A stretch of 36,059 bases of DNA, taken from Candidatus Thorarchaeota archaeon (GTDB lineage Archaea > Asgardarchaeota > Thorarchaeia > Thorarchaeales > Thorarchaeaceae). A program made the translations under genes and the position numbers. This document shows, one piece after another, positions 1-36,059 of this stretch (within the stretch, counting starts at the first letter, position 1; the number at the start of each line of letters is the position of its first letter). The notes beneath the pieces are model-generated. The model saw only the letters and a list, made by a program, of their open reading frames with translations, did not search any database and had not been told where the DNA came from. Location: the NCBI GenBank assembly GCA_018238375.1, contig JABCTJ010000130.1:1-36059 (forward strand). Reading direction: 5' to 3'.

Positions 1-487
1 GCACGATGGGGCAGTTGGAGATGCATGCACTGCACTCGATGCACTTGCGAATCTCACGCAGTATCTCGATGTCTTGAGCATGAATTATCTCGGGTCTCTC
101 CGGTGGCTTGTCACGAGCAACGTACGGGCGGGTTCGTCTAATCCGGGCTTCCGTCTGGTTCATGTCTACAACAAGGTCCTTGATGACTGGCATCTTCTGC
201 ATGGGTTGTAGGATTAGGTCCGCGTCGGGGTCCACCTTGGTCCGGCATGCAATCCTAGCAATAGTGTTCACCCTGACTGCGCAGGACCCACACTGGCCAC
301 CTCTGCACTCCCAGCGGAAGGCAAGACTGGAATCGTACTTATCCTGTATGTAGAGTAATGCGTCCAACACTGTCATTCCAAGCTCGTACTCCACCTCGAA
401 GTCTTCGAAGTATGGTGCGTCATCAGTATCGGGATTGTATCTTTCAATGCTAGCTTTGAATTTCTTTGTCATCGCTTTCATCTCCAT
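1..487 (-). CDS. sdhB: Succinate dehydrogenase/fumarate reductase iron-sulfur subunit (partial, runs off window start)
   Basis: Reverse-strand translation MEMKAMTKKFKASIERYNPDTDDAPYFEDFEVEYELGMTVLDALLYIQDKYDSSLAFRWECRGGQCGSCAVRVN...KCIECSACISNCPIV: 2Fe-2S and 4Fe-4S cysteine motifs. Start overlaps the sdhA stop (TGATG). Confidence 0.9.
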   Translation of the reverse strand, partial: MEMKAMTKKFKASIERYNPDTDDAPYFEDFEVEYELGMTVLDALLYIQDKYDSSLAFRWECRGGQCGSCAVRVNTIARIACRTKVDPDADLILQPMQKMPVIKDLVVDMNQTEARIRRTRPYVARDKPPERPEIIHAQDIEILREIRKCIECSACISNCPIV

Positions 488-2274
488 CAAGGTGGTGTAA
501 TCTTTGTGATCACTAGGTCTTCCCTCTTCATGTTCATCTCGCCTTTTGGCCCCTTGCGAATCACGATGTTGTAGTAGCCCTTATCATTGGGATCAGGTTC
601 AACTCGATAGTGTGCGCCCCTGCTGCCCTTTCTCATAAACGCCGCTTCAGCAACCATTCTTGCAGTTATGACCATGTGTTCAAACTCGATTGCCTGGTGC
701 CAGCCAGGATTGAAACGCTTGATTGGTACGTCAACCTTGATGTTGGGAACAACTTCCTTCACAATCCGTTTCAGTTCCTTCACTGCATAGGCCAGATCTT
801 CTTCCTTACGAAATATCTGGACCTTTGACCACATCAGGTCGGTGAGCTCCTTTCGTGCTTTTGAGGGGGAGATGCCCTCCTTGCGCTGAAGCATCGCCTC
901 AAGGCGGTTGAACTCCTTCTGGATCTCCTTCCGGTCTACGCCTGTGCGTTCATGCTCCTTGGCGAAGCACCCAGCGTTTCCACCAGCAAGCGCTCCAAAG
1001 ACCTGTGTGCCTGCTAGAGCATTGCCACCGAGTCTATTTCCGCCATGAATTCCGCCAGTGCACTCACCAGCAGCATAGAGACCGGGAATCGTTGTCTGGG
1101 CATTGGTGTCGATCTTAAGTCCACCCATGAAATGATGTGCAGTTGGAGATACCTGCATGGGCTCATCTCTAATATCAACCCCAGCATCCTCAAACTGCTC
1201 AATCATGCTCTCAAGTCGGTACTCGACAATGCGCTTGGGAAGATGTGAGATGCTCAGGTAGACTCCTCCATCTGGAGAGCCTCTGTCTGCGAGTACCTCA
1301 GTCATAATGGATCGTGCAACTTGGTCACGCCCTGCAAGCTCCATGACCTCCGGGTAGTAGTTGTTCATGAAACGCTCGCCCTTGTTGTTGAGCAGGATTC
1401 CGCCCTCCCCCCTGACTGCTTCGGTCACCAGCCTTCCCTTGGCTGACTCAGGGGCTACCATCCCAGTCGGATGGAACTGAATCATCTCCATGTCAATAAT
1501 GTCGCACCCGGCTTCGAAAGCCATAGCATATCCATCACCAACATCCAGTTGTGCGTTGCTGGTGACTGTGAAGATTCGACCTGCGCCGCCTGTGGCCATC
1601 ACCACTGCCTGAGCGCGAAAGACGAGATAGTCACCGTACTTCAGGTCAATTGCGGTGACTCCTGCTATGCGACCATCGTGAACCAGCAATCGCGTTGCGA
1701 ATATCTCATCAAAGACACGAACGGATTCTTTTCTGATTCCCTCTACTAGGGTAAGCATTATCTCAGAACCGGTTCTGTCGGAGGCATATGCCGTTCTTCG
1801 CCAGCTCTGCTTGCCAAAAGTTCTCTGGGCGATCTTACCCTCAGGAGTGCGGTCAAAGAGCGCACCCATCTCCTCAAGATCGAAGACTCTCTCTGAGGCA
1901 TTATTGACCAGAATCTCTGCAAGTTCCTGGTTGTTTAGGTAGTTGCCTCCCACGATTGTGTCTTTGAAGTGGGTTTCAGGATCATCGTCGGGGTCCACAT
2001 TTCCTAGTGAAACATTGTAGCCGCCTTCAGCCATGGATGTGTGGGCTTTGCCAATGAGCTCCTTGCTCAGCATTATCACGTCTAGGTTGAGCCTTGATGC
2101 CTCGATTGCAGCCCGGCATCCTGCTCCGCCAGCACCGACAACGAGAACGTCACAAAGAATCGTCTTGTAGGGCAGTTCGTCCAACTGAAGTCCTCCGATG
2201 GAGATTTCTCTCCGTTCCTTCCAGAGGGCGGGAACAGGCCCTCGTTTAAGACTTACTGTTGGGGTTGAGTCCAA
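487..2274 (-). CDS. sdhA: Succinate dehydrogenase/fumarate reductase flavoprotein subunit
   Basis: 595 aa; FAD-binding VVGAGGAGCRAAIEA, HPTGM and GLYAAGECTGGIHGGNRLGGNALA motifs. Confidence 0.93.
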   Translation of the reverse strand: MDSTPTVSLKRGPVPALWKERREISIGGLQLDELPYKTILCDVLVVGAGGAGCRAAIEASRLNLDVIMLSKELIGKAHTSMAEGGYNVSLGNVDPDDDPETHFKDTIVGGNYLNNQELAEILVNNASERVFDLEEMGALFDRTPEGKIAQRTFGKQSWRRTAYASDRTGSEIMLTLVEGIRKESVRVFDEIFATRLLVHDGRIAGVTAIDLKYGDYLVFRAQAVVMATGGAGRIFTVTSNAQLDVGDGYAMAFEAGCDIIDMEMIQFHPTGMVAPESAKGRLVTEAVRGEGGILLNNKGERFMNNYYPEVMELAGRDQVARSIMTEVLADRGSPDGGVYLSISHLPKRIVEYRLESMIEQFEDAGVDIRDEPMQVSPTAHHFMGGLKIDTNAQTTIPGLYAAGECTGGIHGGNRLGGNALAGTQVFGALAGGNAGCFAKEHERTGVDRKEIQKEFNRLEAMLQRKEGISPSKARKELTDLMWSKVQIFRKEEDLAYAVKELKRIVKEVVPNIKVDVPIKRFNPGWHQAIEFEHMVITARMVAEAAFMRKGSRGAHYRVEPDPNDKGYYNIVIRKGPKGEMNMKREDLVITKITPP

Positions 2275-2291
2275 TTACTCCTTGATGCCAA

Positions 2292-3341
2292 TCAGAGAAC
2301 CGTAGGTAGGAGAATGCGAAAGGTGGCTCCCGCACCTTCTTCACTATCAACAAGCTCGATAGAACCGCCGAGTGTGTTCAAGATGGCCTTGGATAGGTAC
2401 AGGCCAAGGCCCCCACCCCGAGTGGAAACCCCTTTGTGAAAGAGTCTATCACGAACCTCCTCGGCGACACCGGGACCATCATCGGCCACGATTATGCTTA
2501 CAAAGTTCCCTTCTCGTGTCATGTTAATTTGGACTTTCGGAGAGGTCCCGGCATGTGTCGCGGCATTTCTCAATAGGTTATCAAACACAAGCGGAAGAAG
2601 CTTGCTCCCCGCGATTTGGACTCCTCTAACCTGTTCATCAACCGTAACGGTCACCTTCAGGCCAAAACTGACCTCTTCAGCCAGAGATGCAATCTTCTCC
2701 ACCATAGGAACTAGATCACTCTCGGTAACCCTCGAAGCTCTACCAACAGCATTCAGGAGATTCATCATTCGCTCACAGACAGCCTCAGTAGACGAGAGTA
2801 ACTCGTCTATCACTTCATCTCTATCTGCGATGGTCATTTTTGTAATTTCAACATTACCAATGATTACTCCAACATCATTCTTTAGGTCATGCCTTAGAAG
2901 TGACGCATAGAGCTCGAGCTCTCTGTATTGCTGACGCATAATTCTCTCTATGTCCTTGCGTTCCAGATAGCCGCCTAGCTCCGCTGCCACTGTGTCTATG
3001 ATGATTCTCTCATCGGATAGAAAAGGTCCTTCTTGAGCTTCCGGTTTCTCCTCCAAGTAATATATCTCTAGAAACCCGATTTTCGTGTCATGTGTCCAGA
3101 TTTCCGCACTCTGCTTCCAGTTGGCTTCCTGAAAGTTGAATGATTGAATCGTGCGGTCCCCCAAGATAATTCTGACACAGGTGTTAGATGGGTATTGCCA
3201 CCCCTCTGGAAGCAGGTGAACCAAAGTATCGAGAACTTCATCCACCTCCTTCCTTGATTCCGAGAATAGCTTGGAGATGTTGCGGAGGCACACGATTTGG
3301 TGAGCAAACCGTTCAATCTGCGAACTCGAGTCTTCAGTCAT
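2292..3341 (-). CDS. Sensor histidine kinase with N-terminal GAF-like region
   Basis: H-box LLRHDLKNDVGV, N-box FDNLLRNAATHAG, G boxes DDGPGVAEEV and GGGLGLYLSKAI. Confidence 0.88.
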   Translation of the reverse strand: MTEDSSSQIERFAHQIVCLRNISKLFSESRKEVDEVLDTLVHLLPEGWQYPSNTCVRIILGDRTIQSFNFQEANWKQSAEIWTHDTKIGFLEIYYLEEKPEAQEGPFLSDERIIIDTVAAELGGYLERKDIERIMRQQYRELELYASLLRHDLKNDVGVIIGNVEITKMTIADRDEVIDELLSSTEAVCERMMNLLNAVGRASRVTESDLVPMVEKIASLAEEVSFGLKVTVTVDEQVRGVQIAGSKLLPLVFDNLLRNAATHAGTSPKVQINMTREGNFVSIIVADDGPGVAEEVRDRLFHKGVSTRGGGLGLYLSKAILNTLGGSIELVDSEEGAGATFRILLPTVL

Positions 3342-3551
3342 GATAAATTATCAGCCCCACTTGGTTCTTCAGAAGTCCGTCTGTAATGTGATTTAGGGTT
3401 CATTAAGAACCTCTTGGAACTATCAATGTATCGCTGACTCCAAGAAAGGTGGTTTATTCGGTGCTAGTCCAAGAGTGTATTCTTGCAGGAATGCCCTTGA
3501 TATGTTAAGAAAATAACTAAAAGAGAAGACGACATGAATCACAGCCTTGCC

Positions 3552-3595
3552 ACAAGAGGGCAAATCAATCACGTCCGTGTTAAAGCCCCTCTTGT
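3552..3595. repeat. Inverted repeat ACAAGAGGG / CCCTCTTGT (9-bp arms, 26-nt spacer)
   Basis: Arms at 3552-3560 and 3587-3595, in the intergenic region upstream of the REC gene. Confidence 0.6.
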
Positions 3596-3620
3596 TGATA
3601 GAGCTTGACGGTGAGCAAGA

Positions 3621-4295
3621 ATGAAAATTGACAAACGAGGGGCTGAGCACATTAATTCAGCAGTTGTTGGAGAACTCACTCATGGCGATCTGCACTCGTT
3701 GAATAATCTTCTGCAGGGGATTATTGGATTGTCAGAACTGCTAAATTGCAATCCCGACATACCTGCGGATGCAAGAACGGACTCCATGAACATTCTCGAA
3801 ATGGCACAGAATGCGTCAAATCTAATCAAGGGAACTAGGCAGGCAAGCCGATTTGAAGATGCTGAGTCAGAAACAAGAGTTGTTGAGGTGACTCCGGATG
3901 TCGAAGTTCCAAAGCCGAAAAGTCGGTCTGATGTGAATATCCTAATTGTTGAAGATGACCCTCTCGTGTTGAAGGTTGTGGCAGGGATGTTAAGGGCGGT
4001 GGGTTACTCAGCAATAACAGCCCAAGACGGACTGGAGGCACTTGAGAAGTATAAGGAGAATCCAGACAAAGTATCTCTGGTTCTATCAGATTTGGCAATG
4101 CCGCGAATGAACGGCTTACAACTGACAGAGGAATTGCTTGCGGATAATCCGAAGATGAAGATTATCATAATGTCAGGATACCTGCAGGAGGAACCGGAAA
4201 CCGATCCCGATGAATTTGGACTTGCGGCCTGGCTTGAGAAACCCATGACTGCCGCAAGACTTACAGCAATCATTCAACCCCTTGTGGGCGTATAG
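3621..4295 (+). CDS. Response regulator receiver (REC) protein with N-terminal histidine-kinase-dimerisation-like segment and no ATPase domain
   Basis: C-terminal REC: ILIVEDDPLVLKVV...LVLSDLAMPRMNGLQL...IIMSGY...WLEKPM. N-terminal GELTHGDLHSLNNLLQGIIGLSELL resembles the HDFNNLLQGILGYAELL H-box. Confidence 0.85.
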   Translation: MKIDKRGAEHINSAVVGELTHGDLHSLNNLLQGIIGLSELLNCNPDIPADARTDSMNILEMAQNASNLIKGTRQASRFEDAESETRVVEVTPDVEVPKPKSRSDVNILIVEDDPLVLKVVAGMLRAVGYSAITAQDGLEALEKYKENPDKVSLVLSDLAMPRMNGLQLTEELLADNPKMKIIIMSGYLQEEPETDPDEFGLAAWLEKPMTAARLTAIIQPLVGV

Positions 4296-4415
4296 CGGCT
4301 AGCTCATTATCTTTAGGTGACCTCATCAGAACTTCGTAGAACCATGGAGCGGCTAATAGCCTGATCTATCAGACCTCTGCTATCTGATTTCTCGCAATAG
4401 CCATTCCTTGAAGAA

Positions 4416-5024
4416 CTACTTTTTGATGCCGATTCTTGCGTAGACATCAGCCTTTCGAGCTGCGACTGTTTTATCCATATCGTCATGAATGCTCTTGCCA
4501 TGTGAGTCCATCGTCACGAGTAGGGGACCGAATTCTTCTGCGGTAATAACCCACAATGCTTCAGGCATTCCCAAGTCATCCCAGAGGTATGCGCGAACCT
4601 CCTTGAGCCCCTTGGCTGCGAGTGCACCACAACCTCCTGTGAAGCTGCAATAGACGGCACCGACTTCCTTCAATGCATTGAGTGTCTTGGCGCCCATTCC
4701 GCCCTTGCCGATTATAATTCTAGCCTTGTACTTCCGCAAGAAATCATCTTCGAAGAGCTCCATCCTGATGCTTGTGGTGGGACCTGCAGAAACTATTACC
4801 CATTTGCCGTCCTTCTGCCATGCCACCGGACCGACGTGGTACACAACACTGCCCTCAAAGTCCACGGGTGGTTTCTCGCCCTTCTCGTACATCTCCAGAG
4901 CTCGCTCATGTGCTTCATCCCTGGCAGTATAAACGTGTTCTCCGGTGACGTAAACGATGTCTCCAACCTTCAGCTTTCGGGCGTCTTCTTCAGAGATTGG
5001 TGTCGTTAGATGGTATTCAGTCAT
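4416..5024 (-). CDS. fumB: Class I fumarate hydratase, beta subunit / C-terminal domain (Fe-S hydro-lyase)
   Basis: 202 aa; GDIVYVTGEHVYTARDEAHERAL, AGPTTSIRME, IIGKGGMG; 1 nt after the alpha subunit stop. Confidence 0.88.
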   Translation of the reverse strand: MTEYHLTTPISEEDARKLKVGDIVYVTGEHVYTARDEAHERALEMYEKGEKPPVDFEGSVVYHVGPVAWQKDGKWVIVSAGPTTSIRMELFEDDFLRKYKARIIIGKGGMGAKTLNALKEVGAVYCSFTGGCGALAAKGLKEVRAYLWDDLGMPEALWVITAEEFGPLLVTMDSHGKSIHDDMDKTVAARKADVYARIGIKK

Positions 5025-5025
5025 T

Positions 5026-5916
5026 TCACTTACCCTCCATTGGATGCGTCAAGTATTTCACGTCAAGATTCTTTGATATGATTGCAGTGCTCTTTCGTGC
5101 GGCCCAACATTGTATGGCCACCCCAACGGGAAGACTAGCTGGATGCCGCATTGCATAATCTACTTTGACACCGAGGACCGTTGTCTTGCCGCCAAGACCC
5201 ATGGGTCCGATTCCGGTAGCATTGATTGCATCCATGATTTCAGCTTCGATCTTTGCCACCTCGGGCTCTGGATGCTTGTCATTGAGCGGCCGGAGCAACT
5301 GCTGTTTTGCAATCTTGAGGGCAATATCGGAACCGCCGCCAATTCCTACTCCGATTATGTTGGGTGCGCATGCCTTCCCCATGTACGAGATTGCGTTGTC
5401 GACCACAAGCTTCTTGACACCAGTTAGCCCGACACCAGGTTTCAGCATGCCAAGTATGCTGACATTCTCGCTACCACCACCTTTTGGGAATACAGTAATT
5501 TCCAATGAATCACCAGATACAATCTCCCAGTTTATCCATGGTATCTTCTTCCCAGTGTTGTCGCCTGAATTACCGCCAACAATCGGATTGACCGCATTTG
5601 GCCGGAGAGGAGTTTCAGCAGTGGCCTTTCGCGTTGCCTTCGCAAGAGATTCTTTAATCTCTCCAATGAATGGGAACTTGTCACCGACTTTAACATAGAA
5701 TATCATGATGCCTGTATCCTGACACATGGGCACTCCAGTGGCAGCCAGTTCGATATTCGTCAGAATAGCGGAGAACTGAGTTTTCGCAGTTTCGTCGATT
5801 TCACGCGCATGAGCCGCTTTCAGTGCTTCTTCAATCTCCTTAGGCAACACAGTTGCTGCCTTTCTCAAAAGGCGGACTGTTGTATCATGGATAACTTGAC
5901 TTGGGTCTTTCATCAT
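5026..5916 (-). CDS. fumA: Class I fumarate hydratase, alpha subunit / N-terminal domain (Fe-S hydro-lyase)
   Basis: 296 aa; PMCQDTGIMIFYVKVG, NPIVGGNSGDNTGKKIPWINWE, GGGSENVSILGML, IGVGIGGGSDIALK. Confidence 0.9.
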   Translation of the reverse strand: MMKDPSQVIHDTTVRLLRKAATVLPKEIEEALKAAHAREIDETAKTQFSAILTNIELAATGVPMCQDTGIMIFYVKVGDKFPFIGEIKESLAKATRKATAETPLRPNAVNPIVGGNSGDNTGKKIPWINWEIVSGDSLEITVFPKGGGSENVSILGMLKPGVGLTGVKKLVVDNAISYMGKACAPNIIGVGIGGGSDIALKIAKQQLLRPLNDKHPEPEVAKIEAEIMDAINATGIGPMGLGGKTTVLGVKVDYAMRHPASLPVGVAIQCWAARKSTAIISKNLDVKYLTHPMEGK

Positions 5917-6067
5917 ATCAGCTTCTGAACAATGATATTGCAGCGGGATGAGTGTGCGACCTCATATGCGGCTTAATCTATGTTACTATGAACTTCGATG
6001 AAACATGGGTGAGGACTATAAGAGATGGTAAGTATCCAAGAGTTGTACAACAGGTGATTGTAACAGA

Positions 6068-6592
6068 ATGCAATTAGACCCTTTACTCATAGTTCCTACC
6101 ATTTCCTTTGCTACAGCTGTGATACTCCTTCTAGTGTTCAGCTTTCTTGATGTTAGGGAGAGAAAAGTGTCAAATGGGCTTCTTTTTGCGGGAGGACTAG
6201 TCGGGTGTGTTGTATCAATCCTGACCGGGCATCTCTTCAGTCATACCTTTCTGTACCTCTCGGCACTCTCATTTGTCCTAGCCTTGTCCTATGTGCTATT
6301 CAGACTGGGTGCTCTTGGCGGTGCAGATGTAAAGGCACTCGTAGTAGTCGCCCTCACAAGTCCTGGAGTGGTCTACGCCCACTGGGAGAATCAAATCTAC
6401 GAGGGCGTCATGATAGGTGCAATTGAAATTCTTGTGATAGTGTTTGTGGGGTATCTCTACTGGCAGATTCTTCGGCGCTCTGGTAGAACTACCTCAGAAG
6501 AAAGAGTAGTCCCGCTCATACCCCTGCTTCTTGTTGGATACGTAGTCGTTCAGATGATGCCATTCATCTCGCAGATTCTGTTCATCAGCTAG
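6068..6592 (+). CDS. Prepilin peptidase (A24 family aspartic, archaeal FlaK/PibD-like)
   Basis: Multi-TM; first Asp in SFLDVRERKVSN and second in GGADVKAL (GxGD-like). Confidence 0.8.
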   Translation: MQLDPLLIVPTISFATAVILLLVFSFLDVRERKVSNGLLFAGGLVGCVVSILTGHLFSHTFLYLSALSFVLALSYVLFRLGALGGADVKALVVVALTSPGVVYAHWENQIYEGVMIGAIEILVIVFVGYLYWQILRRSGRTTSEERVVPLIPLLLVGYVVVQMMPFISQILFIS

Positions 6593-6633
6593 ATCTCAGC
6601 CTTGGATGGGCAGATGTGGCCACAGGACTGTGA

Positions 6634-6963
6634 CTACAGTGTGAACGCATAGAGAAGAGTCCAGAACAGCACCCAAAGTAGTAGGTAGGACGGAAGCGCA
6701 TTCGTTATCAGCTTCTGGCGACCCCCTAGTGCTTTAACATCGATTTCTATTAGGTAGACCAGTACAAAGAGGGTCACCACATAAACAAGCAGGCCGAACA
6801 TAAGGCCGCGAATTCCAGCGAAGAAGCTGCCACCGACACCGCAGATTATGGCGGTGATGATTGCGAAAGAAATCTTGACATAGTAGTTCTGATCGTTAGG
6901 AACCCGTTCCCAGCGACCATATACTTTTTTGAAGAAGCTCTGCAGAAAATCTAGCTCCACCAT
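6634..6963 (-). CDS. EMC6/Rab5ip-like small membrane protein
   Basis: 109 aa, about 3 TM segments; C-terminal LLLWVLFWTLLYAFTL resembles the EMC6 C-terminus (recalled human TYVLFWTFLYGMVHVY). Confidence 0.7.
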   Translation of the reverse strand: MVELDFLQSFFKKVYGRWERVPNDQNYYVKISFAIITAIICGVGGSFFAGIRGLMFGLLVYVVTLFVLVYLIEIDVKALGGRQKLITNALPSYLLLWVLFWTLLYAFTL

Positions 6964-7035
6964 CTATCACCGGACCAGTTAGTGCCCCGTTAATCGACTA
7001 CGTTATAACAATATCGTTCAGTTGGAGAAGCCATA

Positions 7036-9060
7036 ATGAAGGAAGCAATGAGTAACATCGACATACGACTTATCCTGCAGGAAGTTGGAGCATCTTCAGC
7101 GGGGTCTTTCATCAAGAACATCTACCAGTATGGCGATGTCTTTGTCCTCAAGCTCTATCAACCAGGAGGTGGAACAAGCCAGCTCCTAATTGAGCCAGGA
7201 CGCCGTTTCCATATCACCGAATACAGGCGAGTGGCACCCAGGATACCGTCTAAATTCTGTAGTGTTCTCAGGAAGTACCTGCGCGAGAAGAGAATCATCT
7301 CAATCAGCCAGCACGAACTGGATCGAATTGTTGTGATTGAAGTGGGCGACGAGGAGAGCTCCCACAAGCTGGTTGCTGAGCTATTCGGGAACGGAAACCT
7401 ACTGCTACTAGATCCCGAGGACATCATCTTCGTTGCGCGTCGTTATCGAAGAATGAAAGACCGCAATGTGATTCCGAAAGCGAAATACGAGTTTCCACCC
7501 CCAAGAGGAGTTGATGTTTTTGCTCTTGAGGAGAACTCCTTGGAGAGCATCCTATCCGAGTCGAAGGCCAACGTAGTCAGGACGTTAGCAAGCAGGCTGA
7601 ATCTGAACTCTCTGAGCTGTGAGGAGATATGTGCCCTAGCAGGTGTAATGCCAACGACCAAGGTATCCGAACTCGATTCTCAAGCACTCAAAGACATGAA
7701 CTCAGGTCTCCAACGTTTCACTGAGAAACTCAAAGAGGGGGTGAAAGAGCCGCGGGTTGTATATGCTGAACCTGATGAAGAGGAAGAAGAGCCAGAGCCG
7801 ATTGCGTTTCTTCCCTTTGAATTTGAAGTATATGGCGAAGAAAACGCTGAAACATTTGATACATTCAGCCAAGCCATCGATGAGTTCTTCGGAGTACCAG
7901 AATCAACGGAAGAGCTGGATGCTCAACAAGACGCTATGTCAAGGGAGCGTCAGAGGCTGCAGAAGATAATCGATAAACAGCATGAGAGCATTGAAGCACT
8001 GGTAACCAAGTCTGAAACACTAAAGGCAACGGGAGAGATGATATACAATCATTTCCAGACCGTGCAGGACGTGCTTGATACCGTTTCAGGGGCTCGTGCC
8101 GGAGGTTTCTCGTGGGATGAAATTGTCCAGAGGATTGAGGATGGTAGGAAGCAGGGTAATCCATCAGCGTTACTAATTGAGAAAATCATTCCATCTCGAG
8201 GGCAGATTATTGTATGTCTGGACGATACTAAGGTTGTCCTAGATATCAGACAAAATGCACAGGATAATGCAGCTCTCGCTTACAATCAAGCAAAGAAAGC
8301 ACTTTCAAAAGCCAAAGGGGCTGAGAAGCAGATAGGTAAGACTCGAGCACGACTTGAAGATCTTGTGGCCACCGACATAGAACCCGCAAGCCAGAGAATC
8401 CAGGTGAAGATTCGGAAGAAACACTGGTATGAGAAGTTCAGGTGGTTTACTTCGTCGGAGGGTTTTCTCGTCCTGGGAGGTCGTGACGCCAAAAGCAACG
8501 AACACTTGGCAAAGCGACAGATGGGTGCCAATGATGTTTTCCTTCATGCATCAGTTCACGGTGCACCTTATGTAGTGGTCAAAGTCCCTGACACTGCGCC
8601 AGGAGACCAGACCATCAGAGAGGCAGCACAATTCTCTGTAACTTTCTCAAGAGCTTGGCAGGATGGCCTCTCAGGTGGGGATGCATTCTGGGTGAATCCG
8701 GAACAAGTGAGCTTCTCACCACCCTCCGGAGAGTATCTCCCAGCTGGCGGAGTTATGCTCTATGGCACGAAGAATTACGTTCGAAGAGTACCTGTGGAAC
8801 TCGCAGTGGGCGTGATATTCGAGGAAGAGGATGTAATTCCCATCTCCGGGCCGCCATCAGCAGTAGAGGCGAATACAGAGTTTTTCGTTCGAGTAATGCC
8901 AGGAAAGACAAAGAAGGGGCAGCTGGTAAAGAAAATTCTCAAGCATCTTGCTGGAATTGTGCCTGAAGAGATGAAACGCGCTATTGAACAGATACCGCAG
9001 GAGGACATGATGCGGGTTCTGCCTGCGGGAGAGGGCGATATAGTCAACCGAAAACAGTGA
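7036..9060 (+). CDS. rqcH: Ribosome-associated quality control NFACT protein (RqcH/NEMF/Rqc2/FbpA family)
   Basis: 674 aa; N-terminal NFACT (LLIEPGRRFHITEY, LRKYLREKRI, ELDRIVVIEVG), coiled coil, NFACT-R (KKHWYEKFRWFTSSEGFLVLGGRDAKSNEHLAKR). Confidence 0.92.
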   Translation: MKEAMSNIDIRLILQEVGASSAGSFIKNIYQYGDVFVLKLYQPGGGTSQLLIEPGRRFHITEYRRVAPRIPSKFCSVLRKYLREKRIISISQHELDRIVVIEVGDEESSHKLVAELFGNGNLLLLDPEDIIFVARRYRRMKDRNVIPKAKYEFPPPRGVDVFALEENSLESILSESKANVVRTLASRLNLNSLSCEEICALAGVMPTTKVSELDSQALKDMNSGLQRFTEKLKEGVKEPRVVYAEPDEEEEEPEPIAFLPFEFEVYGEENAETFDTFSQAIDEFFGVPESTEELDAQQDAMSRERQRLQKIIDKQHESIEALVTKSETLKATGEMIYNHFQTVQDVLDTVSGARAGGFSWDEIVQRIEDGRKQGNPSALLIEKIIPSRGQIIVCLDDTKVVLDIRQNAQDNAALAYNQAKKALSKAKGAEKQIGKTRARLEDLVATDIEPASQRIQVKIRKKHWYEKFRWFTSSEGFLVLGGRDAKSNEHLAKRQMGANDVFLHASVHGAPYVVVKVPDTAPGDQTIREAAQFSVTFSRAWQDGLSGGDAFWVNPEQVSFSPPSGEYLPAGGVMLYGTKNYVRRVPVELAVGVIFEEEDVIPISGPPSAVEANTEFFVRVMPGKTKKGQLVKKILKHLAGIVPEEMKRAIEQIPQEDMMRVLPAGEGDIVNRKQ

Positions 9061-9194
9061 TTCATCGTGGATCCTGCAGCCTTGAACACAGACACATTTA
9101 ATAACACACTTCAAAGAAGTGGGCCGGAGAGGCACTCCAAGCCACATACATCCAGAGTGGTAAACCAACCTTCTGCCCAATTGAGGTCATTCCA

Positions 9195-9758
9195 ATGTCC
9201 GAACCGACACCAATGATGCCTGTTAGGGAAATCATGTCTGTGAATGTAGTTACAATGCCACCTGATGCCACGGTTCTTGAGATTGCCAAGTCAATGGCTA
9301 GCATTGACATCGGATCAATAGTCATTGTAAAGGCGGAGCGTGCCATAGGCATCATAACTGAAACCGACATAGTCACTCGAGTAATTGCTGAACAAAAGGA
9401 CCCAAAGACAACGAAGGCCAAGGAGGTCATGAGCTCGCCTCTGGTTCACATCACTCCTGATACGGCCCTCACAGAGGCAATGCGTGTGATGACGCGCGCT
9501 GGAATCCGACGAGTGGCAGTCCTGAAGAATGACTCGCTGGCTGGAATAATCACTTCCAGAGACATTCTGCGCTGGTCTCCGGAGCTCATTGACGTCATGG
9601 TGGAGTCATTACGTCTCAAAAATGAGCAAGGATCCGGAGTAGTAGAAGAGGAAGACGAACTCATTGCCTATGGAGGCGTCTGCGATGTATGTGGAGAGTA
9701 CTCCATTGACTTGGCGCTAGCAGACGGCGAGTATATCTGTGAGGAGTGTCGTAGCTAG
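9195..9758 (+). CDS. CBS-pair protein with C-terminal zinc-ribbon-like motif
   Basis: Two CBS motifs plus CDVCGEYSIDLALADGEYICEEC. Confidence 0.85.
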   Translation: MSEPTPMMPVREIMSVNVVTMPPDATVLEIAKSMASIDIGSIVIVKAERAIGIITETDIVTRVIAEQKDPKTTKAKEVMSSPLVHITPDTALTEAMRVMTRAGIRRVAVLKNDSLAGIITSRDILRWSPELIDVMVESLRLKNEQGSGVVEEEDELIAYGGVCDVCGEYSIDLALADGEYICEECRS

Positions 9759-9822
9759 TAGAGGAACTATTCCTTGATTTGCATTAGCCATTAACTCAGC
9801 ATAAAAGTTGGAGATTCATGCG

Positions 9823-10641
9823 ATGAAGGTAAGCCAAATAATGACTAAACCTGTCACGATTGACAAGGATCAGAGACTGTCGTACGCAATAGACCTACTC
9901 GATAAGAAGAAGGTAGACCGCCTTATTGTTGTCGAGAATGGGAAACTGAAGGGGATTCTAACCTATGCAGATATAGCTGATAGACTGGGAGTCAGCAAGG
10001 TAGTGGCGGTTTCCATCGGAAGACTTCACGTGTCCAGTGCGATGACTGACACGGTGATCACCGTGGCTCCTGACGATGACGTGACTGATGTCGCCAAACT
10101 CATGATAGACAAGGGCATGAGCGGATGTCCTGTTCTTGACAACGAAGGCAAGCTCGTGGGCGTCATAACAAAGAAGGACCTGTCAGAGCTCGTGAAGAAG
10201 TTCAAAAAGGTAAAGGTGGAGGAGTTGATGACAACGGAAGAACTCCTAGTCGTCAACCCTGTTGAGCGACTGATTAAGGCAAGAATGGAGATGCTTACTC
10301 GAGGTCACTCAGGCATTCCTGTCACTGACGGCGGCCGTGTATTGGGACTCCTTACAGAGAAAGCCGTGGCTAAGGCAATGGCTCGCTTTAGCGTGGAGGT
10401 GCCCGATAAGTATCGTAAGAGCCAGGTGAGGCAGATACGTGTCGTTGACGCAATGATAAGACAGCCACCTCTGACCTCTCCGGAAGCTTCGTTGAATGAA
10501 GCAGTGACACTCATGCTTGACGCGAATCTCAACACATTGCCTGTTGTTGGCGCAGGGAACAGATTGATGGGTATTATCGGCGCCACAGACTTCACTCGTT
10601 TTGTGGCTAACAAATTCAAGGTCACTGAGAAGACTGAATAG
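9823..10641 (+). CDS. Protein with four CBS domains
   Basis: Four CBS motifs (SQIMTKPVTI, SSAMTDTVITV, EELMTTEELLVV, VDAMIRQPPLTS); ATG at 9823 preferred to the TTG at 9808. Confidence 0.85.
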   Translation: MKVSQIMTKPVTIDKDQRLSYAIDLLDKKKVDRLIVVENGKLKGILTYADIADRLGVSKVVAVSIGRLHVSSAMTDTVITVAPDDDVTDVAKLMIDKGMSGCPVLDNEGKLVGVITKKDLSELVKKFKKVKVEELMTTEELLVVNPVERLIKARMEMLTRGHSGIPVTDGGRVLGLLTEKAVAKAMARFSVEVPDKYRKSQVRQIRVVDAMIRQPPLTSPEASLNEAVTLMLDANLNTLPVVGAGNRLMGIIGATDFTRFVANKFKVTEKTE

Positions 10642-10688
10642 GGCATTCTCACAACGTCATGATGCAGCCGGGATGGCGTTGATCGCGT

Positions 10689-11999
10689 ATGACTGTGGAC
10701 TACCTCCTGAAGAATGGTCTAGTTATCGTCGAGGGTGTGCCAGAACGAAAAGATGTTGCTTTGTATCTTGACAAGATTGAGGGAATTTACAATCTGGGGA
10801 GTGAACCACCAGCCCAGCAAGTAATAGACTGCGAAAATCTCTACATCCTTCCCGGTGCAATTGACATCCACGTTCACCTAAGAGACCTAGATAATTCTGA
10901 CAAGGAGGACTTCGCAACCGGCACAAGAGCTGCCGCTGCGGGCGGTGTGACTACGGTAGTTGACATGCCCAATTCCAACCCACCCACACTTGATCGTGAT
11001 AGCCTAGAAGAGAAAGTGAATAGAGCAAAAGAGAAGCGATATGTTAACGTGGGCTTCTATTCTGGAGTACCAAGAAAATCATCAGACTTCGATGAGCGGA
11101 TAGTACCCGACATTCTGGGGTTCAAAGTGTACCCACATTCGCCAATAACCAAGGGCACTTCATACAGTCAAAAACGAATACGTGCCTGCTTGAAACTGTC
11201 AGAAGAACATAGTATCCCGCTTTTGCTGCATCCTGAAACTGGTGGAAAACATTCTGCACCAAAAACCCTTGATGCATTCCTGAAGCAGCACACCTGCGAG
11301 AGTGAGGGAGATTCTATTCAGCAGTTCCTGAATGCACAGTCAGAGGTTGGCGGTAGATTGCACATTTGTCACGTTAGCTGTGCTTCATCCGTGAGAACAA
11401 TAGAAAAGCATAGGGCTGAGGACCTCCTGACAGCCGAAGTTGCACCGCATCACCTGTTTCTAGCAGGAGGGGATTTTACACACACTGACGGCGCAGCCAA
11501 GATGCTACCCCCTCTTAGATCACCTCATGATAACAATGCATTACAGAAAGCCCTCCATCAATGTGTGATTGACTGTGTTGCCTCTGATCATGCACCTCAC
11601 ACGGAACAGGAGAAGAGAGCCACGTTTCTCGAAGCATCATCAGGGATACCGGGGCTAGAAACAACTGTTCCCCTCATGCTGACAGAAGTCCTAGAGGGGC
11701 GACTTTCATGGGTCGAGTATCTGAGGTGTTGTTGTTCGGCACCTGCCCATATACTTAAGCTTGGCTCTAAGGGAGTCCTCGCCAAAGGCTATGACGCGGA
11801 TATTTGCATTGTCAAGAAAGAGGAATCGGTGATTTGTGGTGCTTTCTTCCATTCAAAGGCCAAAGTCACTCCATTTGAGGGGCGACGAGTCCTAGCCACA
11901 CCGGTCATGACGTTTGTTGGAGGCGAGTTGGTCTATAACTACGGTCAGTTTCTTATTGGTCCCGGGGTTGCAGGAAGGGTTCCTGTGCGAAAGACATAA
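10689..11999 (+). CDS. pyrC: Dihydroorotase
   Basis: 436 aa; GAIDIHVHLRD, GGVTTVVDMPNSNP, HICHVS, DCVASDHAPHT. Confidence 0.92.
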   Translation: MTVDYLLKNGLVIVEGVPERKDVALYLDKIEGIYNLGSEPPAQQVIDCENLYILPGAIDIHVHLRDLDNSDKEDFATGTRAAAAGGVTTVVDMPNSNPPTLDRDSLEEKVNRAKEKRYVNVGFYSGVPRKSSDFDERIVPDILGFKVYPHSPITKGTSYSQKRIRACLKLSEEHSIPLLLHPETGGKHSAPKTLDAFLKQHTCESEGDSIQQFLNAQSEVGGRLHICHVSCASSVRTIEKHRAEDLLTAEVAPHHLFLAGGDFTHTDGAAKMLPPLRSPHDNNALQKALHQCVIDCVASDHAPHTEQEKRATFLEASSGIPGLETTVPLMLTEVLEGRLSWVEYLRCCCSAPAHILKLGSKGVLAKGYDADICIVKKEESVICGAFFHSKAKVTPFEGRRVLATPVMTFVGGELVYNYGQFLIGPGVAGRVPVRKT

Positions 12000-12037
12000 C
12001 CGCATTCAGTGGATGGGGATACCCGAGTTGATGCTGC

Positions 12038-12667
12038 ATGACCCATGTTTACTCTGATGATGATGGTAAACTCCTAGTCAAACTGGCAAGGCAGACTGTG
12101 GATGAGATTGTACAGAATCAGAGGAAAGCACAACCTCCGCAGGACGCTCCTGAGAACCTATGGAAAGAATCAGGGGTCTTTGTGACCCTCAACTCCATCA
12201 AAGGAGATACTGTCGCTCTAAGAGGATGCATCGGTCGGCCATATCCGACCCAACCTCTAATCGATGCCACGATAGACTCCGCTGTCGATTCGGCTACACG
12301 CGACCCACGCTTCGCTCCGGTTGAACCGAAGGAGCTGGACGCAATTCTAGTTGAGCTCAGTGTTCTGACACCTCCCATGAAGATAGAGTATGATGATCCA
12401 ATGAAACTCTTGGAGTTAGTGGAGGTCGGGCGCGACGGCCTTATAGCATCCAGAGGCATGTGGCGCGGGCTTCTGCTCCCACAGGTTCCGGTCAATTGGG
12501 GGTGGAACGTAGAGGAGTATCTGAAGCACACATGCGACAAGGCAGGTTTACCTACTAACGCGTGGAAAGACTCGCAAACCGAGTTCATGTCATTCCAGGC
12601 AGAGATTTTTGGAGAAGAATCACCACGCGGAAGCGTGATTAGAAACCCCAGTCACCTAAGAAGCTAG
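12038..12667 (+). CDS. AMMECR1 domain protein
   Basis: GVFVTLNSI...LRGCIGRPYPTQPLIDATIDSAVDSATRDPRFAPV. Confidence 0.9.
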   Translation: MTHVYSDDDGKLLVKLARQTVDEIVQNQRKAQPPQDAPENLWKESGVFVTLNSIKGDTVALRGCIGRPYPTQPLIDATIDSAVDSATRDPRFAPVEPKELDAILVELSVLTPPMKIEYDDPMKLLELVEVGRDGLIASRGMWRGLLLPQVPVNWGWNVEEYLKHTCDKAGLPTNAWKDSQTEFMSFQAEIFGEESPRGSVIRNPSHLRS

Positions 12668-12685
12668 CAGCGAGTGTGAATTACA

Positions 12686-13543
12686 ATGAACAGACCATCG
12701 CCAGCAGTAATGAAAGCCCTAAAGGAATACCTTGAGGAAGATATCAGATCTGGCGACCTGACCACGAAGGCCATAGGTCAGCCAATGACACCTGGAACAG
12801 GCACGATATTCGCAAGAAGCAAAGCCATCTTGGCTGGCGCGATTGAGATTGCTGCAATAGCTGAAATTACTGGACTCGCCTGTGAGGTGCTTGCTGATGA
12901 GGGAAAATGGGTAGGACCAGATGAGCCTGTCATCCGTCTGAAAGGACCTGCTGGAACACTGCTCACGGTCGAGAGGGTCTGCTTGAACATAATTATGCGA
13001 ATGAGTGGAATTGCCACCAAAGTGCACCGAATGATGGAAACTGCGAGAGAAGGAAATCCGGCATTGGTCGTTGCTGCAACAAGGAAGACCACTCCTGGTT
13101 TCCGATACTTTGAGAAACGGGCAGTCCAAGCTGGTGGGGGCGATCCTCATCGGTATGCGCTCGACGACATGGTGTTGATAAAGAATAACCACATCGCGGT
13201 AGTAGGAGGAGTGGGAAAAGCCATCATAGCGGCAAGAGGTGCAGTATCATTCAGCAAGAAAATCTCTTGTGAGGTGAGAAATCTCAAGGAAGCTATGGAG
13301 GCTGTTGAGGCAGGGGCTGACATAGTTTTGCTTGACAATTTCAAACCCAAGGGTATCGCGAAGGTGAACGATGCATTGAACAAGAAGGGCTGGCGAGAAA
13401 AAGTGATCCTAGAGGCATCCGGGGGAATAGATGAGAGCAATGTGAAAGACTACGCACAGAGCGGTGTCGACATTGTGTCCTCAGGAGCATTAACGCACTC
13501 ATACGACGCTTCCAACTTCAATATGAGACTGACTTTTGCATAG
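12686..13543 (+). CDS. nadC: Nicotinate-nucleotide pyrophosphorylase (quinolinate phosphoribosyltransferase)
   Basis: 285 aa; EDIRSGDLTT, ERVCLNIIMRMSGIAT, ATRKTTPGFRYFEKRAVQAGGGDPHRYALDDMVLIKNNH. Confidence 0.92.
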   Translation: MNRPSPAVMKALKEYLEEDIRSGDLTTKAIGQPMTPGTGTIFARSKAILAGAIEIAAIAEITGLACEVLADEGKWVGPDEPVIRLKGPAGTLLTVERVCLNIIMRMSGIATKVHRMMETAREGNPALVVAATRKTTPGFRYFEKRAVQAGGGDPHRYALDDMVLIKNNHIAVVGGVGKAIIAARGAVSFSKKISCEVRNLKEAMEAVEAGADIVLLDNFKPKGIAKVNDALNKKGWREKVILEASGGIDESNVKDYAQSGVDIVSSGALTHSYDASNFNMRLTFA

Positions 13544-13555
13544 TCAAGAAGTACA

Positions 13556-13633
13556 TGGTGCCCCGGCCGGGATTTGAACCCGGGTCATAGGGTCGAAAAC
13601 CCTAGATGCTGGGCCGGACTACACTACCGGGGC
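13556..13633 (-). tRNA. tRNA-Glu (anticodon TTC), 3' CCA encoded
   Basis: GCCCCGG/CCGGGGC acceptor, anticodon arm TAGGG-TTTTCGA-CCCTA, T arm CCGGG-TTCAAAT-CCCGG, followed by A-CCA. Confidence 0.95.
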
Positions 13634-13689
13634 ATCGTAGGGCGTGCAGCCTGCTGAACAGTTATTAAGATTATGCCGCGGAGAGCTTC

Positions 13690-14109
13690 TCAGTGTCGAC
13701 AAGACGCCTCAGATGGCTCGGCGCAGGTGCTTTCTTCATTGTGTGCTTTCTTGCGGGAAGACGAATCCGCCTTAACCTGGGGTCTGCCTCCCTTGGATTG
13801 ATATTTCCTGCATCTGGCGGACTTCAAGACTGCCCTTGGATTCTCATCCTTGTGCAGAGATCTGCCGGCGATGGACTGAAACAGGAACGAACGAATATCA
13901 TCAGAGCAAGGGACTCCGGATAGTGATACGGACCCGGATACCAGAGTCGGTACCGCCATTACGCCATATGTTTCTGCGATATTCGTATGCCGCTCTACGT
14001 CGACCTCGTATAGTCTGGTGGTTTCTCCAATAGTGTCACACTCGGCTTCCACCATGTCCTTGACGACATTACACCAAACACAGTGTGGAGAGGTAAACAG
14101 TAGTATCAT
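13690..14109 (-). CDS. Thioredoxin/glutaredoxin-like protein
   Basis: MILLFTSPHCVWCNVVKDMV (CxxC) and GVMAVPTLV (cis-Pro); C-terminal tail is atypical. Confidence 0.72.
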   Translation of the reverse strand: MILLFTSPHCVWCNVVKDMVEAECDTIGETTRLYEVDVERHTNIAETYGVMAVPTLVSGSVSLSGVPCSDDIRSFLFQSIAGRSLHKDENPRAVLKSARCRKYQSKGGRPQVKADSSSRKKAHNEESTCAEPSEASCRH

Positions 14110-14337
14110 CCATTATACTCCAAATGACTTTCCTCGTTGTTATGATTGTATCATTTAAGGTCGGATGATTACAGCGTTGAATCCGGGGTGATTTCGCTAG
14201 GTTAGGTCTGTTAATTTGATGGCCGAGTAGATGGAAAATTGGATGGTCAGCAATCATGACAACATGGGACACAAATCCTCACGACCGGTTGGTCAATCGC
14301 ATATCATCTGCTTCAAGCTTAACTGTGAAATCGATCT

Positions 14338-15054
14338 CTAGCGAGTCCATACGAGTTGAACATGGGTGAATGCAATCAGCACTAGTGTTATCAACACCCA
14401 GTACAGTACAAAGAGCACAACGTATAGTATTGGTCTGTATTTATCATCCGTAAGTTTGAGTGGGAGTTTCAGACCAGGGAGAATGAAGGCCGTACGTGAT
14501 ATGTAGGCTTCGTATTCCTGTCCATACACCGCTCTCAGGCGGATTTCCTCCCAGTCGGCCACAATGAGAAGCAAGAAAGAAATCAACGACCACGAGAGTA
14601 TGTCTCCTGGTCTGATCCATAACATGGAGTGTGTAGGGCTGAAGAGTGCAGTTGGTAGTAGGAAGAGAATGATTCCAAGATGCTGTGGATGCCGAGTCCA
14701 TCGATATGGACCAGTTGTAACAAGACCACATCCTTCAACATGTTTCACTGCCAGTTCCCTCAACCCCCAGACAGATATGCCAAGCCCTCCTAGGAAAAGT
14801 GCCACCTCAATCAACCAGATTGGCAGGAGTAGGACTGACAGAAGTGGTGAATCTCCCGAGAACGGCAGCCACAGCCCGCCCCAGATATCTGAGAAAGGGA
14901 AAATGAAACCTACAACATTCCATGCAGTATACCATGCTGGGAGTAACCACAGCATGGGAGTGATTATGCCTGCAAGTATCGGGAGATACAGTCCAATTGT
15001 AGCAAGAGTAGAGGAGAATCGCACTGCTAGCCTCTTTCGGTCCATGCCATACAC
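14338..15054 (-). CDS. Isoprenylcysteine carboxyl methyltransferase/PEMT-like membrane methyltransferase
   Basis: Multi-TM; GLVTTGPYRWTRHPQHLGIILFLL and EEIRLRAVYGQEYEAYISRT motifs. Confidence 0.75.
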   Translation of the reverse strand: MYGMDRKRLAVRFSSTLATIGLYLPILAGIITPMLWLLPAWYTAWNVVGFIFPFSDIWGGLWLPFSGDSPLLSVLLLPIWLIEVALFLGGLGISVWGLRELAVKHVEGCGLVTTGPYRWTRHPQHLGIILFLLPTALFSPTHSMLWIRPGDILSWSLISFLLLIVADWEEIRLRAVYGQEYEAYISRTAFILPGLKLPLKLTDDKYRPILYVVLFVLYWVLITLVLIAFTHVQLVWTR

Positions 15055-15214
15055 AACCTAGGGTTGAAATTCACCTGTAATCAACTGAGTTGAATGTCTA
15101 TTTCAAAAGGATTCCGGACTACATATCGACCAATCATAGCAGTATGCAGTCATCCAGATTTCGCAATGTTAATATCCCAAAGGAATTGCACAGGTCTTGC
15201 CTTGAGGCATTCGG

Positions 15215-15288
15215 GGGCCCGTAGCTCAGCTTGGTAGAGCAGCAGGCTCATAACCTGTCGGTCGTGAGTTCAAATCTCGCCGGGCCCA
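15215..15288 (+). tRNA. tRNA with CAT anticodon (elongator Met or Ile2)
   Basis: Acceptor GGGCCCG/CGGGCCC, D arm GCTC-AGCTTGGTA-GAGC, anticodon arm GCAGG-CTCATAA-CCTGT, T arm GTGAG-TTCAAAT-CTCGC; CCA not encoded. Confidence 0.93.
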
Positions 15289-15362
15289 CATTCTTTTCTC
15301 ACACTTAGCAAGGGCCTTATACCACCTTCACACTACTCCACATCTACATAGGAGCAGTTGAG

Positions 15363-16124
15363 ATGCAGCTGGTACCCGACATCGTCACAATGGGAGTAGT
15401 AGCAAGTCTTCTGGCAGGCGCCGCAACAGGACTGGGAGCAATTCCAGTTCTGATTGGAGGCAAGCCCAGTCGAAGGACTCTGGACATCATGCTTGGATTT
15501 GCTGCGGGAGTGATGCTTGCAGCCTCTGCATTCAGCTTACTCGTACCGGCACTGGCACATCCACTAGGAGGGGTCTGGGTAGTCGCCCTAGGCTTTGCAC
15601 TTGGTGGTTTCTTCGTTCATGTCGCGGACAAGTTCCTTCCACATGAGCACTTCGAAACTGGACCTGAGGGCCCGCCCTCTGCGATGTCACGTATCTGGCT
15701 TTTTGTTATCGCAATAACAATCCACAACTTCCCTGAGGGGCTTGCAGTCGGTGTTGCTTTTGGGGCAGAAGACATGGGCACAGGGATCGCAATCGCCATA
15801 GCAATCGGGCTTCAGAACATCCCTGAAGGGCTTGCAGTGGCTGCTCCACTTGTTAGAGAAGGATATTCAAAGTGGAAGGCTGGAGGTATTGCACTGCTCA
15901 CTGGTTTAGTCGAACCAATCGGAGGCCTCATCGGAGTTTCTGTTGTAACATTCGCGCAGTTCCTGCTCCCGTATGGCCTAGCCTTCGCTGCTGGCGCAAT
16001 GATATTCGTAGTGAGTGATGAGATAGTGCCAGAAAGCCATTCTGGTGGCTTTGCGCGAATCGCGACAATCGGGCTCATGGCAGGATTCATACTCATGATG
16101 GTTCTGGATAACGTGTTTGGATGA
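15363..16124 (+). CDS. ZIP family metal transporter
   Basis: 253 aa; HNFPEGLAVGVAFG and GLQNIPEGLAVA motifs. Confidence 0.9.
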   Translation: MQLVPDIVTMGVVASLLAGAATGLGAIPVLIGGKPSRRTLDIMLGFAAGVMLAASAFSLLVPALAHPLGGVWVVALGFALGGFFVHVADKFLPHEHFETGPEGPPSAMSRIWLFVIAITIHNFPEGLAVGVAFGAEDMGTGIAIAIAIGLQNIPEGLAVAAPLVREGYSKWKAGGIALLTGLVEPIGGLIGVSVVTFAQFLLPYGLAFAAGAMIFVVSDEIVPESHSGGFARIATIGLMAGFILMMVLDNVFG

Positions 16125-16249
16125 ATCGTCGAAGGGCGCAGGACAGCAATCCTGATATCGCAGCGCATCACTTCCTGAAACGTGTAGGAAGCCCAACCAT
16201 ATATGCGGAACTTGCAGCAAAGCAAGTGGCCGCTTGAGAGGGAGTCACA

Positions 16250-18640
16250 TTGCCACGTTTCGCGAGCGAACGAAGTCATCCGAAGAAAGATAGGATTGAA
16301 GTGAAGGACTCAGATTCCAAGGAAACCCAGAGTGAAAAACTGGAGTTTGTGACGGAGTCGAAGCGAGCGGAATCGATTGAGAAAAAGCTAGAGGAATCAT
16401 TTGAGGACCTAGGCAAGCTGGAATATGACGACCCCTCAAAAGAAACCAGAAATGACAAACTTGCAGAGGCTTTCAAGGAACTTGAGGCACAAGAGAGGGT
16501 GGGGCAAATCGAGTCTTCAGACCAGATACTTGATTCTGAAACTCCAAGAAGATTTGGAGAAATTTACTCGTTGAATGAACTCGATGAATCTCTGAAGCAA
16601 TGCCCTGAGCGGCGAATACAGAGAAGCTTCGAGAATGATTACCGAAAGGCAAAGGCGTACTTTGAGTCGGAGGAGGCTACTGAGCGCGAAAAGGGAGCGG
16701 ACGAAGATGTGGATTCAGCAAGATCAAAGCTTGTTGAAGACATGGAAAAGCGAGAACAAAGGCGGAGATTCGAAGAGGACCATGGCGGGCTTCCCGAGGT
16801 GTCCATCAAGTCAATGAATGATGTGGACAATCTGATTGTGAAACATCCCGACATGAAAAGAAGTAAGAAATTCGAAACGATGTATAGACATTGTGAAATC
16901 TATTTCGAGGTAAAGGATGATTGGTCCAAGACTCGGGAGGAGCTCTCACAGATTCATGATGTTTGCAACACACGCGCGGGCAATTGGCGAGCAGGAAAGG
17001 AACCAACTATGATATCCACTCTTCGCAAGCGTGAGGAGGAGAAAATCATCAGGGAATGGGCGGCGAGTCAATCAGAAATCGAGTCTATTAAGCCACAGAC
17101 AGTAGATAACACATCCGATCTAGGGAGAACCGACTCCGGAGCAGTTCACAAAATCAGCTCGGAAGTAGTGCATCAATCACTAGAAGGAATTGGGGAATCG
17201 AAATCATGGAAAGACAGGGAGGTCGCTGCATCTATTGAGAGGATGTATCGAAATCAGGTGAATGAGCGGCAGCATATCTACATTGCAGACTTGCGGAAAG
17301 ATTCGGGATGGAATCAGACCCAACTGAGGGACTTCGAGAAGTACGTCCAGACGAACCAACGGAGCCTAGAGAAGTCCCTAGCTGCCATCAGTCTACCTGA
17401 AGGCGTCCAAGAACCCCGATTATCGATGGCTGATGGCCGATTATACGTCTGGACACCTAAGCTAAGGGCAGATGAGCTCCTTAATGCCTACGAGAAGCAG
17501 TTTTTCTATTTCCAAAACAACGGGGGTGTAGCGCGGCTTGTGGAAGACCTTCAGAAGCAACTGCAGCTGGAAGGCAGCCTTCACAAGGCCCATGGTCATC
17601 TCAATGAACTGATTAGGCAGTCCATCGCCAGTGACAGCGGCCCACCGCTCAAAGCAAGTCCATTCCATGTTAAGGGTCAACGTGTGGAGGGGAGAGTTCT
17701 CAGATTCTATCTTGATGCAATGGGAATGTCACTAACTGATCTTGAAGGAAGGATTACGAAAATTGCGGGCCCGAATGGTCAGGCGGGGATTAAGAATCCG
17801 AGATTCCCAAAGGGTGAGGAATTGGAGGTTTCAATGGCACGCCTCACCGCATCGATTGTGAGCGACGGCCATCTCAGGGAATCGGGAAGGATAACATATC
17901 TTGAGAAGAACCTAGAACGGATTGAAAGGGTCAGACAGATACTCACCAACTTTGGAGATATCAAGGTCGAGGGTGGTTTTCGAAAGGGTGTGTATGAGAT
18001 TCACATCCCATGTCAGATTGGATTAGCCCTAATAGAATGGGGAATGACACCGGGAGATAAAGCCATCCACAATCCTGGCCTTTCTGAAAGGATTCTGAAT
18101 GGCTCGGAGAGAGTGAGAGGTGCCTATCTTGAGGAACTAATCCCTGAGGATGGCTATTTCCATCCATCTACCGGATTCGCATGGAATCGTAGTCATGCAC
18201 TTCATGCAGGTAACAAGACTGCTGATTCCGGATTCGAACAGAGGATCTCGCAAGACGAGGTCAGCTTAATGCAGGAATTTGGGACGAAAAGCAAGAAACT
18301 GGTTAAGCGAAAGAGTATTTCCTATGGAGCCCTAAAAGAACTGCAAACACATGATGACCATAGGTTCGCAGATGCTGCTAGGAATCTCGTTCAGGCCATA
18401 AATGAGAATCCTAATCGGCTAATTAGAGATGAATGTCGAATAGCTGAGAGTCTCGGAATCCAAGTCACGTTATTACCCGACCAAGTCAGATACTCCCTTG
18501 CCACTGGCAGAGTATCCGTAAGATGGAGAGCGTCCACGACTAGCGTGGATGATGCTCTTCGATGGGCAGACATTTGTCCTCCGAACGACATCGAGAAGAA
18601 GCAAGTTGTAGAGAATTGGCAGCGGAAGAGAGCTGATTGA
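16250..18640 (+). CDS. Large protein with N-terminal internal repeats, HTH-like segment and LAGLIDADG homing-endonuclease-like domain
   Basis: 796 aa (TTG start as given; true start uncertain). LAGLIDADG-like LTASIVSDG and LEELIPEDG; repeats IYSLNELDESLKQCPERRIQRSFENDYRKAKAYFE and IKSMNDVDNLIVKHPDMKRSKKFETMYRHCEIYFE. Confidence 0.75.
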   Translation: MPRFASERSHPKKDRIEVKDSDSKETQSEKLEFVTESKRAESIEKKLEESFEDLGKLEYDDPSKETRNDKLAEAFKELEAQERVGQIESSDQILDSETPRRFGEIYSLNELDESLKQCPERRIQRSFENDYRKAKAYFESEEATEREKGADEDVDSARSKLVEDMEKREQRRRFEEDHGGLPEVSIKSMNDVDNLIVKHPDMKRSKKFETMYRHCEIYFEVKDDWSKTREELSQIHDVCNTRAGNWRAGKEPTMISTLRKREEEKIIREWAASQSEIESIKPQTVDNTSDLGRTDSGAVHKISSEVVHQSLEGIGESKSWKDREVAASIERMYRNQVNERQHIYIADLRKDSGWNQTQLRDFEKYVQTNQRSLEKSLAAISLPEGVQEPRLSMADGRLYVWTPKLRADELLNAYEKQFFYFQNNGGVARLVEDLQKQLQLEGSLHKAHGHLNELIRQSIASDSGPPLKASPFHVKGQRVEGRVLRFYLDAMGMSLTDLEGRITKIAGPNGQAGIKNPRFPKGEELEVSMARLTASIVSDGHLRESGRITYLEKNLERIERVRQILTNFGDIKVEGGFRKGVYEIHIPCQIGLALIEWGMTPGDKAIHNPGLSERILNGSERVRGAYLEELIPEDGYFHPSTGFAWNRSHALHAGNKTADSGFEQRISQDEVSLMQEFGTKSKKLVKRKSISYGALKELQTHDDHRFADAARNLVQAINENPNRLIRDECRIAESLGIQVTLLPDQVRYSLATGRVSVRWRASTTSVDDALRWADICPPNDIEKKQVVENWQRKRAD

Positions 18641-18713
18641 CTAAGCTGCAAACAGCATTATCAGAGAGTGTATTGAAAGGTTAAATGAGTGTGTGGAAGC
18701 GCCGCCGGGAGGG

Positions 18714-18743
18714 GTGTCGTACGTCATGGATGTCATGACGTTT
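18714..18743 (-). other. tRNA-Asn intron 3 (T-loop, 59/60), 30 nt
   Basis: AAACGTCATGACATCCATGACGTACGACAC; inner hairpin ACGTCATG-ACATC-CATGACGT; 3-nt bulges AGA and ACC; outer helix is the T-stem GGAGG/CCTCC. Confidence 0.82.
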
Positions 18744-18757
18744 CTCGAACCTCCGAC

Positions 18758-18787
18758 CATTAGCCGCACACCACGATATGTGATGCA
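18758..18787 (-). other. tRNA-Asn intron 2 (variable region, about 45/46), 30 nt
   Basis: TGCATCACATATCGTGGTGTGCGGCTAATG; removal gives the 5-nt variable region AGGTC; inner hairpin CATCAC-ATATC-GTGGTG; junction inferred from a relaxed bulge-helix-bulge. Confidence 0.7.
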
Positions 18788-18795
18788 CTACAACT

Positions 18796-18824
18796 GTCTG
18801 GCTCTCAACCAACCGGTTGAAAGG
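18796..18824 (-). other. tRNA-Asn intron 1 (canonical position 37/38), 29 nt
   Basis: CCTTTCAACCGGTTGGTTGAGAGCCAGAC; inner hairpin CTTTCAACC-GGTT-GGTTGAGAG; 3-nt bulges TAC and ACA. Confidence 0.85.
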
Positions 18825-18945
18825 TAACAGGCTGTCGCTCTACCAACTGAGCCACGGCGGCATGATTCGAGTCGGTGTGACCCAGGGGTTGCAATATTAA
18901 CGTTGCTGTTTCGCAATGCCACTCCCGGTGGCGCCACTCCTTCTG

Positions 18946-19224
18946 TTACGAGTCTGGTATCGCATTCCGGGTGATTTTGTATACCACTTGATGTTTATAG
19001 TCACTGCAGCCTACCGTCGTACTAGTCCCATCATCTTCAAAACCATCGAAGCTCCCTCCTGATAGCATGACCAGTATCATTGGCCACATGATGCAGAACG
19101 AAGTCGGGCACATTTTGCCCCTGTCTTCAGGGTATCTGTAGACATCTCCAATCTTCTGGTCCATGGAGCATTTTCCTTCACCAAGAATGTCAATTACCTC
19201 TATCTTCACATTGTACTTCGGCAT
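18946..19224 (-). CDS. TIGR04076 family protein
   Basis: MPKYNVKIEVIDILGEGKCSMDQKIGDVYRYPEDRGKMCPTSF...LSGGSFDGFEDDGTSTTVGCSDYKHQVVYKI; start trimmed from 19326 to the ATG at 19224. Confidence 0.75.
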   Translation of the reverse strand: MPKYNVKIEVIDILGEGKCSMDQKIGDVYRYPEDRGKMCPTSFCIMWPMILVMLSGGSFDGFEDDGTSTTVGCSDYKHQVVYKITRNAIPDS

Positions 19225-19310
19225 AGGAATCACAACTGGCACTCTGGTTTTGCCCCTCGCCCTATTTGAAAGAGATTGCCTGCGCAGAGCCATTGGGTGG
19301 CCCTGCAATA

Positions 19311-20000
19311 ATGGATTTTCCAGCAATTCGAGCTGTGATACTGATACAGCTAAGGAATAATACGGAGGATGTCCTACAAACGACTATGTCGCCGCAAGAT
19401 ACTGACAGCGATTTGATTCCCATGCTCTGGTGTCCAATCATTCCACCAGAGGAATTGAGCAAGTTAGGTGAACATGAGGAAGACGTTCGCAAGGTCAGAG
19501 AAGTCTATGACGACTGGCGAGCGTCCATGAGCCACAAGGAAATCAAGGGAAGCGATGCAGGACTATACCTTGACAGATTACGCATGCTCATGATCGGAAT
19601 AGGTATTGCTTCAGGAACCAATAGATTGTTCGCTGAAACTGTTCAGTCCATTATATCGCGCCGTCTCAGAAAACAAACCCTATACTTGGCCTCAGTCCTA
19701 CCGGAGGATACCCCCCCAAAGAAGGCAGTCAAACGAACACTGTCTGAGTTCTTCTCTGAGCTGAAGTTCATGCGGGACATTGACCCAGAAGAGGAGATTA
19801 AGACTGCTGCCATATCTAGATCTAGCGACTCGGGAGGCGCCATCATGAACAGGCTCCGGAGTATGTTCTCGAAGAAAGATGGCGGTTCAGCCCAACTCGA
19901 TGACGCTACAATGCGGAGAGCAAGTGTAGAAGCCACGAGGATACTGGTGAAAGTCTATGTGCAGCTTCTCAGTCCGGACCCGTGGGGATCTGCAGCCTGA
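19311..20000 (+). CDS. Conserved hypothetical protein
   Basis: ORF of good length with no recognised domain; MDFPAIRAVILIQLRNN at 19311 preferred to 19266. Confidence 0.65.
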   Translation: MDFPAIRAVILIQLRNNTEDVLQTTMSPQDTDSDLIPMLWCPIIPPEELSKLGEHEEDVRKVREVYDDWRASMSHKEIKGSDAGLYLDRLRMLMIGIGIASGTNRLFAETVQSIISRRLRKQTLYLASVLPEDTPPKKAVKRTLSEFFSELKFMRDIDPEEEIKTAAISRSSDSGGAIMNRLRSMFSKKDGGSAQLDDATMRRASVEATRILVKVYVQLLSPDPWGSAA

Positions 20001-20021
20001 AATCGTACGGGCTGTTGTCCA

Positions 20022-20627
20022 TTACTCTGAACGAAACATGTCGCCATTTTTCTTGTGGAATAGCAGCTCCGACTTCTTCACCAAGTGCCAATCGGTGTTG
20101 TAGAGAATCACTCTTACATCGCTGCTGGATATCTCAAGTTCGACAAAACTGGCATCATCACGTCCCCTCCAGCCACTTGTGGCACCTGAGATTGTGCCGG
20201 GGTTAATCATCAGCTTGCCCTCATAGAGGTCAATTGCGGGCTTGTGGGTATGACCATGAATCCCAATGTCTGCGCCCACGCGGCAGAGTATATCGTGAAA
20301 TTGCTTGATGCTACCCCTTGGCTTTAGTTGTGTGCCATGAAGCAGAAGAACGTTCAGACCCTCAATCTGTAGCTGCTCGTGGAACCTGTAATCGTGACCA
20401 TAATCCATATTGCCTTTGACAATGTAGCACTTAGGCAGGGGAGGAAGGGCTGCCCTCATTGCCTGCTCGCGCACTATGTCACCCGTCACGAGCGCTAAAT
20501 TGTACTGTGTCTGTTTTATTTGCTCATAGAAGCTGGCGGGTATCGAGTCCGTTCGAGTTGGCATATGTGTGTCGCCAAAGACTAGAATTTTCTGCGTTTT
20601 CACCCCAACCTTCACGGGTTCTATCAT
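20022..20627 (-). CDS. YfcE/MJ0936-type metallophosphoesterase
   Basis: ILVFGDTHMP, VTGDI, VKGNMDYGHD, LLHGTQ, GIHGHTHKP. Confidence 0.9.
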   Translation of the reverse strand: MIEPVKVGVKTQKILVFGDTHMPTRTDSIPASFYEQIKQTQYNLALVTGDIVREQAMRAALPPLPKCYIVKGNMDYGHDYRFHEQLQIEGLNVLLLHGTQLKPRGSIKQFHDILCRVGADIGIHGHTHKPAIDLYEGKLMINPGTISGATSGWRGRDDASFVELEISSSDVRVILYNTDWHLVKKSELLFHKKNGDMFRSE

Positions 20628-20634
20628 TTGCAGC

Positions 20635-22863
20635 CTATTCGGACCGTTCTCGCGTTAAATTGTCTAATATCTTCGAGTAAACCTCTCGTTTCTTCCCCTT
20701 AGCCATCTTTGTGAGCCGTTCGACTATGAGTTCCGGGGTGCTCCTAGCAAGATGGCCAAAGCGGGGCGTCCTATCAACAATGAGTTCTAAGTTCTCATCG
20801 AGGCCCTTCGCCTCAATGCCATCAATCCTCATGGGCACGTTTGTGGATTCTCGGACTTCCTTTGCTAAATGGCTACAGATAACTGTGCAGCTTTTTGGGT
20901 CGCTCTGTAATATCTCAACCAAGCCGGCAATGACATTGGCAGCGCTTCCGGGTTCTGTTATTGCTTCAATTTCATCGAAAAGAACCAGCTTCGACTTGGT
21001 AGACACAACGATGTCTGCGAACTGTTTCAGTGTCGTTTCAAAAGCGCCCGCATTGACTACGCCGCGACTCTTGTAGAAGAAGTAAAGTTCCTCGAATATA
21101 CGAATATTAGCTTCCCTCGCTGGTACGGGGAAGCCGGTCTGTGCCATCGCCACAATCTGAGCAAGCGTCTGTATTGTCGTGGTCTTGCCACCACTATTGG
21201 CTCCTGAGAGAATGACACAATTTTCGCCGTGGGTTCCATCCGGTTGGAAAGGCGTCTTTCCAATGGCGTAATCAATTGGCTGCACTTTGCCATGTTTCCC
21301 CTTCAGCATACTCTCAACAAGGAATACATTACTGGCTCCTTGGATGCCAACGCCCTCGTAGTCCAATGATAGATCTGGAGTTTTGAGGTCATAGTCCTTA
21401 GCAAACGATCCAACTGCTAGGAACAAATCAAATTCAAGCAAAGTCTGTACTGCCGTCGTCACTGTTTCTTTGAGCTCGTCAAGCTGCGATGCAATCTTCT
21501 TGATGATGACGAATTGCTTGTCTGCATAGATTCGTCTGAGTTTATCCTCAAGGGTGTTAATCTGAGTCGGAACCATCTTCACCGGAAGTGCGATTTCCTC
21601 ACTGACTACTCCGGTGGCCCAATCGGCCTCTTTTACGCTGAGCCCAAGCATCTGAACAAGCCGGTCCTCGGCATCTTGCACGCTTGCAGTGAATGTTTCA
21701 ATAATTTCTGCTGGCAACATGTTCCGCAGAGCACTTCCCTCTGCCCCTTCCATATCTGCAGACTGTAGTATATTGATAATTTGTTGACCACCAAGCTTGA
21801 TCTCGCTCTTCGTGATTCTAGTCCTAATCTCTTCATTCAGCCATGACTCTATTTCAGCAACAGCAGTCGGAAATACCTTGACTGCATTTCTGAATCTATC
21901 CAGTTCAGAGTCCATCCCCTCAGTAATACTTCCATCTTCCTGAAGGTTCTCTAGAATCTCATTCACCTTAGAGAGATTCTCGAAATCAAGACTGTCCCTG
22001 AATCTCTTCATGGACTCGTTGTCTGGAAGCGTATTGAAAGTTTCAGCAAGTTTGCATGCAGCTTCGATGACTTTGTAGTTTCTTGAATAGAAACTGATTG
22101 TTCTTTCTGGCAGGAGTTTGTCAACGGTCCAATCCTTGCCAAGCATCTCAACATTATCAAACATGTCCAATGCGTCATCGAGTACGCCGAACGGTGATAT
22201 GAAGAGCACTAGGTCGTAGCCTTTTGCATAGTCTGCTCCACTCTCGCCCTCAGACAGAACATAGACCGGACACCATCTGTCTACTCGCTCGTTTATCAGG
22301 ATATCAAAGACCTTGTCGTCGTTTGTGATAATGACCCGTCCCTCAAGCCTCCTAGGTTTCACTTTTCTATACAGGCCACGCACGTTGCTCAGGAGGACTC
22401 CGAGCGAGTCAATCGACTCCTGTGTGAGATTGTGAGCAAGCTCTGAAGCATCCGCAAAATACTCTTGCCGCTCACGAATAACATCAATCTTTTCCTGAGG
22501 CAGAGGGAAATAGAGGAGTAGCTTGTCCTTACCATAGCTCGTCTTAGCGTATCCACGGATTATTCCGAGCACCTGATCGAATATCTTGCGCATATCAGCA
22601 CTCCGAAGAATCGTGTTTGCACTAACACCGAATTCAGCCTCAAAGGCACCTTTCACGATATTCACTGCTTGTCTTGAGCCAATTCCTGGCACGGTTGCCA
22701 CAAGATCAACACGCGAGTCTAGGATGACCTTGAGAGCGACTGCTTCACTACCAAAGTGGTCTGTAAGGGCCTTCTTGACCTTCTCACCTACTCCTGGAAT
22801 GGCTGATAGACTCTCTATGCTCAAGCTTTCTTCCCCTGTGTCATAGCTGTATTCTGTCGTCAT
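20635..22863 (-). CDS. Archaeal MutS/MutS2-related ATPase with N-terminal helix-hairpin-helix region
   Basis: Walker A LSGANSGGKTTTIQTLAQI, Walker B KLVLFDEIEAITEPGSA, HhH LSAIPGVGEKVKKAL and VATVPGIGSRQAVNIV; ORF open to 22983, ATG at 22863 preferred. Confidence 0.85.
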   Translation of the reverse strand: MTTEYSYDTGEESLSIESLSAIPGVGEKVKKALTDHFGSEAVALKVILDSRVDLVATVPGIGSRQAVNIVKGAFEAEFGVSANTILRSADMRKIFDQVLGIIRGYAKTSYGKDKLLLYFPLPQEKIDVIRERQEYFADASELAHNLTQESIDSLGVLLSNVRGLYRKVKPRRLEGRVIITNDDKVFDILINERVDRWCPVYVLSEGESGADYAKGYDLVLFISPFGVLDDALDMFDNVEMLGKDWTVDKLLPERTISFYSRNYKVIEAACKLAETFNTLPDNESMKRFRDSLDFENLSKVNEILENLQEDGSITEGMDSELDRFRNAVKVFPTAVAEIESWLNEEIRTRITKSEIKLGGQQIINILQSADMEGAEGSALRNMLPAEIIETFTASVQDAEDRLVQMLGLSVKEADWATGVVSEEIALPVKMVPTQINTLEDKLRRIYADKQFVIIKKIASQLDELKETVTTAVQTLLEFDLFLAVGSFAKDYDLKTPDLSLDYEGVGIQGASNVFLVESMLKGKHGKVQPIDYAIGKTPFQPDGTHGENCVILSGANSGGKTTTIQTLAQIVAMAQTGFPVPAREANIRIFEELYFFYKSRGVVNAGAFETTLKQFADIVVSTKSKLVLFDEIEAITEPGSAANVIAGLVEILQSDPKSCTVICSHLAKEVRESTNVPMRIDGIEAKGLDENLELIVDRTPRFGHLARSTPELIVERLTKMAKGKKREVYSKILDNLTRERSE

Positions 22864-23044
22864 CGGTGGCGCCTTTAAAGCGTTGACTCTCGTGTGCCAT
22901 GAGTCGTGTAGTTCGCGATTAACCATCTGTAAAAAATACCTCCTTTGTGCATACCGCCTTGACTGTTTATTCCGGACATACATTCAAAACCTCGTACAAA
23001 ATTGAGCTGATGCGCTACCCGGGCAGATTCTGGCGCCAAATGGA

Positions 23045-24049
23045 CTAGTAACCTAGGTTCATGTCAACCACATTCCAAGGTTTCTCTCCTCGAATGAAGC
23101 GTAGGATATTCTCGCCAACAAAACGGATCTGTTCATTCATTATGCCTTCCGAGTACGCTGCCCTATGGGGCGACAACACAACGTTATCTAGCTCGTGAAA
23201 TGCAAAGTCGTTGGAGGGGGGGTTGATTGTGCCCTTCCTCTTGTGTGGATACTTCCACCAGACATCCAGCGCTGCTCCACCAATCCTACCTTCTGCAAGA
23301 GCTGCGTAAAGAGCCGCCTCGTCTACGATTGGACCACGAGAGATATTGATCAGTATAGATGATGGTTTCATCCATGATAGGAATCTCTCATCCACTAAAC
23401 CCTTGGAATAATTGGTAAGTGGAAGAGCAAGAATGACGAAGTCTGCACCTCTAACTGCGCGCTCTATGTGCTTAATCGAAGATATCTTGTCAACCAAATT
23501 CGTTTTGGCACTACTCCCAGTGTGAGTCACAGCATGTAGTTGCACCCCAAATGGCTTCAGTCGTTCCGCAATTGCAGACGCGACATTCCCTAATCCAATA
23601 AGCAAGCAGGTCTTCCCTCGAATCTCTATGTTAGGTCTTGAACCACCCCATCCACGAGACCAGTCACCCTTTCGAAGTTCTCGGTCACTCACAATGATGT
23701 TCTTTGCGGCTGCTAGGAGAAGCATAATCGTATACTCGGACACCTCAGCCGCATTTGCATGAGAATTGCATACAACTATGTCTTCATGCTCTCTGACTGC
23801 TTCATGGTCAATTTTGTCGATTCCAGCACCAAAAGCTTGAATCATCCGTAGATTTGATGCTGCACGGATGTATTCACCTGGGACACGGCCAGAAGCCACC
23901 GCTACGGCATCGCCCCCGGCTTTAATCATAGCCTCAGGATCCCTTGACGACACCACGACCTCAGCTTCATCTCCGAGTATGCTCTGAATCGTCTTTATAA
24001 TCTCTGCATCTTCGTAAGGGACCAGCACTTTCACAATCTTAGCTCCCAA
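23045..24049 (-). CDS. D-2-hydroxyacid dehydrogenase family protein
   Basis: 334 aa; NAD-binding CLLIGLGNVASAIAERLKPFG, LINISRGPIVDEAALYAAL, VVLSPHRA. Confidence 0.88.
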   Translation of the reverse strand: MGAKIVKVLVPYEDAEIIKTIQSILGDEAEVVVSSRDPEAMIKAGGDAVAVASGRVPGEYIRAASNLRMIQAFGAGIDKIDHEAVREHEDIVVCNSHANAAEVSEYTIMLLLAAAKNIIVSDRELRKGDWSRGWGGSRPNIEIRGKTCLLIGLGNVASAIAERLKPFGVQLHAVTHTGSSAKTNLVDKISSIKHIERAVRGADFVILALPLTNYSKGLVDERFLSWMKPSSILINISRGPIVDEAALYAALAEGRIGGAALDVWWKYPHKRKGTINPPSNDFAFHELDNVVLSPHRAAYSEGIMNEQIRFVGENILRFIRGEKPWNVVDMNLGY

Positions 24050-24191
24050 GGGATGCTTGGTTGCATTTCGTTGCTTAAGTCAATACGGATGGGGACTTCG
24101 TTAGTTGGTGGAAAAAGAGAGCATGCAACGGCTGCCAAGAACTTGTGCAATTCTGGACATTTTGTAGGTGGTTATAACATACTGCTCAGGA

Positions 24192-24212
24192 TTGAACGAT
24201 GTGGACGTTCAA
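24192..24212. repeat. Inverted repeat TTGAACG-ATGTGGA-CGTTCAA overlapping the tnpB start codon
   Basis: Arms at 24192-24198 and 24206-24212. Confidence 0.6.
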
Positions 24213-25426
24213 TGCTGATTTCAAGGGCTTTCAAATACGAACTGGACCCAAACAACCAGCAGAGGACCAGGCTCTCTCAACATGCCGGGTGCGCGCGTTT
24301 TGCTTACAACTGGGGTTTGCAGCAGAGAATTGCACTCTACCGTCAAAGTCAGGACAAGAAGCGTTTTACCAGTGCTATTGCACAACACAGGGAACTGAAC
24401 CGACTGAAGAAAACGGTCTATCCATGGATGTATGAGGTCTCCAAGTGTGCCCCACAGGAGGCCCTGAGAAACCTTGAACGAGCCTTCAGGAACTTCTATC
24501 GGGGATTGAAGTCCGGGAAGAGAGTGGGATTTCCCAAGTTCAAGAAGCGGGGTGTACATGACAGTTTCAGACTCACTGGCACCATCCGATTTATTGGTCG
24601 CATGATTCAATTGCCACGACTAGGAAGAATCAGGCTCAAGGAGAAGAGAGAGAGTTACTTCAAAGGAAGGATCCTGTCGGTCACCGTGACCAAGAGAGCT
24701 GACAGATGGTATGTGTCAGTGACTGTTGAAATGGAGATAGGTCGCCCTGAACCTCCAGGTGGTGGACCTGTAGGAGTGGACCTTGGTGTCAAGACTCTGG
24801 CCACTCTCTCTGATGGAATCGCGTATTCCAATCCGCGAGTGCTGGAGAAGAAACTGAGAAAGCTGAGAAGACTATCCAACTGCCTATCACGAAAGAAGAG
24901 AGGGAGCAAGAACAGCGAGCGAGCAAGACATGGACTTGCTAGACTCCATCTGAGAGTCTTCAACATCCGGCAAGACACACTGCACAAGATCACGACCCAT
25001 CTGGCCAAGAACCACAGTCAGATAGTGATTGAGGACCTGTGTGTCGCAGGGATGCTGAAGAACAGGAGACTGTCCCGAGTGATTGCTGATGTGGGGTTCT
25101 ACGAGTTCAGAAGACAACTGCAGTACAAGTGTGAGTGGTATGGTTCTGAGCTTGTTGTAGCCCCACGATTCTACCCGTCATCGAAGAGATGTTCAGCCTG
25201 CGGGAATATCAAGAAAGACCTGACACTATCAGACAGAGTCTACGTCTGTACTGAGTGCGGGTTGGAGATGAACCGCGATTTGAACGCTGCATGTAATCTT
25301 GTCGCCGCCAGTTGGACGGAGACAGAAAACGCCTGTGGAGAGGACGTAAGACTTGTGGCAGATTCGGTAGGATCTGCAGAGCAGACCTCAATGAATCAGG
25401 AACCGAACATCAGTCAAGGACATTGA
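24212..25426 (+). mobile_element. tnpB: TnpB (IS200/IS605/IS1341-type RNA-guided nuclease), apparently intact and without TnpA
   Basis: 404 aa from MLISRAFKYELDPNNQQ; RuvC GVDLGVKTLATL, VIEDL, NRDLNAACN; zinc finger CSACG...CTECG. Confidence 0.93.
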
Positions 25427-25431
25427 TGTCC
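25418..25431. repeat. Perfect palindrome GGACAT-TG-ATGTCC overlapping the tnpB stop codon
   Basis: 6-bp arms at 25418-25423 and 25426-25431; candidate right-end hairpin or omega-RNA element. Confidence 0.55.
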
Positions 25432-25474
25432 AAGATTGTGTAAGTTTCGGGCAACGGCCATGACTGTGTGTTGA

Positions 25475-26956
25475 TTAATACGACCGGGCCACGTACACGA
25501 TTTCCTTTGCAGGTTTACCGCAGACAATGCAAACGCCATCTGGTTGTTCCTCAACGTTCGTCCTCGTACCTCTGATCTCGCCGCCGGTCTTGTCTTTAAT
25601 TTCTTCGTCACAAGCAAGGCCCTCCATCTCGATGGTACAGAAGGGTATTCGGGCAATCTTCCCCTGGTCCAAAGCGTCAGAGATTCCGCCCATGGTATCT
25701 GTATCCACAATGAGATTCTCGAATTTAGCGTCAGCCGTGGCACGTAGATTCTTGTCGATTTCTTTGCCAAGGTTGCGCACCCTCTTAACCAGACCATCCA
25801 ATTCAACGGATTCGCGCTCTAGGAGGTCTCTGCGGAAGAGCACAACCTGTTGCTTCTTCATATCACGAGGGCCAGCCTCAAGGCGAATGGGTACCCCCTT
25901 CATCTCCCAGTAGTTGAACTTCCATCCAGGAGTAGCATCACAATCGTCAAGATGAACTCGGATGCTTGATTTGCGCAGCTTGCTCTCTATGCCACGGCAG
26001 TACTCCATCACCTTGTCTTCATCCGTTCCTCTAAAGATTGGAACAATGACCACTTGATAGGGAGCAATCCTGAAGGGGAGTCGTAACCCCTTGTCGTCAC
26101 CATGTATCGAGATCATGGCACCAAAGATTCGGGAAATTGCAGGGCCGTAACACGTCTGAAATGGGTGGACGGTTTCGTTATTTTCATCAAGAAACTTGAT
26201 GTCAAACGCCTTTGCAAAGTTGTCACCAAGATCGTGTGTGGAGGGTAACTGGATTACCTTTCCATCAGGCATCAGGGTATCTGCTGCATAGGTGTTGAGC
26301 CCTCCAGGAAACTTGTCCCATTGTGTACGCTTGAAGGTCAAAACAGGGAGACCGTACTCTTCTGTGACTACTTCTTTTGTAGTTTCCAAATCTTCCATTA
26401 CTTGTGCTAGCACCTCGTCATGAGTAGCAAACACATTGTGAGACTCAATCCATAGGAACTCCCTCCCTCTAAGAAAGGGCCGAGTGCTCTTGACCTCAGA
26501 GCGGAACACTGAGCATCGCTGGTAGCGCTTCAGAGGTAGGTCTCTCCAACTGCGTATCCACAGGGAGTACATTGGATATATTGCGGTTTCACTCGTTGGC
26601 CTGAGAGCCAGACGCTCTTCCAGCTCCTGACCATCACCAAACTCCTTGATCCAGAACACTTGGGGCGTGAAGCCCTCAACATGATCTGCCTCCTTTGTGA
26701 GACTGCTCTCTGGTATCACTGTCGGAAATAGCATAGGCAGGTGCTTTTTGCGCTGGAGGACCTCCTCAAGAAGATTGAACATGAGGTTCATCGTCATAGT
26801 GCTCCAAGGCAAGAATGGTGTGAACCCCTTCACCCCATATCTGACGTCAGCGAGCTCAGCCACCTTGCATATCTCTCCATACCACTCAGGGAAGTTCTCT
26901 TCCTTGTTTATGCTGAAGATGGCCTGTTTGTTGCTTTTCTTCCCACCATTGCTCAT
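25475..26956 (-). CDS. proS: Prolyl-tRNA synthetase (archaeal/eukaryotic type)
   Basis: 493 aa; RPTSETAIYPMYSLWIRSWRDLPLKRYQ, TRPFLRGREFLWIESHN, C-terminal CIVCGKPAKEIVYVARSY. Confidence 0.95.
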   Translation of the reverse strand: MSNGGKKSNKQAIFSINKEENFPEWYGEICKVAELADVRYGVKGFTPFLPWSTMTMNLMFNLLEEVLQRKKHLPMLFPTVIPESSLTKEADHVEGFTPQVFWIKEFGDGQELEERLALRPTSETAIYPMYSLWIRSWRDLPLKRYQRCSVFRSEVKSTRPFLRGREFLWIESHNVFATHDEVLAQVMEDLETTKEVVTEEYGLPVLTFKRTQWDKFPGGLNTYAADTLMPDGKVIQLPSTHDLGDNFAKAFDIKFLDENNETVHPFQTCYGPAISRIFGAMISIHGDDKGLRLPFRIAPYQVVIVPIFRGTDEDKVMEYCRGIESKLRKSSIRVHLDDCDATPGWKFNYWEMKGVPIRLEAGPRDMKKQQVVLFRRDLLERESVELDGLVKRVRNLGKEIDKNLRATADAKFENLIVDTDTMGGISDALDQGKIARIPFCTIEMEGLACDEEIKDKTGGEIRGTRTNVEEQPDGVCIVCGKPAKEIVYVARSY

Positions 26957-27119
26957 AGTATCATCCTTCTGTGATTTGATAGAACTACAGAGAATCCGCT
27001 AGGACAAAGAATCAGTAGTCTAGTGATAGTGCGGAACGCATTCACCTAGCATTAATCGTTCACCAAAGGAGTGTCGGCTGTGTTTGTTATTTAAGTTGTA
27101 CCTTGAGTGTAGCGAGTTT

Positions 27120-27641
27120 CTATCGTTTAATTTTCACTTCACCGATATCTTTGACTCGTTTGTCAAGCCCGTGCTTCTTGATTAGTTGAGTCACGCCCTT
27201 CGGCACCAATGGCTCCCACTCGCCACCCCAACGGAGAAGGTCCCGAATATGTCGTGCACTAAACGTATCCCGCTCCAAGAGCTCTGTTTGGTCCACCTTA
27301 ATGCCTGCATCCTTTAGAAGCTCTATGACAAGTGGATTATGAGTGTACGCCTTGTTGAAGTAAGGCACGAAACTTCTAAGGTGTGCCACCCAAATCGGGT
27401 GGATGTTGATGTCAGGAAGTGGGATTATGTCAATGCGCTCTAGCGGCAGACCCTCATCTATTATGGCACGCTTCAGAAACATAACTCGCTCGCCACCCGT
27501 GAATGGATTATCAGGTGTGTAAGCGTACTGGGAGCTTCCAATAACAATCGTCAGGTCCTCGCCCCTCTCCAGAATCTGTTTTATCGTGTGAATATGTCCC
27601 TTGTGAACTGGCTGGAAGCGTCCTATGAACACTGATTGCAT
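27120..27641 (-). CDS. nadM: Nicotinamide-nucleotide adenylyltransferase, archaeal NadM type
   Basis: VFIGRFQPVHKGHIHTIKQIL, IVIGSSQYAYTPDNPFTGGERVMFL, SARHIRDLL. Confidence 0.92.
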   Translation of the reverse strand: MQSVFIGRFQPVHKGHIHTIKQILERGEDLTIVIGSSQYAYTPDNPFTGGERVMFLKRAIIDEGLPLERIDIIPLPDINIHPIWVAHLRSFVPYFNKAYTHNPLVIELLKDAGIKVDQTELLERDTFSARHIRDLLRWGGEWEPLVPKGVTQLIKKHGLDKRVKDIGEVKIKR

Positions 27642-27766
27642 TGTAATCGTGATGGGGTGAAATGGCAGTCCAGATAAGCATTGAGTGTCCGAGAAAACCG
27701 ACCGAGAAACAGCCGTTGAATTGAAACGCAGCGTTTCTTAACAGCAATGCCACATCTGATATCAAG

Positions 27767-28846
27767 ATGACTGCGATAATTGATATTGATGGCTCCTACG
27801 GTGAGGGCGGTGGACAGATTCTGCGAACCTCGGTTTCATTATCCGCTTTAACTATGAAACCAGTAAGAATCACGAATATCCGGGCAGGGCGGCGCAAACC
27901 GGGACTTAGAAGACAGCATATCGCAGGAATAGAGCTTACGGCCCAGCTTGTCGACGCTTCGGTCAAGGGCTTGGAAGTGGGAAGTACAGAAATCGAGTTT
28001 GCACCAAGAACAAGGCAGAGTGGTGAGTTTAGCTACGACGTAGGAACAGCCGGTTCCATATCCCTAATCCTTCAAGCTGTGCTTCCGCCTGCGGTGCTAT
28101 CGCCAGAACCAGTAAGTTTCAAATTAAGGGGAGGTACCGATGTTGCTTGGAGTCCACCAATCGACTATATGCGCAATCTGTTTGTCAATGTCCTGCATCA
28201 AATGGGGCCTCGTGTAAAAATCGTCCAGCATCGACGCGGCCACTACCCCAGAGGTGGAGGCGATGTTTCATGTGAAATAATCCCTGTGAAAACGATTCAG
28301 CCGCTCGATTTGGTGCAATTCGGTGAGCTGCAGTATGTAAACGGTATCTCTCATTGTGTCAGGTTGCCCTCACATGTTGCGGAAAGGCAGGCTTTGTCAG
28401 CGGAAACCATTCTAGCTGAACACGACATAGAAACAGAACACATAGTTCGCGAGAGCTATCCAAAGAACAAGGACCCGCATCTGGGCCCGGGAAGTGGCAT
28501 TGTTATCTGGGCCGAGTCTCGCGATGGTATCCGGCTTGGAGCTGACAATCTTGGAGAAAGAGGGAAGAGAGCAGAAATTGTCGGCGCGGAATCCGCTCAG
28601 CATCTCTTGAGCGAACTTTCAACGGAGATGGCCATTGATTCGCATCTGAGTGACATGCTTGTGCCTTTTCTTGCTATAGCATCGGGCAGGAGTAGAATTG
28701 GTGTGACTGAGATAACATCTCATCTAGAAACAAACATCTGGGTGGTAGAACGCATCCTAGGCCTCAAGATGACACTTGAGGGGGAAATCGGATCTTCAGG
28801 AATCCTGACATCAGAAGGAGTTGGACTTTTCTCTGGAGAGGGATGA
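27767..28846 (+). CDS. rtcA: RNA 3'-terminal phosphate cyclase
   Basis: IDGSYGEGGGQILRTSVSLSALT, NIRAGRRKPGLRRQH, GHYPRGGGDV. Confidence 0.93.
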   Translation: MTAIIDIDGSYGEGGGQILRTSVSLSALTMKPVRITNIRAGRRKPGLRRQHIAGIELTAQLVDASVKGLEVGSTEIEFAPRTRQSGEFSYDVGTAGSISLILQAVLPPAVLSPEPVSFKLRGGTDVAWSPPIDYMRNLFVNVLHQMGPRVKIVQHRRGHYPRGGGDVSCEIIPVKTIQPLDLVQFGELQYVNGISHCVRLPSHVAERQALSAETILAEHDIETEHIVRESYPKNKDPHLGPGSGIVIWAESRDGIRLGADNLGERGKRAEIVGAESAQHLLSELSTEMAIDSHLSDMLVPFLAIASGRSRIGVTEITSHLETNIWVVERILGLKMTLEGEIGSSGILTSEGVGLFSGEG

Positions 28847-29881
28847 AACGTACTCATCCACTGACTCCTGAAGAGAAGTCAGGTCGACCGCCTCAACCGC
28901 AGCTCTCATCAATTCGTCGATGCCCACTCCCTCGCTAGCGATAATCTCATGACTCGGTTGCAACTTGATTCTTGCCGCCTTCAAGTGCTCTGGAGGAGTG
29001 ATGTCTACCTTGTTGAAGACCACCAACAATGGATTAAGGGGAAACATTCGGCGGACCTCGTTGTATAGATTTACCTGCTCATCGATGTTCCAGCCGCAAG
29101 CCTCAGATGGATCTACCATGAAGATGATTACGTGAGCCAGATACTTAAGCGCTGCAATCGCAGCCCTCTCGATTTCGTTCCTTTCAGCCATCGGGCGATC
29201 GAGAATTCCCGGCGTATCAACGACCTGAACACTGTGGTTCTCAACAGTCAGATGGCCCACGATGACTTCACGTGTTGTGAATGGATAGTATGCAATCTCG
29301 GGCTTAGCCGTAGAAACAGCCTTGACAAGGGTGGACTTGCCGACATTTGGAAAACCTGCGCAAACAATGGTGGGCGAGTTGGGACTTATACCGGGAAGAC
29401 GGGACATGACCATCTTGGCCTCGATGATGAAGTCCAGGTTCTTTCCTGTGGTTCTCAAGATTGACGATATTCGCCCCTTCGCGGCACTACGTGACCGCTT
29501 CAGCTGTTTGAAATCATTAGCCAGTTTGAGTGCTTCGAGATGCTTGCTGGCTATGTCGTCGATGAGAGTGATGCAATTGTATACCGCTCCCAAGGATTGC
29601 TTGAGCTTGTCAGTACCCACAAGAACCTCTGTCAGTTCCAAGTAGAATGGATGCATACGTTCCAAGGACGGAAATTTCTCCACTGCTATTCGGAGCTTCG
29701 CTTTCACGTGTTTCACGAATTCCTGAAGGCGCGTAATCTCTCTGATTCGAGTTCTTTCAACCTTCTTTAGCCTGTGCGAGCTCTTCATGCTCGCGCTAGT
29801 CGATTTGTTATGCGCAAATGTAATGAGCTCCTCCGCAGTCATGATGGTCGGAATGTCTGCAAAAGGATTCATTCGACGCAT
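28811..29881 (-). CDS. NOG1-like GTPase
   Basis: 356 aa; GFPNVGKSTLVKAVS, VVDTPGILDRPMAERNEIE, VFNKVD. Confidence 0.9.
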   Translation of the reverse strand: MRRMNPFADIPTIMTAEELITFAHNKSTSASMKSSHRLKKVERTRIREITRLQEFVKHVKAKLRIAVEKFPSLERMHPFYLELTEVLVGTDKLKQSLGAVYNCITLIDDIASKHLEALKLANDFKQLKRSRSAAKGRISSILRTTGKNLDFIIEAKMVMSRLPGISPNSPTIVCAGFPNVGKSTLVKAVSTAKPEIAYYPFTTREVIVGHLTVENHSVQVVDTPGILDRPMAERNEIERAAIAALKYLAHVIIFMVDPSEACGWNIDEQVNLYNEVRRMFPLNPLLVVFNKVDITPPEHLKAARIKLQPSHEIIASEGVGIDELMRAAVEAVDLTSLQESVDEYVSSLSREKSNSF

Positions 29882-30048
29882 TGATGGATTACATCCTTGG
29901 AATCATTATTCAGTTATTCAAGCAGAAGAGAGGAATAGGAGGTTCTTCTGCAGTGAGTCTACTGACTAAATGTCAGGTATGGGTAATGTTTTAAAAACAA
30001 CCGGCATGACCAAACGAACTGAAGAGGACCCCATGGAGGCAAAAATGA

Positions 30049-30642
30049 ATGTCACTTCCAACAGGCGCAACTATTGTCGGTATCAAGTGCAGTGACGGAG
30101 CCGTTGTAGCAACAGACTCTCTGATAAGCTGGGGTACAATGGTCCTGAGTGATAGGGGTGTAAAAGCGTTCAAGCTCACGGATACTATAGTGCTAGCCTC
30201 CGCGGGCCTAACCTCTGATTATCAAATGCTCGTGAATCGTTTGCAGGCTCAAATCAAGCTCTATGAACTAAACCAGAAGAAGAAGATTGGCGTTAAGGTT
30301 CTGTCAAAGATGGTTGCAAACACGCTCTATTCACGACGAATGATGCCTCTATACATCCAGACAGTGATTGTCGGGCTTGATGTAGATGGACCCGCCCTTT
30401 ACACACTCGATATGGGAGGTTCTCTAATTCCTGATGAATACACCGCCGCAGGTACGGGCGTTCGCACTGCCTATGGTGTGCTTGAGAATGATTTCAAGGC
30501 TGGCCTAACTGTGAAGGAAGCCGAGGAGATTGCTGTCCGAGCCGTGAAAGCAGGTATCGCACGAGATGTGCAGTCAGGAGGACCCATCCAAGTCATGGTT
30601 GTAACCAAGGATGGGGTTACTGAACGAATTATTGAGAACTAG
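30049..30642 (+). CDS. psmB: Proteasome beta subunit, predicted to lack the catalytic Thr1 (Ala instead)
   Basis: MSLPTG-ATIVGIKCSDGAVVATD...; gapless alignment to the recalled T. acidophilum beta N-terminus; C-terminal RDVQSGGPIQV. Confidence 0.88.
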   Translation: MSLPTGATIVGIKCSDGAVVATDSLISWGTMVLSDRGVKAFKLTDTIVLASAGLTSDYQMLVNRLQAQIKLYELNQKKKIGVKVLSKMVANTLYSRRMMPLYIQTVIVGLDVDGPALYTLDMGGSLIPDEYTAAGTGVRTAYGVLENDFKAGLTVKEAEEIAVRAVKAGIARDVQSGGPIQVMVVTKDGVTERIIEN

Positions 30643-31907
30643 TGCGTGTGTACCTATTGGACTCGCACACACTCGTTTTTTCGGCGCATTCTTCATCTAG
30701 ATACAGTCTTGCGGCTCTTCTTGGTGCTGTTGAAACGGACCCACGACTTGCAGATCTGCACGTGGTTGCTCCACTAGAGCTCACTGAGAGTGTGCTGGAG
30801 AAAATGGCCGCTCAGGGACGACTCATCATTGCCCACTCTGTGATGTCAACCCAAACTGAGAGAGTCTATCATGAGGTGAGTAAGGCTCGGAAGAAGCTTG
30901 GTAGTGGTACGACGCTAATAGCTGGGGGAGCCCACGCAAGCGCGCGACCAGGGGAGCTGTTGGATGCAGGTTTTGATTATGTGGTAGTTGGTGAGGGTGA
31001 GCAGGTATTTCCCGAGCTCTTATGGCGCCTCATGAATAATCAAGATACTGATACAATAGCAGGAGTGGTCTCAGAGCAATCTAAGAACTATCCTAAGCCA
31101 CGTAACTTGCCTCGAATACAGCTTGATGACTATCCGCCATTTGCATTGGACATGAATATCGTGGGTCCAGTAGAGGTCACGCGTGGATGCCCATATGCCT
31201 GCAAATTTTGTTGTACGCCGTTTCTGACAGGAGGTCGAGTCAGACATAGATCTGTGGAGTCTATCACGAAATGGCTCCGCACGGCCGTGGAAAAGAGAGG
31301 GTTTCAGCGCACATGGTTTCTGTCACCGAATGCGCTTTGTTATGGAGGACGAGGTCGTAACGTTGTTCCTGAGAAGCTGGAACACCTTCTGAAAGAGAGT
31401 ACCTCCATTGAAGGTCTTGATGAAGTCTTCTTTGGCTCCTTTCCATCAGAGGTAAGGCCCGAGTTCGTGAGCAAGGAAATTCTCGAACTATTACGGCACT
31501 ACGTGGCAAACAAGACACTGCAGATAGGTCTGCAATCTGGGAGCGATAAAGTTCTCAAGGCCGCAAACAGGCAGCACACCGTCGCTGAGGGGTTAGACGC
31601 AGTCAGGATTGCGCTAGATTGTGGTTTCATACCTCATGTGGACATAATTTTTGGGCTCCCAGAAGAAGCGAAAGAAGATGTGGATGCAAGCATCGAGCTC
31701 TGTCATGATCTTGTAGATATGGGTGCCAGATTGCATGGGCATGTATTCATGCCTTTACCCGGAAGCGATTTCGAGAATATGCCACCAGGTCGACTAGATG
31801 ATGAAACTCGCAGAGTTCTTGGAGATTTATCAAGACGTAAGGTGTTGACTGGCGCGTGGGGCAATCAAGAGAGCTTGGCTGAGAAGCTGGCTACAGTTGA
31901 TAGATAA
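30642..31907 (+). CDS. B12-binding domain / radical SAM protein
   Basis: GTG start overlapping the psmB stop; VVVGEGEQVFPEL, EVTRGCPYACKFCC (CxxxCxxC), LQIGLQSGSDKVL. Confidence 0.88.
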   Translation: MRVYLLDSHTLVFSAHSSSRYSLAALLGAVETDPRLADLHVVAPLELTESVLEKMAAQGRLIIAHSVMSTQTERVYHEVSKARKKLGSGTTLIAGGAHASARPGELLDAGFDYVVVGEGEQVFPELLWRLMNNQDTDTIAGVVSEQSKNYPKPRNLPRIQLDDYPPFALDMNIVGPVEVTRGCPYACKFCCTPFLTGGRVRHRSVESITKWLRTAVEKRGFQRTWFLSPNALCYGGRGRNVVPEKLEHLLKESTSIEGLDEVFFGSFPSEVRPEFVSKEILELLRHYVANKTLQIGLQSGSDKVLKAANRQHTVAEGLDAVRIALDCGFIPHVDIIFGLPEEAKEDVDASIELCHDLVDMGARLHGHVFMPLPGSDFENMPPGRLDDETRRVLGDLSRRKVLTGAWGNQESLAEKLATVDR

Positions 31908-31910
31908 GAT

Positions 31911-32954
31911 GTGGTCACCGCATCAATCCGCTCATGCTGCCAAACGCTGATAAGAGAAAACAGAGGTCCCATCGCGATTGTAACATTGAGTTCGAACATG
32001 CCTGACGAGTTGCGCAAGAAGCTGAAACAGCAGGGATATCATCTTCTCGGTCAGAGAGGGGCATACAAGGCATGTCAATGGCAGAAGAAGAGCCTTCTCC
32101 ACGGAAATAGCTGCTACAAAGAGAGATTCTACGGAATCGAATCGCACAGGTGTCTACAGATGACTCCAGTTGTAGACAAGTGCACGCAGAATTGTGAGTT
32201 TTGCTGGCGTGTAACTCCCGTCGATCTTGGCATTGGATGGGACCAAGTTCATGTTTCAAAAGAGGATGTAATGCGACCGGATGAGCTGCTTGATGCCACA
32301 ATCATGGCGAATCTCAGGTCACTGGGAGGGTTCAACCCAGAGGCAGGAGCCAGCGTTTCCAAAGAGAAGTACCTTGAGGCAAGAGACCCCAAGCACATCG
32401 CCATATCGCTCGCGGGGGAGCCAACGCTCTACCCGTTCCTAAGCGAGCTTGTGGATGCGGCTAGTCGAAGGGGGATGACTTCGTTCATTGTAACAAATGG
32501 GACCCGTCCGGATGTATTGGCGGACATGTCACTTCCTACTCAGCTTTATGTCACGATTGCTGCACCAGACGAGAAGACACATACAATGCTATGCAGGCCG
32601 TCAATCAAGGGGGCTTGGGAGCGTTTGATTGAGAGTCAGGAATTACTTCAATCTCTGTCTTGTCGCAGTGTGAATAGGTTGACAATGGTATCTGGTCGTA
32701 ACATGCACGACGCGCGGTCTTATTCGGCGTTGATTCTCAAAGGTGAGCCGGATTTTATCGAGGTCAAAGCCTACATGTACCTCGGTTCCTCGAGGGGGCG
32801 ACTAGAAAAACAGAATTCGCCCTCGCATAGGGAAATTCGCGCGTTTTCACAGAAGCTGGCGTCACTGACAGGTTATTATCTGGTTGATGAGCAGAACGAG
32901 AGCAGAGTGGTACTGCTTTCACGGAGCAAACAAGTTAAGAGGATTCAGCTATAA
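31911..32954 (+). CDS. taw1: tRNA 4-demethylwyosine synthase (TYW1-like radical SAM)
   Basis: QMTPVVDKCTQNCEFCWR, HIAISLAGEPTLYPFLSEL, FIVTNGTRPDVL, FIEVKAYMYLGSSRGRL. Confidence 0.92.
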   Translation: MVTASIRSCCQTLIRENRGPIAIVTLSSNMPDELRKKLKQQGYHLLGQRGAYKACQWQKKSLLHGNSCYKERFYGIESHRCLQMTPVVDKCTQNCEFCWRVTPVDLGIGWDQVHVSKEDVMRPDELLDATIMANLRSLGGFNPEAGASVSKEKYLEARDPKHIAISLAGEPTLYPFLSELVDAASRRGMTSFIVTNGTRPDVLADMSLPTQLYVTIAAPDEKTHTMLCRPSIKGAWERLIESQELLQSLSCRSVNRLTMVSGRNMHDARSYSALILKGEPDFIEVKAYMYLGSSRGRLEKQNSPSHREIRAFSQKLASLTGYYLVDEQNESRVVLLSRSKQVKRIQL

Positions 32955-32972
32955 ATTGGCGGCGAGTCACAC

Positions 32973-33611
32973 ATGAGTTTAGCAGACATTTTGAAACCTC
33001 TTATAGAAGAGATTGAAGCTGATGATGATGTGCGGGAGAAAGTCCTGCCGCAAGCTCGAAAAGCAGTAAGGTTATGCAGTCAATCAATAAAGGCATCTCA
33101 TAGAGGACAGTATGAAGAGGCAATGGAATCCATGAGTCAGGCACACAGCGTCATCCGTGAATCTCTCAAGGATCTATCGGGTAGTGCCTACGTGTCAAGG
33201 TCGAGGGCCTTGGACACTGCATATCAGGAATTGGCAGAGGCAGCTAATGTCTTCTCCTTACTCAAGGATGGTAAATTCACTCCACCCCAATCATATGGGA
33301 TTCCAATCAGGGCATACCTAACTGGACTGGCTGATACAGTAGGCGAGCTTAGAAGAGCATGTCTCGACTCTCTGCGTGTCGATGATGTGACGCGAGCAGA
33401 GGGTCTACTTGGTGTTATGGAAGAGATTTTTGACGAACTTCATTCACTTGATTTCCCAAATGCATTAATTCCAGATTTGAGGAGGAAATGTGATGTTGCA
33501 CGTTCACTGATAGAACGCACTCGAGGCGATATCACGTCTGCTGTCCGACAGAATAAGCTTGTAAGCGAGTTGAAGGGATTCGAAGAACGAATCAAGGATA
33601 ACGGGAAATGA
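32973..33611 (+). CDS. Translin family protein
   Basis: 212 aa all-helical; REKVLPQARKAVRLCSQSIKASHRGQYEEAM...YQELAEAANVFSLLKDGKF...YLTGLADTVGELRRACLDSL. Confidence 0.85.
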   Translation: MSLADILKPLIEEIEADDDVREKVLPQARKAVRLCSQSIKASHRGQYEEAMESMSQAHSVIRESLKDLSGSAYVSRSRALDTAYQELAEAANVFSLLKDGKFTPPQSYGIPIRAYLTGLADTVGELRRACLDSLRVDDVTRAEGLLGVMEEIFDELHSLDFPNALIPDLRRKCDVARSLIERTRGDITSAVRQNKLVSELKGFEERIKDNGK

Positions 33612-33742
33612 ATAACATGGATGGACCGGTAGATGTGTCCATTGGACGGGGAACAAGCTTAGCAACAGCTATAAGAATCATTCAAGCGTGGGGCCATATC
33701 GAAGTCAATAGTAAGGATGATGGAAGTGTATCTCAGAAATGA
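33608..33742 (+). CDS. Small ORF, 44 aa, unknown function
   Basis: MNNMDGPVDVSIGRGTSLATAIRIIQAWGHIEVNSKDDGSVSQK; ATGA overlaps with translin upstream and ribK downstream; not in the supplied ORF track. Confidence 0.65.
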   Translation: MNNMDGPVDVSIGRGTSLATAIRIIQAWGHIEVNSKDDGSVSQK

Positions 33743-34419
33743 ACGCACCTGACATCTGGTTCACTCTATTTGCGCTTGCCAAGAAGGGAGCAATACATCA
33801 AGGAATTAATCTTACTACGCGTGAGCTGGGTGAAACCCTGAATGTGAGTCAGCAAACAGCGTCACGAAGAATCTTGTTCTGTTTCGAACAGGGGCTTGTG
33901 AGTAGATCACACACAGCCAACGGCATGGTCATTCATCTAACTGAGAAAGGACGAAAGGAACTTGTTCGAGTTTCTCAAGGATTGGAGATTGCATTCGCAC
34001 CCCCCGAGGACGAGATCATAATAGAGGGGCAGGTGGTTGAAGGTCTTGGTGAGGGAGCATACTATGTGGATATGTATGCTTCGCGAATTCAAGAGTCATT
34101 GGGCTTTGTGCCATACTCTGGGACACTAAACGTAAGAGTGGCAAACGAGAACTCGAATAAGGCCATCAGTAGAATGAAACAAACTACCCCGCTTATTATG
34201 AAGGGCTTCAGTCATGAAAGCCGTACATTCGGAGACGTAATCTGCTACAGGATCAAAGTCAACCAAGCTGTCGAAGGAGTAATTGTAATCGCTCAACGAA
34301 CACATCACAGTCAGAACATCCTTGAAGTAATAGCTCCAATCAACTTGAGGAAGAAGCTTCGCCTTAGCCGGGGAGACAATGTGACTCTGACTGTTGTACC
34401 ACTTCATTTGGTCACCTAA
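33739..34419 (+). CDS. ribK: CTP-dependent riboflavin kinase with N-terminal HTH
   Basis: HTH LGETLNVSQQTASRRILFCFEQGLV; GLGEGAYYVDMYASRIQESLGFVPYSGTLNVRV. Confidence 0.9.
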   Translation: MNAPDIWFTLFALAKKGAIHQGINLTTRELGETLNVSQQTASRRILFCFEQGLVSRSHTANGMVIHLTEKGRKELVRVSQGLEIAFAPPEDEIIIEGQVVEGLGEGAYYVDMYASRIQESLGFVPYSGTLNVRVANENSNKAISRMKQTTPLIMKGFSHESRTFGDVICYRIKVNQAVEGVIVIAQRTHHSQNILEVIAPINLRKKLRLSRGDNVTLTVVPLHLVT

Positions 34420-34420
34420 T

Positions 34421-35098
34421 CTAATGACCATGCTTACCTGTCAGCGGCACGAAGGCAACTCCACCCCATCGTTTCATGGTGACATTCTCATTGGCGTCTT
34501 TCTGCACCATCATCAGCTCTTGAAAGAAGCCTCTTGAGCCTACTGGGATTAGCATAAGTCCCTCTGGAGCTAGTTGTTCAATGAGTGGTGGAGGAACTTT
34601 CGGTGCAGCTGCCGCGACTAGAATCCTGTCAAAAGGGGCATGCTCTGGAAGCCCTACACCCCCATCACCATGAATCAAAGTCACATGCTTTGCGTATCCA
34701 GTCCTTTCGAGATTCTTCCTAGCGTACTCAATCAAACCCTTGACTATCTCGATTGTGTACACATGACCTGGGTCTGGCTTGTCGTTCTCTGCTACCAGCT
34801 CTGCGCACAGCGCGGCATGATAACCTGAACCACCCCCCACTTCCAAGAGCTTGTGGCCATGCATTAGGTTGAGGTCTTCACACATTATCACACACATATG
34901 AGGCGCTGAGATTGTCTGTCCCAACCCAATCGAGAGAGGTGTGTCCCTGTAAGCCTCTTTTCGTGCTTCGGGAAGAACGAACTCTTCGCGTGGTACGGCT
35001 CTAACAGCTCGTTCTACTGCGCTGGTCTTCAGATATCCTCTGCCCTTGAGTCGCTCAATCAACCGTTCTTTTGCTTCAAGAGCTTGTGTTTCAGACAT
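34421..35098 (-). CDS. pcm: Protein-L-isoaspartate O-methyltransferase
   Basis: PLSIGLGQTISAPHMCVIMCEDL, LLEVGGGSGYHAALCAEL; start trimmed to MSETQALEAKERL. Confidence 0.92.
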   Translation of the reverse strand: MSETQALEAKERLIERLKGRGYLKTSAVERAVRAVPREEFVLPEARKEAYRDTPLSIGLGQTISAPHMCVIMCEDLNLMHGHKLLEVGGGSGYHAALCAELVAENDKPDPGHVYTIEIVKGLIEYARKNLERTGYAKHVTLIHGDGGVGLPEHAPFDRILVAAAAPKVPPPLIEQLAPEGLMLIPVGSRGFFQELMMVQKDANENVTMKRWGGVAFVPLTGKHGH

Positions 35099-35156
35099 CC
35101 TAATCACAGAAACTAAGCATCGGAAAGATAAAAGCATTGAGAGAAAATCCAAACCC

Positions 35157-35582
35157 ATGCGTACTGTGGACTTCCACGCTTACGGTCACCCCAACGTGGT
35201 CGGTGAACACAAGACCACATTGGAAATTACGACTGAAAAGGAACTCACATCGCAAGGAACGTGCATCATTGGCGTTCGAACCACTCAAACCCTCCGTGAC
35301 CTCGATGACGAAATCAAAATACTGGCTAAGTCCACGAGGACACAGATACAGCTCACCATGTCAGTAGATGGCCTAATTGAGAGAGTTAAAGGTAGAGGAA
35401 GTCCGGGACTAACATACTCGGACCCGATAAGCATGGTTGCGAGAACGAGCTCATTTGAGTGCGGTCGCACTGTCATGGTAGGTGCTGATAGGGTAGCTTC
35501 TGATTTAGACCGGAGGTTCATTCAGAAACTGAGAAACCCTGACATAGTCATCAAATGTCAATTGAGCTATGCTAAGAGATGA
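35157..35582 (+). CDS. DUF371 protein
   Basis: MRTVDFHAYGHPNVVGEHKTTLEITTEKELTSQGTCIIGV...RRFIQKLRNPD. Confidence 0.85.
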   Translation: MRTVDFHAYGHPNVVGEHKTTLEITTEKELTSQGTCIIGVRTTQTLRDLDDEIKILAKSTRTQIQLTMSVDGLIERVKGRGSPGLTYSDPISMVARTSSFECGRTVMVGADRVASDLDRRFIQKLRNPDIVIKCQLSYAKR

Positions 35583-36059
35583 CCAAATCAACAACCATCT
35601 GGTATTCATATGGGGCACTGTCTCTCACCCGTCGAACGTGGAGAATCTCAGGAGTGTTTTTACCTGCCGCCCTTACGAGTCTTGAAACCTTGCTCACAAT
35701 CTCATCCTCAGGGTTCTCGCCGGCTCCGAAATCATAATAGTGCATTATTCCGCCCTCTCTGAGCGATTGACATGCATCCGCGATAAACTCGAAAGCCCCT
35801 GAGGGGTGATTCATTATCACACGGTCCACATTATGGTCGAAATTCGCAGGAGCGTACTTGTGTGCATCTGCAACAATTGGTTCAATTGTGCCTACTAGCT
35901 TGTTCATTGCAATGCTCTCATGAAGGAGCTCTATTGCCAATGGGTTGATGTCAATAGCAACCACACGCGCATTCCGTTTGCGTGCTATGTGTAGCGCAAA
36001 TGGACCAACGCCAGTGAACATGTCCACAACGACCTCGCCCACATCTACCTGATTCGAAA
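35572..36059 (-). CDS. Trm5/TYW2-family tRNA methyltransferase (partial, open at window end)
   Basis: RNQVDVGEVVVDMFTGVGPFALHIARKRNARVVAIDINPLAIELLHESIAMNKL...VIMNHPSGAFEFI. Confidence 0.85.
   Translation of the reverse strand, partial: SNQVDVGEVVVDMFTGVGPFALHIARKRNARVVAIDINPLAIELLHESIAMNKLVGTIEPIVADAHKYAPANFDHNVDRVIMNHPSGAFEFIADACQSLREGGIMHYYDFGAGENPEDEIVSKVSRLVRAAGKNTPEILHVRRVRDSAPYEYQMVVDLVIS

Follow-up and report, generated by a model that had tools for sequence, protein, structure and literature searches.

A LAGLIDADG protein that stands alone beside an intron-bearing tRNA gene raises three questions: (i) whether it is a nuclease or a DNA-binding regulator, (ii) whether its gene is mobile, and (iii) what became of the gene into which it may have inserted. 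The window analysed here is a 36,059-nt stretch of a Candidatus Thorarchaeota genome (contig JABCTJ010000130.1, assembly GCA_018238375.1). The gene in question, a putative LAGLIDADG homing endonuclease gene (HEG; 16250..18640, plus strand), is an intact ORF of 796 aa with a TTG start. An earlier note on this DNA had pointed out two LAGLIDADG motifs, an N-terminal duplication of ~36 aa and an HTH-like stretch, had seen neither an intein nor a host protein, and had considered a domesticated WhiA-like regulator, a free-standing homing nuclease or part of a defence system. The adjacent intron-bearing tRNA gene is absent from that note.

In the protein encoded by the HEG, a duplicated helical module and an HTH segment precede the LAGLIDADG fold. 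The two copies of the module (residues 105-142, 16562..16675, and residues 186-223, 16805..16918, both plus strand) pair without gaps when the window protein is aligned with itself, and the local alignment holding the duplicated block scores 77, compared with a maximum of 49 in 500 shuffles. The HTH-like segment (residues 228-271; 16931..17062, plus strand) has three predicted helices (229-236, 240-247 and 253-279), and several family members have weak matches to HTH Pfam models. The variable N-terminal halves of the family are probably strings of DNA-binding modules, because in a 1474-aa relative the N-terminal part is matched by several HTH models, with HTH_3 at E=2.5e-6. Further along the plus strand lie LAGLIDADG motif 1 (MARLTASIVSDGHL; residues 529-542, 17834..17875) with D539 at the catalytic position, a GDK motif (residues 602-604, 18053..18061) that is a candidate catalytic-lysine segment with K604, and LAGLIDADG motif 2 (RGAYLEELIPEDGYF; residues 623-637, 18116..18160) with D634 at the catalytic position. 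Family comparison also delimits a conserved C-terminal domain (residues about 690-796; 18317..18637, plus strand), often the sole part surviving in family remnants.

Profile libraries give little guidance to this protein. Pfam and NCBIfam return nothing significant for it, the Pfam LAGLIDADG model does not match it, LAGLIDADG_3 is matched by 7/43 relatives (best 1.3e-5), and a profile search of PDB sequences gave nothing useful. The C-terminal half alone matches the homing endonuclease I-Tsp061I (2dch) in a phmmer search at E=0.0028. An AlphaFold2 model built on an alignment of 43 relatives has a high-confidence two-motif LAGLIDADG fold (mean pLDDT 85.7), the outcome of a structure check that the earlier note had proposed. 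In a Foldseek search of the PDB the best match to this model is again I-Tsp061I (E=1e-6), with PI-SceI and I-DmoI also found; the WhiA structures 3hyj and 3hyi rank behind the homing endonucleases (E=1.4e-3). The motifs are not there by chance, since D539 is retained in 48/49 family members and an acidic residue occupies position 634 in 53/53 (41 D, 12 E). The glycine at 602 is present in 51/53, and position 604 is K in 44/53, R in 8/53 and another residue in the remaining one. The ORF stands alone, and Pfam places no extein or host-protein domain in fusion with it. From sequence and model, it is well supported that the window protein is a free-standing LAGLIDADG homing endonuclease, which would act by cleaving DNA. 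It shares the fold and the catalytic positions of I-Tsp061I, I-DmoI and other archaeal intron-encoded LAGLIDADG endonucleases; whereas I-Tsp061I is intron-encoded (PDB entry), the window gene is free-standing, its product is about four times larger, and it lies beside a tRNA gene.

That gene is a tRNA-Asn(GTT) on the minus strand (18700..18861), convergent with the HEG, whose end is 59 nt away. Joining of the exons in silico gives 73 nt, and exon joining together with the precursor fold places three introns on the minus strand: intron 1 in the anticodon loop at position 37/38 (18796..18824), intron 2 after the anticodon stem at about 43/44 (18760..18789) and intron 3 in the T-loop (18714..18743). 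The minimum-energy fold of the precursor is a cloverleaf in which every intron forms a hairpin. ARAGORN does not find this intron-bearing gene. Judged by an anticodon-arm pattern, which has a single match in the source genome (a 93% complete assembly), it appears to be the sole tRNA-Asn.

The history of the site can be read from a blastn comparison of the window with same-genus genomes. Identity extends over the left flank up to 16158 and resumes in the right flank from 18922, which delimits an inserted cassette of about 2.76 kb (16159..18921) containing the HEG on the plus strand, followed by tRNA-Asn on the minus strand. At the same place two genomes, G002 and G006, have an empty site: 155 bp with an intron-bearing tRNA-Asn on the plus strand, opposite in orientation to the tRNA of the window. 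Two pieces of this older gene are still visible in the window, both on the plus strand. Its 3' end (CTCCCGGTGGCGCC; 18922..18935) lies in register with the 3' end of the empty-site tRNA, and the region upstream of it (16125..16158) aligns with the corresponding region in G002 and G006. The 14-nt leftover was located through the empty-site alignment; an automated search for leftovers of the window tRNA had no result at the cut-off used. The whole tRNA has been replaced and the orientation inverted, 14 nt being all that is left of the native 3' end. The flank identity, the leftover and the kept upstream region indicate that the cassette took the place of the older tRNA-Asn body and brought its own copy, inverted. 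This inversion relative to the older tRNA calls for an extra step or an unusual repair.

Two more same-genus genomes, G005 and G003, are occupied, with HEGs 89% and 82% identical to that of the window over the assembled parts. Comparison of the locus between genomes, as the earlier note had suggested, thus points to a mobile gene. G004 has the same inverted tRNA with an HNH-like ORF instead of the LAGLIDADG gene; this ORF is 40% identical to one in G006 that lies beside an intron-bearing tRNA-Met, and both match HNH endonuclease models weakly. The G006 ORF (L111, G006:C34, minus strand, 5786-6565) follows an elongator tRNA-Met gene. The tRNA-Met of the window (15215-15289) is intronless, and that of G003 has an intron and no HNH-like ORF. 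In G005 (L115, G005:C24), a GNAT acetyltransferase gene lies in an additional insert at the same tRNA leftover, and the borders of this insert are repeats of the tRNA 3' end (GGCGCCACTT).

Relatives of the HEG occupy comparable positions elsewhere. The 3' flanks of 85 distinct family loci were inspected and sorted into categories whose totals were counted by inspection. Most of the adjacent tRNAs escape ARAGORN, whether or not introns are allowed for, and these were recognised through an acceptor-stem pairing search and reading by eye. A convergent tRNA lies close to the HEG stop at about 19/85 loci, the isotypes being Asn, Ala, Val, Lys, Glu and Gly; the tRNAs that ARAGORN does report in the downstream stretches are all on the strand opposite the HEG (6/6). 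Since tRNA genes number only some tens per genome, against a few thousand genes in all, this rate of adjacency is reasoned to be far above chance. At two loci the convergent gene is a 5S rRNA, identified by eye; ~20 more have a conserved protein gene on the opposite strand, with its 3' end towards the HEG: S-adenosylhomocysteinase, NiFe-hydrogenase/49-kDa subunits, rubredoxin, Lsm, OTC, cysteine desulfurase, ScpB, ETF alpha, FBPase or ribosomal protein uS19. Loci L006 and L039 have a different layout, a co-directional tRNA 3' fragment (TTCGAATCC...CCA) immediately after the HEG stop codon, which suggests direct insertion of the HEG into the tRNA gene rather than the convergent arrangement.

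At protein-gene targets the 3' end of the host gene, where tested, is duplicated, with the replacement on the gene and the native end beyond the HEG. For most relatives the contigs end or only remnants survive, so the leftover could be looked for at a minority of loci. A coding copy of the target C-terminus lies beyond the HEG 5' end for cysteine desulfurase (45 aa), OTC (34 aa) and Lsm (29 aa), and the NiFe hydrogenase loci have several such copies. The replaced sequence measures about 105-127 bp (cysteine desulfurase, OTC). In the HEG-less genome G227 the site is uninterrupted: the cysteine desulfurase gene matches that of the occupied G010 as far as the stop region, and the counterpart of the leftover and flank on the far side of the G010 HEG is formed by the final 127 bp of the G227 gene and the flank downstream of it. 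The leftover is 96% identical to G227 and the replacement 82%; against G035 the values are 91% and 84%. The order is reversed against G034 (leftover 84%, replacement 90%), which could reflect 3'-end conversion in G034. At OTC the empty site is that of G030, and the duplicated stretch measures about 105 bp.

A tree of the C-terminal HEG cores (71 rows, 38 of them labelled with 16 target labels) shows that HEG lineages track their target gene across genera. The labels need 15 changes on the tree, the minimum possible, whereas shuffled labels need a mean of 26.8 and reached 15 in 0/200 trials. RNA-gene and protein-gene targets fall in separate halves of the tree, the basal split between them being weakly supported (76). 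Such tracking is predicted by site-specific homing and not by a regulator.

Family members occur in 29/59 related genomes, with up to ten matches per genome, and 30/59 are without a match; phylum-wide there are matches in 49/228 genomes, the strong ones almost confined to families f1 and f9. Numerous matches are remnants or contain stops, which fits elements that come and go. Paralogues, for which the earlier note had proposed a search in the same genome, are absent from the source genome, with its one family copy, and present in related multicopy genomes. As far as sequence can tell, the family consists of multicopy, free-standing homing endonucleases in Thorarchaeota and their relatives; a description of it was not found in the literature, and it is almost invisible to the profile libraries searched.

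The predicted fold, the retained catalytic residues, the empty sites, the 3'-end duplication and the target fidelity together make it very probable that these HEGs travel in cassettes that supply a substitute for the gene end destroyed. DNA cleavage, the position of the cut, the repair route and protection by introns can be inferred from the same pattern, as follows. The target recognised and cut by the enzyme is most likely a conserved stretch in the 3' part of tRNA-Asn, and the N-terminal HTH modules of the protein probably add DNA contacts. Repair of the break would copy in the cassette, that is, the HEG together with a replacement for the destroyed part of the gene. The replacement in the window would be a complete tRNA-Asn, inverted, with introns that break up any recognition site. 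The host would retain a working tRNA, and the cassette would be hard to lose except by exact reversal, because no other tRNA-Asn was found in the genome. For relatives the route would be the same, with other tRNA genes, 5S rRNA and conserved protein-gene 3' ends as targets.

Whether the window copy is still active bears on an alternative in which the cassette was once mobile and this copy is now fixed and inactive, kept for the sole tRNA-Asn. Compared with same-genus copies, the HEG has a dN/dS of 0.23 in its C-terminal part and 0.47 in its N-terminal part, and neighbouring genes have 0.06-0.14; the HEG is thus constrained, yet less so than host genes. The weaker constraint would suit a fixed copy, as would the single family copy in the source genome, but the values are well below 1, the ORF is intact and both catalytic residues are retained, which leaves this alternative unlikely. 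It is far less likely that the nuclease is cargo of a larger tRNA-integrating plasmid or virus inserted by its integrase: although archaeal integrases are usually recognised by integration into a tRNA gene that leaves a tRNA fragment behind (PMC3293823), the insert contains nothing besides the HEG and the tRNA, and the same family sits at protein-gene 3' ends where about 105-127 bp are replaced. The plasmid and phage collections searched contain no HEG relatives, and neither does the viral-contig collection searched with the protein query, a scan that reaches close relatives only. Least likely of all is a domesticated WhiA-type regulator that keeps the LAGLIDADG fold for DNA binding only, since its HTH modules and the appearance of 3hyj and 3hyi in the fold search are outweighed by the retained acidic residues, the far better scores of homing endonucleases, a patchy, multicopy distribution with decayed copies and presence or absence at one site, and targets that follow HEG clades. 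WhiA proper has lost the catalytic residues and carries its HTH C-terminal to the LAGLIDADG part; the window protein, with N-terminal HTHs and retained catalytic residues, falls outside that group, and the earlier note had itself found the sequence not recognisably WhiA. Of the roles which that note entertained, the free-standing homing nuclease is the one the evidence favours; PADLOC has no match for the window protein that would speak for a defence system.

The homing cassette has a likeness in fungal mitochondria, where mobile ORFs (mORFs) with carboxy-terminal replacement are known from Allomyces macrogynus atp6 and Glomus atp6, atp9, cox2 and nad3 (PMC3630166, PMC6279837). In both systems a free-standing endonuclease ORF sits at the 3' end of a conserved gene and brings a replacement 3' end, and the native end is left beyond the ORF, closer to relatives than the inserted end. 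A 3' duplication of this type is seen here in relatives at cysteine desulfurase and OTC, and leftovers also at NiFe hydrogenase and Lsm. The fungal mORFs are mitochondrial, target protein genes and lie downstream in the sense of the gene, often in phase; in contrast, the present family is archaeal, antisense (convergent) and equipped with N-terminal HTH modules, and it also targets tRNA and 5S rRNA genes. On this sequence evidence, gene-end-replacing homing would be new in archaea and on tRNA genes, with lineages faithful to one target gene across genera. Phage T4 SegB is likewise a free-standing, intronless homing endonuclease with both site and target in a tRNA gene region (PMC2988022), but it is of the GIY-YIG type and not LAGLIDADG, belongs to a phage and has a tRNA-intergenic target, and it is not known to bring a replacement tRNA copy. 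There is practical interest, too, in large LAGLIDADG proteins that carry HTH arrays and whose natural targets can be identified.

The introns of tRNA-Asn may be connected with homing. Introns are found in 92-95% of tRNA genes in three Asgard genomes (PMC11291895), and Randau and Soll, cited in PMC3293823, proposed that introns protect tRNA genes from invasion; HEGs of the present kind offer a concrete selective agent for that proposal. In the family the tRNA-Asn introns occupy several positions in a mosaic distribution. Genes beside a HEG have a mean of 2.7 introns, as against 2.1 in HEG-free ones, a weak difference (one-sided p=0.045, relatedness ignored), and the sole intron-free copy found adjoins a broken HEG; introns are common in HEG-free tRNA-Asn too. 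Next to intact HEGs, the introns would split any recognition site; the link to immunity is an unproven hypothesis. In the collaborative homing of phages a free-standing HEG targets the insertion site of an intron (PMC2988022, PMC6279837). The window resembles it in that a free-standing HEG has an intron-bearing allele as its neighbour, and the introns of this allele could disrupt the target; it differs in that its tRNA introns are of the splicing-endonuclease type and that coincidence of HEG site and intron is hypothetical. It is a tentative idea, and rather doubtful, that the non-canonical tRNA introns of Asgard archaea were shaped by tRNA-targeting HEGs, as immune alleles and as introns spreading with cassettes in a form of collaborative homing.

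Other genes accompany family members. At ~18 loci a co-directional partner gene of roughly 170-300 aa, without a Pfam match, comes right after the HEG, placed between it and the convergent target (L060, L161, L087, L016, L013, L062, L148, L023, L069 and others). Loci L053 and L054 encode members of 1474 aa whose long N-terminal part is rich in HTHs; each gene lies directly upstream of a frame in the same direction that, judged by eye, resembles methylmalonyl-CoA mutase, apparently without its N-terminus. The neighbours of the window HEG are ordinary archaeal genes, a ZIP transporter upstream and a MutS-like ATPase and a phosphoesterase downstream, and the window also contains a gene for a TnpB-like RNA-guided nuclease (24053-25426; NF040570).

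What the first reader, a model, noticed from the sequence alone, without database searches (positions are those of the whole stretch)
30049..30642. Proteasome beta subunit with the catalytic Thr1 replaced by Ala
The N-terminus MSLPTG-ATIVGIKCSDGAVVATDSLISWGTMVLSDRGVKAFKL aligns without gaps to the recalled T. acidophilum mature beta subunit ([37 protein letters not shown]). Residue 1 becomes Ala (codon GCA at 30067-30069), while D17, K33 and the C-terminal RD..SGG motif are kept and the Gly before the cleavage site remains. That predicts a structural, non-proteolytic beta subunit, as in eukaryotic beta3/4/6/7 and the proposed inactive beta of two-beta archaea. It implies a separate active beta gene and a mixed beta ring.
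Basis: partly seen in the sequence, partly recalled or inferred. Interest (0 to 1): 0.8.

Follow-up and report, generated by a model that had tools for sequence, protein, structure and literature searches.

The report
Ancient non-cutting archaeal proteasome subunit
This Asgard archaeon carries, beside its normal protein-cutting proteasome subunit, a second subunit whose cutting amino acid is replaced by alanine; the same alanine-bearing gene is conserved across many related archaea, so part of the proteasome's inner wall there is probably built as non-cutting scaffold, much as in our own cells.

Summary
Confirmed, and not a local oddity. ORF 30049-30642 (+) encodes a 197-aa proteasome beta subunit with Ala (GCA, 30067-30069) at the Thr1 position; Asp17, Lys33 and RDxxSG are kept. 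The same Thorarchaeota genome encodes a canonical Thr1 beta and two alphas. All 21 full-length orthologues in its family have Ala1. So do 75 of 80 named hits across Asgard and TACK archaea, and S. acidocaldarius Saci0662 (native LEELP|ATAIG). All four Ala codons occur at the site; dN/dS is 0.09-0.14. Asgard and TACK copies form one clade (bootstrap 100, SH-aLRT 99) even without position 1 and active-site columns, and share gene neighbours from Thorarchaeota to Bathyarchaeota. Published reconstitution of Saci0662 gives the mechanism: with alpha it forms a stable 28-mer without activity; the Thr1 beta, which does not assemble with alpha alone, then enters and confers activity. Best reading: an ancient structural beta subunit of TACK and Asgard proteasomes, used in mixed beta rings. 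Whether eukaryotic non-catalytic beta3/4/6/7 descend from it is unresolved: a human-only tree said yes, adding yeast removed the support (AU p 0.39-0.47), and several Asgard families lack it.

The parts
30049..30642 (+). structural (Ala1) proteasome beta subunit, 197 aa
   Evidence: AF2 model pLDDT 90.0, pTM 0.87; Foldseek match to 6z46 (Saci0613/Saci0662), rmsd 1.0-1.1 A
30035..30039 (+). GGAGG, likely ribosome-binding site, 9 bases before the ATG
   Evidence: sequence
30049..30066 (+). short N-terminal leader MSLPTG, ending in the Gly(-1) found before Thr1 in active betas; without Thr1 it cannot be removed by self-cleavage (inference)
30067..30069 (+). codon GCA, Ala at the Thr1 (nucleophile) position
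30115..30117 (+). Asp17 codon (kept)
30163..30165 (+). Lys33 codon (kept; Lys in every archaeal structural beta of the tree set)
30562..30576 (+). RDxxS motif (Arg172-Asp173...Ser176), kept
28811..29881 (-). NOG1-type GTPase, divergent neighbour; the pair NOG1 / Ala1-beta is kept in many TACK and Asgard genomes
   Evidence: Pfam; synteny
27767..28846 (+). RNA 3'-phosphate cyclase, conserved neighbour
30642..31907 (+). B12-binding radical SAM protein; its GTG start overlaps the beta stop by one base (TAGTG)
31911..32954 (+). TYW1-like (wyosine) radical SAM protein, conserved neighbour
32973..33611 (+). translin-family protein, conserved neighbour
33739..34419 (+). CTP-dependent riboflavin kinase (DUF120), conserved neighbour

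Best explanation
The gene encodes a structural, non-proteolytic 20S proteasome beta subunit. It is an orthologue of Sulfolobus acidocaldarius Saci0662 and belongs to an ancient paralogue clade kept across TACK and Asgard archaea, fixed for Ala at the nucleophile position. It folds as a normal beta subunit (predicted here) and is expected to form beta rings on the alpha ring. The separate Thr1 beta of the same genome joins these rings and provides all cutting sites, so only some of the 14 beta positions cut. Shown: sequence, conservation, clade, synteny and co-occurrence with an active beta. Shown by others for the orthologue: inactive alpha + Saci0662 28-mer, activity only after adding Saci0909. 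Inferred: the same assembly in Thorarchaeota, a retained leader, and mixed rather than separate homomeric beta rings.
For: Ala1 in 21 of 21 full-length family members, 75 of 80 named TACK and Asgard hits and the native Saci0662 of the genome identified as S. acidocaldarius by 100% match to 6z46_H. An active Thr1 beta in all 24 other family genomes and in most sampled TACK genomes. All four Ala codons in use and dN/dS 0.09-0.14. One clade of structural betas, 100/99, with position 1 and active-site columns removed. Conserved neighbourhood RTC / NOG1 / beta / TYW1 / translin in Thor-, Njord-, Odin-, Bathyarchaeota and Methanomethylicota, absent around active betas. Fold. Biochemistry of the orthologue: PMC4569737.
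Against: No assay in any Asgard archaeon. Catalytic partners Lys33 and Asp17 are kept, so another chemistry is not strictly excluded, although Lys33 is also kept in eukaryotic inactive subunits. Stoichiometry and arrangement of the two betas in one particle are unknown even in Sulfolobus.
Confidence: 0.87

Rival explanations
1. Shifted nucleophile: Thr at position 2 (TG-A|TIVG) is exposed by trimming and acts as the N-terminal nucleophile, so the subunit is active.
For: Thr2 is nearly invariant in the clade. Anjum et al. 2015 took a threonine of Saci0662 as T1; by the alignment here the Thr at the chain start of 6z46_H is position 2 and native position 1 is Ala.
Against: The Saci0662 construct truncated at its presumed T1 assembled with alpha but showed no activity. 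Thr2 is also Thr in active betas, so its conservation needs no such role. Some Asgard members have Ala or Cys at position 2.
Confidence: 0.04
2. The two betas do not share rings: the Ala1 beta forms homomeric inactive particles or rings (storage, chaperone-like or negative regulation), separate from active particles.
For: Alpha + Saci0662 alone forms a stable 28-mer in E. coli. Some Asgard and other archaea manage with one active beta.
Against: In Sulfolobus the active beta failed to form a complex with alpha alone and appeared with Saci0662 in one 28-mer, so in that lineage active particles need the structural subunit.
Confidence: 0.07
3. A decaying pseudo-enzyme or a sequencing or assembly error.
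For: Single draft MAG, 5.3% contamination.
Against: Same residue in well over 100 distinct sequences from many projects, four synonymous codons, strong purifying selection, deep synteny.
Confidence: 0.01

Closest known systems
Saci0662, structural 20S beta subunit of Sulfolobus acidocaldarius (PDB 6z46; PMC4569737)
   Same: Same clade in every tree, Ala1 in the native gene, Lys33 and RDxxSG kept, best PDB sequence match, model rmsd 1.0-1.1 A, partner of a separate Thr1 beta.
   Different: About 37% identity; Thorarchaeota have Asp17 instead of Glu17, a TG instead of LP end of the leader, and two alpha genes; activity untested in Thorarchaeota.
Canonical archaeal proteasome beta (T. acidophilum, A. 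fulgidus, M. jannaschii; TIGR03634)
   Same: Fold, Asp17/Lys33, Gly47, RDxxSG.
   Different: No Thr1, so no nucleophile and no self-processing; below the TIGR03634 cut-off.
Eukaryotic non-catalytic beta3, beta4, beta6, beta7
   Same: Non-catalytic betas sharing a ring with catalytic ones; Lys33 mostly kept.
   Different: Each eukaryotic subunit has a fixed place and diverged active-site residues; common descent with the archaeal structural clade unresolved.

Membership tests
Structural (Saci0662-type) archaeal proteasome beta | Groups with Saci0662 rather than with catalytic betas | tested here: met
   SH-aLRT 90; 100/99 without position 1 and active-site columns
Structural (Saci0662-type) archaeal proteasome beta | No Thr at position 1 | tested here: met
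   Ala1
Structural (Saci0662-type) archaeal proteasome beta | Co-occurs with alpha and a Thr1 beta in one genome | tested here: met
Structural (Saci0662-type) archaeal proteasome beta | Shared gene neighbourhood with TACK orthologues | tested here: met
   NOG1, TYW1 and translin neighbours in many TACK and Asgard loci; not seen within 1.5 kb of Saci0662 itself
Structural (Saci0662-type) archaeal proteasome beta | Assembles with alpha into an inactive 28-mer and admits the active beta | not testable with these tools
   Shown for Saci0662 only (PMC4569737)
Catalytic archaeal proteasome beta (TIGR03634 equivalog) | Thr1 nucleophile freed by cleavage after Gly(-1) | tested here: not met
   Ala1 in place of Thr1
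Catalytic archaeal proteasome beta (TIGR03634 equivalog) | Score over the curated cut-off (224 bits) | tested here: not met
   196.7 bits
Proteasome superfamily (Pfam PF00227) | Score over the gathering cut-off and proteasome beta fold | tested here: met
   163 bits against 22.4; AF2 and Foldseek
Eukaryotic non-catalytic beta3/4/6/7 | Common descent with them, apart from catalytic betas | tested here: inconclusive
   Human only: same side, 98/99. Human + yeast: not resolved; p-AU 0.39 and 0.47 for the joint clade

The most novel reading that the evidence does not exclude
The non-catalytic betas of the eukaryotic proteasome (beta3, beta4, beta6, beta7) descend from this archaeal structural beta and the catalytic ones (beta1, beta2, beta5) from the Thr1 beta, so the mixed active/inactive ring was inherited from the archaeal ancestor and not invented in eukaryotes.
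Probability: 0.15. Interest if true: 0.85.

Novelty: new member of a known kind. Interest (0 to 1): 0.56.

Why it matters
Archaeal proteasomes are usually described as having 14 identical cutting sites. Here a non-cutting beta with a fixed Ala1 turns out to be an old, conserved paralogue in most TACK and Asgard lineages sampled. That means partly inactive beta rings are widespread in the archaea nearest to eukaryotes. It explains why recombinant alpha + Saci0662 particles were inactive, and it makes the origin of the eukaryotic mixed beta ring a concrete, testable question.

Tried and rejected
Direct descent of eukaryotic beta3/4/6/7: a human-only tree gave a clean active/inactive split at 98/99, but with yeast added the split was lost, with or without active-site columns; the joint clade is not rejected (p-AU 0.39, 0.47) and neither is one eukaryotic clade. 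Not claimed. Sequencing error: rejected by codon diversity and conservation. Thr2 as shifted nucleophile: rejected on published data for the orthologue. Science 2020 paper on the Sulfolobus proteasome not held. Literature searches found no paper in the open library that describes the Ala1 beta as a conserved TACK/Asgard paralogue; subscription journals are not covered, so priority is uncertain.

Full report
WHAT IS THERE. Window 30049-30642 (+) encodes a 197-residue protein, MSLPTG|ATIVGIKCSDGAVVATDSLISWGTMVLSDRGVKAFKL.... It is a proteasome subunit over its whole length (PF00227, 163 bits) and closest to archaeal beta (TIGR03634), though at 196.7 bits it stays below that model's curated cut-off of 224. 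The residue aligned with the catalytic Thr1 is Ala, codon GCA at 30067-30069. Asp17, Lys33 and RDxxSG are present. An AlphaFold2 model made from 39 related sequences has mean pLDDT 90.0 and pTM 0.87. Foldseek matches it to S. acidocaldarius Saci0613/Saci0662 chains (6z46) at 1.0-1.1 A over 174-187 columns.

THE ORGANISM AND ITS OTHER SUBUNITS. The genome (G000, 2.5 Mb in 282 contigs, 92.6% complete) has four PF00227 genes: the window gene, a beta with Thr1 (VTKTG|TTTVGL, contig C235) and two alphas (C240, C49). Relatives of the same genus and family correspond to titled Thorarchaeota records: the orthologue-bearing contigs of G004, G008, G014 and G011 have the same lengths as records JAUWOA010000014, RDOC01000003, PRDJ01000021 and SDNO01000063. 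The host is therefore a Thorarchaeote (Asgard).

CONSERVATION IN THE FAMILY. Of 24 other genomes of the family, 20 have a full orthologue (70-96% identity) and all of these have Ala1, Asp17 and Lys33. The four without a full copy are 52-87% complete, and one of them holds a 26-residue fragment identical to the query. All 24 have the Thr1 beta. Within the genus dN/dS is 0.09-0.14. Further Thorarchaeota sampled later also have Ala1.

CONSERVATION BEYOND IT. One scan of named genomes with a profile of Ala1 betas returned 80 loci: 75 have Ala1, four are canonical Thr1 betas and one has Gly1. The Ala1 set covers Thor-, Odin-, Njord-, Borr-, Sif-, Jord-, Frey- and Sigynarchaeota, and Bathyarchaeota, Methanomethylicota, Culexarchaeota, Thermoprotei (Sulfolobales, Desulfurococcales) and Nitrososphaerota/Caldarchaeales. 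Of 128 distinct Ala1 sequences the codon is GCA in 52, GCG in 28, GCT in 27 and GCC in 21: the amino acid is kept while the codon drifts. In the Sulfolobales order 78 of 78 genomes match the Saci0662 query, most with three subunits in all. The genome matching 6z46_H at 100% (G098, 2,225,959 bases) reads LEELP|ATAIGIK for this gene and ILKG|TTTVGIK for the other beta. Sampled TACK genomes typically have one alpha, one Ala1 beta and one Thr1 beta. By contrast, the ten best matches fetched in Thermoplasmatota all belong to the canonical class: every beta read there has Thr1.

ONE ANCIENT PARALOGUE. In a first tree rooted with alphas the Ala1 betas of Asgard and Saci0662 form a group with SH-aLRT 90. 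With 31 structural betas from both superphyla, 180 columns, position 1 and seventeen active-site columns removed, they form one side of a branch with 100% bootstrap and 99% SH-aLRT. Gene order agrees: RNA cyclase, divergent NOG1, the Ala1 beta, then TYW1, translin and riboflavin kinase recur, whole or in part, from Thorarchaeota to Njord-, Odin- and Jordarchaeia, Bathyarchaeota and Methanomethylicota, and NOG1 is next to the gene in several Sulfolobales-order genomes. None of 55 loci with active betas (or Gly1/other controls in that list) had NOG1 or the cyclase next to them; one had TYW1 within its 10 kb. For Saci0662 itself no such neighbour was found within 1.5 kb. The simplest account is one duplication with loss of Thr1 before the TACK-Asgard split, followed by vertical descent; transfer between the groups is not formally excluded.

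HOW IT WORKS. Anjum et al. 2015 (PMC4569737) reconstituted the Sulfolobus particle. Alpha with truncated Saci0662 gave a stable 28-subunit cylinder without activity. Saci0909 did not form a complex with alpha alone. All three together gave an active 28-mer with Saci0909 at the lower ratio. The authors called both betas catalytic homologues with equivalent threonines; by the alignments here the Saci0662 threonine is position 2 and position 1 is Ala, which explains the inactive cylinder. By orthology the window gene is expected to do the same in Thorarchaeota: form the beta ring on the alpha ring and accommodate the Thr1 beta. This step is inferred. Retention of Asp17, Lys33, Gly47 and RDxxSG fits a structural role, since Lys33 is also kept in most eukaryotic non-catalytic betas. 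The Gly-Ala junction cannot be cut by the subunit itself because Thr1 is the nucleophile of self-processing (established knowledge), so the six-residue leader is probably kept (inference).

EUKARYOTES. With the seven human betas only, the best tree put beta1, 2 and 5 with archaeal active betas and beta3, 4, 6 and 7 with the structural clade (98/99). Adding yeast removed the split: eukaryotic betas then fall together weakly (29/6 without, 93/88 with active-site columns), and holding structural + eukaryotic inactive betas together costs 7.1 or 1.2 log units (p-AU 0.39 and 0.47). The branches are long and the question is open. In addition several Asgard families with large genomes (f15, f16, f18-f21, f23) show only an alpha and a Thr1 beta lying side by side, or these plus another alpha, and no structural beta; I could not name these families. 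If they are the sister group of eukaryotes, an independent eukaryotic origin becomes more likely.

VERDICT. The gene is a member of a structural beta kind already demonstrated biochemically in one Crenarchaeon. What is added is that Ala1 is its fixed hallmark, that the paralogue is ancient and widespread in TACK and Asgard archaea, and that the eukaryotic link is testable but unproven.

Noticed in passing
L002 1408-2145; L003 1414-2178 (own genome, contigs C240 and C49): Two alpha genes in the window's genome and in most Thorarchaeota: one canonical, one divergent (FAAEYAKKAVEQG) with an SBDS-like neighbour; both rings may be heteromeric.
   Followed up: partly
L072 1846-4000 (G031, 0.9 Mb Asgard genome): Three proteasome subunits in a row: Thr1 beta, a divergent alpha, and a very divergent beta with Gly1 that has lost Asp17 and Lys33.
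   Followed up: no
L065 (G029), L275 (G137): Gly instead of Ala at position 1 in an Asgard and a Thermoproteota structural beta.
   Followed up: no
L208-L212 (Sulfolobaceae relatives): Ser at position 1 of the structural beta after a Pro, four of the five with Val at position 17; Ser can be a weak nucleophile, so residual activity would be worth testing.
   Followed up: no
L320-L330, L333-L340 (Asgard families f15, f16, f18-f21, f23): No structural beta found; alpha and Thr1 beta genes lie next to each other. Families unnamed here; they may be Heimdallarchaeia-like and so matter for the eukaryotic question.
   Followed up: partly
L345 (G143, family f14): A divergent beta-like protein with Ser at position 1 and Thr/Ser instead of Asp17/Lys33, beside a separate Thr1 beta.
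   Followed up: no
L323, L347, L349 (G189); L331, L348, L360 (G167, G145): Some Asgard families carry two Thr1 betas plus the Ala1 beta, that is, three beta types.
   Followed up: no
PMC4569737, section 8: The published T1 of Saci0662 appears to be position 2; native position 1 is Ala.
   Followed up: yes
window 13556-13633 (-) and 15215-15289 (+): tRNA-Glu (TTC) and tRNA-Met (CAT) genes.
   Followed up: no
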